Shown here piece after piece: positions 1 to 60,178 of a stretch of 60,178 nucleotides of DNA (position 1 is its first letter; the number at the start of each line of letters is the position of its first letter). Source of the stretch: an uncultured Eubacterium sp. (GTDB lineage Bacteria > Bacillota > Clostridia > Lachnospirales > Lachnospiraceae); the NCBI GenBank assembly GCA_900548465.1, contig URKY01000011.1, positions 1-60,178 on the forward strand, written 5' to 3'. Position numbers and translations under genes: made by a program. A model generated the notes under the pieces. The model did not search any database. It was not told the origin of the DNA and saw only the letters and a program-made list of their open reading frames with translations.

Positions 1-99
1 ATGAACAAGATTGAATCGTAGTTTATATAGTCGTTAAGGGGAAATTTTCTTCTTGACGGCTATTTTTGTTTATAAAAAAATAATAAGTATTGGATTGAT

Positions 100-149
100 A
101 AGTATCCGAAATCAGACTAATATATAGCAAGTATCCGAAATCGGACTAA
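100..149. repeat. 21-bp direct repeat, two copies
   Basis: AAGTATCCGAAATCRGACTAA occurs at 100-120 and again at 129-149 with a single mismatch, 29 bp apart. It sits directly upstream of the truncated permease fragment and may mark the recombination junction that removed that gene's 5' part. Whether it is a true repeat family is not known. Confidence 0.7.
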
Positions 150-162
150 GAAAGGAAGGCGT

Positions 163-612
163 TATTTTGGTAATTTCCTGACTGGACAGTGTACGGAGGC
201 AGTTATCCTTGGCATTCTTATGTGCATTACATTTTCGATTTTTAAGTTGCCATATGGAAGTCTGGTCGGTGTGCTGACTGCGGTATGTGCCATTATTCCC
301 TATGTTGGGGCATTTATTTCCAGTGCGGTAAGTATTTTTCTTACTTTGCTGGTGGACCCGTCGTTAGTGATAAGATGTTTGATGGTTTATAGTGTGACAC
401 AATTTGTGGAGAACCAGTTTATTTATCCAAGAGTTGTAGGCGGTTCTGTAGGATTACCACCATTGTACACGTTGATCGCAGCTATGATAGGCGGCAAATT
501 ATTTGGAATTATTGGTATTATTTTCTTCATTACGTTGGCTGCTGTTGCCGTCGAACTTGTAAAAGAGGATGCGGCAAAGCGTCTACATTGTAATGAAAAA
601 CATATTGCATAA
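163..612 (+). pseudogene. AI-2E family transporter, C-terminal remnant
   Basis: The frame encodes the C-terminal part of a PF01594-type permease: a GNFLTGQ stretch, then hydrophobic segments with LPYGSLVGVL and IIPYVGAF, and a QFVENQFIYPRVVGGSVGL stretch, both typical of the family. Homology begins near base 169 in open frame without a plausible start; the first in-frame ATG is at 220. Family members are normally about 350-400 residues, so roughly the N-terminal half is missing. Upstream, a stop at 118-120 and the 21-bp repeat mark the break. Likely non-functional. Family call is firm, the exact substrate is not. Confidence 0.75.
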
Positions 613-633
613 TAGAAGGTACTTATAAAGAAA

Positions 634-809
634 GAAAAAATAAATTTGCTCGTAACCTTTGATAAAAACTATATAGAGCCTTTTAAGGTAATGCTGAAAT
701 CATTGACTATTTCGAGTTCCCAAATTGTAACCACGGAATGTACCGTGATCTTGATATGCTGGAACAGTTTTTGGAAGAAACTTTGGAATATTGCGATTAC
801 TATTTTTAA
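634..809 (+). pseudogene. Glycosyltransferase family 8 N-terminal scrap joined to an unknown C-terminal scrap
   Basis: Bases 640-705 read INLLVTFDKNYIEPFKVMLK, the characteristic first beta strand and helix of GT8 glycosyltransferases. No start codon or ribosome site precedes it. In a different frame, 687-809 reads an acidic tail (GNAEIIDYFEFPNCNHG, then YRDLDMLEQFLEETLEYCDYYF split over the end) that stops with TAA. The two pieces cannot be one working protein; this is decayed DNA. The second piece is not recognised. Confidence 0.45.
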
Positions 810-1029
810 TACAAATTGTTGAATATGCCGGTTTCTCGTTCATAACAGCATGAAAGACGGCATCTGCGTTAAGCAGGTGCTGTTCTGCTATCACAGGCTG
901 AGAACGGGTATAAGCAATGACACTACGATAGAACTCGCACATACCATAATCAAGGTTATTCCTACCCATAACTTCATCAATGGTGTATGCACAGATCGTA
1001 AAAGAAATCTTACGACCAAAGTCTTTCAT
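700..1029 (-). pseudogene. Unrecognised ORF or fragment in decayed region
   Basis: A 109-codon minus-strand frame starts MKDFGRKISFTICAYTIDEV. Its first two thirds look protein-like (balanced composition, no low complexity), but it has no clear ribosome site and its 3' third overlaps the plus-strand scrap ending at 809. It may be a fragment of an accessory-element protein. I do not recognise the family. An opposite-strand frame at 850-1053 is a weaker alternative. Confidence 0.25.
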
Positions 1030-1118
1030 GGTTTCCTATATAGAGTAGCATAAATTTACAAAAATGGAATTTTTTTTAGGCAGATGCAAATCTGTCTAAT
1101 TAGCATGATTAAAAATGC

Positions 1119-1160
1119 AAAATGGCAGGAAAGTACAAAACTCTCCTACCATTTTACTTT
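1119..1160 (+). terminator. Hairpin, terminator-like
   Basis: AAAATGGCAGGA (1119-1130) pairs with TCCTACCATTTT (1144-1155) around a 13-nt loop, followed by a short T-rich stretch. A smaller hairpin (AGGCAGAT/ATCTGTCT) lies at 1079-1098. Nothing intact upstream needs it now. Confidence 0.5.
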
Positions 1161-1343
1161 TGAGTCAACTATTATACAATGTTAACTTAATGACATTGCA
1201 CTTCACAACTTCTTTTTTATACCCATTTTAAGGAGGTGGCGCCGAAAAGTGTACATTTAGGAATTGAATAATAAGGGCGTAAAACCAGTGCCAAAAGGTA
1301 GAGATTTTCCATTATGGGAGGTCTCATTTTTACTTTGTATGCC

Positions 1344-1463
1344 AAGATTCCAAAGCCTGATGGCGGTGTCAGAAACCTAGGAGTACCAACAGTAACAGAT
1401 AGATTCATACAGCAAGCTATTGAGAAGGATATAGCCAGTCTTGAGAAGAAAAGGCTAGCGTAA
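1344..1463 (+). pseudogene. Group II intron reverse transcriptase (LtrA type) scrap
   Basis: The 39-codon frame contains IPKPDGGVRNLGVPTVTDR followed by FIQQAI, the conserved N-terminal RT block of group II intron maturases. The normal next step is cut off: the peptide ends EKKRLA and stop. Only about a tenth of a 400-600 residue protein is left, with no catalytic YxDD motif. No intron domain V-like hairpin was found nearby. It is a dead insertion relic. Confidence 0.75.
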
Positions 1464-1553
1464 ATTTTTAGTCGGAAAATAAAACAAAAAAATAAGAGGA
1501 GCCCCTTACTGTGTGATAAAGTATTAATTACTACAAAAAACTTTAAAAGAAAG

Positions 1554-2672
1554 ATGAACTGGCATGTTGAGAAGAAAGATTGCGAGAAAGATTTAATTAC
1601 AACTCTTGGTACTGTATCTTTTATGAAAACACTTTATGTATCAAAAGAAAAGAATGAAGATGGGAAGTTTGAGATGTGCTATCTTCTAGATAAGGTAATG
1701 GGATTTGAAGAAAATCAACGGCTTACAGAAGATGCAATGGTAAAAGTATACGAAGAAGCTGTACAGACTTCTTATAGACGTGGAGGAGAGTCTGTAAACG
1801 AATCGGACAGTATAAGCAAAACCGCGGTAAAAGATATGCTTCACAAAACAAAATTTCCTGAAATAATACCGGAAGAGCCAGAGAAAAAGAAAGTGGATTA
1901 TCTTTATATTGATGCAGATGAGGACCACTACGCTCTGCAATTCCAAGAGAAAAAAGGCGACCTGGAAGTAAGTGAAAATGGAAGAAAAAAGAATGGAGCA
2001 ATAACAAAACTCGTATATGTGTATGAGGGAGTTGCGCCTGAAGCACCGGGAAGAAAACGAAACAAGTTGATAAACACAAAATATTTTTGCAGTGGATGTG
2101 ATGAATCAAACAAAGAATTCTGGGCAAGGATAAGACGCTATGTTCATACAGCATATGATATGGAAGGCATAAAGAAAATTTATATTAATTCAGATGGTGG
2201 AGCATGGATTAAAGAGGAAATGAACCAGCTCAGAAGCATAGAGTATGTATTGGATGAATTTCATCTAAGCAAATATGTGTTAAAAATGACATCACATATG
2301 TTGGACAGCAAAGAAGATGCAAGAGTCGAAGTATGCAAAATCATAAGAGATGGAACAAAGAAAGAATTCTATGAAATAGTAGAAAGATTAGAAGGATGCG
2401 CAAAAACAGAGAGTCAGCTCAAAAGAATTCAGGAAGCTGCAAAGTATATCAAAAATAACTGGACAGCGGCCAAAAGACGACTTTGGAGAAGAAATGGCGT
2501 GTGTGCATGCAGTGCCGAAGGGCATGTAAGTCATGTATTGTCATCGCGAATGAGTACACTTGCTCTGGGTTGGAGCAGACTGGGTGCATCAAAAATGGCA
2601 AGACTCAGAGAGTGGCATTATAACAAGAACAGTATGCTGGAACTTGTAAGAAGTCAGATAAAATACAGCTAA
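1554..2672 (+). CDS. ISLre2 family transposase (UPF0236), shortened
   Basis: The protein matches the ISLre2/UPF0236 layout: an ITTLGTVSFMKTLYV strand typical of the N-terminal domain, a YLLDKVMGF segment, then the core KVDYLYIDADEDHYALQF, YINSDGGAWIK, and VLDEFHLSKYV with basic residues throughout. It would catalyse cut-and-paste transposition. Length is 372 residues against about 450-480 for the family, so the N-terminus (about 70-80 residues) and the end appear trimmed; no convincing ribosome site precedes the ATG at 1554. Flanked by a group II RT scrap upstream and a long hairpin downstream. Probably inactive. Confidence 0.75.
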   Translation: MNWHVEKKDCEKDLITTLGTVSFMKTLYVSKEKNEDGKFEMCYLLDKVMGFEENQRLTEDAMVKVYEEAVQTSYRRGGESVNESDSISKTAVKDMLHKTKFPEIIPEEPEKKKVDYLYIDADEDHYALQFQEKKGDLEVSENGRKKNGAITKLVYVYEGVAPEAPGRKRNKLINTKYFCSGCDESNKEFWARIRRYVHTAYDMEGIKKIYINSDGGAWIKEEMNQLRSIEYVLDEFHLSKYVLKMTSHMLDSKEDARVEVCKIIRDGTKKEFYEIVERLEGCAKTESQLKRIQEAAKYIKNNWTAAKRRLWRRNGVCACSAEGHVSHVLSSRMSTLALGWSRLGASKMARLREWHYNKNSMLELVRSQIKYS

Positions 2673-2850
2673 GCAGAACAAAAAGATATTTTTGACAATA
2701 AATGTCAGTTGGATTATCATAGATAGTGTTCTAGTACTTCGATACGAACATGAGGAATTCTCTATCATGTATTTTCCGACAACAAATTTATGCGACCTTT
2801 TGTTGGTAAAGGTATTGAATTAATTGAAGTAAATAAAGTATAATGTTCAT

Positions 2851-2932
2851 GAGCATTGTCTCCTTTGTCTTTGTATAAAGTTGATTTCGTCGTTGACATT
2901 ATACCAGAAAAGGGAGGTCAATGCTCTTTTTA
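2851..2932 (+). terminator. Long inverted repeat with T-run
   Basis: GAGCATTG-TCTCCTTT (from 2851) pairs imperfectly with AAAGGGAGG-TCAATGCTC (to 2926), with further ATAA/TTAT pairing inside, followed by TTTTTATTG. It could be the transposon's right-end inverted repeat region, a strong terminator, or both. The rest of 2673-3017 holds no ORF worth reporting. Confidence 0.6.
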
Positions 2933-3017
2933 TTGCAAACTCCCTGAAAATAAAGGTTTTAGTAAGAAAAAATAAGGTAGTATTTGACACTACTAGAAAA
3001 TGAAAGGGAGGAAACTG

Positions 3018-4019
3018 ATGGAAAAATTCATTAACAACGCTCCATTTGCACTTGTACTTATATTTCTTGTAATGGGGTTTGTGCTGCTTATTAAAGGAGC
3101 AGATTTTTTCGTTGAAGGAAGTTCAAGTGTAGCAAAGAGACTACATGTTCCGTCTATAATTATCGGACTTACAATTGTTGCAATGGGAACATCGCTTCCG
3201 GAGACAGCGGTCAGCGTATCGGCTTCACTTACAGGTAATAATGAACTTGCTGTAAGTAATGTAGTTGGTTCCAACATATTTAATCTGATGGTTGTTATTG
3301 GTGTGTGTGCAATGATTACTACGGTAAATGTTGCAGAAGAAACAATAAAAAGAGATATCCCGATTTCTCTCGTTTGTGCCGGCTTTTTGCTGCTTTTAGG
3401 GAAAATTGGATTAGGTGATAAAGAAGGAATGATACTTGGACATTTTGATGGCATTATATTCCTATGTGCTTTTGCAGTGTACATTTTCCATCTGATTAAG
3501 ACTGCATTAAAAGCAAGTAAAGAAGGCAGGAAGGTTGAGATTGAAGGCGGTTCAGACGAGGATATTAAGCTTATTTCAGTTCCTATGAGTATCTTGTTCA
3601 TAGTTGGCGGAGCAATTGCAATTGCAATCGGCGGAGATATGACTGTAGATGCCGCATCAAGAATAGCAGGTGACCTTGGAATGAGTCAGACGCTTATCGG
3701 ACTTACAATTGTTTCAATAGGAACATCGCTTCCAGAACTTGTAACTTCAATAGTTGCAGCCCGAAAGAATGAAGTTGATATGGCACTTGGCAATGCCATT
3801 GGTTCAAATGTATTTAACATATTTATGGTACTTGGTGTTGCATCAGCAATCAGTCCAATCAGCATAGTTGCTGAAAATATTATTGATTTGTGTGTTCTTG
3901 TAGTATTTACAGTGTGTGTATGGATATTTGCAGGAACCAAAAGAAAAATCGGAAGAATGGAAGGACTATGTATGGTTGCGTTTTATGCAGCATATGTGGT
4001 TTATATTATAATAAGGTAG
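3018..4019 (+). CDS. Sodium/calcium exchanger family (CaCA) membrane protein
   Basis: Two inverted halves each carry the alpha-repeat signature of CaCA antiporters: IIIGLTIVAMGTSLPE (about residues 44-60) and TLIGLTIVSIGTSLPE (about 215-230), each followed by GSNIFN or GSNVFN. About ten hydrophobic segments fit a YrbG-like K+-independent exchanger that exports Ca2+ in exchange for Na+ or H+. The start at 3018 is chosen over 3000 because AGGGAGG ends 8 bases before it; the earlier ATG lies inside that spacing. Monocistronic. Ion specificity cannot be told from sequence. Confidence 0.88.
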   Translation: MEKFINNAPFALVLIFLVMGFVLLIKGADFFVEGSSSVAKRLHVPSIIIGLTIVAMGTSLPETAVSVSASLTGNNELAVSNVVGSNIFNLMVVIGVCAMITTVNVAEETIKRDIPISLVCAGFLLLLGKIGLGDKEGMILGHFDGIIFLCAFAVYIFHLIKTALKASKEGRKVEIEGGSDEDIKLISVPMSILFIVGGAIAIAIGGDMTVDAASRIAGDLGMSQTLIGLTIVSIGTSLPELVTSIVAARKNEVDMALGNAIGSNVFNIFMVLGVASAISPISIVAENIIDLCVLVVFTVCVWIFAGTKRKIGRMEGLCMVAFYAAYVVYIIIR

Positions 4020-4026
4020 AAGAGAT

Positions 4027-4101
4027 ATGATGAAAATCATAGATGGAAAAGATTATTTGCCGGAAGTAAAAGAACTCATTAGGAATATTCAGGACGGTTA
4101 G
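4027..4101 (+). pseudogene. N-terminal scrap, possibly GNAT acetyltransferase
   Basis: MMKIIDGKDYLPEVKELI resembles the first beta strand and helix of a GNAT N-acetyltransferase, preceded by AGGTAGAAGAG as ribosome site. It stops after 24 codons. No continuation is recognised before sfsA. Either a truncated gene or a short leader ORF; the former fits the many decayed genes here. Confidence 0.35.
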
Positions 4102-4220
4102 GCAGGAATTTATAACCAAAAACAGTCGTATTTTTTTACGATTGTTTTTGCAGTTGAAGGCAGGGGAAGAGGCACGAAGTATATAAAAAAATAGCAAAGG
4201 ATAAGAAAGGCAGGCAATAT

Positions 4221-4889
4221 TTGAAATACAGAAAAATTGTCAATGGTAAATTTATAGATAGACCCAATAGATTTATTGCCCATGTGGAAATAGACGGAGT
4301 TGTAAATACAGTACATGTTAAGAATACAGGACGATGTAAGGAACTTTTGTTGCCGGAGACGGAGGTACGGCTTGAAGAGTCCGACAATCCTAACAGAAAA
4401 ACCTTGTATGATATAGTGGCAGTGAATAAGAAGGGGTTCGGCTGGATTAATATGGACAGTCAGGCACCTAACAAAGTGGTAAAAGAGTGGCTGGAAGGAA
4501 AGGATTACGATTATATTAAACCGGAATATAAGTATGGTGATTCGAGAATTGACTTCTATATGAAAAAAGGAGATGTGGAGTACCTTATGGAAGTCAAGGG
4601 ATGTACGTTGGAGAAAAATGGAATAGGATATTTTCCTGATGCACCTACGGAGCGAGGGGTGAAACATTTGAAAGAGCTTACAAAGGCACAAAAACTTGGG
4701 TACCAATGTGCAGTTGCGTTTGTTGTTCAAATGGAAGGGGTGACCGAGGTTCGTCCTAACATAGAAACTCATCCGGAATTTGGAGAGGTGCTGGAAGTTG
4801 CACAAAAAGCCGGGGTTAAGGTTATACTGTATATGTGTCAGGTAGGAAGTGATACATTGGAAATTGTTGGAGAAAAAATACAGGAGTAA
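4221..4889 (+). CDS. sfsA: SfsA, DNA/RNA nuclease family
   Basis: 222 residues with the SfsA hallmarks: an N-terminal OB-like part (RFIAHVEIDG, HVKNTGRCKELL) and a C-terminal nuclease core (DSRIDFYMK, YLMEVKGCTLE, FPDAPTERGVKHLKEL) containing D, E and K residues of a PD-(D/E)XK-like site. Family role: sugar-fermentation stimulation protein, reported to bind DNA. The start is TTG at 4221, with AAGGCAGG just upstream; no ATG fits. The AlkD-like gene starts 4 bases after its stop, so the two are likely co-transcribed. Confidence 0.93.
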   Translation: MKYRKIVNGKFIDRPNRFIAHVEIDGVVNTVHVKNTGRCKELLLPETEVRLEESDNPNRKTLYDIVAVNKKGFGWINMDSQAPNKVVKEWLEGKDYDYIKPEYKYGDSRIDFYMKKGDVEYLMEVKGCTLEKNGIGYFPDAPTERGVKHLKELTKAQKLGYQCAVAFVVQMEGVTEVRPNIETHPEFGEVLEVAQKAGVKVILYMCQVGSDTLEIVGEKIQE

Positions 4890-4893
4890 ATAT

Positions 4894-5592
4894 ATGAATA
4901 TAGAAGAAGTACAAAAGGGAGTACGACAGGAACTTTTTGAATTACAGGATTTAAAATACAGGGATTTTCATGCAAAACTAATTCCTACAATGGAAAAGGA
5001 AAAAATTATTGGAGTCAGAACACCTGCGCTTCGCGGATTTGCTAAAAAATTCGGGAAGACAGAAGAGTCAAAACTATTTATAAAGAAACTTCCTCATCAG
5101 TATTATGAGGAAAATAATTTACATGGACTTTTGATTGAGCAGATAAAAGATTATGATGAATGTCTGGTGGAGCTTAAGAGATTTCTTCCATATATAGACA
5201 ATTGGGCAACCTGCGATTTGCTTGCCCTCCGGTTGGTGAAGAAGCATTTGGATGTATTTATAAAAGAAATTTATAAATTTATGGAATCAGAACATACATA
5301 TATTATTCGTTTTGGAATAAGCATGCTTATGAAATATTATCTGGAAGATGAATTTAATATTGAATACCCGGATAAGGTGGCGGATATTCGCTCAGAAGAA
5401 TATTATGTAAACATGATGAGAGCATGGTATTTTGCTACGGCGCTGGCAAAACAATATGAGCAGATTATTCCTTTTGTTGAGAAAAAACGTCTTGATGTAT
5501 GGACCCATAATAAGACTATTCAAAAGGCTATTGAAAGCTATAGAATAATGGATGAGCAGAAAACTTATTTAAGAACATTGAAGATAAAGTAA
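4894..5592 (+). CDS. DNA alkylation repair protein, AlkD-like
   Basis: All-helical HEAT-repeat protein of 232 residues. The stretches IIGVRTPALRGFAKKF, FLPYIDNWATCDL and YIIRFGISMLMKYYL are typical of the DNA alkylation repair (PF08713) family, in which a conserved Trp and Asp contact the lesion; the NWATCD motif carries both. It would remove alkylated purines from DNA. The ATG at 4894 is preferred because CAGGAG lies 7 bases before it; a longer frame starting at 4849 would overlap sfsA without reason. Follows sfsA in an apparent operon. Confidence 0.9.
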   Translation: MNIEEVQKGVRQELFELQDLKYRDFHAKLIPTMEKEKIIGVRTPALRGFAKKFGKTEESKLFIKKLPHQYYEENNLHGLLIEQIKDYDECLVELKRFLPYIDNWATCDLLALRLVKKHLDVFIKEIYKFMESEHTYIIRFGISMLMKYYLEDEFNIEYPDKVADIRSEEYYVNMMRAWYFATALAKQYEQIIPFVEKKRLDVWTHNKTIQKAIESYRIMDEQKTYLRTLKIK

Positions 5593-5684
5593 TGAAAAAA
5601 TATGTCCGCATAGATATTTATACTTTAGAGTTTGGGATATATGTGGTAATATGTGTAGGGAAATATACAATGGAGGATCAGAAA

Positions 5685-5975
5685 ATGGGAGTTAATTCAA
5701 TTGATGCAGAAGATGATCAGTTTGCGTATCGTTATGATACACAGTTATTAATTGACAGAAGAGATAAAGATTTGGATGAGGATGAAATTGCAGACTATAT
5801 TACAGAGCATTTCGAGGGAAACAGTTTGATTGCAGCAGGAGATGAGGATTTAGTGAAAATTCATTTCCATACAAATGAACCATGGAAAGTGTTGGAATAT
5901 TGCAACACAGTTGGGGAAATTTATGACATTGTTGTGGAGGACATGATTAGACAGTCCAATGGATTGCAGGGCTAA
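5685..5975 (+). CDS. Small stand-alone DAK/YloV C-terminal-like protein
   Basis: The 96-residue protein resembles the C-terminal domain of FakA/YloV (dihydroxyacetone-kinase-like, fatty acid kinase): FAYRYDTQLLI, then GNSLIAAGDEDLVKIHFHTNEPWKVLEY. The kinase domain and the linker are absent, so it is not a kinase by itself; it could be a binding partner or an isolated ligand-binding domain. The ATG at 5685 follows GGAGG with 8-base spacing, which is why the longer frame from 5592 is not used. Ends before a strong terminator. Two DegV (FakB-like) genes lie elsewhere in the window. Confidence 0.65.
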   Translation: MGVNSIDAEDDQFAYRYDTQLLIDRRDKDLDEDEIADYITEHFEGNSLIAAGDEDLVKIHFHTNEPWKVLEYCNTVGEIYDIVVEDMIRQSNGLQG

Positions 5976-6004
5976 AATTATGTAAACTTAATATGAATTG
6001 AAAA

Positions 6005-6050
6005 TACGGATAAAATGGAAGCAAAGGCTCCTGTTTTATCCGCATTTTTA
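6005..6050. terminator. Bidirectional terminator
   Basis: CGGATAAAA (6007-6015) pairs with TTTTATCCG (6034-6042), with T-rich sequence after it on the plus strand and A-rich sequence before it. It serves the upstream plus-strand gene and, read in reverse, the minus-strand micro-ORF ending at 6065. Confidence 0.8.
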
Positions 6051-6064
6051 TTATAGATAATTAA

Positions 6065-6136
6065 TTAACAACCAAAGTTAAAAAAGTTGCAAAGAGTATT
6101 AAATAACTCGGAACAACTATTGAATTTAAAACACAT
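6065..6136 (-). CDS. Putative cysteine-rich micropeptide, 23 residues
   Basis: Too short for usual gene calling, but well equipped: an AAGGAGG ribosome site 8 bases before the ATG, a good minus-strand promoter upstream (TTGAAC, 17 bp, TACAAT) and a hairpin terminator after the stop. The peptide starts MCFKFNSC and ends NFFNFGC, with Cys at 2, 8, 16 and 23 and seven Phe. It could bind metal, form disulphides, or act as a signal or toxin-like peptide; nothing is known from the sequence. Being divergent from a MerR-type promoter suggests shared regulation. Confidence 0.5.
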   Translation of the reverse strand: MCFKFNSCSELFNTLCNFFNFGC

Positions 6137-6184
6137 AGTTACGTCCTCCTTATTTTGAATTTGTACTGGCCAATTACAAAATGA

Positions 6185-6213
6185 ATTGTAACAATTTTGT
6201 AATATTTGTTCAA
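6185..6213 (-). promoter_or_regulatory. Minus-strand sigma-A type promoter for the micropeptide
   Basis: On the minus strand TTGAAC (6213-6208), a spacer of exactly 17 bp, and TACAAT (6190-6185) lie about 50 bases upstream of the micropeptide ATG. Confidence 0.55.
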
Positions 6214-6237
6214 TAGGAGATTATTGGTAAAAATCTC

Positions 6238-6268
6238 TTGACTTAAAGTTAAGTTTAAGTTGTAGTAT
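6238..6268 (+). promoter_or_regulatory. MerR-family type promoter and operator
   Basis: TTGACT (6238-6243) and TAGTAT (6263-6268) are separated by 19 bp, the overlong spacer typical of MerR-family-activated promoters. Between them is the inverted repeat ACTTAAA-GTTAAG-TTTAAGT (6241-6260), which closely resembles known MerR-class operators. No merR gene is in the window, so the regulator must act from elsewhere. It would drive the micro-ORFs at 6297-6458 and the RibD-like reductase. Confidence 0.75.
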
Positions 6269-6296
6269 ACAAATATAAATTCGAGGAGGAAACAAA

Positions 6297-6371
6297 ATGA
6301 ACGAAGTTCATTTTTGGTAAATGTTTCCGACGAATAGCCGCCGCCATAAGGGAGGTGGGAATACATATTAG
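6297..6371 (+). CDS. Two abutting micro-ORFs in the leader
   Basis: A consensus GAGGAGG site is followed by ATG at 6297 and the 7-residue frame MNEVHFW with stop TAA at 6318-6320; the next ATG follows immediately (6321) and gives MFPTNSRRHKGGGNTY, stop at 6369. The strong ribosome site and direct stop-start junction suggest translation. They may be leader peptides or the worn remains of the original MerR-regulated gene. Confidence 0.35.
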
Positions 6372-6377
6372 GAAGAT

Positions 6378-6458
6378 ATGGAAATTTTAAAGAATTTTAA
6401 ACATATTGAGAGTTATGGTGACAGCGGAGCATTCCCTGTCTATGGTGAAAAACTGTAA
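6378..6458 (+). CDS. Short ORF, 26 residues, unknown
   Basis: MEILKNFKHIESYGDSGAF leads to a stop at 6456, just 21 bases before the reductase start. AGGAAG lies upstream of its ATG. It could be the third leader peptide or a remnant of a larger enzyme. Not recognised. Confidence 0.3.
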   Translation: MEILKNFKHIESYGDSGAFPVYGEKL

Positions 6459-6479
6459 TAGTAGAGGAGAGTGAAAGCA

Positions 6480-7154
6480 ATGAAGAAACCATATATTATT
6501 TGTCATATGATGACATCTGTGGATGGAAGAATTGATTGTGCAATGACATCACAATTGCCGGGTGTAGATGATTATTATGGAACCCTTAATGAACTTAACA
6601 TTCCAACGACAGTAAGTGGAAGAGTGACTGCTGAACTGGAATTGGCAGAGCCGGGATTTTTTGAACCCAAAGATAAGGAAGTTTTTGGAAAAGAGGGCTT
6701 TTCGAAGAAAAGTGATGCCAAAGGGTATGAAGTGGTTGTGGATACAAAAGGGAAATTGCTCTGGCCTGATGCATCAGGTATGGAAAAGCCCTATCTGATT
6801 ATTACCAGTGAGCAGGTTACAAAGGAGTATTTGGAATATCTTAATAAGCAGAATATTTCATGGATTGTTTGTGGAAAGGAAAAAATAAATCTTGCCGGAG
6901 CAAGCGAGATTCTTGCTAATGAATTTGGTGTTGGGCGAATGGGCATTGTCGGAGGATCGGCTATTAATACAGCATTTTTAGATGAAGGTCTTCTAGATGA
7001 AATAAGCATTCTCATGGGGGCAGGAATTGATGGAAGAGAGGAAATGCCTTCCGTATTCGACGGCTTGAAGATGAATCATCCATTAATTCATTTAAAATTA
7101 ATGGACGTTAAAAAGTTTGCCAGCGATGCAGTTTGGATTAGATATAAGCTGTAA
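6480..7154 (+). CDS. RibD C-terminal / dihydrofolate reductase-like protein
   Basis: 224 residues with the RibD_C (PF01872) fold: MMTSVDGRID near the N-terminus, SGRVTAELE, and GRMGIVGGSAINTAFLDEGLLDEI near the C-terminus, matching the NADPH-binding GG loop. Such stand-alone proteins reduce pteridine-like or pyrimidine-like substrates with NADPH; the exact substrate is unknown, and it lacks the deaminase domain of true RibD. The ATG at 6480 is spaced correctly from GAGGAG; the GTG at 6471 is too close. Located behind a MerR-type promoter, suggesting induction by a stress signal. Confidence 0.85.
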   Translation: MKKPYIICHMMTSVDGRIDCAMTSQLPGVDDYYGTLNELNIPTTVSGRVTAELELAEPGFFEPKDKEVFGKEGFSKKSDAKGYEVVVDTKGKLLWPDASGMEKPYLIITSEQVTKEYLEYLNKQNISWIVCGKEKINLAGASEILANEFGVGRMGIVGGSAINTAFLDEGLLDEISILMGAGIDGREEMPSVFDGLKMNHPLIHLKLMDVKKFASDAVWIRYKL

Positions 7155-7174
7155 AACATATAAATGCAAATAAG

Positions 7175-7243
7175 AGGAACAGGTAGTTGTTGTTTAGGTT
7201 ACCCGCAGGGGTACGGATTTTAACAATTGCCTGTTCCTTTTTT
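7175..7243 (+). terminator. Rho-independent terminator
   Basis: AGGAACAGGTAGTTGTT (7175-7191) pairs almost fully with AACAATTGCCTGTTCCT (7222-7238), followed by six T. It closes the RibD-like gene. Confidence 0.9.
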
Positions 7244-7321
7244 GTTGGGAGTTATGTTAAAATGGGATAATACATAGTGTTGTAGATGAAAGAAAACATT
7301 AAGAAGGGAAACAGTTTGCAT

Positions 7322-8233
7322 ATGAGCAAATTAAAAAAAGACATAGCATACTACCATCTCCCGGGACTGTTTGAGTTTTACGAATTGTATAAGGTGTTTT
7401 TGTCAATCTTTCGGGAGCATAGGGAATATTTTTATGATTGGTGCGATATAGGTTCTATATATGGTGCCCCGGTAGATTGCATCTGGGGTGGAGGACGGGC
7501 AGGATTCGGAAATCACGCCCCTGAAGATGTACTTGAATTAATGCAGGAATATGGAATTTCAGCAAGACTTACATTTAGCAATTCACTGCTTAAGAAGGAA
7601 CATCTTTCGGATAGTAAATGCAATGAGATTTGCAAAATGTTTGAAAAAAGTGAAATAGTAAAGAATGGAGTTATTGTTCATTCAGAATTACTGTTGGATT
7701 ATTTGAAAAAGAACTATCCGGGGTTTTATTTTGTGTCTTCAACAACAAAGGTGCTGACGGAGTTTGAGCAATTTATTAAGGAAGTAAAAAGAGAGGATTT
7801 TCTTTATGTTGTACCGGATTTTCGCCTGAATAAGGAATTTGAACAACTAAATAAAATGTCGGAAATCCTAAAAGATAAGGTGGAGTTTTTGTGTAACGAA
7901 TGTTGCTGGGTTGGGTGTCAGGACAGAAAAAAGTGTTACGAAAATGTCAGCCACAAAAATCTGGGAGACAACTGTCCGGACCATCAGTGTTCAGCCCCCA
8001 GCGTAAATAACGGATACAGTTTTTCTAAGGCAATGGAAAATCCGGGATTTATTGGAATGAATGATATTAGAAATGTTTATTTACCAATGGGATTTTCAAA
8101 TTTCAAAATTGAAGGCAGAAGCCTTGGAAGTGCTTTGATTTTGGAATTTTTACTATATTATATGACAAAACTGGAGTATCAGATTCACGTTAGGGAAAAA
8201 ATATATTTGGACAATATGCTGGATTTGTTTTAA
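7322..8233 (+). CDS. U32 peptidase-like / UbiU-V-like protein, uncertain
   Basis: About 303 residues. The C-terminal FSNFKIEGRSLGSALIL resembles the FKIEGR motif of U32-family proteins, and a cysteine cluster (CNECCWVGCQDRKKC, then NCPDHQC) could hold an iron-sulphur cluster or zinc, as four-cysteine U32-type hydroxylases do. The N-terminal LPGLFEFYELYK and a CIWGGGRAGFG loop are not familiar. Start 7322 is favoured since AAGAAGGGA precedes it by about 12 bases; 7286 has no ribosome site. Preceding terminator and own upstream region suggest a separate unit. Family assignment is inference. Confidence 0.5.
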   Translation: MSKLKKDIAYYHLPGLFEFYELYKVFLSIFREHREYFYDWCDIGSIYGAPVDCIWGGGRAGFGNHAPEDVLELMQEYGISARLTFSNSLLKKEHLSDSKCNEICKMFEKSEIVKNGVIVHSELLLDYLKKNYPGFYFVSSTTKVLTEFEQFIKEVKREDFLYVVPDFRLNKEFEQLNKMSEILKDKVEFLCNECCWVGCQDRKKCYENVSHKNLGDNCPDHQCSAPSVNNGYSFSKAMENPGFIGMNDIRNVYLPMGFSNFKIEGRSLGSALILEFLLYYMTKLEYQIHVREKIYLDNMLDLF

Positions 8234-8251
8234 ATTTTAATGGAGGTATTT

Positions 8252-8647
8252 ATGGGTAAAAAAAAAGTAGCATTTATTTGCGTTCATAATTCCTGTAGAA
8301 GCCAGATTGCGGAGGCTCTTGGAAAATATTATGCTGCAGATGTATTTGAAAGTTATTCAGCTGGAACAGAGACAAAGCCACAAATTAATCAGGATGCTGT
8401 GCGAATTATGAAAGAAATGTATGGCATTGATATGGAAAAGGAACAATATTCAAAACTTATCTCAGATATTCCTTCACCTGATATAGCAATTTCAATGGGA
8501 TGCAATGTTGGATGTCCTTTTATTGGTAGAAAATTTGATTATAATTGGGAATTAGATGATCCAACCGGAAAAACAGATGAAGAATTTATAAGTACTGTTA
8601 AAAAAATTGAGAAGAATATATTTGAATTAAAGAATGCTATAAAATAG
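8252..8647 (+). CDS. arsC: Thioredoxin-coupled arsenate reductase (LMW phosphatase fold)
   Basis: 131 residues with the P-loop CVHNSCRSQ at positions 10-18 and two further Cys at 84 and 88 in SMGCNVGCP, the three-cysteine cascade of Staphylococcus/Bacillus-type ArsC (Cys10, 82, 89). It reduces arsenate to arsenite, regenerated by thioredoxin. Cys15 in the P-loop is also conserved. The ATG at 8252 follows GGAGG by five bases; 8240 lies within that site. No arsB, acr3 or arsR is nearby, so export would depend on genes elsewhere. Confidence 0.85.
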   Translation: MGKKKVAFICVHNSCRSQIAEALGKYYAADVFESYSAGTETKPQINQDAVRIMKEMYGIDMEKEQYSKLISDIPSPDIAISMGCNVGCPFIGRKFDYNWELDDPTGKTDEEFISTVKKIEKNIFELKNAIK

Positions 8648-8659
8648 TAGGAGAATTAC

Positions 8660-8842
8660 ATGAATATTCATGAAACAGAGACAAGAACATTTGTCATGGT
8701 TGAGAAACTTGTAAAAGTGTGGGAGGAATCAGTTCGTTCAACCCATTTATTTCTTTCAGAACAGGAAATTGGACAAATTAAAGAATATGATTTTGCAGGC
8801 AACGGAACTTGGAATTTCATCATGCATTATTTCAAGAGGATA
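8660..8842 (+). pseudogene. GNAT acetyltransferase N-terminal remnant
   Basis: The frame reads VEKLVKVWEESVRSTHLFLS, the typical first helix of a GNAT protein, then loses similarity after about 45 codons and stops. A good AGGAGAATTAC site precedes the ATG. The downstream sequence is a macro-domain fragment in another frame. The gene has lost its acetyl-CoA binding part. Confidence 0.6.
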
Positions 8843-9121
8843 TGAAACTTTTGATTCAGCAGAGGGCAGGGTCATGAAGAGCCTACCGGAAGTGCCAAAA
8901 TCACATCGGCTTTTAATTTGCCCTGTGAGTATGTAATTCATACGGTGGGACCTATTGTCGCCGGAAAACTTTATAAAACACAGGAAGAACAGTTAAAAAA
9001 CTGTTACGAATCATGTCTAAAAATTGCAGTGGAAAACAAGGTTGAAAGCATAGCTTTTTATAGTGGCGAGAGGTTTGAAAAATATTTTAGGGACTTTTAT
9101 GAAAAAGGTTGTTTTTCTTGA
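8843..9121 (+). pseudogene. Macro domain protein (ADP-ribose hydrolase type) fragment
   Basis: From about 8855 the frame reads GHEEPTGSAKIT, FNLPCEYVIHTVGPIV and EEQLKNCYESCLKIA, which are the central motifs of macro domain ADP-ribosyl hydrolases. The N-terminal ADP-ribose-binding strands and the final GV(Y/F)G(Y/F)P loop are missing. The C-terminal residues (FYSGERFEKYFRDFY) belong to something else. Non-functional relic. Confidence 0.7.
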
Positions 9122-9176
9122 ATTAGGTGTGGGATATAACACGCCGGCAATTGATAAAAGCATCTGGCGTTTATAA
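9099..9176 (+). pseudogene. Sir2-like C-terminal scrap
   Basis: MKKVVFLELGVGYNTPAI matches the conserved (F)LELGVG-NTP motif near the end of bacterial Sir2-like deacylases that are commonly encoded beside macro domain proteins. Only 25 codons remain and they overlap the macro-domain fragment in another frame. With the preceding fragment it suggests a lost macro/sirtuin pair for reversible ADP-ribosylation. Confidence 0.5.
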
Positions 9177-9320
9177 AGATGCAGGAAGGAATTTGCCAAT
9201 ATATTGTATGTATTCAGGAGTTTTTCTGTTTTCGCTAAATATAATAAAAGGCAGAAAACGGGTAAGCATTGTGCCGGCAATACATAAAGCTATAATAATT
9301 ATCTGTTGTGAAAGTGTCAT
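9171..9320 (-). pseudogene. azlD: AzlD branched-chain amino acid export subunit, truncated
   Basis: The 49-codon frame begins with a good AGGAGG-like site (CAGGGAGGTC) and reads ALCIAGTMLTRFLPFIIF and EYIQYIGKFLP, the conserved start of AzlD (about 100 residues). It stops directly after FLPAS, at the point where the Sir2 scrap begins, so an internal or terminal deletion removed the second half. It follows azlC by 4 bases. Confidence 0.65.
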
Positions 9321-9324
9321 TTAT

Positions 9325-9465
9325 TTAGACCTCCCTGTGTGCTAATTTATTTTTAAATATTGTAAGAAGTGCCAATATTACTATCATTGTAGGGAGCATA
9401 AAGGAATCAGCTCCAAAAATCAGAATTGTATATGGAAATGCTGTTTTTAATGCTTTGAGTTTCAT
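9325..9465 (-). pseudogene. azlC: AzlC permease with internal deletion
   Basis: The 46-codon frame begins MKLKALKTAFPYTI, like the N-terminus of AzlC (about 230 residues), and jumps straight into FGADSFMLPTMIVILALLTI, which is the C-terminal end of the same family. About 180 residues from the middle are gone while frame, start and stop are kept. AGGTAA serves as ribosome site. Together with azlD it was a branched-chain amino acid exporter. Confidence 0.6.
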
Positions 9466-9591
9466 AAAGTTACCTGCTTTCTGTTGACAATAAATATGTA
9501 AAAATAGCATTACGAATGGAAGTATAACATTGTTATATTTAATTTACAATGTAGCTTAATATAAAGATTAAGAAATTAATATTATTGGAAG

Positions 9592-9620
9592 TTGACAGAC
9601 TTTAACAGTTATAGTATTCT
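9592..9620 (+). promoter_or_regulatory. Promoter of the fluoride riboswitch transcript
   Basis: TTGACA at 9592-9597 and TATTCT at 9615-9620 with a 17-bp spacer precede the riboswitch by a few bases. Confidence 0.6.
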
Positions 9621-9621
9621 T

Positions 9622-9722
9622 AATCAGGTAGGGAATGAAGTTCTCCCTTGGGAAACCTAAAGTGCTTATTTAGCTGATGACTTCTACGATTATTACAGTC
9701 GCAGAAGTATCAGCTTTTTTTT
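9622..9722 (+). ncRNA. Fluoride riboswitch (crcB motif) with terminator
   Basis: AGGTAGGGAATGAAGTTCTCCC followed by GGGAAACC, a short helix AGTGCT/AGCT and TGATGACTTCTAC fits the crcB/fluoride aptamer, including the conserved GATGA-CTTC-type 3' strand pairing back to GAAGTTC. The 3' strand also forms AGCTGATGACTTCT with AGAAGTATCAGCT (9671-9715) followed by eight T, a terminator that would compete with the aptamer: a classical ON switch in which fluoride allows read-through. The downstream gene is a cation/H+ antiporter, a known partner of this riboswitch class. Confidence 0.85.
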
Positions 9723-9746
9723 CGTTTAAATTTAAGGAGGGATTAT

Positions 9747-10946
9747 ATGTTAACATCATTAGCGCTTATTTTTATTGTAGGATTAGCTATGGGGGCTATT
9801 TGCAGCCGGCTAAAATTACCGAGAATTATCGGAATGCTTGTAACAGGAATTGTGTTAGGCCCCTATGTGTTGGATTTTTTGGACCCATCAATTTTGTCAA
9901 TTTCCGAAGAACTGAGAAAAATGGCATTAATTATTATTCTGTTAAAAGCAGGTTTGTCACTGGATATTAAGGACTTGAAAAAAGCAGGACGACCGGCAAT
10001 TTTTTTGTCTTTTGTTCCGGCAACCTGTGAAATAATAGGATATATTTTATTTGCACCGGCAATTCTTGGAATAAACATGATAGAGGCAGCAGTTATGGGA
10101 GCGGTTCTTGGAGCAGTTTCACCGGCAGTGGTTGTACCGCGAATGGTAAATCTCATGGACAGAAAATATGGAACTCAAAAAGCAATTCCCCAAATGATAA
10201 TGGCAGGTGCATCCTGCGATGACATATTTGTCATTGTTTTATTTACTACGTTCTTAAGCATTGCCCAGGGTGGAAGTGCCCAAATATTAGATTTTGTAAA
10301 TATACCGGTTTCGATTATTCTTGGAATTTTACTTGGTGCAGTTGTAGGATATGGATTATATTTATTTTTTGAGACATCCTATGCACATAAGCATTGCGTC
10401 AGAAACAGTATGAAGGTAATAATCGTACTTGGTTTTTCATTTCTTTTAATTGCAATTGAAGGTTGGCTTAAAGGAAAGATTTCCGTGTCCGGATTACTTG
10501 CAGTTGTGAGTATGGCATGTATAATAAAGATGAAAAGTACGGCTTTTGTTTCAAAAAGACTGTCGGAAAAATTTGGAAAATTATGGTTGGCAGCGGAAGT
10601 CATGCTTTTTGTTTTGGTTGGAGCGGCAATAGATATCAGGTATACGTTAAGTGCAGGTATTGCAGCGGTTTTGATGATTTTGGTAGCCTTAATCTTTAGG
10701 GCAATTGGCGTTTTAATTTGTATGATAAAGACAAATCTTACATGGAAAGAAAGAGCATTTTGTGTTATTGCATATCTTCCAAAGGCAACGGTTCAGGCGG
10801 CAATTGGTTCAGTACCCCTTGCGTCAGGTCTTGCATGTGGAAAAATTGTTCTGTCAGTTGCAGTGCTGGCAATTATTATAACCGCACCGTTAGGGTCAAT
10901 AGGAATAGACAATACCTATAAAAATTTTTTACAAAAAGAAAGTTAG
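9747..10946 (+). CDS. Cation:proton antiporter (CPA2-type), fluoride-controlled
   Basis: 399 residues, about eleven to twelve hydrophobic segments. Family marks: LPRIIGMLVTGIVLGP near the N-terminus, LKAGLSLDI, GAVLGAVSPAVVVPRM, and AGASCDDIFVIV, where the paired acidic residues match the ion-binding site of Na+/H+ antiporters. It probably exchanges Na+ or K+ for H+. The start follows AAGGAGGG by 7 bases. The fluoride riboswitch upstream implies that its physiological job includes coping with fluoride, maybe by restoring pH or ion balance; direct fluoride export is not excluded. Confidence 0.88.
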   Translation: MLTSLALIFIVGLAMGAICSRLKLPRIIGMLVTGIVLGPYVLDFLDPSILSISEELRKMALIIILLKAGLSLDIKDLKKAGRPAIFLSFVPATCEIIGYILFAPAILGINMIEAAVMGAVLGAVSPAVVVPRMVNLMDRKYGTQKAIPQMIMAGASCDDIFVIVLFTTFLSIAQGGSAQILDFVNIPVSIILGILLGAVVGYGLYLFFETSYAHKHCVRNSMKVIIVLGFSFLLIAIEGWLKGKISVSGLLAVVSMACIIKMKSTAFVSKRLSEKFGKLWLAAEVMLFVLVGAAIDIRYTLSAGIAAVLMILVALIFRAIGVLICMIKTNLTWKERAFCVIAYLPKATVQAAIGSVPLASGLACGKIVLSVAVLAIIITAPLGSIGIDNTYKNFLQKES

Positions 10947-10955
10947 GAGATAGCT

Positions 10956-12305
10956 ATGGGAAAAAATAATTATATTGATACATCAAAAGAACTTATGGAT
11001 TTTATTAAGAAAAGCCCAAGTGCCTTTCATGTGGTTGCTAATTTTGCAACTATGTTGGAAAATGCAGGTTTTGTGCCTTTGAATGAAAGAAATAAATGGA
11101 ATTTGGTTTCGGGAAAGAAATATTACATTACAAGAAATGGCTCATCAATTATAGCTTTTCGCATGCCGGAAAATAAGGATTTCTATAATTTTCAAATAGC
11201 GGCGGCTCATAGTGATTCACCGGCGTTCAAAATTAAAGAGAATCCTGAAATGGTGCAGGATAATAACTACGTAACATTGAATGTGGAAAATTATGGTGGA
11301 ATGCTTATGGCACCATGGCTTGACAGACCATTGTCTGTGGCAGGACGTGTTATTGTAAGGGATAATGGGTTGCTGAAACCCATACTTATAAATGTGGACA
11401 GGGATTTGTGTGTGATTCCAAATCTTGCCATTCACATGAACAGAGATGCTAACAATGGCATTAAATATAATCCGCAGAAAGACATGATTCCATTGTTTGG
11501 TGAGATTTCATCAAAGGATAAATTTGAAAAAATAATTGCAAAGGAAGCCGGTACAGAGGCGGAAAATATCATCGGCAGGGATTTGTTTTTATACAACAGA
11601 GAAGAAGGAACAATCTGGGGGGCCGATAATGAATTTATATCATCTCCAAGGCTTGATGATGTTATGTGCGCATACAGTTGCATGAAAGCCCTGATAGAAG
11701 AAGATAATGAAAATAAGGAGAGTGTTAACGTATGTACGGTTTTTGACAATGAAGAAGTGGGAAGCACAACTAAACAGGGAGCAGATTCATCATTTTTATC
11801 AGATGTGCTTTCAAGAATAGCAATGTGTTCGGAAAAGACGGAGGAAGATTTTGTAAGAGCAGTAGCTTCATCATTTATGCTTTCGGCAGATAATGCTCAC
11901 GCAGTTCATCCAAATTATCCGGAAAAGGCAGACCCAACAAACAGACCATATATGAATAAGGGAATTGTCATCAAATATAATGCAAATCAGAAATATACAA
12001 CAGATGCAATATCGGCAGCTGTATTTAAAGAAATTTGTGGAAAAGCCCGGGTAGAAGTTCAGTCATATGTTAACCGTTCAGACATTCCGGGAGGCTCAAC
12101 TCTTGGCAATATTTCAAACAGCCACATTTCCCTGAATACTGTAGACATAGGGCTTGCACAGCTTGCAATGCACTCACCTTATGAAACGGCGGGTGTGAAA
12201 GATACTGAATTTATGATAAAAGCTGTAAAGAAATTCTATGAGACAGCCATTGTAACAGATGAGGAAGGAAGATATAGTCTGGGAGGAAAAATTACCCGGA
12301 AATAA
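10956..12305 (+). CDS. M18 family aminopeptidase
   Basis: 449 residues with the M18 zinc-peptidase motifs: AAHSDSPAFKI (metal His and Asp), SSPRLDD, VCTVFDNEEVGS (catalytic Glu pair) and SADNAHAVHPNY, then GGSTLGNISNSH near the end. It is a cytosolic dodecameric metallo-aminopeptidase that trims acidic or neutral N-terminal residues from peptides. GTTAGGAGATAG supplies the ribosome site, and the start lies 9 bases after the antiporter stop, so the two may be co-transcribed. No anomalies. Confidence 0.95.
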   Translation: MGKNNYIDTSKELMDFIKKSPSAFHVVANFATMLENAGFVPLNERNKWNLVSGKKYYITRNGSSIIAFRMPENKDFYNFQIAAAHSDSPAFKIKENPEMVQDNNYVTLNVENYGGMLMAPWLDRPLSVAGRVIVRDNGLLKPILINVDRDLCVIPNLAIHMNRDANNGIKYNPQKDMIPLFGEISSKDKFEKIIAKEAGTEAENIIGRDLFLYNREEGTIWGADNEFISSPRLDDVMCAYSCMKALIEEDNENKESVNVCTVFDNEEVGSTTKQGADSSFLSDVLSRIAMCSEKTEEDFVRAVASSFMLSADNAHAVHPNYPEKADPTNRPYMNKGIVIKYNANQKYTTDAISAAVFKEICGKARVEVQSYVNRSDIPGGSTLGNISNSHISLNTVDIGLAQLAMHSPYETAGVKDTEFMIKAVKKFYETAIVTDEEGRYSLGGKITRK

Positions 12306-12323
12306 TATGAAAAAAACAGGGGC

Positions 12324-12438
12324 TGACCAGAAAAAGTGTGGTAAACCAGATTGAGTTGACCCGAAAAAGTGTAGATATTACAATGAAAGTGACCCGAAAA
12401 AATGTAAAAAACCAACTTGTATACCCCAGAAAAAATGT
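12324..12438 (+). repeat. Four tandem units, exact 33-bp period
   Basis: A 16-nt core close to TGACCCGAAAAARTGT starts at 12324, 12357, 12390 and 12423, exactly 33 bp apart each time, with diverged 17-nt spacers. Read in one frame the units give LTRKSV, LTRKSV, VTRKNV and YPRKNV, an 11-residue period. The array fills the 170 bp between the M18 peptidase and the DUF4143 ATPase. It may be a binding array, a remnant of a repetitive peptide, or spaced by two helical-turn triplets (33 bp is about three turns). Confidence 0.8.
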
Positions 12439-12476
12439 GATATACTTAATAATAAGTAATGTGAGAAGGTGGATAA

Positions 12477-13766
12477 ATGAAAAGATTTGCAATGGAAAAA
12501 CTGTTAAAGTGGAAGGAAAGCAAGCGTAGAAAACCACTTATTATAATGGGAGCCAGACAGGTTGGAAAAACATGGCTGATGAAAGAGTTTGGCAGAAAAT
12601 ATTACAAAAAGGTAGCTTATATTTCTTTTTATAATAATGAACGTATTAAATCTGTATTTGAAATGGATTTTGATATAAAGAGGATTATAATGAATTTAAA
12701 CATTGAGTCGGGAGTTACAATAAATGCCGAAGATACTCTTATTATTTTTGACGAAATACAGGATGCACCTAAGGTGCTGGAGTCTTTGAAGTATTTTTGT
12801 GAAGATGCACCGGAATACCATGTGGTTGCTGCGGGCTCACTTTTGGGAGTGGCTATACACGAGGGTGTTTCATACCCGGTAGGAAAGGTAGATTTGTTGG
12901 ATTTATATCCTCTAAACTACAGAGAGTTTTTGTGTGCAATGGGAGAAGAATCCTTAGCAGAAGCTCTTGAAACGAAAGATTATAGCGTAATTGACAACTT
13001 CTCGGATAAATATTTGTTTTGGCTGAAGAACTATTATTATGTAGGTGGAATGCCGGCAGTGGTGGATTATTTCAGAGAAGAGAATGATTATTTAGGAGTC
13101 AGGGAAATCCAAAAAGATATAGTAAGGCAGTACAAAGGTGATTTTGGAAAGCACGTTGAAACTAAAGAATTACCAAGAATAAATATGGTCTGGGAGTCAA
13201 TACCAATACAGTTAGCAAAAGAAAACAAAAAGTTTTTCTTTGGACAAATAAAGAAGGGTGCCCGTAGTAGTGAATTTGAGGTGGCAATACAGTGGCTGCT
13301 TGATTGTGGCTTAATATACAAGGTATATCGTGTTAATGAACCCAATGTGCCGTTAGCATCATACAAAAGTTTTAATGCATATAAACTTTTTATGCTAGAC
13401 GTAGGATTATTAGGAGCGTTAAGTGAATTAGATGCAGAATCAATATTAGATGGAAACGATATATTTATTGAATTTAAGGGTGCCTTAACAGAACAATATG
13501 TATTACAACAAATAATTTCGGATACTAAGTATACGCCATACTATTTTGGAACTGATAAAGGAACATATGAACAGGACTTTTTGATACAAAAAGGAAAATC
13601 AATAGTTCCAATTGAGGTAAAGGCAGAGACTAATATAAAATCAAAAAGTCTGAAAGCATTTTGTGATAAGTACAAACCGGAGATGGCAGTTAGATTTTCA
13701 ACAATGAATTATATAGAGCAGGAATGGATGAAAAATATTCCGTTATACGCAGTTTGCAATTTATAA
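12477..13766 (+). CDS. DUF4143/AAA_14 family ATPase
   Basis: 429 residues. The N-terminal AAA core has Walker A GARQVGKTW (residues about 22-30) and Walker B LIIFDEIQ (about 96-103), then AAGSLLGV as sensor region; the C-terminal part has the DUF4143 domain with LTEQYVLQQI and a QDFLIQKGKSIVPIEVKAE stretch that looks like a PD-(D/E)XK nuclease core (D, then E-V-K). Family role is unclear; such genes are mobile and scattered among anaerobes. A GTGAGAAGGTGG site precedes the ATG. Preceded by the 33-bp repeats and followed without gap by a nitrilase-type remnant, suggesting insertion into that locus. Confidence 0.85.
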   Translation: MKRFAMEKLLKWKESKRRKPLIIMGARQVGKTWLMKEFGRKYYKKVAYISFYNNERIKSVFEMDFDIKRIIMNLNIESGVTINAEDTLIIFDEIQDAPKVLESLKYFCEDAPEYHVVAAGSLLGVAIHEGVSYPVGKVDLLDLYPLNYREFLCAMGEESLAEALETKDYSVIDNFSDKYLFWLKNYYYVGGMPAVVDYFREENDYLGVREIQKDIVRQYKGDFGKHVETKELPRINMVWESIPIQLAKENKKFFFGQIKKGARSSEFEVAIQWLLDCGLIYKVYRVNEPNVPLASYKSFNAYKLFMLDVGLLGALSELDAESILDGNDIFIEFKGALTEQYVLQQIISDTKYTPYYFGTDKGTYEQDFLIQKGKSIVPIEVKAETNIKSKSLKAFCDKYKPEMAVRFSTMNYIEQEWMKNIPLYAVCNL

Positions 13767-13774
13767 AAAATAAA

Positions 13775-13933
13775 GTAGGAGAAACCTTAGTAATTAATCC
13801 TAATGGAGATGTTGTTGCAAAAGCTGGGGCTGGAGAACAATTGTTAGTATGTGAAATAGACTTAAATGAGTCTGTTAAAAGACAGAGAGAAGTTCCGTAC
13901 CTTTCAACAAGACATAAGGAATGGTATAAATAA
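13775..13933 (+). pseudogene. Carbon-nitrogen hydrolase (nitrilase superfamily) C-terminal remnant
   Basis: VGETLVINPNGDVVAKAG and LLVCEIDLNESVKRQR match the last strands of nitrilase/omega-amidase enzymes. Only about 50 of some 270 residues remain, so the Glu-Lys-Cys catalytic part is missing. It starts straight after the stop of the DUF4143 ATPase. It is probably what is left of the gene replaced by that insertion. Confidence 0.65.
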
Positions 13934-14047
13934 TATAAAATTTTTTAATGCCTGTTTATTAGTCAAAAAGCTAATGATACAGGCATAATTTTTTATTTTG
14001 CACTAAAATCATATTCTAAATCGTGTTAGTTAATGAAAGGAGCTTAC

Positions 14048-14527
14048 ATGCTAAACATTCAAACAGAAAAACAGTACAACAAAATAGTTGAAAATTATTC
14101 TGACATGATATTTAGAATCGCTTACCAGTATTTGTATAACAAATATGATGCAGAAGATATTGTGCAGGAAGTTTTCGTGAAACTATTAAGCAGAAAAGTT
14201 ATTTTTAAAGATGAAGAGCATGTTAAATCCTGGCTGATCAGAGTAACTATAAACCAATGTCTAGACTACAAGAAATCTTTGGCAAAAAGAAGTACGGTAC
14301 CAATTGAAAACATGGAAATTCCTTTTACACAGAAAGAGGAAGGAATCCTTGAAGAACTTCAATTGCTAAAGGAGGATGAGCGAAACATTCTTTATCTGTA
14401 TTATTATGAAGGATACAAAATAAAGGAAATTGCAAAAATCCTAAAACAAAAACAAAACACGATTAATTCAAAACTTACAAGAGCTCGAAAAAAATTGAAA
14501 GAGATAATGGAGGTTAAAAATGAATAG
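14048..14527 (+). CDS. ECF-type RNA polymerase sigma factor
   Basis: 159 residues. Region 2 reads FRIAYQYLYNKYDAEDIVQEVFVKL, and region 4 reads ERNILYLYYYEGYKIKEIAKILKQKQNTINSKLTRARKKL (cut here as two parts, the helix-turn-helix being IKEIAKIL and NTINSKLTRARK). It directs RNA polymerase to a stress regulon, presumably its own operon. AAGGAG lies 7 bases before ATG 14048; the ATG at 14033 is part of that site. It overlaps the next gene by 8 bases, the usual sigma/anti-sigma coupling. Confidence 0.93.
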   Translation: MLNIQTEKQYNKIVENYSDMIFRIAYQYLYNKYDAEDIVQEVFVKLLSRKVIFKDEEHVKSWLIRVTINQCLDYKKSLAKRSTVPIENMEIPFTQKEEGILEELQLLKEDERNILYLYYYEGYKIKEIAKILKQKQNTINSKLTRARKKLKEIMEVKNE

Positions 14528-15404
14528 CGATTATAAAAGTGCACTGGACAAAATTCATCTTGAACAGGAAAAAAAGGAAGGGATGAAGCAGTTATTCAGA
14601 AAAAATAATATGAGAAGAAAAATTAATTTTATTAAACCGGCAGTTGCTGTTGCAGCATGTATGGCACTTGTTGTTGGCTTGGGTCAGATTGGGAGTAATC
14701 CCACTACAAAGAACAACCGATATGGTTTTTCTATTAGATTAAATGCGCAAACATTAGCAAAGAGTAAAACTGCAATAGATGACGCAAAGGGATTTAGCGG
14801 TGCAATGTGCGGAAGCGAAGAAAAGGGACAGGTTAGTTACCTTGTAGAATTTCCGGTATCATGTAAAGGTAAAAATATTGACAAAATTACTTATAGTATA
14901 AAAGATGCAGTTTTTCAGATAACTAATCCGGAAGGAAATAGTATTGTAACTGAAGGAAAAAAATCATCAAAAACCTTTAATACGCCAAGCACAATAGCAG
15001 ATTGTGATGATAAAAAAACAAAAGAAGACGAGTATACAGGCTCTCAGTACACATCATTTACGGTTGATTATGATAGACAGAAGGATGAGCAAACCTTTAT
15101 TGGAATAGCTTATGATTCAAATTATCTCTCAAAGGGGCAAAAGGCAGAAATAAATAAATTAGATGCCTTTGATGGAACAGGAAATGCGCTAAATACTAAA
15201 AAAGCAGTGTATGAGCAGCTTTACAAAAATGTTGAAATTAACTGTACGGTAACCTATAAGGACAAAACTACAGAAACAAAGAAAATAAAAGTTACACCTA
15301 AAATTGGAAAAATTGCAGACTTGGATTCAGGTGAGTCAAAGACAGAAGAAAAAAATCCAAAAGCAGATGACAAGACAGTTTATACAGTTTACAGTATAAA
15401 GTAA
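14520..15404 (+). CDS. Membrane-bound anti-sigma factor, putative
   Basis: 294 residues with a cytosolic N-terminus of about 35 residues (the likely sigma-binding part), one membrane helix (AVAVAACMALVVGLG, about 38-54) and a long extracellular domain without recognised enzymatic motifs. Position behind the ECF sigma gene with an 8-base overlap and the single membrane span suggest it holds the sigma factor until an envelope signal arrives. No zinc-binding HxxxCxxC anti-sigma motif is present. Ends with a terminator. Confidence 0.75.
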   Translation: MNSDYKSALDKIHLEQEKKEGMKQLFRKNNMRRKINFIKPAVAVAACMALVVGLGQIGSNPTTKNNRYGFSIRLNAQTLAKSKTAIDDAKGFSGAMCGSEEKGQVSYLVEFPVSCKGKNIDKITYSIKDAVFQITNPEGNSIVTEGKKSSKTFNTPSTIADCDDKKTKEDEYTGSQYTSFTVDYDRQKDEQTFIGIAYDSNYLSKGQKAEINKLDAFDGTGNALNTKKAVYEQLYKNVEINCTVTYKDKTTETKKIKVTPKIGKIADLDSGESKTEEKNPKADDKTVYTVYSIK

Positions 15405-15420
15405 TAAGCAACTTATAAAT

Positions 15421-15468
15421 AAGGCTGTGGCATTAACGAAAAATGTTAATATCACAGCCTTGTTTTAT
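15421..15468. terminator. Rho-independent terminator
   Basis: AAGGCTGTGGCATTAAC (15421-15437) pairs with GTTAATATCACAGCCTT (15445-15461), then GTTTTAT. It closes the sigma operon and may also serve the minus-strand remnant that follows. Confidence 0.9.
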
Positions 15469-15592
15469 ATAAATATTGAAAATGCCATAACTATGATTCC
15501 AAGTATGACAAGGACAATTCCCGTAGCACGGTTTAAAGACCTGCCCCCATTCCCGCAAAAAAAGTAATTAAAATAGTAAATAGTAAATGCAT
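15465..15592 (-). pseudogene. TauE/SafE (TSUP) permease with internal deletion
   Basis: On the minus strand AGGGAGG precedes an ATG at 15592 and the frame reads LLFTILITFFAGMGAGL, the typical start of TauE/SafE sulphite/organic anion permeases (about 250 residues). The next bases, shifted by one frame, read LNRATGIVLVILGIIVMAF, the typical C-terminal end. The whole middle is gone. This is the same ends-kept pattern as in azlC. Confidence 0.55.
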
Positions 15593-15610
15593 ATAATATA
15601 ACCTCCCTAA

Positions 15611-16166
15611 AAAGTTATTATTTTTCAGCGGAGCCAAAAGAGCTAAATTTAAAACCACACCGGGTAAAAATTATAGAATCAGTTTTACTCAAAGCTTAAG
15701 TAATGATAGTGTGGATGATGGAGCCTTGGAAATATACAGATAACAGGTTTAGGAAGCAGATATTTTAAAAAGACATATAATGGCGACCAAAAAGAAGTGT
15801 CATATTTGATAACAGCTAAATCAGATGAGCTTGTATTAGTATATCAGCTAGGAGTTTTAAAAGTAGGAACAGTAGTTGAGATAAGTAATCTTTCAGTTGT
15901 GGAAACAGATGAACAAATAACAACAGCACCTGTGGTAACAACCGCAGACCCTTATGCACCAACTGAAGGCTATACAATGATTACACTAAACCTGAATAAT
16001 TGGGATACCTTTGGTTCAAAAGGACAGTGCATCATTTACAATAAGCTCTAAGAAGATTAAAAATGCATCAAAGCTTTATGTCAGAGCTCAGGCGTATGTT
16101 GTAGAGAATAAAACTAAGATATATGGAAAATATTCAATTCCTAAGAAAATGAAAATAAAGAAATAA
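15611..16166 (+). pseudogene. Secreted carbohydrate-binding-like protein, degraded
   Basis: Three frame-shifted pieces belong together: AKFKTTPGKNYRISFTQSL, then ITGLGSRYFKKTYNG with VGTVVEISNLSVVETDE (galactose-binding-like beta sandwich features) and TTAPVVTTADPYAP (threonine-proline linker), then KLYVRAQAYVVENKTKIYGK, the end of an Fn3-like module. Breaks lie near 15742 and 16030-16050. An extracellular glycan-acting protein is a fair guess; catalytic parts are absent. Confidence 0.5.
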
Positions 16167-16188
16167 TTTCTTTTAATGTCAATCAACT

Positions 16189-16222
16189 AAGGGGCATATC
16201 CGTGGGGTATGCCTCCTTTTAT
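16189..16222 (+). terminator. Rho-independent terminator
   Basis: AAGGGGCATATCC pairs with GGGGTATGCCTCCTTTT across a four-base loop, ending in a T-run. Confidence 0.8.
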
Positions 16223-16338
16223 AGCAAAAGCCCACAAATCGAGGAGTCAGCCCCCCCCATTTCTAAAAATACATTGAAATAAACTATAAAACAAGATAAG
16301 ATTATATAGAATTACATATAAGATGAGGAGAATTAATT

Positions 16339-17745
16339 ATGGGTGGTTTTTTTGGAGTAGCTTCTAAAGAAGATTGTGTGTTTGATTTGTATTTTGGAAT
16401 TGATTATCATTCACACCTTGGAACAAGACGTGGAGGAATGGCAGTTTTAGGTGAAAGAGGTTTTAATCGCGCAATTCACAATATTGAAAATTCACCATTT
16501 AGAACTAAGTTTGATAAAGATTTCCAGGAAATGGAAGGAAATTTTGGAATAGGCTGTATATCTGATTATGAATCACAGCCTCTTATTATTCGTTCAATTC
16601 ATGGAACATATGCACTGACAACAATCAGTAAAATAAACAATATGGATGAATTGACACATGATTTATATAAGCATGGACATACACATTTTCAGGAAATGAG
16701 TGGAGGAGATATTAATGCTACGGAGCTGGTGGCAACACTTATTGACCAGAAAGACAATTTGATAGAGGGAATTAATTATGCATTAGAAAAAATAGATGGT
16801 TCCCTTTCATTACTTCTTATGAACAGTCAGGGAATTTACGCTGCACGTGACAAGCGTGGACGTACTCCTGTTGTTATTGGAAGAAAGAAGGATTCATTCT
16901 GTGCATCATTTGAAAATTTCGCATATAAGAATTTGGGATTTTCTGATTATAAAGAATTAGGACCGGGAGAAATTGTAGTGCTTACGCCAAAGAATTGCGT
17001 TACTCTTTCAAATCCAAACAGTGATATGAAGATTTGTACATTCCTTTGGGTTTACTATGGTTATCCTGCAAGCTCATATGAAGGAATCAGTGTTGAAAAA
17101 ATGCGTTATAATTGTGGAGAAAGAATGGCACAGCGTGACAATGTAAAGCCTGACATAGTAGCAGGTGTACCTGATTCAGGTATTGCCCATGCGGTAGGTT
17201 ATGCCAATGAATCAGGTATTCCATTTTCAAGACCATTTATCAAGTATACACCGACATGGCCGCGTTCATTTATGCCTACAGTTCAGAGCAAGAGAGATTT
17301 AATTGCTAAGATGAAGTTGTTGGCAGTAGAGGATTTAATTAAAGACAAGAGTCTTTTACTTATTGACGACTCTATTGTACGTGGAACACAGCTTAGGGAA
17401 ACTACAGAATTCTTATATCAGAGTGGAGCAAAGGAAGTACATATCAGACCTGCGTGTCCACCACTTCTATATGGCTGTAAATATCTTAATTTCTCGCGTT
17501 CAAGATCAGATATGGATTTGATTACAAGACGTGTAATAGAGAGACTTGAAAAGGGCAATGTTACAGATGAAATTTTACAGGAATATGCAGACCCTGAATC
17601 AGAGAAATACGAGAACATGGTAGAAGAAATCAGAAAAGAATTAAACTTTACTACCCTTAGATTCAACAGGCTGGATGATATGCTTGATTCAGTTGGAATA
17701 GATAAGTGTAAACTTTGCACTTACTGCTGGGACGGTAGAGAATAA
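16339..17745 (+). CDS. PurF-like amidophosphoribosyltransferase paralogue lacking the Cys nucleophile
   Basis: 468 residues with a class II glutamine amidotransferase N-domain (LGTRRGGMAVL, IRSIHGTYALT, GGDINATEL, AARDKRGRTPVVIG) and a type I phosphoribosyltransferase domain with the PRPP loop LLLIDDSIVRGTQ. True PurF begins MCGI(F/V)G with Cys exposed as nucleophile; here the start is MGGFFGVAS, so glutamine hydrolysis should be impossible. The C-terminal CKLCTYCW could bind metal. It might use ammonia, or have become a regulator or another PRPP enzyme. Preceded by GAGGAG. No purine genes adjoin. Confidence 0.85.
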   Translation: MGGFFGVASKEDCVFDLYFGIDYHSHLGTRRGGMAVLGERGFNRAIHNIENSPFRTKFDKDFQEMEGNFGIGCISDYESQPLIIRSIHGTYALTTISKINNMDELTHDLYKHGHTHFQEMSGGDINATELVATLIDQKDNLIEGINYALEKIDGSLSLLLMNSQGIYAARDKRGRTPVVIGRKKDSFCASFENFAYKNLGFSDYKELGPGEIVVLTPKNCVTLSNPNSDMKICTFLWVYYGYPASSYEGISVEKMRYNCGERMAQRDNVKPDIVAGVPDSGIAHAVGYANESGIPFSRPFIKYTPTWPRSFMPTVQSKRDLIAKMKLLAVEDLIKDKSLLLIDDSIVRGTQLRETTEFLYQSGAKEVHIRPACPPLLYGCKYLNFSRSRSDMDLITRRVIERLEKGNVTDEILQEYADPESEKYENMVEEIRKELNFTTLRFNRLDDMLDSVGIDKCKLCTYCWDGRE

Positions 17746-17811
17746 TCGTTATTTCATCAAATTTTGACATTATAATTCTATAAGAACAATGACAGACGAG
17801 GAAGTGAGGGC

Positions 17812-19716
17812 ATGATGCAAAAGAAAATAATAGCTATGATGCTTGCAGTCGCTTTGATGGTGTCTACAGGTATGGTAGTTAACACAAAGGATGTTAAGGC
17901 TAAAAATGTTGGAAATGTAGTAAGAGAGGCTGAGGCGCTACCGCAGGTTACTACTATAGGAAGTGAAGAAACAACTACTTCAGGAAATGCTGAAGAAACA
18001 ACGACGGAAAATCCAACAACAGAAAACCCGACAACAGAAAATCCAACAACGGAAGCACCTACAACAGTACCTGCCGGTTATGAAATAATAAATGGTGTCT
18101 ACAAAGTAAAGGACAATGTTCTTGTAGAATATCTGGGAAACAGAGAAGACAAAAATATTACAAGTCTGGAAATACCGGCTTCAATACAAAAAATTGATCA
18201 GCAGGTGTTTAAAGGATGTAAGTATATTGAAAAAATAACTTTTGAAACTTCAAGTAATCTTACAGAGATTTCCGATTATGCATTTAACGGATGTAGTGCA
18301 TTAAAAACAATAGTTTTACCTAATGGATTGAAAAAATTCGGATACAGAGTGTTTAAATTATGTACATCCCTTACGGAAATTACAATACCTAATACAGTGA
18401 CAGAAGGAAATCAGATTTTCGGTATTGATGGGGCGATTAAAAAGGTTACATTTGAAAATGGTATAAAAACAATTCCGGCAGAGTTCTTGAGGAATGCCTA
18501 TACATTGGAAAGTGTTTCTTTTGGAACAACAGTTATATCAATTGGAACAAGAGCATTTTATAATTGTAAAAGTTTGAAAAGTGTATCTCTTCCGGCAACA
18601 GTGACCAAGATAGGGACCTCAACTTTTTACAACTGTGCAGCTATGACAAAAGTTACAATGTCTAAGAATGTTACGAAAATAGGAAAATATGCATTTAAGA
18701 AATGTTCGAAATTAAAATCACTTACGCTGTACAAGAAAGTTGCAAGTATTGGAGCAGATGCATTTGCAGAAGACAGAAGTCTTACATTGAAAGTTTATGC
18801 CAACTCCTATGGAAAGAGCTACGCCAGAAGGAATAAACTTAAATGGGAATTTACTAAATCCGAATTGGAAAGACAGGCAAAAAACAAAAAGCAGTATAAT
18901 GACTATTTAAACAAGATAAATGCAAAAGACAAAACAAAGTACAAACTAAAATATCTGAAGAATTATGTTCCTCAGGGAAGCTGTATAATTGGAAAATATC
19001 TTGTTGTGTCCATGTATGCAAAAGGATTAAAGAAGAAATCTATTTTACTTGTATATAAGTTAAGTTCCGGAAAATACGTAAAGAAAGTGGTTCTTCCATC
19101 AAAGGATCATGTAGGATCAGTCACAAACATAAAAAATAGATTGGCGGTAGGTCTGAATAATATTTCAACCAATGATCATTTGGGTATTATCAGTTACTCA
19201 AAGCTCAAAAAGACTAAGCCGGGTAAAAAAGTAAAATATGATTACATGGTTCATCTGCCTGGACGTGCGGATTTTGCAACCTTTGACGGAACTTATTTCT
19301 GGTCAGGACACAGTGCAAATATTTCTGCACCGAGAATGTATGGATATAAGGTGTCAGTAAAGAAAAAGAAACTGGTATTTACAAAGAAACACAGTTTTGC
19401 AGTTCCTTCAAATTCTCAGGGGCTTGTTGTAAAGAAGCTTAGTAAGTGGAGAAGGGAATTTATTTTCTCCCAGTCCTACGGACTTATAAGCAATTCAGCA
19501 ATGATTACATACAGAGTAAATATCAGAAAGGCATCATCACTTGGAACAGCAAAGAAGAACATTGTTCTTCCGGCAATGTCAGAGGGAATAATATTGAACA
19601 AGGGCTATATGTATATTGTTTTTGAATCGGCAACAGGATTGTATTGTGACAATCCTGATAAGTTAACAGAGATTAGAATTAATAATGTTTGGAAAATAAA
19701 ATCTGGCAGTTTATAA
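17812..19716 (+). CDS. Secreted leucine-rich-repeat (BspA/LRR_5) surface protein
   Basis: 634 residues. Signal peptide (basic start, AMMLAVALMVSTGMVV), then a threonine-rich linker of ENPTTENPTT units (about 64-85) encoded by short tandem repeats, then LRR_5 units of BspA type from about 100 to 340 (CKYIEKITFE, YAFNGCSALKTI, AFYNCKSLKSVSLP). The last 280 residues form a basic beta-rich domain, perhaps a propeller, with GSVTNIKNRLAVG and ATFDGTYFWSG. No LPXTG sorting signal is visible. BspA-type LRRs bind host or matrix proteins; role here is unknown. Start codon 17812 or 17815; both follow GAGGAAGTGAGG. Confidence 0.85.
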   Translation: MMQKKIIAMMLAVALMVSTGMVVNTKDVKAKNVGNVVREAEALPQVTTIGSEETTTSGNAEETTTENPTTENPTTENPTTEAPTTVPAGYEIINGVYKVKDNVLVEYLGNREDKNITSLEIPASIQKIDQQVFKGCKYIEKITFETSSNLTEISDYAFNGCSALKTIVLPNGLKKFGYRVFKLCTSLTEITIPNTVTEGNQIFGIDGAIKKVTFENGIKTIPAEFLRNAYTLESVSFGTTVISIGTRAFYNCKSLKSVSLPATVTKIGTSTFYNCAAMTKVTMSKNVTKIGKYAFKKCSKLKSLTLYKKVASIGADAFAEDRSLTLKVYANSYGKSYARRNKLKWEFTKSELERQAKNKKQYNDYLNKINAKDKTKYKLKYLKNYVPQGSCIIGKYLVVSMYAKGLKKKSILLVYKLSSGKYVKKVVLPSKDHVGSVTNIKNRLAVGLNNISTNDHLGIISYSKLKKTKPGKKVKYDYMVHLPGRADFATFDGTYFWSGHSANISAPRMYGYKVSVKKKKLVFTKKHSFAVPSNSQGLVVKKLSKWRREFIFSQSYGLISNSAMITYRVNIRKASSLGTAKKNIVLPAMSEGIILNKGYMYIVFESATGLYCDNPDKLTEIRINNVWKIKSGSL

Positions 19717-19790
19717 GATGTAACCATGCAGAAAAGATATGTGAGAAATATAAACAACAAGAATACAAAAAAGTATTGTTAATTGAAATA

Positions 19791-19829
19791 GAAAAAATGG
19801 TTTTTATTGAAAAAAAGCCATTTTTTTTA
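19791..19829 (+). terminator. Rho-independent terminator
   Basis: AAAAAATGGTTTTT pairs with AAAAAAAGCCATTTTTT, ending in a run of eight T. Confidence 0.8.
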
Positions 19830-19938
19830 TTGCCTTTAAAATTAATAAAAATCGATGTAAGCAATGTCACATAATTGCATTGCCTAAAACAGGTCAAAAG
19901 GTTATAATGTAACAAGTATTAAATGGAGGTACTTTAAG

Positions 19939-20241
19939 ATGAATGTATTAATGCTTGTTGTGGTACCTGTTATTATTTTGGCAATAGTGGCAGCTCTTGT
20001 AATAGCACAATATGACATTTCAAAGAACAACAGACGTGGAAAACTTGTTATTCCAATACTGTCTTTAGCAATACCAATAGCATTTCTTATAATATTTATA
20101 TTGATTTATAAGATTAGCGGTGTCGTAATTATGAAGAGCAGCATGCTGTTGATAAGTGTACTTTTATTTATAGGAGTGCAGGTTGCCATAATAGGATTTA
20201 TTATTGAGATGGTATTTCGTTCAAACAGGAAAAAAGCTTAG
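19939..20241 (+). CDS. Small membrane protein, three predicted helices
   Basis: 100 residues with hydrophobic segments at about 4-23, 37-59 and 66-92 and short basic ends (NNRRGK, RSNRKKA). ATGGAGG precedes the ATG by 8 bases. It lies 23 bases upstream of the flavodiiron gene and may be co-transcribed. No family recognised. Confidence 0.6.
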   Translation: MNVLMLVVVPVIILAIVAALVIAQYDISKNNRRGKLVIPILSLAIPIAFLIIFILIYKISGVVIMKSSMLLISVLLFIGVQVAIIGFIIEMVFRSNRKKA

Positions 20242-20264
20242 TTTACAAAAGGAGTAGCAGTGCA

Positions 20265-21422
20265 ATGGAAAAGGTAACAGATACAATAATTAATGTGGGA
20301 GTTAATGACTATGATATAACTTTGTTTGAAAGCCAGTATATGTTGGAAAATGGAATGGCATATAATTCATATGTTATTCTTGATGACAAGGTTGCAGTAA
20401 TGGACACCGTTGACAGTGATGTAACTGACGAATGGCTTAAAAACTTAGAAGAGACGTTGGATGGAAGAGATGTTGATTATGTTGTGGTACAGCATATGGA
20501 GCCGGACCACACAGGAAGTCTTCTTCAGTTAATTGAAAAATATCCTGAAATGAAGGTAGTTGGAAATGCAAAGACATTTCCAATGATGGAACAGTTCTTT
20601 GGTGTTGATATAGAAGACAGAAAAGTTACCGTGGCAGAGGGAGATACTCTGGAACTTGGAAAACATACTTTAACATTTGTAATGGCACCAATGGTTCATT
20701 GGCCGGAAGTTATGGTTACATATGAAAAGAGTGAAAAGGTTCTTTTCAGTGCAGACGGATTTGGAAAATTCGGAACAAGAGATGCAGACGAAGATTGGAC
20801 TTGTGAGGCAAGAAGATACTACTTTAATATTGTTGGAAAATATGGTATGCAGGTTCAGATGCTTTTGAAAAAACTTGCAAACATAGAGGTTGATATAATA
20901 TGTCCGCTTCACGGGCCGGTTCTTACGGAAAACATCGGCTATTATGTGGATAAATATAATACATGGAGCAGTTATGAACCTGAAGATAAGGGAATATTTA
21001 TTGCATGTGCGTCAATACATGGAAATACAAAAAAAGCAGCTGAGAAACTGAAAGAAATGTTAGAAGAAGCCGGCGCAGAAAAAGTGGCAATGGCTGATTT
21101 ATGCACAGAGGACATACATGAGGCAGTGGAAGATGCCTTTAGATATGACAGGATGGTTCTTGCAGCATCATCTTATGACGGAGGGGTGTTCCCGCCAATG
21201 GCAGAATTTTTACATCTCTTAAAGATAAAAAATTTTCAGAAGAGAACTGTAGCTATCATTGAGAATGGTTCATGGGGACCTACGGCAGCCAGAGTAATGA
21301 AGAGTGAGCTGGAAGGTATGAAGGCAATAGAAATTGTAGAGCCTGTTATTACAATCAGATCTGCAATGAAGCCTGAAAATGAAACTCAGATGAAGGAGCT
21401 TATAGCAGCACTGGTTAAATAA
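20265..21422 (+). CDS. fprA: Flavodiiron protein (FprA type)
   Basis: 385 residues in the canonical order: a metallo-beta-lactamase-like diiron domain (QHMEPDHTGSL supplies His, Glu, Asp, His; VHWPEVM and CPLHGPVL the remaining His ligands, FSADGFGKFG the bridging Asp) followed by a flavodoxin domain (ASIHGNTKKAAEKL for FMN phosphate). It reduces O2 to water or NO to N2O, protecting anaerobes from oxygen; electrons come from rubredoxin or F420-like partners. AAAGGAG lies upstream of ATG. Followed by a strong terminator. Confidence 0.95.
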   Translation: MEKVTDTIINVGVNDYDITLFESQYMLENGMAYNSYVILDDKVAVMDTVDSDVTDEWLKNLEETLDGRDVDYVVVQHMEPDHTGSLLQLIEKYPEMKVVGNAKTFPMMEQFFGVDIEDRKVTVAEGDTLELGKHTLTFVMAPMVHWPEVMVTYEKSEKVLFSADGFGKFGTRDADEDWTCEARRYYFNIVGKYGMQVQMLLKKLANIEVDIICPLHGPVLTENIGYYVDKYNTWSSYEPEDKGIFIACASIHGNTKKAAEKLKEMLEEAGAEKVAMADLCTEDIHEAVEDAFRYDRMVLAASSYDGGVFPPMAEFLHLLKIKNFQKRTVAIIENGSWGPTAARVMKSELEGMKAIEIVEPVITIRSAMKPENETQMKELIAALVK

Positions 21423-21505
21423 ATTAAGAAAAAAGTTAATATAATTAACAAAATAGCAAAGCTGCTTGTATTTTTTTAGGTCAGGTGGTAGACTTTGCAA
21501 TGAGC

Positions 21506-21547
21506 AAGGACGTTCGACATTAAGTTGTCGCACGTCCTTATTTTTTG
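21506..21547 (+). terminator. Rho-independent terminator
   Basis: AAGGACG-T-TCGACA pairs with TTGTCG-C-ACGTCCTT around a five-base loop, followed by ATTTTTTG. It separates fprA from amtB. Confidence 0.9.
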
Positions 21548-21621
21548 TTAAGATATTCCCCCCTATATAATATCTTAACATTGAGATTGAGAAATATGTT
21601 TAGGAAATGGAGGTATTTGGT

Positions 21622-22863
21622 ATGAACTCAGGAGACACAGGGTTTATGATGGTGTGCTCTGCCCTAGTATTTTTTATGACACCGGGTCTGGCATTCTTTT
21701 ATGGAGGATTGGTAAGAAGGAAAAACGTAGTTAACACAATGATGGCAGCAGTTATGATAATGGGTCTGGCAGTTGTTATGTGGGCATTGTTTGGATACTC
21801 ATTGGCATTTGGCGGAAATCACGGAGGTATTATTGGTGATTTCAGATGGTTTGGTTTAAATGGAGTAGGCTGGGATGCAGGTCCTTACGCAGACTCAATA
21901 CCTAATCTGGTATTTTGTGGATTTCAGATGATGTTTGCAATCATCACTCCGGCGCTTATAACCGGTGCAGTTGTAGGAAGAATGAGATTTAAGGCGCTAT
22001 TTGTTTTTATAGCCCTTTGGTCATTGATTGTATATTATCCGTTAGCACATATGGTGTGGGGACAGGGTGGACTTCTGGCAGAACTTGGCTCAGTTGATTT
22101 TGCCGGAGGTGATGTTGTTCATATCAGCTCAGGTATTACGGCACTTGTTCTTGCGATTATTTTAGGCAGAAGAAAAGGATATGAGAGAATGACATATCGT
22201 ATTCATAACATACCATTTGTTGTATTGGGAGCAACAATTCTCTGGTTTGGATGGTTTGGATTTAATGCCGGAAGTTCATTGAAAGCAGACGGTCTTGCAG
22301 CACATGCATTTATGACTTCGGCAATTGCTTCTGCATCTGCATTGTTATCATGGATGTTACTGGATGTGATAAATGACAGAAAAACTACATTGGTAGGTGC
22401 ATCAACAGGCCTGGTGCTTGGACTGGTAGCAATAACGCCGGGAGCTGGTTTTGTTCCTATTTGGGCATCCTTTATTATTGGAGCATTAGTAAGCCCGATC
22501 TGTTATTACGGCGTAATATTAGTTAAGAAGAAATTAAAAATTGATGATGCTTTGGATGCTTTTGGATGTCATGGAATCGGTGGCATCTGGGGAGGAATCG
22601 CCACAGGAATATTTGGAAAAAGTTCTGTTAATTCAGTAGCAAAATGGGATGGACTTGTATTTGGTGATTGGAGATTATTTGCAGCCCAGATAGAAGGAAT
22701 AGTTATTACCATTGCAATTGCCGTAGTAGGAACTCTTATATGCGTAGGAATAGTAAGAATATTTACACCACTTAGAGTAACTGACCGTGAGGAAAAACTT
22801 GGATTGGATATTTCACAGCATGGAGAAAATGCATACCCAAGCTTTAACGGAATGGATCAGTAA
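21622..22863 (+). CDS. amtB: Ammonium transporter AmtB
   Basis: 413 residues, about eleven hydrophobic segments, with Amt motifs ALVFFMTPGLAFFYGG, AHMVWGQGG, DFAGGDVVHISSG and DAFGCHGIGGIWGGIATG, including the twin pore histidines. It conducts ammonium into the cell under nitrogen limitation. The ATG at 21622 follows GGAGG by 8 bases; 21607 is within that site. Followed 15 and 18 bases later by two PII genes, the standard operon in which GlnK blocks AmtB when nitrogen is plentiful. Confidence 0.96.
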   Translation: MNSGDTGFMMVCSALVFFMTPGLAFFYGGLVRRKNVVNTMMAAVMIMGLAVVMWALFGYSLAFGGNHGGIIGDFRWFGLNGVGWDAGPYADSIPNLVFCGFQMMFAIITPALITGAVVGRMRFKALFVFIALWSLIVYYPLAHMVWGQGGLLAELGSVDFAGGDVVHISSGITALVLAIILGRRKGYERMTYRIHNIPFVVLGATILWFGWFGFNAGSSLKADGLAAHAFMTSAIASASALLSWMLLDVINDRKTTLVGASTGLVLGLVAITPGAGFVPIWASFIIGALVSPICYYGVILVKKKLKIDDALDAFGCHGIGGIWGGIATGIFGKSSVNSVAKWDGLVFGDWRLFAAQIEGIVITIAIAVVGTLICVGIVRIFTPLRVTDREEKLGLDISQHGENAYPSFNGMDQ

Positions 22864-22878
22864 AGGAGGATAGAAATT

Positions 22879-23235
22879 ATGATAATGAAGATAGATGCAA
22901 TTGTAAGGGAAGAAAAGTTTGAAGATGTAAAAAATGCATTGATGGAAATAGAAGTAAATGGGCTTACAGTGTCACAGGTTATGGGATGCGGATTACAGAG
23001 AGGTTACAAGGAAATAGTAAGAGGAATGGAAGTTGAACCTCAGATGCAGCCTAAAATAAAATTCGAGATAGTCGTTTCGTCCGAAGAATGGGCAGATAAA
23101 ACCATAGAGGCAATTAAAAAAGCCGCATATACAGGGGAATATGGAGATGGAAAAATCTTCAGTTATCCTGTAGCCAGTGCCGTGAAAATACGTACGGGCG
23201 AAACAGGTTATGATGCAATTCAGCGTCAGGAATAA
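22879..23235 (+). CDS. glnK: PII nitrogen regulator, GlnK-like (first copy)
   Basis: 118 residues. N-terminal KIDAIVREEKFEDVKNAL and C-terminal AYTGEYGDGKIFSYPVASAVKIRTGETG are PII signatures for ATP and 2-oxoglutarate binding. In the T-loop, the position of Tyr51 of enteric GlnK (RGAEY) is occupied by Val (RGMEV), so uridylylation there is excluded. It likely docks on AmtB in response to ADP/ATP and 2-oxoglutarate. AAGGAGG precedes the ATG. Confidence 0.92.
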   Translation: MIMKIDAIVREEKFEDVKNALMEIEVNGLTVSQVMGCGLQRGYKEIVRGMEVEPQMQPKIKFEIVVSSEEWADKTIEAIKKAAYTGEYGDGKIFSYPVASAVKIRTGETGYDAIQRQE

Positions 23236-23253
23236 AGTTAGGAGGAAACAGAA

Positions 23254-23610
23254 ATGATTATTAAAGTAGAAGCGATTGTAAGGGAAGAAAAGGCAGAAGA
23301 TGTTATTGCAGCTTTAGACCACATTCAGGTAAATGGTGTTACGGTAACAAAGGTTGAAGGATATGGTGCACAAAGAGGAGCAGACAACTGGACCAAGGGA
23401 ATGAAACTTGAAACAAAAGTAAGACCTAAGGTGAAGGTTGATGTTGTTGTTTCATCTGAAGAATGGGCAGATTTGGCTGAACAGGCTATTAGAAAAGCAG
23501 CATACACAGGAGATTATGGGGATGGAAAGATTTTTACATATGAAGTAAGAAGCGCACAGAAAATCAGAACCGGTGAAACAGGTTATGATGCAGTTCAAAT
23601 GCAGGAATAA
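23254..23610 (+). CDS. PII nitrogen regulator, GlnK-like (second copy)
   Basis: 118 residues, a diverged tandem duplicate of the previous gene. It keeps IKVEAIVREEKAEDVIAAL and YTGDYGDGKIF and GETGYDA at the end, but has a different T-loop (GYGAQRGADNWTKGMKL), also without Tyr51. The two proteins may form mixed trimers or have separate partners such as glutamine synthetase or a regulator. AGGAGG lies before its start; the operon ends with a terminator 20 bases downstream. Confidence 0.92.
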   Translation: MIIKVEAIVREEKAEDVIAALDHIQVNGVTVTKVEGYGAQRGADNWTKGMKLETKVRPKVKVDVVVSSEEWADLAEQAIRKAAYTGDYGDGKIFTYEVRSAQKIRTGETGYDAVQMQE

Positions 23611-23630
23611 AAATATACGTTAAAGTACAT

Positions 23631-23686
23631 AAAGACTCAATATTACTGTTAGAAGTTATGATAGTGGTATTGAGTCTTTGTTTTTC
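23631..23686 (+). terminator. Rho-independent terminator
   Basis: AAAGACTCAATA (23631-23642) pairs with TATTGAGTCTTT (23668-23679), then GTTTTTCC. Confidence 0.85.
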
Positions 23687-23801
23687 CTATCATTTATATA
23701 GAAATAGGTTCTGTCCCTATACAGAAACAGTTGTTTTAAGAGGGGGTTGATGTTATAATAGGAGAAAATTTGCAAATAAAAGGCATGAAAGGAATTCTAT
23801 T

Positions 23802-24689
23802 ATGAGTGATTATGTAATTAGTTGTTGCTCAACAGCAGATCTTACAGAAGAGCATTTTAAGGAAAGAAATATTGAATATATATGTTTTCACTATGAGTTA
23901 GATGGTGTTCCACATCTTGATGATTTGGGAAAGACAATGCCATTAGATAAATTTTATCAGGCTATGGTTGACGGAGCGGAAACTAAAACTTCACAGGTAA
24001 ATGCAGAAGAATACGAAAAACATTTTAGAAAAATTCTTGATTCAGGTAAAGATCTTATACATTTAACCTTATCTTCAGGAATTTCAGGCTCCATTAATTC
24101 AGCAATGGTGGCAAAGGCAAATGTTGAAGAGGATTATCCTGACAGAAAGATATACGTTGTTGATTCATTGGCTGCATCTTCAGGATACGGTTTGCTTATG
24201 GATAAGCTTGCCGATTTAAGAGATGAAGGAATGGGCATTGATGAGTTATATGATTGGGTTGAAACCAATAAAAGAAAACTTAATCACTGGTTCTTTTCAA
24301 CAGACCTTACTTTCTATATAAAGGGTGGAAGAGTTTCCAAAACAGCAGGAGTTGTAGGTGGAATTCTTGGAATTTGCCCCTTACTTAATGTTGACAATGA
24401 GGGAAGACTGATTCCGAGAGCAAAGATTAAAGGAAAGAAGAAAGTATATAAAGCAATTGTCAAAAAAATGGAAGAACTGGCAGATGACAGATATGATTAT
24501 TCTCAAAAAGTATACATATCTCAATCAGCCTGCATGGAAAGTGCAGAAGCAGTAGCACAATTAGTTGAGGAAAAATTTCCGAAAATGAATGGAAAAGTTG
24601 AGATAAATAATATTGGCACAACAATTGGAAGTCACACAGGTCCAGGAACAGTTGCGCTGTTTTTCTGGGGCGACGAGAGGGTAGATTAA
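23802..24689 (+). CDS. DegV family fatty-acid-binding protein
   Basis: 295 residues with DegV motifs: SCCSTADLTEEHF, TSQVNAEEY, LSSGISGSINSA (fatty-acid carboxylate contact) and TVALFFWGDER. FakB-like proteins of this family present bound fatty acids to the kinase FakA; the kinase is not in this window, although a FakA C-terminal-like protein is at 5685. GAAAGGAA lies before the start. The next gene is a second DegV, 55 bases on, so both may be one unit. Confidence 0.9.
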   Translation: MSDYVISCCSTADLTEEHFKERNIEYICFHYELDGVPHLDDLGKTMPLDKFYQAMVDGAETKTSQVNAEEYEKHFRKILDSGKDLIHLTLSSGISGSINSAMVAKANVEEDYPDRKIYVVDSLAASSGYGLLMDKLADLRDEGMGIDELYDWVETNKRKLNHWFFSTDLTFYIKGGRVSKTAGVVGGILGICPLLNVDNEGRLIPRAKIKGKKKVYKAIVKKMEELADDRYDYSQKVYISQSACMESAEAVAQLVEEKFPKMNGKVEINNIGTTIGSHTGPGTVALFFWGDERVD

Positions 24690-24744
24690 ATGTCTGCTCC
24701 AACATATGTGAATAATTGAATCATACAAGGATTGGAGAAAATAA

Positions 24745-25617
24745 ATGAAAACAGCAGTTTTGATAGACAGTAATGCGGGGATTAAAAAAGATGAAGCAAA
24801 GGAATTAGGAATATACCTTGTTTCTACACCTATTATTATTGATGGAGAAGTGTATTTTGAAGAAGAAAATCTTACGCAGGAACAGTTCTATGAAGCACTG
24901 ATGTCTGACAAGGATATTACAAGCTCAATGCCATCACCGGGTGATGTTATGGATATGTGGGATGAACTATTAAAAGAATATGATGAGGTAGCGTATATAC
25001 CGTTGTCCAGTGGATTAAGCAATTCATGCCATGCAGCAATACAGCTATCTGATGAATACGATGGAAAAGTACAAGTGGTGGATGACCATAGAATATCCGT
25101 CACAATGCGTCAGTCTGCATTAGATGCAAAGTGGATGGCTGACAATGGAAAGTCTGCAAAGGAGATTAAGGAAGCTTTAGAGCAGAACGCATATAATTCC
25201 GCAATTTATCTTACAGTTGAAGATTTGAAATATCTTAAAAAAGGTGGAAGGGTAACACCGGCAGCTGCGGCTTTAGGTGCAGTACTTAATATAAAACCGG
25301 TTCTTGCTACTAAAGGTGGGAAATTCGATGCTGTAGAAAAAGTAAGAGGGATGAAAAAGAGCATTGCTAAACTTTTGGATTACACAGAACAGACTCTTGA
25401 TAAATTAATAGAAAAGAACAATGTGTCGCAGATTAGAATTGGTGTGGCAGGAACCTTCTTAAATCAGGAAGATGCAGATAACTGGTATAATATGGTAAAA
25501 GATAGATTCGTCGACATTGAAAATATCGAATATGATCCACTGTCTCTGGTTGTAGCAGTTCATACAGGACCAAATGCAGCAGGAATTGGAATAAGCGTAA
25601 TATTAAGAGATGAATAG
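24745..25617 (+). CDS. DegV family fatty-acid-binding protein
   Basis: 290 residues; VLIDSNAGIKKDEAKELGI, TSSMPSPGDVMDMW, IPLSSGLSNSCHAA and HTGPNAAGIGI define DegV/FakB. Only distantly similar to the preceding copy, so the two may bind fatty acids of different length or saturation. A GATTGGAGAAA site precedes the ATG. The small cysteine-rich gene starts 2 bases after its stop and should be translationally coupled. Confidence 0.9.
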   Translation: MKTAVLIDSNAGIKKDEAKELGIYLVSTPIIIDGEVYFEEENLTQEQFYEALMSDKDITSSMPSPGDVMDMWDELLKEYDEVAYIPLSSGLSNSCHAAIQLSDEYDGKVQVVDDHRISVTMRQSALDAKWMADNGKSAKEIKEALEQNAYNSAIYLTVEDLKYLKKGGRVTPAAAALGAVLNIKPVLATKGGKFDAVEKVRGMKKSIAKLLDYTEQTLDKLIEKNNVSQIRIGVAGTFLNQEDADNWYNMVKDRFVDIENIEYDPLSLVVAVHTGPNAAGIGISVILRDE

Positions 25618-25619
25618 AC

Positions 25620-25847
25620 ATGAGTTACAAATTTTTTCAAAATAAAGAATGTGAATATTTCCCATGTCATAAGGTGGACACCCCGGAGAACTTTAACTGT
25701 CTGTTCTGCTATTGTCCCCTTTATCACTTGGGAGACAAATGTTGTGGCAATCCTAAATTTTTAGACAATAAAATCAAGGATTGCAGCAATTGTACATTTC
25801 CTCATAAGAGGGAGAATTATGACAAAATAATAAGTATGCTACGATAA
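25620..25847 (+). CDS. Cysteine-rich small domain protein
   Basis: 75 residues with ten cysteines, arranged as ECEYFPCH, NCLFCYCPLYHLGDKCCGNP and DCSNCTFPH. This matches the cysteine-rich small domain family (PF04071), presumed to bind zinc or another metal. It begins 2 bases after the DegV stop. The function is unknown; a link to cobalamin genes has been noted for the family elsewhere but none are here. Terminator follows at once. Confidence 0.8.
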   Translation: MSYKFFQNKECEYFPCHKVDTPENFNCLFCYCPLYHLGDKCCGNPKFLDNKIKDCSNCTFPHKRENYDKIISMLR

Positions 25848-25848
25848 T

Positions 25849-25916
25849 AATATGACACCTCAGGAAAAGGATTTTGGTCGTTTACCAATATCCGCTCCGG
25901 AGGTGTCATATTAGTT
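25849..25916. terminator. Bidirectional terminator between convergent genes
   Basis: AATATGACACCTC (25849-25861) and GAGGTGTCATATT (25900-25912) are perfect complements. T-rich sequence follows on the plus strand; it lies between the convergent small cysteine-rich gene and the metallo-hydrolase gene. Confidence 0.85.
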
Positions 25917-25928
25917 TTCGTAATATAC

Positions 25929-27455
25929 TTATTTTTTAACTTTACTTTTTTTAGTTTTGCTTTTTTTACTGTTAGCCTTACTTTTCTTGGTTTGTTTTTT
26001 CTTATCTTTAGCCATGCTTTTCTTGACTTTAGTTTTGGTTTTACTTTTTTTATCTTTAACCTTTTCTTTAGGTTGTTTTACCTCTTTTCCGGTTTTAAGA
26101 GCGAAAGTTTTACTCCATTTTCCATTGCCAATATTGCTTTTGTATGCCCGGATTTTAAAATAATATTTTTTATTATATTTAAGCTTGGCAATTGTTCTGC
26201 AGGAAGATTTTGGATTCCTTATATTTAAATAAATCACATTCTTTTTAAATTTTTTGTTTGTTGAATATTTTATTGTGTAGCCGGTGGCATTTTTTTGACC
26301 AATCCATGTAAGTTTAATTTTGTTTTGTTTTTTGACCTTGCCGGTTAATTTCTCTTTTGCAGGCAAAATCATAAATGTTGTACTGCAGGTACTTACATAT
26401 TTTACTTCCGTGGCAACTAATTTGACTGTGGCAAATCCCGTATGTTTATTTGAGTAATATTTAACCTTGTAATGAGATGATGGAACAACGGCACCATTAA
26501 CAGTCAGGGTGACCTTTGGCTTTCGTTCTTTACCGTTATCATAAAACACATTGTTGCTTAATGTAATGGTTCCTTTTTTTATGGAAATATATCCATTATT
26601 TTCTTTGTTGTTTGTGGTAATATTACCGTCTTTACATCTAATCAGAACATCGCCGTCGGTAGTTCTGTAAGTTTTAATAAATCTTCTGGCAAGACGCATA
26701 AGGGTTGAAGCTTTCGGTAATGTGGCAATTTCGCTCTTGGATGAAGAAATAACGGCATACTGAGGGCTTACAGCATCTAAAAATTTGGCGCATGAAGAAG
26801 CCGCAGCACCATGATGTCCGATTTTAATGACATCAGCCTTGAAATTATACCCTGCATCCATAAGCTGTCTTTCCATTGTAGATGGCAAATCACCCATTAA
26901 CAGGAAAGTTTTACCGTCACAGGTAGCCTTTAAAACAATACTGCATTCATTATAGGTAGAACCCTTAAAACCATCATAAACAATTGTGATTTTAGCGTCT
27001 CCAAGAGTCCATGAGTCCCCTTCTACAGCTACGTTAAAAGGAATATCCAGTTTTTTTACGGAATTAATAAACTTAGAGTATGAATCCGATTTCTTTGTAC
27101 AGGGAGAATAAATAACCTGTCCGACTTTATATTCCTTAAATACACTTTCAAATCCACCAACATGATCTCCGTCCGGGTGGGTTGAAACAAGGTAATCAAT
27201 TTTTTTGTCAGGAATATTTAGCTTTTTCAGATAATTCATAAGAAGAGGGGCACCTTTAGTTGTTCCAGAATCTATAAGCATGTAATGGTCACCGCTGTTT
27301 ATAAGAAGTGCATCGCCTCTTCCCACATACACTGCGTGGAGGTTCATTTCTCCTGCAGATACATTATTTTTCTCTACAAAAAAGACACAACATACAATAA
27401 AAGTCAAAATAAAAAATTTAATTGTTTTTCTAATCATTGAATTTAGTTTTTCCAC
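25929..27455 (-). CDS. Secreted ComEC/Rec2-type metallo-beta-lactamase protein with Fn3 and Lys-rich tail
   Basis: 508 residues: signal peptide (FFILTFIVCCVFFV), then an MBL hydrolase domain with HPDGDHVGG and HHGAAASS as metal ligands, matching the ComEC C-terminal hydrolase family; next an Ig/Fn3-like domain (about 370-450, GYTIKYSTNKKFKKN) and a 55-residue tail made mostly of Lys, Ser and Thr. It may cleave extracellular nucleic acid or nucleotides while the basic tail binds wall polymers or DNA. Start taken as GTG 27455; an ATG at 27437 also leaves a complete signal peptide. Followed (upstream in text) by a membrane protein gene on the same strand, 18 bases apart. Confidence 0.8.
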   Translation of the reverse strand: MEKLNSMIRKTIKFFILTFIVCCVFFVEKNNVSAGEMNLHAVYVGRGDALLINSGDHYMLIDSGTTKGAPLLMNYLKKLNIPDKKIDYLVSTHPDGDHVGGFESVFKEYKVGQVIYSPCTKKSDSYSKFINSVKKLDIPFNVAVEGDSWTLGDAKITIVYDGFKGSTYNECSIVLKATCDGKTFLLMGDLPSTMERQLMDAGYNFKADVIKIGHHGAAASSCAKFLDAVSPQYAVISSSKSEIATLPKASTLMRLARRFIKTYRTTDGDVLIRCKDGNITTNNKENNGYISIKKGTITLSNNVFYDNGKERKPKVTLTVNGAVVPSSHYKVKYYSNKHTGFATVKLVATEVKYVSTCSTTFMILPAKEKLTGKVKKQNKIKLTWIGQKNATGYTIKYSTNKKFKKNVIYLNIRNPKSSCRTIAKLKYNKKYYFKIRAYKSNIGNGKWSKTFALKTGKEVKQPKEKVKDKKSKTKTKVKKSMAKDKKKQTKKSKANSKKSKTKKSKVKK

Positions 27456-27473
27456 GTCAACACTACTTTCTTT

Positions 27474-28298
27474 TTATTTATTTGCATCACAAAAGGTTTT
27501 TTCTAAATAGTGATATGCACGTTTTAGTATTTTCCAAAAGATAAAAATGTCTAAAACAAGCATTGCTTCAAAGAAATATCCGACTTTTGTCAATGCACCG
27601 AAATCAGAACCAACCCACATTATAAACGTTACGAGAATCATTAAAACAAATGAAACAAACCATGCCATTTTTCCCCATTTTCTTTCATCACGACAACAAA
27701 CATCAGAAATCATCTTAAATAATCCCCTTGTAAACAAGAATGAAGTTGCAAGGCAGACGCCTAAGTATGAAATTCCCATTATCATTGAAATGTTGCACAA
27801 TAATAATCCATTGATAAAAAACGGAAGTGATGATAGTATTATGCGCAGGATTACTCCACAAAATGCACAGAGAGCTGCAAGAGAAAAAGTTCTATCTACT
27901 TTTCTAAACATAAGACATGCTATTATAATAAGTATAAATCCCACAAAATCATTAAAAATATCAATGTGAATATTGTCAAAAAATACCTTATCAATAACTT
28001 TTGTCTGAGCAGCTTCAGCAGCGTTTACAGTTACGTTCTGTTGAGTGGCAGATGTCTGGTATTCGCTTAAAGCAGAATTTCCCTTTTTGGATGAATCTGA
28101 ATTATCTATATATTTATAAGTACATTTAGCACCATAATTTGATGCAATATTGTAGAATTGGTATTCACCGATAACTTCATTAGTATTTTTGTACTGAGTC
28201 GGATAGGAAAATCCGGTTCTGACATCCACATCTAATGCAATTAAAATAAACCCGATTATAAGCATAAAAAAAGCAATTTTAAATTTTTTATTTAGCAT
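27474..28298 (-). CDS. Multi-pass membrane protein, unknown
   Basis: 274 residues. One N-terminal helix, an extracellular loop of about 85 residues with polar composition, and four or five more helices (VGFILIIIACLMF, LAALCAFCGVIL, YLGVCLATSFLF, WFVSFVLMILVTFIMWVG). ATGGAGGTGC gives a good ribosome site. The metallo-hydrolase gene follows after 18 bases, so it is likely one operon; the protein may help secretion or regulation of it. No family recognised. Confidence 0.65.
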   Translation of the reverse strand: MLNKKFKIAFFMLIIGFILIALDVDVRTGFSYPTQYKNTNEVIGEYQFYNIASNYGAKCTYKYIDNSDSSKKGNSALSEYQTSATQQNVTVNAAEAAQTKVIDKVFFDNIHIDIFNDFVGFILIIIACLMFRKVDRTFSLAALCAFCGVILRIILSSLPFFINGLLLCNISMIMGISYLGVCLATSFLFTRGLFKMISDVCCRDERKWGKMAWFVSFVLMILVTFIMWVGSDFGALTKVGYFFEAMLVLDIFIFWKILKRAYHYLEKTFCDANK

Positions 28299-28388
28299 AG
28301 CACCTCCATATTGTTAATCAAAAATCAATTTAAATACATATAAGGTTAATTATATATGCAGTTAAACATAAAAAGCAATATAATTAAA

Positions 28389-28417
28389 TTGTAAAATAAA
28401 AAGAATGATAGTATAAT
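28389..28417 (+). promoter_or_regulatory. Promoter of the L,D-transpeptidase gene
   Basis: TTGTAA (28389-28394), 17-bp spacer, TATAAT (28412-28417), 30 bases before the start codon; the divergent operon begins at 28298, and 28300-28390 is AT-rich without ORFs. Confidence 0.6.
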
Positions 28418-28446
28418 GGAGCATATTTGATGAATGGAGGTTTGTT

Positions 28447-29913
28447 ATGAACAAAATATTAAAAAAAGTCATCTCATCCCTATTAGTAGTTGTAATGGTT
28501 ATGGGAGTTCCCGTAATATCACCAACTAAAAATGCGGTGAAGGCAGATAGCAAGGCATATACAATAAAGGTTAACTTAGGAACAAACTGTACTACTATAT
28601 ATAAAGGAAATAAACCGATTAAAGCGATGATTTGTTCTCCAAGTTCAGAAACCCCTACAGGGACTTTTTATGTACCTGTAAAATACAGATGGCATGAAAT
28701 GATTGGTAACTGTTATGCACAGTACTGTACAAGAATTGCCCCTGAAATATTATTCCATTCAGTGTGGTATTACAAAAATGGAGATAAATCCACAATGTCA
28801 GTTTCAGCTTATAATGTTATGGGACAGAAAGCATCCCACGGTTGTGTAAGACTTTTGTGTAAAGATGCAAAGTGGATTTATGATCATTGTGCCGTTGGAA
28901 CAAAAATCAAAATTTTCTGGGGAAAGAAAAAAGATGATCCATTGAAAAGACCGGGATTTACACCAATAACTAATGGAAAATTTACCGACTGGGATCCTAC
29001 TGATCCTGACCCAAAGAACCCATACAGAAAGAAAGCACCAACAGTAAAAGCTAAATCTAAAACAGTTGAATATGGATCAAAGGTTAAGGCACTAAGCCTT
29101 GTTACAATTAAAGACAGTGCAGGAAACACTGTTACAAACAAAAACGGAAAGATAAAAGTATCAGGAAAAGTTAATACAAAGAAACTCGGTACATATAAAG
29201 TTAAATACATGGTAAAAGATTCATTAGGAAACAAAAAAACACAGACAATTAAATTTAAAGTTGTCGATACAAAGAAGCCAAAGATTACAGGAGCTGCAGT
29301 AAAGAAGAATGTTCCTATGGGAAGCAGTCTGAATGTATTGTCAGGCGTAAAGGCTGTAACAGCATCCGGAGCCAATATTACTTCAAAGATAAAGGTATAT
29401 GTAAAACACAACGGAAAGAAAGTTGTAGCAAAGAACGGTGTCGTACAGTTTAGTGAAGTCGGAAGATATACAATTACATATAAGGTAACAGGAAAGAATA
29501 AGAAGAAAATATCAAAGACCGTTAAATACTATGTTACAAACCAGAAAGTTAAATTTACACTTAAGTCAGGCACTGTAACAATAAACCAGAATGATAAATT
29601 TGATTACAACAGTTATGTTAAGTCATTAACAACATATGATGGAAAGGCACTTAACATTGCTCATAATGTAAAACATAAAGGTAGTGTAAATACATCAAAA
29701 CCCGGAACATATAAGATTACTTATACAGCACAGAACGGCAATCAGGCTTACACTGCAGTATCTTTAACACTTACTGTAGTTGTAAAAGCAAAGGTTCCTG
29801 AAACAACAACTCCTGGTACACCTGAAACAACAGCTCCGGAGAATCCTACAACAGCTGCTACACCCAGTGGGGAAAACGGTAATGAAACAAGTGGCTGGAC
29901 AGAAAATTACTAA
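28447..29913 (+). CDS. Secreted L,D-transpeptidase with Ig-like repeats
   Basis: 488 residues: signal peptide (about 1-30), YkuD catalytic domain with the active-site stretch ASHGCVRLLCKDAKWIYD (Cys about 138, His before it), then four immunoglobulin-like/DUF5011-type repeats (about 195-445, each with a KVKYMVKDSLGN or YTITYKVTGKN type strand) and a Thr/Pro-rich end (ETTTPGTPETTAPENPTT). It would make 3-3 peptidoglycan cross-links or attach proteins to peptidoglycan outside the cell; the Ig repeats may reach through the wall. ATGGAGG precedes the start. Confidence 0.9.
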   Translation: MNKILKKVISSLLVVVMVMGVPVISPTKNAVKADSKAYTIKVNLGTNCTTIYKGNKPIKAMICSPSSETPTGTFYVPVKYRWHEMIGNCYAQYCTRIAPEILFHSVWYYKNGDKSTMSVSAYNVMGQKASHGCVRLLCKDAKWIYDHCAVGTKIKIFWGKKKDDPLKRPGFTPITNGKFTDWDPTDPDPKNPYRKKAPTVKAKSKTVEYGSKVKALSLVTIKDSAGNTVTNKNGKIKVSGKVNTKKLGTYKVKYMVKDSLGNKKTQTIKFKVVDTKKPKITGAAVKKNVPMGSSLNVLSGVKAVTASGANITSKIKVYVKHNGKKVVAKNGVVQFSEVGRYTITYKVTGKNKKKISKTVKYYVTNQKVKFTLKSGTVTINQNDKFDYNSYVKSLTTYDGKALNIAHNVKHKGSVNTSKPGTYKITYTAQNGNQAYTAVSLTLTVVVKAKVPETTTPGTPETTAPENPTTAATPSGENGNETSGWTENY

Positions 29914-29930
29914 AAATTGAGGCGAGATAG

Positions 29931-30641
29931 ATGTATACATTTGACACAATAGTCACATACAGTCGTATAGATGGCAGTGGAAAAGTGCCATACCATGAGA
30001 TTTTAAATTATTTTCAGGACTGCTCGACATTTCACTCTGAATCACTGGGAGTGGGAGTAGAATACATGAAAAAAGAAAAGCGGGCATGGGTTGTGCTTGC
30101 ATATAAAGTTCAGATATACAGGGACTTACATATGGGAGATAAAATTCAAATTGGAACTTCCGCTTTAGAATTCAAAAAAGTATTTGCCACAAGACAGTAC
30201 TTCATTAAAAATGAAGATGGTGATTATGTCGCAAAAGCAGAAACCATATGGGCGCTGATTGACACTGAAACAAGAGCACCTCTTCGAATTACAGAAGAAG
30301 ATTCAAGTGCCTATACAGAAGAAAAAATGTTTGAAAGTATTGGCGTATCCAGAAAAATGAAGTTTCAGACTGAGGGCAGAGAACAGAAAAGCATGGTTAT
30401 TCCAAAGGCTTTTATTGACACTAACGGGCATGTTAATAATGCAAATTATCTATTGATTGCAAATGAATATCTGCCAAAGGACAGTGAGTATAATCAGATT
30501 GAAATAGTTTATAATAAAGAAGCCGTCGAAGGTGAGAGTGTTGTTCCGTACATTCACCATGAAGAGGATTATATGGGCGTCAGACTGGAAGACAGCGTAA
30601 GAAAAGAGTTACTTGCAGAAATAAAATTTTCAAATATATAA
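29931..30641 (+). CDS. Acyl-ACP thioesterase
   Basis: 236 residues forming two hot-dog domains. Motifs: RIDGSGKVPYHEILNYFQDC at the N-terminus, RAWVVLAYKVQIYRDL, and DTNGHVNNANYLLIANEYLP, where Asn and His of NGHVNNANY are catalytic in PF01643 (FatA/FatB type). It releases free fatty acids from acyl carrier protein. AGGCGAG precedes the start, 17 bases after the transpeptidase stop. Free fatty acids could feed the DegV/FakB system. Confidence 0.9.
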   Translation: MYTFDTIVTYSRIDGSGKVPYHEILNYFQDCSTFHSESLGVGVEYMKKEKRAWVVLAYKVQIYRDLHMGDKIQIGTSALEFKKVFATRQYFIKNEDGDYVAKAETIWALIDTETRAPLRITEEDSSAYTEEKMFESIGVSRKMKFQTEGREQKSMVIPKAFIDTNGHVNNANYLLIANEYLPKDSEYNQIEIVYNKEAVEGESVVPYIHHEEDYMGVRLEDSVRKELLAEIKFSNI

Positions 30642-30696
30642 ACAAAAGACAGTTTGCAGTAAAATGTAAACTGTCTCTTGTCATTAAGGAGGACCT

Positions 30697-31521
30697 ATGG
30701 AAATAGGAAAAATACAAAAATTACAGGTAGTTAAGAAAACAGATTTTGGTGTATACCTTGGAACGAATGAGGAAAAGGTATTATTGCCAAAGAATCAGGT
30801 TCCTGAAGGCACTGAGATAGGAGATACGATAGAGGTATTTATATGTAGAGACTCTGAAGACAGAATTATTGCCACAACAGAAAAGCCTGTAGCTCAGGTG
30901 GGAGAAACTGCTTATATTAAGGTTAAGGAAATAACAAAGTTTGGGGCTTTTTTAGACTGGGGTCTTGGAAAGGATCTGTTTTTGCCTTACAAGGAGCAGA
31001 CGACTGATATCAAAGAAGGCGACATGGTACTGGTGGGAATTTACACGGACAAAAGTGACAGACTTTGTGCAACGATGAAAGTTTATAATTATTTACAATG
31101 TACTTCTACATACGAGGAAGATGATGTGGTGAAGGGCGTGGTGTATAACTTTAATCCGCAGTATGGAGCTTTTGTTGCGGTAAATAATAAATATCACGGA
31201 CTGATACAGATGAAGGAACTTACAGGTAAGGTTTACGTGGGAATGGAAGTAGAAGCCAGAGTTAAAAGTGCAAGAACAGATGGAAAGCTTGATCTGGCAT
31301 TGAGAAAGAAAGCATACCTTCAGATTGATGATGACGCAAGAAAGATAATCGAGTATATGGAAAAAAATAATGGTGAAATAGGATATACTGACAAGGCAAG
31401 GCCTGAAATTATCAAAAAAGATTTCGGAATGAGCAAAAATGAATTTAAGCGTGCTATTGGCAGATTGCTCAAAGAAAGACGTGTGATTATCAAGGAAAAT
31501 AGTATAAATTTAATTAAATAA
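30697..31521 (+). CDS. CvfB/YitL-like S1 RNA-binding protein
   Basis: 274 residues with S1-type OB domains: VVKKTDFGVYLG, VKEITKFGAFLDWGLGKDLFLP and VVYNFNPQYGAFVAVNNKYHGLI, then a C-terminal winged helix (MSKNEFKRAIGRLLKERRV). That order is the CvfB family, which binds RNA and affects virulence-gene expression in Staphylococcus. A consensus AAGGAGG lies before the ATG. A small hairpin (30647-30678) upstream separates it from the thioesterase. Confidence 0.9.
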   Translation: MEIGKIQKLQVVKKTDFGVYLGTNEEKVLLPKNQVPEGTEIGDTIEVFICRDSEDRIIATTEKPVAQVGETAYIKVKEITKFGAFLDWGLGKDLFLPYKEQTTDIKEGDMVLVGIYTDKSDRLCATMKVYNYLQCTSTYEEDDVVKGVVYNFNPQYGAFVAVNNKYHGLIQMKELTGKVYVGMEVEARVKSARTDGKLDLALRKKAYLQIDDDARKIIEYMEKNNGEIGYTDKARPEIIKKDFGMSKNEFKRAIGRLLKERRVIIKENSINLIK

Positions 31522-31657
31522 TTACCGGGCTATGCAAAATGACCAAACTTTTTTTCATTATTTTGTTTATTTACAATATAGTAATTTACATTAATGTGAT
31601 TTAGAATACTGTCATACGAGAGTACAGAGAATATGTATTATCAGGAGGAGAGAAAGA

Positions 31658-32776
31658 ATGGCAAGTTTATCATTAAGAAACATTTGCAAGGTATATCCTA
31701 ACGGATTTGTCGCTGTTAAAGATTTTAACCTTGAAATAAAAGACAAGGAATTTATTATTTTCGTAGGACCTTCAGGTTGTGGTAAATCAACAACACTTCG
31801 TATGATTGCAGGACTTGAAGAAATTTCATCAGGAGAGTTATATATTGGAGACAAGTTAGTTAACGATGTAGAACCAAAAGATAGAGATATCGCAATGGTT
31901 TTCCAGAACTACGCTCTGTATCCTCATATGACAGTATATGATAATATGGCATTTGGTCTTAAGTTAAGAAAAGTACCAAAGGCTGAACAGGAAAGATTAG
32001 TTAAAGATGCAGCTAAGATCCTTGACCTTGAACAGTTACTTGACAGAAAGCCAAAGGCTTTATCAGGTGGTCAGAGACAGAGAGTTGCTATGGGACGTGC
32101 AATCGTTCGTAATCCTAAGGTATTCCTTATGGACGAACCTCTTTCAAACTTGGATGCTAAGTTAAGAGTACAGATGCGTGTCGAGATCGCTAAGATTCAT
32201 AAGAGATTAGGCGCAACAATCATTTACGTAACACATGACCAGACAGAAGCTATGACACTTGGTACAAGAATCGTAGTTATGAAGGACGGCGTTGTACAGC
32301 AGGTTGATTCACCTAAGAACTTATATGATAAGCCTGTTAACTTATTCGTTGCAGGATTCATGGGATCACCACAGATGAACTTCATCGATGCTGAAGTTGA
32401 AAAAGACGGCGCTGACATCAAGTTACATGTTGGTCAGGCAAGAACATATATTAAGGTTCCTGCAGAACAGGCTAAGAGACTTGAAGAAGGTGGATATGTT
32501 GGTAAGACAGTTGTTATGGGTATCAGACCTGAAGATATTCATGATGAAGAAAGCTTCATTGCAAACTCACCTGACAGTGTATTTACATCAACTATCAGAA
32601 TTTACGAATTACTTGGTGCAGAAGTTTACTTATACTTCGATGTTGAAGGATTTGACTGTACAGCAAGAGTTAACGCACGTACAGAAGCAAGACCTGGTGA
32701 TGAAGTTAAGTTCGCTATGGATCTTACAAAGTTACATATCTTTGATAAGGATACAGAAAAGGTTATTACAAACTAG
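31658..32776 (+). CDS. Sugar ABC transporter ATPase, UgpC/MsmK type
   Basis: 372 residues: Walker A GPSGCGKST, Q-loop, signature LSGGQRQR, Walker B FLMDEPLSNLD, H-loop VTHDQ, and a C-terminal OB regulatory domain (MGIRPEDIHDEE). MsmK-like ATPases serve several carbohydrate importers at once; this gene has no permease beside it, which fits a shared ATPase. Codon choice is unusually uniform (AAG, TTA, CTT, GGT, GTT preferred), suggesting high expression. CAGGAGGAG precedes the start; terminator follows. Confidence 0.93.
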   Translation: MASLSLRNICKVYPNGFVAVKDFNLEIKDKEFIIFVGPSGCGKSTTLRMIAGLEEISSGELYIGDKLVNDVEPKDRDIAMVFQNYALYPHMTVYDNMAFGLKLRKVPKAEQERLVKDAAKILDLEQLLDRKPKALSGGQRQRVAMGRAIVRNPKVFLMDEPLSNLDAKLRVQMRVEIAKIHKRLGATIIYVTHDQTEAMTLGTRIVVMKDGVVQQVDSPKNLYDKPVNLFVAGFMGSPQMNFIDAEVEKDGADIKLHVGQARTYIKVPAEQAKRLEEGGYVGKTVVMGIRPEDIHDEESFIANSPDSVFTSTIRIYELLGAEVYLYFDVEGFDCTARVNARTEARPGDEVKFAMDLTKLHIFDKDTEKVITN

Positions 32777-32810
32777 TCATAACTTTTGATAATAGAGATT
32801 AATCAATAAA

Positions 32811-32868
32811 GAGGAGCTGTTGTACAGAATAATGTGAAAGCGTTATTTGCAATGAGCTCCTCTTGTTG
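32811..32868 (+). terminator. Rho-independent terminator
   Basis: GAGGAGCT (32811-32818) pairs with AGCTCCTC (32855-32862), with an inner AT-rich arm and TTGTTGT tail. Confidence 0.75.
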
Positions 32869-33006
32869 TATATAAGTGTTCACAAAAATTTAAGATTTTA
32901 TAAGGGGTTTTGGCTTGTATTTTATGTAAATCTAGTTTAGAATGAAGAGTGAATTATTGTTTGTATTTTTATAATTAGAATAATAGCTAAACACAAGGAG
33001 AAACAT

Positions 33007-34095
33007 ATGATTTCAAATCAAATTTTACAAAACACAATCGAAGGAATAAAGAGTATATCCAGAGTGGATTTGTATGTGGCAGATATTGAGGGAAAAATAA
33101 TTGCCAGTACTTCCCAGGTAGGAGAACAGTTTGGTCATGCTATAATGTCTTTTGTGGCATCGCCGGCAGACAGTCAGTCCGTGCAGGAATATCAGTTCTT
33201 TAAAGTTTACGACGAAAATCAGTTAGAGTGGATTTTGATTGCACAGGGAATTACAGATGATGTATTTATGGTAGGGAAGATGGCAGCTTTCCAGATACAG
33301 AACCTGTTGGTGGCATATAAAGAAAGATTTGATAAAGATAATTTCATTAAGAATCTTTTATTAGACAATCTCCTCCTTGTAGATATATATAATAGAGCAA
33401 AAAAATTGCACATCGACGTTGATGCAAGAAGATGTGTATGCATAATTGAAACCCGTAATGAGAAGGATAGTGTGGCACTGGAAACGGTGAGAACGCTTTT
33501 TGCAGGACATAAGAAAGATTTCATTACTGCGGTAGATGAAAAGAGTATTATTCTTGTTAAGGAATTAGAAGATAAACAGGGATATGAAGAAGTAGAGAGA
33601 ATTGCAAATACAATTGTCGACATGCTTAACACAGAAGCTATGGTAAAGGCTAACGTAGCATATGGAACCATAGTAAAGGAAATTAAAGAAGTTTCCCGTT
33701 CTTACAAGGAGGCAAGAATGGCACTTGATGTAGGAAAAATCTTCTTTAGTTCAAAGAATGTTGTAGCATACAACAATCTTGGAATCGGCAGACTGATTTA
33801 TCAGTTGCCATTGCCACTTTGCAAGATGTTTATAAAAGAAATTTTTGAAGGAAAGTCTCCTGATGAATTCGACGAGGAAACACTTGCAACAATTAATAAA
33901 TTTTTCGAGAACAGCTTGAATGTTTCAGAAACTTCAAGACAGTTGTATATTCATAGAAATACATTGGTATACAGATTGGACAAACTTCAAAAGAGTACCG
34001 GTCTTGACCTTAGAGTGTTTGAAGATGCCATAACCTTTAAGATTGCCTTAATGGTTGTTAAGTATATGAAATATATGGGCAATACAGATTTTTAA
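33007..34095 (+). CDS. PucR/CdaR-type transcriptional regulator
   Basis: 362 residues. The N-terminus (about 1-115) looks like a sugar-diacid-recognition domain, the middle (about 140-270) like a GGDEF-related CdaR domain without catalytic motif, and the C-terminus carries the PucR helix-turn-helix NVSETSRQLYIHRNTLVYRLDKL. Such proteins control sugar-acid or purine catabolism genes. AAGGAG precedes the start. It lies alone between terminators; targets are not evident, though the upstream sugar ATPase is a candidate. Confidence 0.85.
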   Translation: MISNQILQNTIEGIKSISRVDLYVADIEGKIIASTSQVGEQFGHAIMSFVASPADSQSVQEYQFFKVYDENQLEWILIAQGITDDVFMVGKMAAFQIQNLLVAYKERFDKDNFIKNLLLDNLLLVDIYNRAKKLHIDVDARRCVCIIETRNEKDSVALETVRTLFAGHKKDFITAVDEKSIILVKELEDKQGYEEVERIANTIVDMLNTEAMVKANVAYGTIVKEIKEVSRSYKEARMALDVGKIFFSSKNVVAYNNLGIGRLIYQLPLPLCKMFIKEIFEGKSPDEFDEETLATINKFFENSLNVSETSRQLYIHRNTLVYRLDKLQKSTGLDLRVFEDAITFKIALMVVKYMKYMGNTDF

Positions 34096-34102
34096 AGTAC
34101 TA

Positions 34103-34144
34103 AAGTGGAAAGCAAAAGTTAATCCGGATGCTTTTCACTTTTAT
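34103..34144 (+). terminator. Rho-independent terminator
   Basis: AAGTGGAAAGCA (34103-34114) pairs with TGCTTTTCACTT (34129-34140), then TTATG. Confidence 0.8.
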
Positions 34145-34197
34145 GCGTGGAAAAGTTCAAAAACAACTAAACAACAACATACATAAGGAGTGAACAA

Positions 34198-34869
34198 ATG
34201 ATTAGAATTGAAGGAGTAAGCAAGTCCTATGGAAATGGTGCACCTGCTTTAAGCAATTTAAATCTTGACATAGACAAAGGGGAGTTTGTGTTTGTAGTTG
34301 GAGCCAGTGGCTCAGGAAAATCTACATTTATCAAACTTTTACTCAAGGAATTAAATCCTACAGAAGGAACAATATATGTAAATGACATTAATCTTTCTAA
34401 ATTGAAATCAAGGGGCGTGGCTAAATACCGCAGACAGATAGGAGTTGTATTCCAGGACTTCAGATTACTGCAGGATAGAGATGTTTATTCAAACATTGCT
34501 TTTGCCCAGAGAGTTATTGGAGCGTCTCCAAGAGAGATAAAGAAAAATGTTGCCAGAGTGTTATCGCTGGTAGGACTTTCAGAAAAGTATCGTTCTAACC
34601 CTAATGAATTATCAGGTGGTGAGCAGCAAAGAGTTGCATTAGCAAGAGCATTGGTTAATAAGCCTGAGATTTTGCTGGCAGACGAGCCGACAGGAAACCT
34701 TGACCCGGAAAATTCATGGGAAATTATGAAATTATTAGATAAAGTAAATCAGCAGGGAACTACCGTTATTGTAGTTACTCACAACATGGAAATTGTTGAG
34801 GCAATGCAGAAGAGAGTAATTACAATGAAGAAGGGTGTAAAAGTAAGCGACAGCAAGGTGGTGGAATAG
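34198..34869 (+). CDS. ftsE: FtsE, cell-division ABC ATPase
   Basis: 223 residues: Walker A GASGSGKSTF, LSGGEQQR signature, Walker B ILLADEPTGNLD, VTHN. With FtsX it transmits ATP-driven conformational change across the membrane to activate a peptidoglycan hydrolase at division or elongation. AAGGAG precedes it; ftsX starts on the base after its stop, and the probable target hydrolase follows ftsX. Confidence 0.96.
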   Translation: MIRIEGVSKSYGNGAPALSNLNLDIDKGEFVFVVGASGSGKSTFIKLLLKELNPTEGTIYVNDINLSKLKSRGVAKYRRQIGVVFQDFRLLQDRDVYSNIAFAQRVIGASPREIKKNVARVLSLVGLSEKYRSNPNELSGGEQQRVALARALVNKPEILLADEPTGNLDPENSWEIMKLLDKVNQQGTTVIVVTHNMEIVEAMQKRVITMKKGVKVSDSKVVE

Positions 34870-35778
34870 ATGAATTCAAGAACAACGAGATATTGTATTA
34901 AGCAGGGCTTAGTAAATATAAAGAGAAATAAGCTGTTCTCAATTGCTTCCATCGGAACAATTGCGGCATGTATTTTCCTCATTGGGATTATTTTTTCAAT
35001 TATTATAAATGTTAACCATATGGAAAAACAGGTAGAACAGAATATTGGTATTACGGTTTTCTTTAAAAAAGGAATAACACAACAGGAAATAGATAATATC
35101 GGTCAGGTTATAAAAGCTGACAATAGAGTGGACAGTTACAAATACACTTCAGCTGACAAGGCATGGGAAGGTTTCAAGGGTGATTATTTTGGAGATGACC
35201 CGGAACTTGCGCAGGGATTTGCAAATGACAATCCGTTAGCGGATTCCGCATCATATACAGTATTTTTAAAGAATATTGAAGACCAGGATGCTTTTGTAGA
35301 AAAGATACAAAAGGTAGATGGGGTCAGAAAAGTTAAACATTCAGAGCAGGCGAAAGAAACCTTAAGTAATGTGGCAAAACTTTTAGGCTATGTGTCAGTG
35401 GCACTTATCGTTATTTTGCTTGGTGTTGGAATATTCTTAATAAGTAACACGGTAATGATTGGTATTTCCGTAAGAAGACATGAAATTAAAATTATGAAGC
35501 TGATTGGATCTACAAACAGTTTTGTAAGAGCACCATTCGTAATTGAAGGTGTGGTAATCGGACTTGTTGGTTCAGCCATTCCATTAGTGCTCATAAGAGT
35601 TGTTTATGGAAAATTAATCGGATTCGTAGTATCAAAGTTTGGTGTAATGGCAAGTTCAGTATCTTTTGCTTCAACATCAGAAATATTCAGAATTTTAGTA
35701 CCAATGGGACTTGGAATAGGAGCAGGAATCGGTTTAATAGGTTCAGCACTATCGCTTAGAAAACATTTGAAAGTTTAA
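34870..35778 (+). CDS. ftsX: FtsX, cell-division permease
   Basis: 302 residues: one N-terminal helix, an extracellular domain of about 150 residues, then three C-terminal helices (YVSVALIVILLGVGIFLI, PFVIEGVVIGLVGSAIP, ILVPMGLGIGAGIG), the FtsX arrangement. Conserved VRRHEIKIMKLIGSTNSFVR loop couples to FtsE. The start codon is directly behind the ftsE stop. The extracellular domain should hold the coiled coil of the M23 protein encoded next. Confidence 0.95.
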   Translation: MNSRTTRYCIKQGLVNIKRNKLFSIASIGTIAACIFLIGIIFSIIINVNHMEKQVEQNIGITVFFKKGITQQEIDNIGQVIKADNRVDSYKYTSADKAWEGFKGDYFGDDPELAQGFANDNPLADSASYTVFLKNIEDQDAFVEKIQKVDGVRKVKHSEQAKETLSNVAKLLGYVSVALIVILLGVGIFLISNTVMIGISVRRHEIKIMKLIGSTNSFVRAPFVIEGVVIGLVGSAIPLVLIRVVYGKLIGFVVSKFGVMASSVSFASTSEIFRILVPMGLGIGAGIGLIGSALSLRKHLKV

Positions 35779-35796
35779 TAATTGTAAGGAGATAAA

Positions 35797-37020
35797 ATGA
35801 GAAAAGTAATTAGTTATGTTGTAGCTTTTACAATGACGGCAGTCATGGTGGCAACACCAATGAATACAATTGTAAGAGGTGACAAAATTGATGATTTAAA
35901 AAAACAGAAGCAGGAGCAGGAGCAGAAGCAGAAGAATCTTGAAAAGAAAGCTTCGGACACGAAGAGCTATATAAATGAAATTGATGCCAAGATTACTGAC
36001 GTTTCTACACAGCTTGGTAAAACAACAACAAGTCTTAACAATACTCAGGAACAGATTAAAGTAACAAAAAAGAAGTTAGATGAAGCCCAGGAAAGTGTTA
36101 AATCACAGTATAGTGACATGAAACTTAGAATTAAGTACATGTATGAAAACGGTGATACACAGATGCTTGATTTAATTCTTAATTCCAAGAGTATTACAGA
36201 ATTTCTGAATAAGGCGGAATATATTACTGAATTGTCACAGTATGACAGAAATATGCTGGATAAATTCAAAAAGACAAGACAGACAATAGCAGATTCAAAG
36301 CAAAAACTTGAAAAGGATGAAAAGAATCTTTTGGCGCTACAGAAAAAACAACAGTCGGCAAAAGCAAATCTTGAATCTTTGGCAGATAGTAAAAAAGGTG
36401 AGTTGTCAAACTATGAAGATCAGATACAAATTGCAAAAAATTCTGCTGCAAATATAGATAAAGAAATTTCAGCACAGCAGGAAGCCATTGCCAAAGCTTT
36501 AGAGGCTGAAAAGAAGAGACAGGAAGAAGAAAGGAAGAGACAGGAGCAACAACAGAGACAGCAGCAACAGGCTGCAAATAACTCTAATAATACATCAACA
36601 AATACGTCATCAGGCGACGACACCCGGACCAGTGGAAGCGGTTCATGGGGATGGCCACTTCCGGGACATCACACCATTTCGTCAGGATATGGTCCGAGAG
36701 ATGGAGGATATCATAATGGGATTGATATACCGGCACCAGCAGGAACACCTATCGTTGCAGCCGCATCAGGAACAGTTGCATGGGCTAATTACAGTTCATC
36801 AGCAGGAAACTGGGTTGGTATTACACATTCAAATGGCGCAACATCAGTATACATGCATATGTCTTCAAGTTGTGTATCTGCAGGACAGTCAGTAAGTGCA
36901 GGTCAGACTATAGGATATGTAGGAAATACAGGAGCATCATATGGTAACCACTTACATTTTAGTGTTAAGTTAGGCGGTATAACAGGTTCATGGGCAAACC
37001 CATGGAGTTATTTAGGATAA
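35797..37020 (+). CDS. Coiled-coil M23 peptidoglycan hydrolase or activator (EnvC/PcsB-like)
   Basis: 407 residues: signal peptide, a long coiled coil (about 30-245, rich in Lys, Glu, Gln, ending in a KRQEEERKRQEQ stretch), a Gln/Asn/Ser linker and an M23 domain with HNGIDIPAPAGTPIVA and YGNHLHFSV carrying the zinc ligands. All ligands appear present, so it could be an active endopeptidase rather than only an activator. It is positioned behind ftsEX with AAGGAG, matching the FtsEX-dependent hydrolase module. Confidence 0.93.
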   Translation: MRKVISYVVAFTMTAVMVATPMNTIVRGDKIDDLKKQKQEQEQKQKNLEKKASDTKSYINEIDAKITDVSTQLGKTTTSLNNTQEQIKVTKKKLDEAQESVKSQYSDMKLRIKYMYENGDTQMLDLILNSKSITEFLNKAEYITELSQYDRNMLDKFKKTRQTIADSKQKLEKDEKNLLALQKKQQSAKANLESLADSKKGELSNYEDQIQIAKNSAANIDKEISAQQEAIAKALEAEKKRQEEERKRQEQQQRQQQQAANNSNNTSTNTSSGDDTRTSGSGSWGWPLPGHHTISSGYGPRDGGYHNGIDIPAPAGTPIVAAASGTVAWANYSSSAGNWVGITHSNGATSVYMHMSSSCVSAGQSVSAGQTIGYVGNTGASYGNHLHFSVKLGGITGSWANPWSYLG

Positions 37021-37045
37021 TTAGTAAAGGAATTTAGGCGGGACA

Positions 37046-38242
37046 GTGAAGAAGACAAAAAGCAGATTTTTACCGGGATTTTTAGTTGGAATGCTTGCTA
37101 CGATGGTTATTACAGCAGGTGTAGTAGTAGGAATCGTATTTTCCGGCACAGATATTAATATAACTGCAAAAAAGCAGAATAATAAAAGTGCAACTGAAGC
37201 AAGTTTGTCTAAATTGAGTTCTCTTGAATCCATAATAAATCTTTATTATCTGGATAAGGTGGATAATAAAAAACTGGAAGAGGGAATTTATAAGGGGCTA
37301 TTTAGCGGACTTGACGATCCGTATTCAGTATATTATACAGCAGATGAGTATGCCAAATTACAGGAAGATATTGACGGCGTTTTTGTTGGAATGGGAGCTT
37401 ACGTTTCTCAAAATACAGAAACCGGTATTATAATTGTCACTAAGGCTTTTGATAATTCGCCGGCAAAAAAAGCAGGAATAAAGGATGGCGACATAATTTA
37501 CAAAGTCGAAGATAAGGAAGTTACCGGAGAAGATGTGGATAAAGTTGTCTCGATGATTAAAGGTAAAGAAAACACAAAAGTAAAGTTAACAATCTACAGA
37601 CAGTCTGAAAAGAAATATATTGATGTAGAGATTACAAGAGCAAAAGTTGAAGTTCCATCTATTGAAGCAAAAATGCTCAATAAGAAAAAGGGCATTGCCT
37701 ATATACAGATTGTGGAATTTCAGGAAAACACTTATAAACAGTTTGCCAGTGCTATTGAGAAATTGAAAAAGCAGGGAATGAAATCTGTGATTTTCGATGT
37801 GAGAAATAACCCGGGAGGAAGATACGACATTGTATGTCAGATATTAGATGACTTACTTCCAGAGGGAACATTAGTATCAACAAAAGACAAATACGGAAAA
37901 GAAGAAAAACAGACATCAGATGCAAAGGCTCTTAATATGCCTATGGTAGTTATTCAGAACGAAAACAGTGCCAGTGCGTCTGAAATATTTGCAGGAGCAA
38001 TTCAGGATTTCAAAGCAGGAACAATTATAGGAACCCGTTCTTTTGGAAAGGGAATTGTTCAGCAGATGTGGCCATTAAATGATGGCTCTGCAATCAAACT
38101 CACAGTGGAAAAATATTATACACCGAGTGGAAAAAATATTCACGGTAAAGGCATAACACCGGATGTTGAAGTAAAGGCTTCTACAAAAGGAAATAAAGAT
38201 GTTCAATTAAATAAGGCAGTAGAGATATTGGAAAATAAATAA
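37046..38242 (+). CDS. S41 C-terminal processing peptidase (CtpA type)
   Basis: 398 residues: N-terminal membrane anchor (LPGFLVGMLATMVITAGVVVGIVF), PDZ domain (about 110-190, GIIIVTKAFDNSPAKKAGIKDGD), and S41 core with ENSASASEIFAGAIQ (catalytic Ser) and RSFGKGIVQQ (catalytic Lys), GITPDVEV at the end. Starts with GTG 37046, 26 bases after the M23 gene, preceded by AGGCGGGA. In other bacteria such a protease degrades or matures cell-wall hydrolases, which would fit the ftsEX-M23 neighbours. Confidence 0.93.
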   Translation: MKKTKSRFLPGFLVGMLATMVITAGVVVGIVFSGTDINITAKKQNNKSATEASLSKLSSLESIINLYYLDKVDNKKLEEGIYKGLFSGLDDPYSVYYTADEYAKLQEDIDGVFVGMGAYVSQNTETGIIIVTKAFDNSPAKKAGIKDGDIIYKVEDKEVTGEDVDKVVSMIKGKENTKVKLTIYRQSEKKYIDVEITRAKVEVPSIEAKMLNKKKGIAYIQIVEFQENTYKQFASAIEKLKKQGMKSVIFDVRNNPGGRYDIVCQILDDLLPEGTLVSTKDKYGKEEKQTSDAKALNMPMVVIQNENSASASEIFAGAIQDFKAGTIIGTRSFGKGIVQQMWPLNDGSAIKLTVEKYYTPSGKNIHGKGITPDVEVKASTKGNKDVQLNKAVEILENK

Positions 38243-38273
38243 GAAAATAATTATTTATATAAGGAGGAGCCTT

Positions 38274-39002
38274 ATGAAGATATATATGGGTGAGGATTAT
38301 AAGGGAATGAGTAGAAAAGCGGCCAATATTATTTCGGCACAAATTATTTTGAAACCGGATTGTGTATTGGGACTTGCAACAGGGTCTACACCGATTGGGA
38401 CCTATGATCAACTTGTAAACTGGTATGAAAAGGGAGATTTGGACTTTTCGAAGGTTGTTACCATTAATCTGGACGAATATAAAGGATTATCAGGTGACAA
38501 TGACCAAAGCTACAGATATTTTATGAACAAACATTTATTTGATCGTATAAATATCTACAAAGAAAATACCTATGTACCAAATGGTCTTGAAGCAGATTCT
38601 AAAAAGGCCTGTCAGGAATATAATGATATTATCACTAAATGTGGTGGAATTGACATGCAGTTATTAGGATTGGGACATAATGGACACATAGGATTTAATG
38701 AACCGGGAGGAGCTTTCGAAAAAGAAACACATTGTGTAAATCTAACAAAGAGTACTATTGAAGCCAATAAACGATTCTTTGAAAAAGAAGAGGATGTACC
38801 AAGACAGGCATATACAATGGGAATCAAATCAATAATGCAGGCAAAGAAAATTCTTGTAGTTGTATCAGGGGAAGATAAGGCGGATATTGTAAAGGAAGCT
38901 TTTACAGGTCCTGTAACACCGGAGGTACCTGCGTCAGTATTGCAGCTTCATAATGATGTTACACTTGTTGGAGACAGAGCAGCATTATCAAAAATGTTAT
39001 AG
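38274..39002 (+). CDS. nagB: Glucosamine-6-phosphate deaminase
   Basis: 242 residues, with LGLATGSTPIGTYDQLV, TINLDEYKGL, LLGLGHNGHIGFNEPG and MGIKSIMQAK, all NagB marks (catalytic Asp, His). It converts glucosamine-6-phosphate to fructose-6-phosphate and ammonia. AAGGAGGAG precedes the start. nagA follows after 24 bases; together they degrade N-acetylglucosamine phosphate from wall turnover or host glycans. Confidence 0.96.
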   Translation: MKIYMGEDYKGMSRKAANIISAQIILKPDCVLGLATGSTPIGTYDQLVNWYEKGDLDFSKVVTINLDEYKGLSGDNDQSYRYFMNKHLFDRINIYKENTYVPNGLEADSKKACQEYNDIITKCGGIDMQLLGLGHNGHIGFNEPGGAFEKETHCVNLTKSTIEANKRFFEKEEDVPRQAYTMGIKSIMQAKKILVVVSGEDKADIVKEAFTGPVTPEVPASVLQLHNDVTLVGDRAALSKML

Positions 39003-39026
39003 TCTTATCGTTAGAAGGTGAAATAT

Positions 39027-40139
39027 ATGATAATAAAGAACGGATTGGTGTTTCACGAAAGTGGAAAATTTGAAAAAAGAGACCTGTATGTTGAAGGTGA
39101 CAAAATTGTAAAGACAGCACAGGGTGAAACTATTGATGCCACAGGATTGTATGTAATTCCGGGACTTACGGATTTGCATTTTCATGGATGTGTGGGATAT
39201 GATTTTTGTGATGGAACAGTTGAAGCCATAAAAAATATGGCAGAATATGAACTGTCACAGGGAATAACTACAATTTGTCCGGCGTCTATGACATTTTCTG
39301 AAGAAAGATTAAATAAGATATTTGCTGCGGCAAAGGAATATAAGGGAGAAACCGGAGCAGAACTTGTGGGAATAAATATGGAAGGACCATTTATTTCCAT
39401 GGAAAAGAAGGGAGCTCAAAATCCGGAATTTATTCATAAACCTGATGCAGATATGTTTTACAGACTTCAGGAAGCAGCAGGCGGACTTGTAAAACTGGTG
39501 GACATTGCACCGGAGGTTGACGGAGCAATGGAGTGTATAGAAGAAATCAGCAAAGATGTGAGAGTGTCAGTTGCCCACACGGCAGCAGGTTATGATGTGG
39601 CGAAAAAAGCTTTTGAAAAGGGAGCAAGACAGGTGACCCACCTTTACAATGGAATGAATCCATTCCACCATCGGGAACCGGGAGTTGTAGGAGCTGCCTG
39701 TGACAATGAAAATGTAATGGTGGAACTAATTGTGGACGGTATTCACAGTCATCCTGCGACAGTCAGAACTACATTTAAGATGTATGGAGATGACAGAATT
39801 ATTCTGATAAGCGACAGTATGATGGCATGTGGTCTTGATGATGGACAGTACACTCTTGGTGGTCTTGATGTCACTGTCAGAGGAAACAAAGCCACACTTA
39901 CAAAAGAAGGAAACATTGCAGGATCTGTTACAAATCTTATGAATTGTGTAAGATGCGCAGTAAAGAAAATGGATATTCCTCTTGAAAGTGCAATTAAGTG
40001 TGCGGCTGTTAACCCCGCCAAAGCAATAGGTATTTATGACAGGTTTGGAAGTCTTGATACAGGAAAGAGAGCAAATGTTGTATTGCTTGATAAAGATCTG
40101 GATATTAAGTATGTCATAAAAGACGGAAGAATTGTATAA
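39027..40139 (+). CDS. nagA: N-acetylglucosamine-6-phosphate deacetylase
   Basis: 370 residues of amidohydrolase type: LTDLHFHGCVGYDFCDG, NMEGPFIS (metal Glu), VAHTAAGYD, THLYNGMNPFHHREPG and SDSMMACG (catalytic Asp). It removes the acetyl group from GlcNAc-6-phosphate before NagB acts. The ATG at 39027 is 7 bases behind AAGGTG; the alternative GTG at 39018 lies inside that site. Last gene of the nag operon; terminator about 45 bases downstream. Confidence 0.96.
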   Translation: MIIKNGLVFHESGKFEKRDLYVEGDKIVKTAQGETIDATGLYVIPGLTDLHFHGCVGYDFCDGTVEAIKNMAEYELSQGITTICPASMTFSEERLNKIFAAAKEYKGETGAELVGINMEGPFISMEKKGAQNPEFIHKPDADMFYRLQEAAGGLVKLVDIAPEVDGAMECIEEISKDVRVSVAHTAAGYDVAKKAFEKGARQVTHLYNGMNPFHHREPGVVGAACDNENVMVELIVDGIHSHPATVRTTFKMYGDDRIILISDSMMACGLDDGQYTLGGLDVTVRGNKATLTKEGNIAGSVTNLMNCVRCAVKKMDIPLESAIKCAAVNPAKAIGIYDRFGSLDTGKRANVVLLDKDLDIKYVIKDGRIV

Positions 40140-40180
40140 AAAGGTCTTTTGTTTTTAGTATATTTGAAATATAATTAGCG

Positions 40181-40260
40181 TTAGGCATAGTGAATAATCT
40201 CCTTTGTGGTTTTGTGGTGATTCTATTATAAGAGGTTGTTTAATCTATGCCTATTTTTTT
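40181..40260 (+). terminator. Rho-independent terminator
   Basis: TTAGGCATAG (40181-40190) pairs with CTATGCCTA (40245-40253), with partial inner pairing, then TTTTTTT. Confidence 0.75.
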
Positions 40261-40280
40261 CAAAAAACATTACAAGGGAT

Positions 40281-40323
40281 AAAAAAGGGCTCTATACTTT
40301 AATTTAAAATAAAGTATAGAGCC
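40281..40323 (-). terminator. Terminator-shaped hairpin in minus orientation
   Basis: GGCTCTATACTTT (40288-40300) and AAAGTATAGAGCC (40311-40323) are perfect complements, and the six A before them (40281-40286) become a T-run on the minus strand. No minus-strand gene is seen between here and uvrB, so it may end an antisense or small RNA transcript started in 40330-40500. The rest of this gap (about 360 bp) shows only a possible promoter for uvrB. Confidence 0.6.
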
Positions 40324-40502
40324 TAATAGCGTCAACATATATAAAGAGAACGTAAGTTCGATTTTACTATATACATTTGTACAATCCTTTGATATAATGA
40401 TTTTATATCGATTAAAATAAACTATTTAATATATGGTAATAATATTGAAGTGGCTTTTTTGGATAGATTTGAAAAGTTTCTTATAAATACAGGGAGAAGA
40501 GA

Positions 40503-42482
40503 ATGGATCATTTTGAATTAGTATCAGAATATAAACCTACCGGAGACCAGCCAAAAGCAATTGAGGAATTGGTAGAGGGTTTTAAAAAAGGAAATCAGTT
40601 TGAGACTCTTTTGGGAGTTACCGGTTCAGGTAAAACATTTACTATGGCAAATGTTATTCAACAATTAAATAAACCGACCCTTATTATAGCTCACAATAAG
40701 ACCCTGGCAGCTCAGCTTTATGGGGAGTTCAAGGAGTTTTTTCCTAACAATGCGGTGGAATATTTTGTTTCCTACTATGACTATTATCAGCCGGAGGCTT
40801 ATGTGCCAAGTACGGATACTTACATTGAAAAGGACTCGGCTATAAATGATGAGATAGATAAACTGAGACATTCAGCAACAATGGCATTAATGGAGCGAAA
40901 GGACGTTATTATTATATCGTCTGTTTCGTGTATTTACGGCTTGGGAGATCCTATTGATTATAAGAATATGGTAGTATCTCTCCGCCCGGGAATCATCAGG
41001 GACAGAGATGAGATTATACACAAATTAATTGAGATACAATACGACAGAAACGATATGGATTTCAGGCGTGGTACCTTTAGGGTAAGAGGTGAAAATCTGG
41101 AAGTATTTCCGGCATCTTATACGGATAGTGCAGTGCGTGTGGAATTTTTCGATGACGAAATAGAGCGAATAACGGAAATTGACACATTAACAGGTGAAGT
41201 GAAATGTGAACTGGAGCATGTGGCTATTTTTCCCAATTCCCACTATGTTGTTGCTCCTGAAAAAATGGAGCGTGCCATTAAGGGCATTGAAAAGGAATTG
41301 GAAGAGCAGGTGGCTTTCTTTAAATCTGAAGATAAATTAATTGAAGCCCAGAGAATTGCTGAGAGAACAAACTTCGACATGGAAATGCTCCGTGAGACAG
41401 GAATATGCTCTGGAATTGAAAATTATTCAAGACATATGGCAGGGCTGGAGCCGGGAGCAACACCTCATACATTAATGGAATATTTCGGTGACGATTTTCT
41501 CATTATAGTAGATGAAAGCCATATTACAATACCTCAGATACGTGGAATGTACAATGGAGACCAGTCAAGAAAGGGAACTCTTGTGGATTACGGATTCAGA
41601 CTGCCTTCAGCCAAAGACAACAGACCGTTGAAGTTTGATGAATTTGAGGGAATGATTGACCAGATGCTCTTCGTTTCTGCAACACCGAATGTATATGAAA
41701 ATGAACATGAACTGTTAAGGGCTGAACAGATTATAAGACCGACAGGTCTGCTTGATCCGGAAATCAGTGTGCGTCCGGTGGAAGGACAGATTGATGATTT
41801 GGTATCAGAGATTAATAAAGAAGTAGCTAAGAAAAATAAAGTTCTCGTTACAACTCTTACGAAGAGAATGGCGGAAGATTTGACGGATTATATGCGTGAT
41901 GTGGGAATACGTGTAAAATACCTTCATTCGGACATTGATACACTAGAGAGAACCGAAATAATTAGAGATATGAGACTGGATGTATTCGATGTTCTGGTGG
42001 GAATTAACCTTTTAAGAGAGGGACTGGACATTCCGGAAATCAGTTTGGTAGCGATTCTGGATGCAGATAAGGAAGGATTCCTTCGTTCAGAAACATCATT
42101 AATACAGACAATAGGACGTGCTGCCCGAAACTCAGAGGGACATGTTATTATGTATGCAGATACTATAACTGAGTCTATGGATAAGGCGATTTCTGAAACT
42201 AACAGGCGTCGTGAAATTCAGGAAAAATATAACAAAGAACATGGAATAACGCCAACAACAATTAAGAAGGCTGTAAGAGATCTTATAAGTATTTCCAAAG
42301 AAGTTGACAGAAAGATTAGTGATGTTGAAAAAGATCCTGAATCAATGGATAAGAAGGAACTTAAGAAACTTATGGATAAGGTTGAAAAACGAATGAAGAA
42401 GGCGGCAGCAGAGCTTGATTTTGAGACGGCTATAGAAATGAGAGAAAAACTGGCAAGTCTCAAACTTATGTATAATAATTAA
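40503..42482 (+). CDS. uvrB: Excinuclease ABC subunit B
   Basis: 659 residues: Walker [16 protein letters not shown], beta-hairpin [20 protein letters not shown], helicase motifs ([44 protein letters not shown]) and a C-terminal UVR motif ([17 protein letters not shown]) that recruits UvrC. It checks and holds damaged DNA in nucleotide excision repair. GGGAGAAGAG precedes the start; uvrA follows after 27 bases. Confidence 0.97.
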
Positions 42483-42509
42483 TACAATGTACAGGAAAGG
42501 AAAAGTGCA

Positions 42510-45350
42510 ATGGCTGACAAAAAGAAATACATCAAAATCAGAGGGGCTAGCGAGCACAATTTAAAGAATATAGACATAGAAATACCAAGGGATGAATTTA
42601 CGGTTATAACGGGACTTAGCGGTTCGGGAAAATCATCATTGGCATTTGACACAATATATGCAGAAGGACAGAGAAGATATATGGAATCTCTGTCTTCTTA
42701 TGCAAGACAGTTTTTGGGACAGATGGAAAAGCCACAGGTGGAGAGCATTGAGGGACTTCCGCCGGCTATATCAATTGACCAGAAATCAACCAACAGAAAC
42801 CCACGTTCAACTGTTGGAACGGTTACAGAAATATATGATTATATGAGATTGCTTTACGCCAGGGCAGGTATACCTCATTGTCCAAAATGCGGAAAGGAAA
42901 TTAAGAAACAGTCCATAGATGAAATTGTTGACAGAGTTATGGAGCTTCCTGAAAGAACGAAATTCCAGATTCTGGCTCCGATTGTAAGAGGGAAAAAAGG
43001 ACGACACGAAAAAGTATTTGAAAGTGCAAAGAAAAGTGGATATGTCAGAGTAATTGTAGATGGCAACATGTATGAGCTGACGGAAGAAATTAAATTAGAC
43101 AAAAATATTAAGCACAACATTGAGATTGTAATAGACAGACTTAGTATCCGTGATGGAATAGAAAAGAGACTTACGGATTCCATTGAAAATGCATTAAAGC
43201 TCGGTGGCGGGCTTATGAATCTTGATGTTATTGGAGGGGAAACCATTACCTTTAGTCAGAATTTTGCCTGCGTGGACTGTGGAATCAGCATAGATGAAAT
43301 CCAGCCAAGAAGCTTTTCCTTTAACAATCCGTTTGGTGCATGTCCTGATTGTTACGGATTGGGATATAAGATGGAATTTGATGTGGATCTGATGATTCCC
43401 GACAAAAGTCTTAGCATAAATGAGGGTGCAATTGTGGTACTTGGATGGCAGAGTGCAAATGATGGAAAGAGTTTTACAAATGCTATTTTAAGGGCATTAT
43501 GCAAGAAATATAATTTTGACCTTGATACACCTTTTGAAAAGTATCCTAAAAAAATTCAGGATATTATTATTAATGGAACAAAAGGCGAAAGCGTACCGGT
43601 TCACTACAGAGGACAGCGTGGTGAAGGAGTTTATGACATTGCCTTTGAGGGATTGATTAGAAATGTAGAAAGAAGATACAGGGAAACCGGAGCCGAGTCA
43701 AGTAAGGCAGAATATGAGACTTACATGAGAATAACACCTTGTAGTACATGTCACGGTCAGCGATTAAAGGCAGAAGCCCTTGCAGTTACAATTGGTGACA
43801 AAAATATAATTGAAATGACTGAAATGTCAGTGAGAGATTTAAGAGAGTTTTTGGAGAAGCTCAAACTTACGGAAAAACAGCTTGCAATAGGAAAAGAGAT
43901 ATTAAAAGAAATAAAGGGAAGACTTCAGTTCCTGATTGATGTAGGACTTGATTATTTGAGTCTTGCAAGAGCCACGGGAACTTTGTCAGGTGGTGAGGCC
44001 CAGCGTATTAGACTTGCCACACAGATTGGTTCAGGTCTGGTAGGTGTTGCTTATATTATGGACGAGCCAAGTATTGGTCTGCACCAGAATGACAACGAAA
44101 AACTTCTAAAGACTCTTAAGCATTTAAGAGACCTTGGAAATACTCTGATAGTTGTTGAACATGATGAGGATACTATGCTTGAGGCTGATTATGTGGTAGA
44201 CATTGGACCTAGAGCCGGAGAGCATGGTGGAGAGGTCGTGGCAGCAGGTACCGCAAAACAGATTATGAAATGTAAGGATTCCATAACAGGTCAGTACCTT
44301 AGCGGAAAACTGAGAGTTCCTGTTCCGGCAAAGCGTCGTAAGCCTACGGGATATATTCAGGTAAAAGGGGCTCAGGAAAACAACTTAAAGAACATTAATG
44401 TTAAAGTGCCACTTGGTGTATTTACATGTGTTACAGGAGTTTCCGGCTCTGGAAAAAGTTCCCTTGTAAATGAGATAATTTACAAGACTCTGGCAAGAAA
44501 TCTTAACAGAGCAAGAACAATTCCGGGAAAATGCAAGAAGATTGAAGGTATTGAACAACTTGATAAAATCATTAACATTGATCAGTCTCCAATAGGAAGA
44601 ACGCCACGTTCAAATCCGGCAACATATACGGGAATGTTTGACATGATTAGAGATTTATTTGCCGCAACAATGGATGCAAAAGAGCGTGGATATAAGAAAG
44701 GACGATTTAGCTTTAACGTAAAGGGCGGACGATGTGAAGCCTGCTCCGGTGACGGTATTTTGAAGGTTGAGATGCATTTCCTTCCGGATGTATATGTACC
44801 TTGTGAAGTTTGTGGTGGAAAGCGCTATAACAGGGAAACATTGGAAGTTAAGTACAAGGGCAAGAGTATTTATGATGTTCTTGAAATGACAGTGGAAGAA
44901 GCTCTTGATTTCTTTAAAAATGTCCCAAGGGTGTACAATAAGGTTAAGACTTTATATGATGTAGGTCTTGGGTATATTAAATTAGGACAGCCAAGTACAC
45001 AGTTATCAGGTGGTGAGGCCCAGCGTATAAAGCTTGCAACGGAGCTTAGCAGACGTAGTACGGGAAAGACAATTTATGTATTAGATGAGCCAACTACAGG
45101 TCTTCATTTTGCAGATGTTCATAAATTAGTTGAAATACTTCAGAGACTGACTGATGAAGGAAACACTGTTCTGGTAATTGAGCATAATCTTGATGTTATA
45201 AAAGCAGCAGATTATATCATTGATATGGGACCTGACGGAGGTGACCGTGGAGGTACAGTTGTAGTTGCAGGAACACCGGAAAAGGTAGCCGAACACCCGA
45301 CAAGTTACACTGCAAAATTCGTAAAACAGAAATTGGACGAGGCAAAATAG
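42510..45350 (+). CDS. uvrA: Excinuclease ABC subunit A
   Basis: 946 residues: two ABC ATPase halves ([10 protein letters not shown] and [11 protein letters not shown]alker [13 protein letters not shown] and [12 protein letters not shown] signatures) with zinc fingers ([13 protein letters not shown] with [14 protein letters not shown] with CEVCGGKRY). It loads UvrB at DNA lesions. GGAAAGGAA precedes the start. Nothing unusual. The 0.8 kb behind it up to guaA is non-coding. Confidence 0.97.
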
Positions 45351-45477
45351 TCATTTTTTATAAAAAAACGATTCATAAAAATGTTTAAATAAAAATAGTT
45401 TTATGCAATACTTCTAAAGATGAAAAAATAGCTAAAAAACCCTTTAAAATAGGGGAAAAACATGCTATATTGAAGAT

Positions 45478-45940
45478 ACAAAATAAATAAGCATTAAATA
45501 CCCAAGAGAACTTCTACAATACATTTAACAACCATTTGTTATTGGATGTCGACCCGATGGCAACAGTATCGAAGTTAAGAGGTGAAACGAGTTTTACCCA
45601 GTGATATCTACTGACATGGCAATCAACGGAAGATTGTTTTAGTAGTAATTATTGGATAAGGTGCTACAGAGAAACGGAAAGGATAGGAAGTATTCAAAAC
45701 GAAGATTCGATGAGTGATAGCATCTTATGGTTAGAGTAGATGAGAAGTTGAGGCAGGACAAAGTATAGGAACAACGCATACACATGATAAATTCCAGATT
45801 GATATGGAGAGTGTAAAAAGTTCAGAGAAGATTCATAAGTGTAAAAAGAACCTGCGGTTGTGGATGAAATTGTAAAGTCAGGGTATTGAGATAGGGAAGC
45901 ATCTGTTATACAAAGAAGTGTAGCAGGTGCTTCTTAAATT
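45478..45940 (+). ncRNA. Candidate large structured RNA
   Basis: The 800-bp gap between uvrA and guaA has no credible ORF but looks like an RNA gene. An extended -10 (TGCTATATT, 45463-45471) with a weak TTTAAA 17 bp upstream could start it near 45478. Inside: CGAT/ATCG hairpin (45555-45571), a nested hairpin CTACT/AGTAG enclosing CAATC/GATTG (45608-45645), GATG/CATC (45709-45724), GTTC/GAAC (45820-45851), and a direct repeat AGTGTAAAAAG at 45810 and 45838. The end is a 16-bp hairpin (45896-45911 with 45918-45933), 13 Watson-Crick pairs plus three G-U pairs and an AAAGAA loop. Not recognised as RNase P, tmRNA, SRP or 6S RNA; size fits classes such as ROOL or OLE, unproven. Confidence 0.5.
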
Positions 45941-46154
45941 GTAAAAAATAATCTGTTAAGGAAATATATTGGATTGGTGGGAAGTAATATAAAGCGAAGG
46001 AGACTTTGTCGGAAGAGATATAGGAAATGTGAGGAATTGAAAACATACATGGATTGTCCAGAACTTCCTTGTACATTTACACAAAATAGAGTAAAATAAC
46101 AGAAGTGCAGGTAATTTGGAATTGTTCCTGCAATATAGATATACGGGAGGAAAC

Positions 46155-47699
46155 ATGGATAGAGAGTTAGTTATCGTAATAGATTTCGGTGGACAGTACA
46201 ACCAGCTTGTTGCAAGACGAGTGCGTGAGTGCAATGTTTACTGTGAAATTTATTCATATAAAACAGATATCGAAAAGATAAAAGAAATGAATCCTAAGGG
46301 AATAATTCTTACCGGCGGACCAAACAGCTGCTATGAAGATGGTGCTCCGACTTATACAAAAGAATTGTTTGAACTTGGAATTCCGGTACTTGGATTGTGC
46401 TATGGTGCTCAGTTAATGCAGCACATTCTTGGCGGAAAAGTTGAGAAGGCACCTGTTCGTGAATACGGAAAAACAGAGGTGCAGATAGACACAACTTCTA
46501 AGTTATTTAAGGATGTTGAGGAAAAAACAGTATGCTGGATGAGCCATTTTGACTATATTTCAAAGCCGGCTCCGGGATTTAAAATAACAGGTTACACAAA
46601 GGACTGCCCTGTAGCAGTTGCCGAATGTGAGGAAAAGAAATTATATGCGATTCAGTTCCATCCTGAAGTACTTCATACAGTACGCGGAAAGGAAATTTTG
46701 AGCAATTATGTATACAACGTGTGTGGATGTGCCGGAGATTGGAAAATGGACTCATTTGTAGAGCATTCAATTAAGGCAATTCGTGAAAAGGTAGGAGACG
46801 GCAAGGTGCTCTGTGCACTTTCAGGTGGCGTAGATTCATCAGTTGCCGCCGTACTTCTTGCAAAAGCTATTGGAAAACAGCTTACATGTGTATTCGTAGA
46901 TCACGGACTTCTCAGAAAAAATGAGGGTGATGAGGTAGAAGCAGTATTTGGACCAAACGGCCCATACGACCTTAACTTCATTCGTGTAAATGCACAGGAA
47001 AGATACTATAAAAAACTTGCGGGAGTTGAAGAACCGGAAGCAAAACGTAAGATAATCGGTGAGGAATTTATCAGAGTATTTGAGGAAGAAGCAAAGAAAA
47101 TAGGAGCGGTAGACTACCTTGTACAGGGAACAATTTACCCTGACGTGGTAGAAAGCGGTCTTGGTGGAGAATCAGCAGTAATCAAGTCTCACCACAATGT
47201 AGGTGGTCTTCCTGACTATGTTGATTTCAAGGAAATCATAGAACCTCTCCGCGACCTTTTCAAGGACGAAGTTCGTAAAGCAGGACTAGAACTTGGCATA
47301 CCTGACTATCTTGTATACCGTCAGCCATTCCCGGGCCCGGGACTTGGAATCAGAATTATCGGCGAGGTAACGGCTGAAAAAGTTAAAATAGTACAGGACG
47401 CAGATGCAATCTACCGCGAGGAAATTGCCAATGCAGGACTGGACAAAGAAATCAACCAGTATTTTGCAGCCCTTACTAACATGCGTTCAGTCGGTGTAAT
47501 GGGTGACGAAAGAACTTACGACTATGCTATCGCACTCAGAGCTGTAAAGACAATAGATTTCATGACAGCAGAGTCTGCGGAAATACCGTATGAAGTGCTG
47601 AACAAAGTAATGAACAGAATAATCAACGAGGTGAAAGGGGTCAATCGTGTAATGTATGATTTGACGAGTAAGCCACCTGGAACGATAGAGTTTGAGTAG
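46155..47699 (+). CDS. guaA: GMP synthase (glutamine-hydrolysing)
   Basis: 514 residues: class I amidotransferase domain with [18 protein letters not shown] (nucleophile Cys) and FHPEV; ATP-pyrophosphatase domain with LSGGVDSS; dimerisation domain ending [11 protein letters not shown]. It converts XMP to GMP. The ATG at 46155 follows GGGAGG by 4-5 bases; the longer frame from 46116 has no site. A hairpin (GCAGG/CCTGC, 46106-46132) lies just upstream. No purine riboswitch consensus was found. The 3' end of guaA is a well-known integration site for islands, and an island does begin right behind it here. Confidence 0.97.
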
Positions 47700-47701
47700 A
47701 C
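47668..47701 (+). repeat. Island left junction in the guaA 3' end
   Basis: GTAAGCCACCTG at 47668-47679 and GAGTTTGAGTAGAC at 47688-47701 recur as GTAAGCCACCTG at 58879-58890 and GAGTTTGAATAGAC at 58898-58911. Spacers are 8 and 7 bases. Identity is 12/12 and 13/14, ending just past the guaA stop codon. This is how attL and attR of a guaA-integrated island would look. Confidence 0.75.
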
Positions 47702-47707
47702 ACTAAA

Positions 47708-47750
47708 ATCCCACAATGCCTTTATTTATGGGCACTGTGGGATGTTTTTA
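47708..47750 (+). terminator. Rho-independent terminator of guaA
   Basis: ATCCCACAATGCC (47708-47720) pairs with GGGCACTGTGGGAT (47730-47743), then GTTTTTA. It lies 9 bases behind the guaA stop, hence inside the presumed island or restored by it. Confidence 0.85.
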
Positions 47751-47847
47751 TATTAATGTGATTCTGTTTTGATTCTAAACTGATAAATTTATTTAATATA
47801 TCAAAAGAAGAGCTACACCAAGGAGCAGAAAGGTTTAAGGTGAATTT

Positions 47848-49041
47848 GTGGCAGAAATAAAAATGAGTTATATAATTTGGGAAAAAACAAAAGATAATAA
47901 TAGAACATTCGAACAAATTATTTTTTCATGCTTGGAGAATAGTGGTTATAAGCGACAGAATGAGTACATATTTATAGATGATACAAATTCAATAAGATAT
48001 GTTATTAGACATAAGAGGAACTCGCAGAGGTATTATTTAGAAATTATCTCTAATCTTAGAGTAAATAAAGGAGAAGATGCATTATTGCATATGGATGAAT
48101 GTCTGCTAAAATCATCAGAACAACAATATATAAATATTATAAGAGTCTATGATGGTGTATCAGCAAGTTTTTGTGAAAGACTATATCCAAAGTATGGAGC
48201 ATTTGAACGGTTACTAAGGCAGATAATTCTTTTGGTTTTAACAAAAGCATTTGGTAATGACTGGAGAAATAAGACTATTACAGAAGAGCAACTAAACGAT
48301 ATGAAAAGAGTTGCAAAGGCCAAGGGAAATCTGTCATTGAGTGACACGTTAGAACAATTTGATTTAGCTTCAATGGAGAGGTATTTATTTGAAAAACGTC
48401 AAATAAATTATATAGATTTTTTTGATGAAAAGTTAAAAAAGGAGGAAATTTTAAACAAAGAAAAAGAGGAATTAGTAGAACTAATAAATGAAATGAGACC
48501 ATGTAGTTTATGGGAAAGAAATTTTGAAATGTTGGGAAAACAGTATAAATGGGAGAAACAGATTTATGAAATACATGGTTTAAGAAACAAAGTGGCTCAT
48601 TCAAAAAAAATAACTAAGGAAGAGTACAAAACTATTAATAAAAAACTAAATAAATTGAATCATGATTTAAATGATGCTATTATAAAAATACAAGATAAAG
48701 ATTTTGAAAATGTAGATTATGTTGACATACTTTGTAATTTTGCATTAACAATTGGAAAAATGACTCAGAAGATAGTAGCAAATTGTGATTTTTCAAGAAT
48801 TGTAAATGGAATAAACAAAGTAGTTCAAGATATGATTATTCCATTGAGAGAAGCTTATAATTCCAGTATAAATGAATCGCTAGAAAAAATTGCATTAGTA
48901 GGAAAGATAGACAATCATAAGGTACATACACAGACCAGAAAATCAGATGTTACTAAAGTGCTTACCGCGTTTGAAGCAGCTGAAGAATTAAAATCAATAG
49001 CGAAAGATTTTAATAATACCGCAGAAAACGATACAGAATAG
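47848..49041 (+). CDS. HEPN-domain protein, Swt1-like, unknown role
   Basis: 397 residues, mostly alpha-helical and polar, with no membrane segment. GAFERLLRQIILLVLTKAFG (about 112-131) resembles the start of Swt1-type HEPN domains, and IHGLRNKVAH places R246-N247 and H251 in the RN-x3-H arrangement of catalytic HEPN RNases. The C-terminal 110 residues are probably coiled or helical. HEPN proteins often cut RNA in toxin-antitoxin or phage-defence systems. Start GTG 47848 with AAGGTG upstream; ATG 47863 is possible. First gene of the guaA island, alone on its transcript. Defence role is inference. Confidence 0.6.
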   Translation: MAEIKMSYIIWEKTKDNNRTFEQIIFSCLENSGYKRQNEYIFIDDTNSIRYVIRHKRNSQRYYLEIISNLRVNKGEDALLHMDECLLKSSEQQYINIIRVYDGVSASFCERLYPKYGAFERLLRQIILLVLTKAFGNDWRNKTITEEQLNDMKRVAKAKGNLSLSDTLEQFDLASMERYLFEKRQINYIDFFDEKLKKEEILNKEKEELVELINEMRPCSLWERNFEMLGKQYKWEKQIYEIHGLRNKVAHSKKITKEEYKTINKKLNKLNHDLNDAIIKIQDKDFENVDYVDILCNFALTIGKMTQKIVANCDFSRIVNGINKVVQDMIIPLREAYNSSINESLEKIALVGKIDNHKVHTQTRKSDVTKVLTAFEAAEELKSIAKDFNNTAENDTE

Positions 49042-49145
49042 TTATTGGATGTTGTACTATTAGGATAAGGTAATAGGTTTATTGTATATAACTGAGAGTC
49101 TGTGAAATAAAGTGTTCCGAGCCATTATATAAGACTCCTAAATCT

Positions 49146-51438
49146 GTGCAGGAAGCTGTAGAGATTATGAAGATTTCTGAGAATGGAATCTTTCAGGTGG
49201 GGCCTAATAAGTATTCTAAGACTTACAGTTTTAGCGATGTCAATTATGCAACTAGAACAGAAGATGAGCAGGAAGGATTCTTTAGCAGATACTGCAAGGT
49301 ACTTAATTCTTTTGACTGTAGTTTTAGTATTACGGTCAATAATAAGAATAAGTATATGGAAAAACTTAGAGAAGAGATTCTTCTTGATGAAAACAAAAGG
49401 GATGGATTTGGTTCTATGCGTGGCAGTTGTAACAATGTTATAGAACACAACATTGTAGAGGGTAAACAAGGGATTGAGCAGGAGAGATATATCACTATCT
49501 CTACAGAGAGAAACAACTTCGAGGATGCCAAGTCTCGGTTTGCCACTATTGAGTCGAATGTGCTTAAGTCATTTGCCACACTTGGATATTCTCTAGAGCC
49601 TCTTAATGGAAATGAAAGACTGAAAATCCTTCATGACTTTTACAGACTTGTAAGGGAGGAAGAATTTACTTTTGACATCAGAGAAGGTAAGAAGACCGGA
49701 ACTGATTTTATTAATGAAATCTGTAATAGTAGCCTTAAGTTTAATAAGGACTATAACGAGGATGAAGAGTATGTAAGAAAGGTTATTTATATTAAGAAAT
49801 ATCCAACATATCTTTCAGATAGATTTTTTACAGAACTGACTTCGCTTCCGGTGCATTCAATTACAACAATTGATGTGGTGCCAGTACCTAAAGATATCAC
49901 TATGAAAATCTTACAGAAAAAATATCTAGGTATTGAGTCTGAGATTATCAGACAGCAGAGAACACATAACAGAAACAATGATTTTTCGTCTGATATTTCA
50001 TATAACACCAGAGTACAAAAAATGAGTGTGCAGAAGATGATGGATGATGTTAGAGAAAATGATGAGAGTTTATTCTTCGTCGGTGTTACTATGGTTATTA
50101 TGGGCGAAGACAAGGAAGAACTTGATAGCGTGATGGAAACAGTACAGACTATTGCAAGAAGTAGTGGTTGTGCTATTGATACTTGCGATTATAGACAGCG
50201 AGAAGCTCTTAATACAACACTTCCTATTGGTGTTCGTCAGATTGAGACTATGAGAACAATGCTTACACAGAGTTTAGCAGTGCTTATGCCTTTTAATATA
50301 CAGGAAGTTATGCGATAAGAACGGTATTTATTATGGAATTAATCAGGTTTCAAAAAACATCATTGTGGGGAACAGAAAGAAGCTTCTTAACGGTAATGGT
50401 TTTATCTTGGGTGTTTCCGGTGCCGGTAAATCCTTCCAGGCAAATATGGAGATGGGCTCTGTTTTACTGTCTAGCGATGATGATGTAATAGTAGTAGATC
50501 CAATGCATGAATACGAGGATTTAGCTAAGAAGTATAAGGGTACATATGTAAACATCTCAACCAATACTAAGAACTATATCAATCCAATGGATATGGATGC
50601 GTGGAACTTAGATCCGCTGGATTCAAAAGGCTGGGTAAGAGATAAATGTCAGCTGATGCTTAGTATCTGCGAGCAGATCATGGGTGAGATTAGTGCACAG
50701 CAGCGTTCTATTATTTCTCGTTGTGTAAAGGACTTGTACATGGAGATAGCAAGAAGCAAAGAGAAGTATATTCCTACGATGGAAGACCTCTATAACAGAC
50801 TTTTAGAACAGGAAGAACCTGAGGCAAGGGATGTGGCCCTTGGTCTTGAAATCTTTGTTACCGGAGCTCTTAATATCTTCAATCATCAGACCAACGTAGA
50901 TGTAGATGATAGATTTATCGTTTATGGTATCAGAGACCTTGGTGAATTACTTGCTCCACTTGCAATGCTTGTTATGCTGGAAGCGATTCAGCAGAAGATT
51001 GTTGAAAATGGAGAAGATGGCAGATCAACATGGCTCTATGTAGATGAAGTGCATGTGCTTTTACGTTCACCGTTTAGTACTGACTATTTACAGCAAATGT
51101 GGAAGAAGGTTAGAAAGCAGGGAGGACTGTGTACCGGTATTACTCAGAATATCATAGACGTACTTAGAAGTGAGACTGCTACGACAATGCTTTCGAACTC
51201 TGCATTTGTGCTACTTCTTAATCAGTCAAATAAGGATATCGAAAAGATAACAGAAGCCTTGGAGATAAGTCCTGAGCAGCTTAATTACGTGATTGATAGT
51301 CCTTCTGGTACCGGATTGTTGAGGTTCGGTAAGAAGATAGTACCGTTTGATAATACGGTGGAGAAGGGCAGTGAGTTGTATAATCTTTGTAATACGAATA
51401 TGTATGAGAAGATGGAGAAAAATAAGGGAAGAAAATAG
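49146..51438 (+). pseudogene. VirB4/TraE-type conjugation ATPase, frameshifted and N-truncated
   Basis: The first part (to the TAA at 50316-50318) has TPKSVQEAVEI, YSKTYSFSDVNYA and IGVRQIETMRTMLTQSLAVL, the N-terminal VirB4 features of Tn916/Tn1549-type elements. The second, from 50320 onward in the next frame, continues NGIYYGINQVSKNIIVGNRKKL and GVSGAGKSF (Walker A), DVIVVDPMHEYEDL, STWLYVDEVHVLL (Walker B) to the end. A one-base shift joins them exactly. The open frame extends upstream to about 49096 without a start codon, so the N-terminus is also lost. Normal role: energising type IV secretion during conjugation. Confidence 0.85.
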
Positions 51439-51476
51439 ATCAAGCAATAGTAAGAAGATGCATATGATAAATAAAG

Positions 51477-51539
51477 GTATATGAGGACTATTTGAAAGAG
51501 AACGGTGAGATAGACGTTGAAGAGGATGTTGACAAATAA
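51477..51539 (+). pseudogene. C-terminal scrap of an unknown acidic protein
   Basis: VYEDYLKENGEIDVEEDVDK, then stop, without a start codon: 20 residues that look like the natural end of a protein. It lies behind the VirB4 ATPase and before a terminator, so other conjugation genes have probably been deleted here. Confidence 0.35.
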
Positions 51540-51544
51540 AAACT

Positions 51545-51575
51545 AACGGTGAGGCGATTACCTTGCCGTTTTTGT
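51545..51575 (+). terminator. Rho-independent terminator
   Basis: AACGGTGAGG (51545-51554) pairs with CCTTGCCGTT (51561-51570), then TTTG. Confidence 0.75.
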
Positions 51576-51697
51576 TTGATTTTAGTTGTGGTTTGGAATA
51601 AAATATTTTTTATAGTTTATAGTGTGCGTTTTATTATTAAGTGAAAAACTAATGGTGAGCATATTTGAACGAAAACTATATAAAGGAGAAGTAATGT

Positions 51698-52525
51698 ATG
51701 GGTCAAAAAGAAATGGTAATCGACCTGTTAAAAACAAATGGGACCATGACGCAGCTTGCATTAGCTGAAGCTATTTATGGAGATAAGAAACATGGACCTA
51801 ATATTTATGAGGCTTTAATGCGTCTTGTTAATTCTGGTGTGGTTTTAAGAAGTGGAAGCAGACCAGCTTATTATACCTTGACTGGAGTTGATATTGTTAT
51901 ATCAGAAAGGGGCGTTCAACAAAAAAGTGTTAGGGATATCACCGGTGACGAGATAACAAATGAAACTATTGAAGAAGCTAGTAGGGTTGTTGCAGAGACG
52001 TATAACTATGGTCCAGAAATGGAAATGATAACAAGATGTTTTCATAAGTTTCCAAACAACACAGATCCAGATGTGGTTGCGATGAAGGTAGGTCTTATTG
52101 ATATAACGAATTCAACACATTTGTCTCAGCATAAGAGTAAAATAAGTATGGTAGAACTTTCAAATATAATATCATCCATTCCAAATATTGATGAAAGGAT
52201 TAAGGCAGGTGATCCTGAAATAGTGAATCTAATAGCAAGAAGTAATGGTAAAATAAACCTGTTTTCTTTTGCCACAAAGTATTGCTGCTACCATAACAGA
52301 AACCTTTATGAGCGTGACGATTATTCAATTTTGGATACCGTATTAAAAGAGTATCTACCACGCTATTTTGGTGATGTTACAAGAAGTCAGATACAGAGAT
52401 GGCAGGATTCCTTTAATTACAAGGAATACAATGATTACATTACTAGGAAACTAGATGAACTTGGTATTACAGTTGAATTTAGAAAAAGAAAGTTCGACCT
52501 TTTTGTTTGGTACAAGAATAGATAA
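51698..52525 (+). CDS. Winged-helix protein with C-terminal helical domain, unknown
   Basis: 275 residues. The N-terminal 60 (MVIDLLKTNGTMTQLALAEA, then YEALMRLVNSGVVLRSG) form a winged helix that should bind DNA. The C-terminal part (FSFATKYCCYHNR, DDYSILDTVLKEYLPRY, YKEYNDYITRKLDEL) recalls a family of helical proteins found near restriction or abortive-infection loci, where a conserved SFA-KYC segment recurs. AAAGGAGAAGTA precedes the start. Its own transcript starts after the terminator. Function unknown; defence is possible. Confidence 0.55.
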   Translation: MGQKEMVIDLLKTNGTMTQLALAEAIYGDKKHGPNIYEALMRLVNSGVVLRSGSRPAYYTLTGVDIVISERGVQQKSVRDITGDEITNETIEEASRVVAETYNYGPEMEMITRCFHKFPNNTDPDVVAMKVGLIDITNSTHLSQHKSKISMVELSNIISSIPNIDERIKAGDPEIVNLIARSNGKINLFSFATKYCCYHNRNLYERDDYSILDTVLKEYLPRYFGDVTRSQIQRWQDSFNYKEYNDYITRKLDELGITVEFRKRKFDLFVWYKNR

Positions 52526-52615
52526 TGTGTACAGGATAAGGGAAAATACAATACTTAATTTGGAGGCCTTACCGATGGTAGAAAAGAGACTTGGACATAA
52601 TGAGGAGGTAATTTA

Positions 52616-53398
52616 ATGCCAGAAGATATGATTATTATTTCAGAAGTCGGAAATGTATATGAGTTGAGAAGAAATCAGTGGAGAGGAAAAGTTGCGAGAA
52701 TAACCAAGGATCAAGAACTTCTTAATGAAGTAAGAAAATATACTTGGACGTGTTGTGAAGGGAAACATCCATATTTGAGATGTTCTAAATTAGGAGTGAG
52801 TCTTCATAAATTTGTTTTAGACTTTGTTTATGGAAAAGAAAATATAGATAAAATGTTAGCTAAAGGAAACATTATAGAACATTTAGACAATGATGGTTTG
52901 AATTGCACATATGAAAATTTGCATATTCTGTCGGATGATATGAATAAAGCTAAGGCGTTTAGCATTGATAAAAAGAGCAAGGAAAGTGAGAATGATTCCT
53001 TTCCTGTATATATATTAGATGTGTATTATCTTCATGAAAAGAAGCAGTTTCAGCTGCAAATATTCATGAATGATGATATTTTATTTACTAAAGAAGGTCA
53101 TCCAATAGAGATGCTTATTTGTATGTATAATGAATTCGATAATCTGTTTGTTGATTGGTTTTATTTGTTATCAGAGAGAGATAAAAGAACATTTGAGATA
53201 TCAAAGTTTCATGCAGCTAAAATCTTGATGAAGAAGCGACCTGTATTACAAGATATCACTCCTGAAGAAATGAATAGTCCTTTTATTGAAAGGGATGGTG
53301 TGTATTATTTAAATCTTAGTGCTAAAGCGGAGGGAAAGCCCCAAGCGGTAATAAGACATACTGCATTACGAAAAATTGAGAGTGAAGGTGAAGAGTAA
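52616..53398 (+). CDS. HNH-like protein, unknown
   Basis: 260 residues. At about 60-105 it reads SLHKFVLDFVYG and IIEHLDNDGLNCTYENLHIL, which matches the HNH_3-type finger (usual form: HRLV, VDHINGDGLDNRRENL), with His in EHLDND and Asn in ENL kept. The first His-rich strand is weaker, so activity is uncertain. The C-terminal 150 residues are not recognised. GAGGAGG precedes the start at good spacing. It might be a homing-type nuclease or a DNA-binding regulator with an HNH fold. Confidence 0.55.
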   Translation: MPEDMIIISEVGNVYELRRNQWRGKVARITKDQELLNEVRKYTWTCCEGKHPYLRCSKLGVSLHKFVLDFVYGKENIDKMLAKGNIIEHLDNDGLNCTYENLHILSDDMNKAKAFSIDKKSKESENDSFPVYILDVYYLHEKKQFQLQIFMNDDILFTKEGHPIEMLICMYNEFDNLFVDWFYLLSERDKRTFEISKFHAAKILMKKRPVLQDITPEEMNSPFIERDGVYYLNLSAKAEGKPQAVIRHTALRKIESEGEE

Positions 53399-53574
53399 CT
53401 AGAGGTGAGGATAATTAAGTAATTGTCAACGCCTGTTGATGTACTTGGTGTCATACAGAGTTATGTAGAGAGAAAAATATTATAGTGCCATCAAATAAAC
53501 ATCACTACAAAGGTAACTTTTTTACCTCACCAGTGAGCGACAAAACAATTGAATATAGTTATAATAAGAATCAT

Positions 53575-53632
53575 AAAAGATGTCTTTCAAATTACGCAGT
53601 AATAGTGCGTAGTGGGAGGCATCTTTTTTGCT
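53575..53632 (+). terminator. Terminator-like hairpin before the NlpC/P60 gene
   Basis: AAAAGATGTC pairs with GGCATCTTTT; an inner ACGCA/TGCGT hairpin (53594-53610) adds stability, and six T follow. It lies only 25 bases before the next start codon, so it could act as an attenuator. The rest of 53399-53575 shows no ORF. Confidence 0.6.
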
Positions 53633-53654
53633 TTTTTACAGGGAAAGGACAGTA

Positions 53655-55403
53655 ATGGAAATTAAGAAGGAGGAAACAAAGGAAAAGGTAGTCCATAGAC
53701 AGAGAGACCGGACGATAAGTAAAAAAGGTGATTCGACTATTAAGAAGTTTGGTCGTAGATCAAAGAGTGCTTTGGGAGTCGGTGCTTCTATTGGAGCAGA
53801 TAAGGTATCGGATCACATTGAAGGTGGAGATGATATTAAGGCTGTTATGGATTTGGAAAGAGACGTAGCAGTAGGCACTGCTTCAAAGGTAAAGAAGACT
53901 AAGGATGTCGTATCAAAGATTCGTAAGAGACCTGGCATTAATAAAAAGGAATGGTCTCAGGTGGCAGGCCACCAAGTTAAGAAGAGAGGAAAACAGTTGG
54001 CTAAGAACAAAGCCAAGAAGTCTTCTAAAAAGATTGCCAAGAAAACAACTAAGAAGGTTGCCAAGGAAACGACTAAAGAAACAGCAAAACTTACAGCCAA
54101 GGTTGCCACAAAAGTTGGGACTACTGCGGCAGGAACAGCAGGAGGCCCTATGGGAATGGCTATCGGTTATGCAGTGGGTGAAGCTGCAGGCGAGATGGTT
54201 GATATCAAGTTTCATCAGGCAGAGCGACGAATGAGAATGCTTAAGTTCTTTAAGGATAAGTTAAATGCACAGGATAATCAGAAAGATAATCTTTTAAAAC
54301 TTATGAATGACTTGGTGGTTCACAAGATTAAATTTGTTGCTAGAAAAGTTGCAATGTTAGTGTTGCCGATTGTATTGCCAACTATGTTGATTGTTGCGGC
54401 TACAGGAGCTTTAACCGGAGCGGTAGTGGCTGTGGCGTATAACTCGCCATTGGCGTTTTTGCTACCACCACTTGAAGCAGAGGACACAGTTAGAAGCGTA
54501 ACTGCATCATATATGGTTGATTTCAAATCTGAGATTAACAAGCTAGCAACAGAGCACAAGGATGCTGATGAGGGCAAAATTATCTATGTAGATTATGAAG
54601 GCTCCGGGCAGCCAGATAACTACATGGATATTATGATTATTTATATGGTAAAGTTCGGCTATGGAAATACAGCTATCGAAATGAATGATGAAAACAAAAA
54701 GAATCTGAAAGCGGTATTCGATGATATGTGTAAGTATTCTACAGAGGTTGTTACCAAGACGAAGGGCAAGGGGAAAAAGAAGAAAACTACCAAGACTCTT
54801 CAGGTAAAAGTAACGCTTAAAACTTACTATGACATGATGAATGAATACAACTTTACAGATGATCAAAGAGAAATGGCAGCATCATTGATGACAATGGTCA
54901 GAGCAACTCAGACTAATCCTTTGGGAAGTGGTGCTAGTGTTGATGCTAAAAGTTCATTGACTGAAAAAGAAATCAAAAAGATTACAGATAAGATAAGCGA
55001 TGCTACAGCTAAGAATGTATGCACATTTGCATTGACTAAGGTGGGCTATCCATACAGTCAGCCAAAGCGTGATAGTGGCGATTATTTTGATTGTAGTTCA
55101 TTGGCGTTTTATTCTTGGAAAAGTGCAGGAGTAAACATTTCATATGAGGGATCCAATGTAGCAGCTGCAGAAGCGCATTATTGTGCAAAGTTCGGCAAGG
55201 TTGTTTCTGAATCCGAGATGAAGCCGGGAGATTTAATTTCTTATAGTTATACCAACAATGGACGTTACAAGAACATAAGCCATGTGGGGATTTATGTAGG
55301 TGACGGAAAGATAGTAGAAGCAATGAATGAAGACAATGGTGTGGGGTATGGCAATTATCACAATGGAAGTTTAGTTATGATCGGAAGACCGGTCAAGAAA
55401 TAG
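53655..55403 (+). CDS. Conjugation-associated NlpC/P60 hydrolase with membrane anchor
   Basis: About 582 residues. The N-terminus (1-190) is rich in Lys, Thr and Ala with KKIAKKTTKKVAKETTKET repeats, then Gly-rich small helices; one long membrane segment pair (about 236-280, VAMLVLPIVLPTMLIVAATG); then an extracellular domain and a C-terminal NlpC/P60 domain with YFDCSSLAFYSW (catalytic Cys) and ISHVGIYVGDG (His). It should open peptidoglycan for the mating channel, as in Tn916/Tn1549-type elements. Start 53655 is chosen for its GGAAAGG site; an earlier in-frame TTG at 53628 lies in the hairpin. Domain call firm, element type inferred. Confidence 0.8.
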   Translation: MEIKKEETKEKVVHRQRDRTISKKGDSTIKKFGRRSKSALGVGASIGADKVSDHIEGGDDIKAVMDLERDVAVGTASKVKKTKDVVSKIRKRPGINKKEWSQVAGHQVKKRGKQLAKNKAKKSSKKIAKKTTKKVAKETTKETAKLTAKVATKVGTTAAGTAGGPMGMAIGYAVGEAAGEMVDIKFHQAERRMRMLKFFKDKLNAQDNQKDNLLKLMNDLVVHKIKFVARKVAMLVLPIVLPTMLIVAATGALTGAVVAVAYNSPLAFLLPPLEAEDTVRSVTASYMVDFKSEINKLATEHKDADEGKIIYVDYEGSGQPDNYMDIMIIYMVKFGYGNTAIEMNDENKKNLKAVFDDMCKYSTEVVTKTKGKGKKKKTTKTLQVKVTLKTYYDMMNEYNFTDDQREMAASLMTMVRATQTNPLGSGASVDAKSSLTEKEIKKITDKISDATAKNVCTFALTKVGYPYSQPKRDSGDYFDCSSLAFYSWKSAGVNISYEGSNVAAAEAHYCAKFGKVVSESEMKPGDLISYSYTNNGRYKNISHVGIYVGDGKIVEAMNEDNGVGYGNYHNGSLVMIGRPVKK

Positions 55404-55454
55404 AAAGGTTGGTCACGATTGGTGGCCAACCGAAAAAGAAAGTAGGTGAAAATT

Positions 55455-55643
55455 ATGACTTATGAAATCGAAGTCAAAGAAGAATTATCTAGAATCGTCA
55501 AGGTCAGGGCAGATAGTTTGGCTGATGCAGTCAGAAAGGTAGAAGACAAGTATAAGTCATGCGCAATTGTCTTAGACGAAGATGACTTTAAAGGAGTAAG
55601 GATTGAACCTTACGACGATATAAAAATACCAAAGATTAGATAA
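55455..55643 (+). CDS. DpnD/PcfM-like small protein
   Basis: 62 residues: TYEIEVKEELSRIVKVRAD, LADAVRKVEDKYKSC and IVLDEDDF match the DpnD/PcfM family (PF14207) found in mobile elements, function unknown. The ATG at 55455 follows AGGTG by 7 bases. The SpoVG-like gene starts 15 bases after its stop, so an operon is likely. Confidence 0.75.
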   Translation: MTYEIEVKEELSRIVKVRADSLADAVRKVEDKYKSCAIVLDEDDFKGVRIEPYDDIKIPKIR

Positions 55644-55658
55644 ATGGAGGAAAAGAAA

Positions 55659-56090
55659 ATGAATATAAAGATTAATATTTTTAGAACGAATAGTGAGGAA
55701 TGGAGCGTTAAAGCGTACGCATCAATTGTTTTTGATGACAAGTTTAAAGTAACAGGAATAAGTATCAGGGAGAACAACAGAGGTAACTTGTTCGTATCGA
55801 TGCCTAGTTACAGATCTAGCGAAGCGACGAGTAATTATAATGTAGGAGATACTAATGTAGGAGATACGGCTTACATTATTGAGAGTAACAGACTGATAAG
55901 AGAAACCGTAATTATTAAGAAGAAAGGCAATTTTTACACTGTAAAATTTAAAGATACAAACGGAGCAATAACCCTAAAAGCTCATCGATTGTACGGTACC
56001 CGCGACGAAGCAGAAAAGAATTTGCTTAAAGAAACTAATAACACGACAACACGACTAGTTAAAGGAACTCGTCCTCCGCATCGTATTTAG
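55659..56090 (+). CDS. SpoVG-like N-terminus fused to a small unknown domain
   Basis: 143 residues. The first 60 (WSVKAYASIVFDDKFKVTGI, FVSMPSYRS) match the RNA/DNA-binding SpoVG fold. After a short repeat NVGDTNVGDT (a 15-bp tandem duplication, 55845-55874) comes a 60-residue domain (AYIIESNRLIRETVIIKKKG, FYTVKFKDTNGAITLKAHRLYGTRDEAEKNL). The same second domain recurs as a separate ORF at 59246. GGAGG precedes the ATG at 55659 by 8 bases. A regulatory role in the element is probable. Confidence 0.7.
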   Translation: MNIKINIFRTNSEEWSVKAYASIVFDDKFKVTGISIRENNRGNLFVSMPSYRSSEATSNYNVGDTNVGDTAYIIESNRLIRETVIIKKKGNFYTVKFKDTNGAITLKAHRLYGTRDEAEKNLLKETNNTTTRLVKGTRPPHRI

Positions 56091-56092
56091 AA

Positions 56093-56371
56093 GTGGGGGT
56101 GAAAGGCTTGAGAAGAATCAACTATGATCCTATTTTAATGGGAGAGAGGATATTACAAAAAAGAAAAGAATGCAATTACTCACAGGAGTTGGTTGCTGAA
56201 AAATTAAATGTATCACCGAATTCCATATCAAGATATGAGAATGGAACCAGAGATGGAAGTGAAATGAATAGGGATTTGCTTGAGATGATTATGAAGTACA
56301 CGCCAAGACAAAGAGCAGTCGTTGTGAATGTACTTAAGAATGTCAATGAAGCTTTCCATGTGGGAGTATAA
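56093..56371 (+). CDS. XRE-family transcriptional regulator
   Basis: 92 residues with a lambda-repressor-like helix-turn-helix, CNYSQELVAEKLNVSPNSISRYENGTR. The frame opens with GTG 56093, two bases behind the SpoVG stop; a TTG at 56108 is an alternative with GAAAGG upstream. A palindromic operator candidate lies 70 bases downstream of its stop. It is followed by a terminator. Confidence 0.8.
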   Translation: MGVKGLRRINYDPILMGERILQKRKECNYSQELVAEKLNVSPNSISRYENGTRDGSEMNRDLLEMIMKYTPRQRAVVVNVLKNVNEAFHVGV

Positions 56372-56381
56372 ATAAGAATAC

Positions 56382-56417
56382 AATCACTAGTGTCAGATGA
56401 TGCTAGTGATTTTTTTG
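56382..56417 (+). terminator. Rho-independent terminator
   Basis: AATCACTAG (56382-56390) pairs with CTAGTGATT (56403-56411), then TTTTTTG. Confidence 0.85.
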
Positions 56418-56440
56418 TGTAAAAGTGTTTGTGAAAATTC

Positions 56441-56452
56441 ACCCAATTGGGT
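56441..56452. promoter_or_regulatory. Perfect 12-bp palindrome, operator candidate
   Basis: ACCCAATTGGGT, flanked by C and GGGT, with a second half-site CACCCGTTTGG at 56471-56481. The symmetry and position between XRE genes suggest a repressor operator. Confidence 0.5.
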
Positions 56453-56602
56453 GGGTAAAATCGAAAAGTTCACCCGTTTGGCTATGTTAATAGGGTATCC
56501 TCTTTTCTACAATATATGTATAGTCATTAAGACAAATCATAAAGATGTTAACACTTATATGAATTAAATCAATGACATAACTTACAGGACATGGAGATGT
56601 GT

Positions 56603-56820
56603 TTCTACCTATATAATAGGTGAAGAAATTGCTGTGCCGTGACTGCATCCTGGATGCATAGCCGGCGTTTCTGATACCGGCGACGACCGGATTAAAGAAA
56701 GATATTGGCAAAACTGAAAGACATTAAACAGGTGAGAGTATGTGGTGTATTGTTCATCTGTTCCAGTATCAAACATCGCTCGTCAGACGTGAGGACCATG
56801 AACCCGTGTAGGATACTAGA
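56603..56820 (+). other. Structured, relatively GC-rich leader or small RNA candidate
   Basis: This stretch upstream of two XRE genes has no ORF but several inverted repeats: ACCTAT/ATAGGT (56607-56621), GCATCC-T-GGATGC (56645-56657), GCCGG/CCGGC (56661-56681), and a domain closed by AGTATC/GATACT (56765-56817) with an inner CTC-GTC/GAC-GTGAG hairpin. It may be a leader RNA or a copy-control type element. Not assigned to a known class. Confidence 0.4.
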
Positions 56821-56844
56821 TTATTTTATATGGAGGATTAACAC

Positions 56845-57174
56845 ATGAGTACAACTTACGAAATAGGAAGTAATATAAGAAAGATTAGAAAAGAAAGAGG
56901 ACTTACAATTGTAGATTTATCAATGATAACCAATTATTGTCCATCACATATCACACAGGTTGAACTTGGAACTAGAAGAATGAGCATCGACTTCTTGCTT
57001 ACAATTGTAGATGCATTAGAGACAGATGCTAACACAATACTTAATGTTAAAAAGGAAGTGGATCTGGCGGAGGAACTTAGTATTATCTTAAAGTCAATGT
57101 CTAAAGAAGAAGGACGTAAGGTAATTAACATTTTACTTAGCATCAAGGAAACAATCGATGGGGGTGATAAGTAA
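56845..57174 (+). CDS. XRE-family transcriptional regulator
   Basis: 109 residues: helix-turn-helix IGSNIRKIRKERGLTIVDL and ITQVELGTRRMSIDFL in the first 65, followed by a helical tail (EELSIILKSMSKEEGRKVIN) for dimerisation. TGGAGG precedes the start. Its stop overlaps the next start as TAATG, so both regulators are made together. Confidence 0.85.
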   Translation: MSTTYEIGSNIRKIRKERGLTIVDLSMITNYCPSHITQVELGTRRMSIDFLLTIVDALETDANTILNVKKEVDLAEELSIILKSMSKEEGRKVINILLSIKETIDGGDK

Positions 57175-57446
57175 TGGAAAAGGCAACAAATAAGCCATGC
57201 CTTTATTATGATATCGAGGCCAGTGGCAGGAGAATGAAAGAATTAAGAAATAAAAAGCATTATACGCAGGAACGATTATCGGAGAAGCTTGGTATGTCAC
57301 TTCAGGGCTATAAGATGATTGAACTTGGAATCAACGGTGCAAAGATTGATACTTTAGTAATTATAGCGCAGCGGCTAAACACGACAGTTGATTATCTGGT
57401 AACCGGAAGAAATATCGTAGCCTGCGATAATGAAGAGGCAATGTGA
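57174..57446 (+). CDS. XRE-family transcriptional regulator
   Basis: 90 residues with RRMKELRNKKHYTQERLSEK, MSLQGYKMIELGINGAK, and LNTTVDYLVTGRNIVA, a full SinR-like helix-turn-helix. Start codon overlaps the previous stop. The last residues recur in degraded form at 59445-59519, which marks a duplicated regulatory cassette. Confidence 0.85.
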   Translation: MEKATNKPCLYYDIEASGRRMKELRNKKHYTQERLSEKLGMSLQGYKMIELGINGAKIDTLVIIAQRLNTTVDYLVTGRNIVACDNEEAM

Positions 57447-57458
57447 GATTAATTATTT

Positions 57459-57500
57459 ATTTCCCAAAATTGAATATTATTTATATTTGGGAAATCCTTT
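57459..57500 (+). terminator. Hairpin, terminator-like
   Basis: ATTTCCCAAA (57459-57468) pairs perfectly with TTTGGGAAAT (57486-57495); the tail CCTTTGTTTA is only weakly T-rich. Further on, TTGACT (about 57584) and the short direct repeat AAGACACTAC precede the next gene. Confidence 0.55.
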
Positions 57501-57691
57501 GTTTATAAGTTATTATTATTTGTTATTAGGCGGAGAGTCATAATTCCTATTTGGAGTTGTGGCTCTTTTGTTGAATTATAGTATTGACTTTATAACATCA
57601 CCAGGTTACAATAACACTATAAGACACTACAAGACACTACCTACGTTGTGGAAGGAGTTATTAAATAATAATCGTTTTTAAAGGAGAACAT

Positions 57692-58159
57692 ATGAACAAT
57701 AAACTAAAAAAATCATTAAAGCTAAATGAAAATGATGTCCTGGTACTAGAGGAAATAGTTGAAAGAGATGTTAGAATAACAACGCCTGCAGAGGCATTTA
57801 CTGTTGCATTTGAAGATGCTGCAGCGTTTTCGCCGAATTGGAAAGACGTTATTGAACAATCTAAAACATTGCAGTTCGAAAAACATACGCCAGAATTAGC
57901 TATTAATAGTGTTAAGTCTTTTATTGTGAACACAGAAGACTATATTAGGGTGGTAGACAGTGTTAATGATCAGTTGGATACGAAAAGACCGAGATCTTCA
58001 TTTGTAACTAGAATGGCTATCACAGCATTATTGATAAAATTGCGGAATCGTTCTGAGTTTAAAGAAAATATAAAAAATGGGATTTCTATTGAACAGTTTG
58101 CTTCAATGAGCATAGATGAAAAACTGAATGCAATGTATAAGATATTATTGAAATTATAA
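57692..58159 (+). CDS. Unknown protein, 155 residues
   Basis: Helical, charged protein with no membrane segment or known motif: MNNKLKKSLKLNENDVLVLE at the start, ITTPAEAFTVAFEDAAAFSP and PRSSFVTRMAITALLIKLRN later. AAAGGAG is 8 bases before the ATG. It is followed 17 bases later by a small ORF, probably one operon. Could be an accessory-element protein such as an antitoxin or regulator; nothing specific supports that. Confidence 0.6.
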   Translation: MNNKLKKSLKLNENDVLVLEEIVERDVRITTPAEAFTVAFEDAAAFSPNWKDVIEQSKTLQFEKHTPELAINSVKSFIVNTEDYIRVVDSVNDQLDTKRPRSSFVTRMAITALLIKLRNRSEFKENIKNGISIEQFASMSIDEKLNAMYKILLKL

Positions 58160-58176
58160 TTGGGAGGTATAAAAAT

Positions 58177-58386
58177 ATGAAACAACCATTTGAAAATCTT
58201 ACATTAGAGGATGTTGAAACTCTTAAAAGAAAGCCTATTTCGGTTGCAAATGCTGGAGATGAGGTAAAATATCCTTTCACACAGAAGGATGTAGAAAATG
58301 CTGTAAAACACTTGCAAACCCTATATATTGGGATTGTTAGACGTTCATTTGCATCAAAAATTCTTCTATTAAATGAAATATATTAG
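58177..58386 (+). CDS. Small unknown ORF, possibly truncated
   Basis: 69 residues: MKQPFENLTLEDVETLKRKP is well formed behind TGGGAGG, but the end (YIGIVRRSFASKILLLNEIY) looks unlike the rest, and another open stretch follows in a different frame. The gene has probably lost its true C-terminus by a frameshift or deletion. Confidence 0.45.
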   Translation: MKQPFENLTLEDVETLKRKPISVANAGDEVKYPFTQKDVENAVKHLQTLYIGIVRRSFASKILLLNEIY

Positions 58387-58415
58387 ACAAGACGATATGC
58401 TATGATTAAGAAGGG

Positions 58416-58628
58416 CTAATAATAGAAGTTATTGTTGTAATTGTAGAGGAAAATGCTGATAAAGTTTTAAATATGATATTTGCATCGCGTACTCTACGTG
58501 ATTTCAAATCCTGGTGTTCTGGCCGATGTGGAAATTTGTCGTATAATCGAGTGATAGAAATCGCCAAACACAATAAATTGAAAAGTGTTAAAGACCATTT
58601 GCTGGTTGAGATACTATCTGAAACTTAA
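58416..58628 (+). pseudogene. Open stretch without start codon, unknown
   Basis: 71 codons reading IEVIVVIVEENADKVLNMIF, then RTLRDFKSWCSGRCGNLSYN and NKLKSVKDHLLVEILSET, stop. The composition is protein-like but no start codon or ribosome site exists at the beginning. Likely the displaced end of an accessory gene disrupted near 58390. Family not recognised. Confidence 0.4.
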
Positions 58629-58878
58629 TGTGGTAAAGTAGAAGAAAATTGGGGCAGAATATTCACTTGCTCATAACGACTTTTTACCCTATAATATGTA
58701 ATACACGAGGGTTTACATATTGGCATCTCCATTTAGCCTTCAACATGTAAACCTTGAGGCAATTACACACAAATAGACAACAAAATGACAACAACTTATC
58801 GATTAATCGGACGTATGTACGATTGCTAAAAGCTAAAACTTGCGATAAAGAGTGGGGAAAATGCAGTAAAAATAACCT

Positions 58879-58911
58879 GTAAGCCACCTGACCTCGCGAG
58901 TTTGAATAGAC
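58879..58911 (+). repeat. Island right junction, second guaA-tail copy
   Basis: GTAAGCCACCTG and GAGTTTGAATAGAC reproduce the 3' end of guaA (47668-47701) with one mismatch and a 7- instead of 8-base spacer. No other part of guaA is present around it. It marks either attR of the 11-kb island or the left end of the next one. Confidence 0.75.
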
Positions 58912-58984
58912 GTTTTTTTGAATTCAAATTTTAAGAAAGCCTTTAAATAAAGGGCTTAGAACCACATAATTGTATATAATATTA

Positions 58985-59072
58985 CCGAAGTGATACCAAT
59001 ATGATACCATTTCGGCAAATATAGGAGAATAAGGCTCCAATGTGATTAATTAGTCACATTGGAGTCTTTTTT
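58985..59072 (+). terminator. Inverted repeat followed by strong terminator
   Basis: CCGAAGTG/CATTTCGG (58985-59015) encloses GATACCAATATGATACC, and then GGCTCCAATGTGA (59033-59045) pairs with TCACATTGGAGTC (59054-59066) followed by seven T. The first part resembles sequences at the ends of integrase-carrying elements, but no integrase is present. The 58629-58880 stretch before it has only a weak promoter-like TATAAT at 58691 and the pair GGGTTTACAT/ATGTAAACC (58710-58753). Confidence 0.6.
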
Positions 59073-59089
59073 TCGTTTTATAAGCAATT

Positions 59090-59112
59090 AAAGTAGTAGC
59101 GGTGCTACCACG
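59090..59112. repeat. 23-bp repeat, copy 1
   Basis: AAAGTAGTAGCGGTGCTACC plus ACG; a second copy with three changes lies at 59521-59543. Both sit at the edges of the remnant cassette between them, 431 bp apart. Confidence 0.65.
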
Positions 59113-59147
59113 ACTTTGGGAAGAAATACATTTATATTAAAACTGTG

Positions 59148-59235
59148 GTCAATGAAAATAAAATAACAGTTTATAAAAAAAGGAGATAAGAAATATGTAG
59201 CAGAGAGAATGATTAACGGAAAACTATTTGTGTGA
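59148..59235 (+). pseudogene. Frameshifted scrap, unknown
   Basis: VNENKITVYKK continues, after a one-base slip in an A-run, as GDKKYVAERMINGKLFV and stop. Too short for a family call. It belongs to the remnant cassette behind the island. Confidence 0.3.
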
Positions 59236-59245
59236 GGTGTAAAAA

Positions 59246-59455
59246 TTGATTTACAAGTATGGCATTGTAGAGCACGTGTATATCATAGAAAATGGGATGC
59301 ACATAAAAGAAGTGATAATAGTTAATATAGCCAATGGTTTCTATCAGATCTGCTTTACGGATAGAAAAGGCTCGATTAAATTAAGAGAGTCAAGACTATA
59401 TAAGACTATTGGAGAAGCAGCGACAAAGAACAGTGCTGCGAAAAATGAATTTTGA
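59246..59455 (+). CDS. Stand-alone copy of the SpoVG-fusion C-terminal domain
   Basis: 69 residues. HVYIIENGMHIKEVIIVNIA, GFYQICFTDRKGSIKLRESR and LYKT align with the second domain of the SpoVG-like gene at 55659 (AYIIESNRLIRETVI, FYTVKFKDTNGAI, LYGT). TTG start at 59246 behind GTGAGGTG. It lost the SpoVG half, or represents the primitive form. The end overlaps an XRE remnant. Confidence 0.5.
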   Translation: MIYKYGIVEHVYIIENGMHIKEVIIVNIANGFYQICFTDRKGSIKLRESRLYKTIGEAATKNSAAKNEF

Positions 59456-59519
59456 TACTACTATTGATTACATTGTTACAGGTAGGAAATGCATTGTAGT
59501 TGAGGATGAGGAACACTAA
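59445..59519 (+). pseudogene. XRE regulator C-terminal remnant
   Basis: MNFDTTIDYIVTGRKCIVVE ending EDEEH matches the end of the XRE regulator at 57174 (LNTTVDYLVTGRNIVA). Only 24 residues remain. Joined to the preceding ORF, it shows that this cassette once resembled the SpoVG/XRE block inside the island. Confidence 0.65.
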
Positions 59520-59520
59520 A

Positions 59521-59543
59521 AAAGTAGTAGTGGTACTCCCACG
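59521..59543. repeat. 23-bp repeat, copy 2
   Basis: AAAGTAGTAGTGGTACTCCC plus ACG, 20 of 23 bases identical with the copy at 59090. Confidence 0.65.
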
Positions 59544-59758
59544 TAATTTAGTTATAACAATAGTAAGATAAAAGAGGTTCAGGAAAGAACTAGCATCCTT
59601 AGAATCGAGGATTAGCATTAGAATGTGTAATGAGTTTCTACTATATATAAATAGTTTGAAAATATGAATGAGCCGTGACCCATATTTGGTAGCCGTACTA
59701 TTTGGAGCAATGATTAATCAGATAAAAGAACAGGATGTAATTAATTAGACAAACAGAC

Positions 59759-59801
59759 GATATGAACTATTTTTCTTTTCGCGTGATTAGAAGTTCATAT
59801 C
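59759..59801. repeat. Inverted repeat, 10-bp arms
   Basis: GATATGAACT (59759-59768) and AGTTCATATC (59792-59801) are perfect complements. Downstream, CTTCAGG/CCTGAAG forms another hairpin (59841-59863). Apart from these, 59544-59940 holds nothing recognisable; these may be the end structures of the next element. Confidence 0.5.
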
Positions 59802-59970
59802 ATATTTGAATATAGTTTTTTCCCATAATTTTTGGAGAACCTTCAGGAATGCAAAACCTGAAGTCTCGTAAGGAGCAGTTGAGGAATAGACGGATTTATA
59901 CTATAATCTAATTTAAAAAGTTATACTCAAGGGTAAGCAAAAACGAATGAAGGCGAAATGGGGTTTGTTT

Positions 59971-60178
59971 ATGACCGAACAGAAAAAGAATACTATCATA
60001 ACAAGCGGCATCGCTGTGCTTGCCGTGATACTGGCATATTGCTTCCGAATTGTAGGCAGGGGCAGTTTCTACCCGATGCTGTTTTCCTATCTGCGCAGCT
60101 TTATCTATATCGGTCTGTTCGCTGCCTGGGGGCTCTCCGTCCGTCAGCGGATCGTGCAAAAGCAGGTGTGCAGGTTTA
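59971..60178 (+). CDS. Membrane protein, N-terminal part (runs off the window)
   Basis: From ATG 59971 (ATG 59947 is an in-frame alternative) the frame encodes TIITSGIAVLAVILAYCF and FYPMLFSYLRSFIYIGLFAA, two membrane helices, then a basic loop SVRQRIVQKQVCRF, and remains open at the end. Local GC is clearly higher than in the rest of the window, with codons such as CGC, GCC, CTG and ATC, which suggests recent transfer from another source. It resembles the start of seven-helix sensor histidine kinases on clostridial elements, but this is recall, not proof. Confidence 0.55.
   Translation, partial: MTEQKKNTIITSGIAVLAVILAYCFRIVGRGSFYPMLFSYLRSFIYIGLFAAWGLSVRQRIVQKQVCRF

Follow-up and report, generated by a model that had tools for sequence, protein, structure and literature searches.

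To our knowledge, few classes of large structured RNA are known from bacteria, and several of these are without known function. OLE RNA is associated with OLE-binding proteins, and 6S RNA and RNase P RNA are stable structured RNAs that act in trans. The portions of PMC11109978 and PMC12286853 that are drawn on here likewise present the large classes as few and several of them as functionally unassigned. In those of PMC12286853, ROOL and GOLLD appear as large ornate RNAs of bacteria and phages that are encoded by phages or prophages, often near tRNA islands; GOLLD is given no known function and ROOL no identified protein partner.

The locus to be compared with these lies in a window (the whole stretch of DNA that was analysed, 60,178 nucleotides) in which 804 bases (45351-46154) separate the end of uvrA (45350) from the start of guaA (46155). 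A sequence-only reading had put forward a large structured non-coding RNA for this gap, and the proposal has stood up: a fold is kept by compensatory changes, the promoter region and the 3' hairpin are conserved, and there is no match in Rfam. Sequence comparison establishes that homologues exist and that fold, promoter and 3' hairpin are conserved among them.

The gap between uvrA and guaA

The gap falls into three parts: an upstream element with a promoter (45362-45471), the candidate RNA (about 45478-45937) and the guaA leader (45941-46154). The gap had been described as free of ORFs, and it is indeed poor in them: just two of at least 80 aa overlap it (the guaA frame extended to an upstream TTG start, 46116, and a minus-strand ORF of 92 aa at 45956-46234), neither of them inside the RNA. 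Taking all of the approximately 800 bp as RNA was too generous. The RNA strand from 45478 to 45940 has a fold z of -6.26 against dinucleotide shuffles (-3.36 without the 3' hairpin), compared with -1.01 for the opposite strand, +0.75 for an equal-length stretch of uvrA and -0.38 for the 214-base guaA leader, which has no unusual structure. Since the first of these stretches folds beyond chance and the guaA leader does not, the RNA is about 460 nt long and fills only about 460 of the 804 bases. Among the six of 12 sequences for which fold z was computed, the window included, three long-form relatives score -7.13, -6.76 and -6.47 and two short-form relatives -4.93 and -6.81 (the forms are defined below).

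Table 1. Features of the gap, by position in the window
Feature	Position	Strand	Pairing partner	Basis or remark
A/T-rich upstream element, conserved (AAAAAAANNNTTCANAAAA ... GCAA ... GAAGAT)	45362-45440	+		homologue alignments; resembles an UP element or regulator site
Promoter, weak -35 (TTTAAA) and extended -10 (TGCTATATT)	45443-45471	+		consensus scan and conservation among homologues
RNA, about 460 nt	45478-45937	+		fold z, homologues and covariation; inferred ends: 5' by the promoter, 3' by the hairpin
P1 5' arm (AUACC), outermost closing helix	45498-45502	+	45882-45886 (GGUAU)	invariant in 6/6 long-form sequences
P2 5' arm	45511-45517	+	45872-45878	79/84 cells pair, arms chosen by eye
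P3 5' arm	45525-45532	+	45857-45864	cells paired: long form 47/48, short form 40/42
P4 hairpin, loop AUGUCRAC	45536-45563	+		loop in 11/12 sequences; L152 has AUGUCAAU
P6 hairpin, UUACAGY/RCUGUAA in most relatives	45618-45638	+		long-form pair count (helix 8), cross-form hairpin comparison
P7 arm with invariant strand UAUUCAAAACGAA	45653-45732	+		long form only; missing from short form
P10 5' arm (GCAGG)	45753-45757	+	45851-45855 (CCUGC)	60/60 cells pair in 12 sequences, arms by eye; helix 12 of long-form count
P8/P9 arm	45778-45816	+		P8 45778-45783 with 45811-45816; P9 45792-45796 with 45805-45809
Terminator-like hairpin, 16 pairs	45896-45933	+		helix 13: two-sided changes at 5/18 pairs
Separate promoter-like site of guaA	46070-46097	+		consensus match at chance level; comparison with RNA-less G426 locus

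The extended -10 that had been pointed out from the sequence is present (TGC-TATATT, 45463-45471, with the weak TTTAAA at 45443-45448). As bare consensus matches such sites occur at chance level (five in 45200-46300 against 4.2 +- 2.0 in shuffles), yet this one is conserved among homologues: the 20 bp from the extended -10 onward are the best conserved of 180 positions compared, with an identity of 0.81-0.82 (ungapped pairwise mean over 10 of the 12 sequences). On the same measure, with positions counted from the T of the extended -10, an A/T-rich block between -100 and -81 stands at 0.69-0.71, and identity falls to 0.28-0.39 farther upstream, at -140 to -111. The upstream element, which is present in a single copy in the window, would be the means by which the RNA is regulated; its conservation suggests, from alignment, regulated expression.

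The hairpin near the 3' end does have the 16 pairs that had been ascribed to it, three of them G-U (counted by eye). It is not the closing helix for which it had been taken; it lies after the closing helices and is terminator-like, with a T-rich tail in the relatives. In the window itself the T-run is poor, and a terminator scan did not call the hairpin.

Farther along the window, directly after guaA (47848-51438, + strand), lie two ORFs without a Pfam match and then a TraG-like P-loop protein, possibly a conjugative element inserted beside guaA.

Relatives of the RNA and conservation of its fold

A sample of 397 genomes from the family of G001, a Lachnospiraceae bacterium, yielded one strong DNA match, G292 (79% identity over 456 query bases), which has the same uvrA-RNA-guaA order as the window. 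Within its genus (23 genomes, probably belonging to Lachnospiraceae), a DNA search added four carriers (five of six tallied genomes were kept and G406 dropped), and a first model, R1, added four weak ones that were confirmed by eye from a common promoter, helices and 3' hairpin (L113 was coding-like, hence nine of the 10 genomes in that tally were kept). Model R2 added two more, and homologues are found in 11 of the 23 genomes, all of them after uvrA. Model R3 regains the same 11 carriers among 40 relatives (E <= 2.4e-17); because it was built from these very sequences, the recovery is a consistency check. The comparison set of 12 sequences (11 of them distinct in the shared core) divides into a long form of about 460-480 nt (the window, G292, G417, G419, G423 and G425) and a short form of about 340-370 nt that is without the P7 arm (G424, G427, G407, G412, G413 and G414).

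Searches outside the genus were less productive. When 80 guaA loci of other genomes were searched with model R2, nothing came up beyond three rows at chance level (E 0.17-0.63), and model R1, run over 33 of these loci and the window, returned the window itself and two chance-level rows. At E <= 0.1, 29 of the 397 family genomes gave 31 rows, of which the real ones are G292 and G419, both of the carrier genus. Inspection covered these two and five further rows, which were rejected; the other 24 rows have E-values of 0.018-0.099. The order sample gave the same two of 392 genomes and L184, which sits inside a 264-aa ORF and was rejected. Also rejected were L081 and L092 (coding sequence, by eye), L116-L119, L121 and L153 (AT-rich stretches or coding) and, from the genus DNA search, L099 and L100 (short matches away from any uvrA site). 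The inspection by eye covered matches other than L082-L090, L093, L094 and L101-L103. L099-L103 are short, partly recurrent DNA matches elsewhere, with a 30-base stretch (query 129-158) in three genomes and the L100 match apparently in a transporter gene; they may be chance matches or shared sequence. In the wide samples the filters were strict and each genome contributed few candidates, which means that distant homologues could be missed, and restriction to one clade is a statement about these samples.

In the proposed fold, helices P1-P3 (45498-45532 pairing with 45857-45886) would bring both ends of the RNA together around a multi-branched core consisting of P4, P5, P6, P7 and the P10-P8-P9 arm. 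For the long form, 94.0% of 603 cells are paired, and two-sided changes are seen at 25 of 101 pairs (20 of 83 if the terminator-like helix is left out); not one of 500 shuffles reaches either the paired fraction or the two-sided count, and slid-pairing controls give 37-46% paired cells and 2-7 two-sided pairs. The five distinct short-form sequences show two-sided changes at 10 of 77 pairs (slid, 0-2), mostly in the 3' hairpin (six of the 10). Two hairpins that can be aligned across both forms have 95.1% of cells paired, as against 30-51% when slid, and two-sided changes at six of 13 pairs, a count that eight of 500 shuffles reach. Of five measures, one ('further pair types') is not above shuffles in any comparison (it is reached by 139 of 500 for the long form, 129 for the short form and 473 for the cross-form hairpins). 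The structures that were counted come from the very alignments on which the count was made, a bias in their favour, and the counts for P2, P3 and P8-P10 use arms chosen by eye. The hairpins, on whose retention in relatives the sequence-only reading had made its proposal depend, are kept in the homologues through compensatory changes, and these changes support the fold as it is read from the alignments.

P1 does not vary among the long-form sequences, and two-sided change is limited to a single pair in P2 and a single pair in P3, which leaves pairing and conservation as the main support for the closing helices. P1 in the short form was judged by eye, and L109, with AUACU, is still capable of pairing. 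P2 leaves two window positions unpaired and is completely paired in nine of 12 sequences, with C-G/U-A exchanges at two pairs; in the long-form count (helix 2) it has one two-sided pair. P3 has no two-sided change with the by-eye arms; in the MAFFT register (helix 3, 10 pairs) it is 80.0% paired with one two-sided pair. The inner six pairs of P4 show two-sided changes at four (11 distinct sequences, 97.0% of cells paired) and P7 (helices 9-11) at 10 of 27. P8 and P9, which lie outside the long-form consensus structure, diverge widely in sequence between the subgroups and keep their pairing (with by-eye arms, 71 of 72 cells for P8 and 60 of 60 for P9 across the 12 sequences). The putative GUAUC-GAUAU pairing of the long form (helix 5) competes with longer-range pairing in single-sequence folds. 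The direct repeat AGTGTAAAAAG noticed earlier does exist, at 45810 and 45838, but is missing from the aligned homologues and is therefore probably incidental. By eye, the P4 loop contains GUCGAC in five of six long-form sequences, GUCAAC in L091 and in five of six short-form sequences, and GUCAAU in L152. A self-kissing P4 loop was considered and rejected, the loop being palindromic in only five of 12 sequences: at this loop, the one examined by eye, a palindrome for homo-oligomeric kissing is not kept family-wide.

The position of the RNA relative to uvrA is steady. The R2 match starts 12 bp past the end of the UvrA match in the window and 21-208 bp past it in 10 of the 11 carriers. In the other, G414, an extra gene (L111, about 420-1250) lies between uvrA and the RNA, making the distance 1,054 bp; in G413, which is closely related, it is 208 bp, and both genomes retain the RNA. 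What follows the RNA varies: guaA; a gene with a 4HBT domain and then guaA; ORFs before an HD-domain gene; or oppositely oriented ORFs. guaA comes directly after the RNA in five of 12 loci (the window, L091, L095, L096 and L097) and after one intervening ORF in three (L111, L112 and L151, with the 4HBT domain in L151, the one tested), and it is not seen in the 1.2-1.3 kb downstream in four (L098, L109, L110 and L152). Downstream of 1795 in L098 (G425) there is an ORF whose first 120 aa have no Pfam match, and an HD-domain ORF that we take to resemble the start of a type III CRISPR Cas10 gene.

Nine of the 12 non-carriers are readable after uvrA and have, by eye, no comparable element or gap there; of the other three, G420 has its uvrA at the edge of a contig, and the threshold used gave no uvrA match for G410 or G415. 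In the topology of a FastTree built on UvrA fragments, the carriers belong to a single clade, within which G426, a genome without the RNA, and G420, which could not be judged, are also nested. G426 has uvrA and then guaA, with about 150 bases between them and no RNA, which implies that the RNA is not essential throughout the clade. The simplest history is probably that the RNA arose once, in the ancestor of the clade, and has since been lost at least once, in the G426 lineage. Over its first 200 residues, the GuaA that follows uvrA is 79% (L091) and 63.5% (L162) identical to that of the window, although the UvrA fragments are 93-95% identical, which suggests replacement of guaA in these two lineages.

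What the RNA may be

The differing downstream genes, the G426 site without the RNA and the lack of a frame common to the two forms speak against both a guaA leader and decayed coding sequence. We consider it likely that this is an independently transcribed RNA gene, in which the conserved upstream element and the extended -10 promoter would drive transcription, as one unit, of a folded RNA of about 460 nt. The 3' hairpin would end the transcript, and the product would act in trans by virtue of its fold, most likely as a protein-binding scaffold or an RNA-protein particle. The natural absence of the RNA from G426 in the same clade, the long and short variants and the conserved upstream element make it a directly testable candidate. 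A bolder version, which we entertain only tentatively, treats it as the first example of a new class of large RNA machine: a closed, multi-branched body encoded by the host, existing as an RNA-protein particle or an RNA-only assembly, with a novel function and a modular P7 arm. The modularity refers to the presence of this whole arm of about 80 nt in one subgroup and its absence from the other.

Another reading is a base-pairing regulatory sRNA, whose loops (AUGUCRAC or UAUUCAAAACGAA, for example) would pair with mRNAs while the body served as a stable carrier: the RNA has its own promoter and 3' hairpin, and fully conserved runs lie in loops and joining strands beside more variable helices. 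Typical base-pairing sRNAs are smaller and less closed, and UAUUCAAAACGAA is missing from the short form, which makes this account unlikely in our view.

Control of guaA by a cis-acting leader or a long riboswitch-like element would be in keeping with the proximity of guaA in eight loci (next in five, one ORF away in three) and with the fact that guaA is classically riboswitch-controlled. Against this, guaA in the window is set apart from the RNA by a terminator-like hairpin and some 215 bases without structure, four of the 12 loci show no guaA in the 1.2-1.3 kb downstream, and none of the 80 guaA loci of other genomes matches R2 (best E 0.17). A promoter-like site also precedes guaA itself, although its consensus match is no better than chance, and a comparable TTG...TAGAATT site is found, by eye, upstream of the divergent guaA that still follows uvrA in the RNA-less G426 locus (L162). 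We regard the leader as quite improbable.

The remaining explanation at the level of RNA, a very divergent member of an existing class (ROOL, GOLLD, OLE or raiA) that lies below detection by Rfam, trades on similar size and ornate style, and large RNAs can diverge past the reach of covariance models. With E-value limits relaxed to 5 for the window region and to 10 for the relatives, Rfam 15 still has no family match, those four classes included, for the window region or for 10 of the 11 relatives (the scan covered all but L112, which is near-identical to L111), in agreement with the earlier failure to place the RNA in a known family. The weak rows that overlap it are at chance level: RT-4, with 17.7 bits of the 73.5 needed (window); drum, 21.5 of 43 (L091); mir-577, 21.3 of 100 (a hairpin of L109); and ncr1175, 26.9 of 60 (L152, opposite strand, over the 3' hairpin). 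A search for raiA RNA (RF03072) found none in the 23 genus genomes, and likewise none in 14 control genomes. ROOL and GOLLD belong to phages and prophages, often near tRNA islands, in the portions of PMC12286853 already referred to; here all 12 loci lie after uvrA (one with a gene between), the window region matches no phage or plasmid record, and two exact patterns are absent from viral contigs. Membership in an existing class is highly improbable, and the caution with which ROOL or OLE had originally been mentioned was justified, nothing supporting membership. Elsewhere in the window, on the + strand, Rfam models do register two RNAs above the gathering score: a GA-cis RNA (RF02987, 6281-6369, 71 bits) and a fluoride riboswitch aptamer (RF01734, 9622-9693, 45.1 bits).

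The longest ORFs inside the 12 RNAs are 43 to 92 aa long. Minus-strand ORFs of 66-92 aa occur in five of six short-form RNAs, the longest starting at the same place in four of the six, and an antisense protein was considered for this form. It was rejected because the DNA of the frame is better kept than its protein, opposite to what coding constraint would produce: L111 and L151 share 215 of 240 bases and 41 of 74 residues, with one-base gaps, L109 and L152 181 of 201 bases and 25 of 57 residues, with frame-breaking gaps, and L110 retains just 43 aa of the frame. A small or antisense protein, a decayed gene (one of the outcomes that would have refuted the original proposal) or a mobile-element remnant, toward which these ORFs and the lack of a comparable gap in the nine readable non-carriers might lean, can be set aside almost entirely, there being no ORF of at least 30 aa common to the long and short forms (BLASTP, E <= 1e-3), compensatory changes that decay would not lead one to expect, no Rfam intron match, and no match in the phage, plasmid and viral searches just mentioned.

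Comparison with described RNAs

Extensive covarying structure outside coding sequence, the mark of large structured non-coding RNAs as a kind, is found here, and the RNA very probably represents a new family of them, restricted to one clade within the samples; its novelty is judged against Rfam 15 and literature searches. A literature search found no paper on it by title or abstract start, and the terms uvrA, guaA and Lachnospir are absent from the main texts of PMC11109978 and PMC8632094.

With 6S RNA (RF00013) and RNase P RNA (RF00010) the RNA would share the character of a stable structured RNA acting in trans, if its proposed trans action is granted. Replacement of either was considered and rejected: 6S RNA is separately present in 10 of the 11 carriers (missing in G412) and RNase P RNA in nine (missing in G423 and G412), so that the RNA does not stand in for either in most carriers; the misses may reflect incomplete assemblies.

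To OLE, ROOL, GOLLD and raiA the resemblance is in style only. OLE RNA, as it appears in the portions of PMC12286853 drawn on, is similarly large, ornate and bacterial, but its Rfam model finds no match here; ROOL and GOLLD, from the same source, are similarly large and ornate, but again there is no Rfam match, and the site beside uvrA is different. Another close likeness by description is to the smtA motif ('Soda Lake RNA'), which the corresponding portions of PMC11109978 present as an RNA of more than 350 nt with a complex, covariation-supported fold, found in one genus and without an assigned function. That motif is described there only in Thioalkalivibrio, upstream of smtA, whereas the RNA reported here lies beside uvrA in another clade, as a compact candidate, backed by sequence comparison, for a new class of large structured RNA in bacteria.
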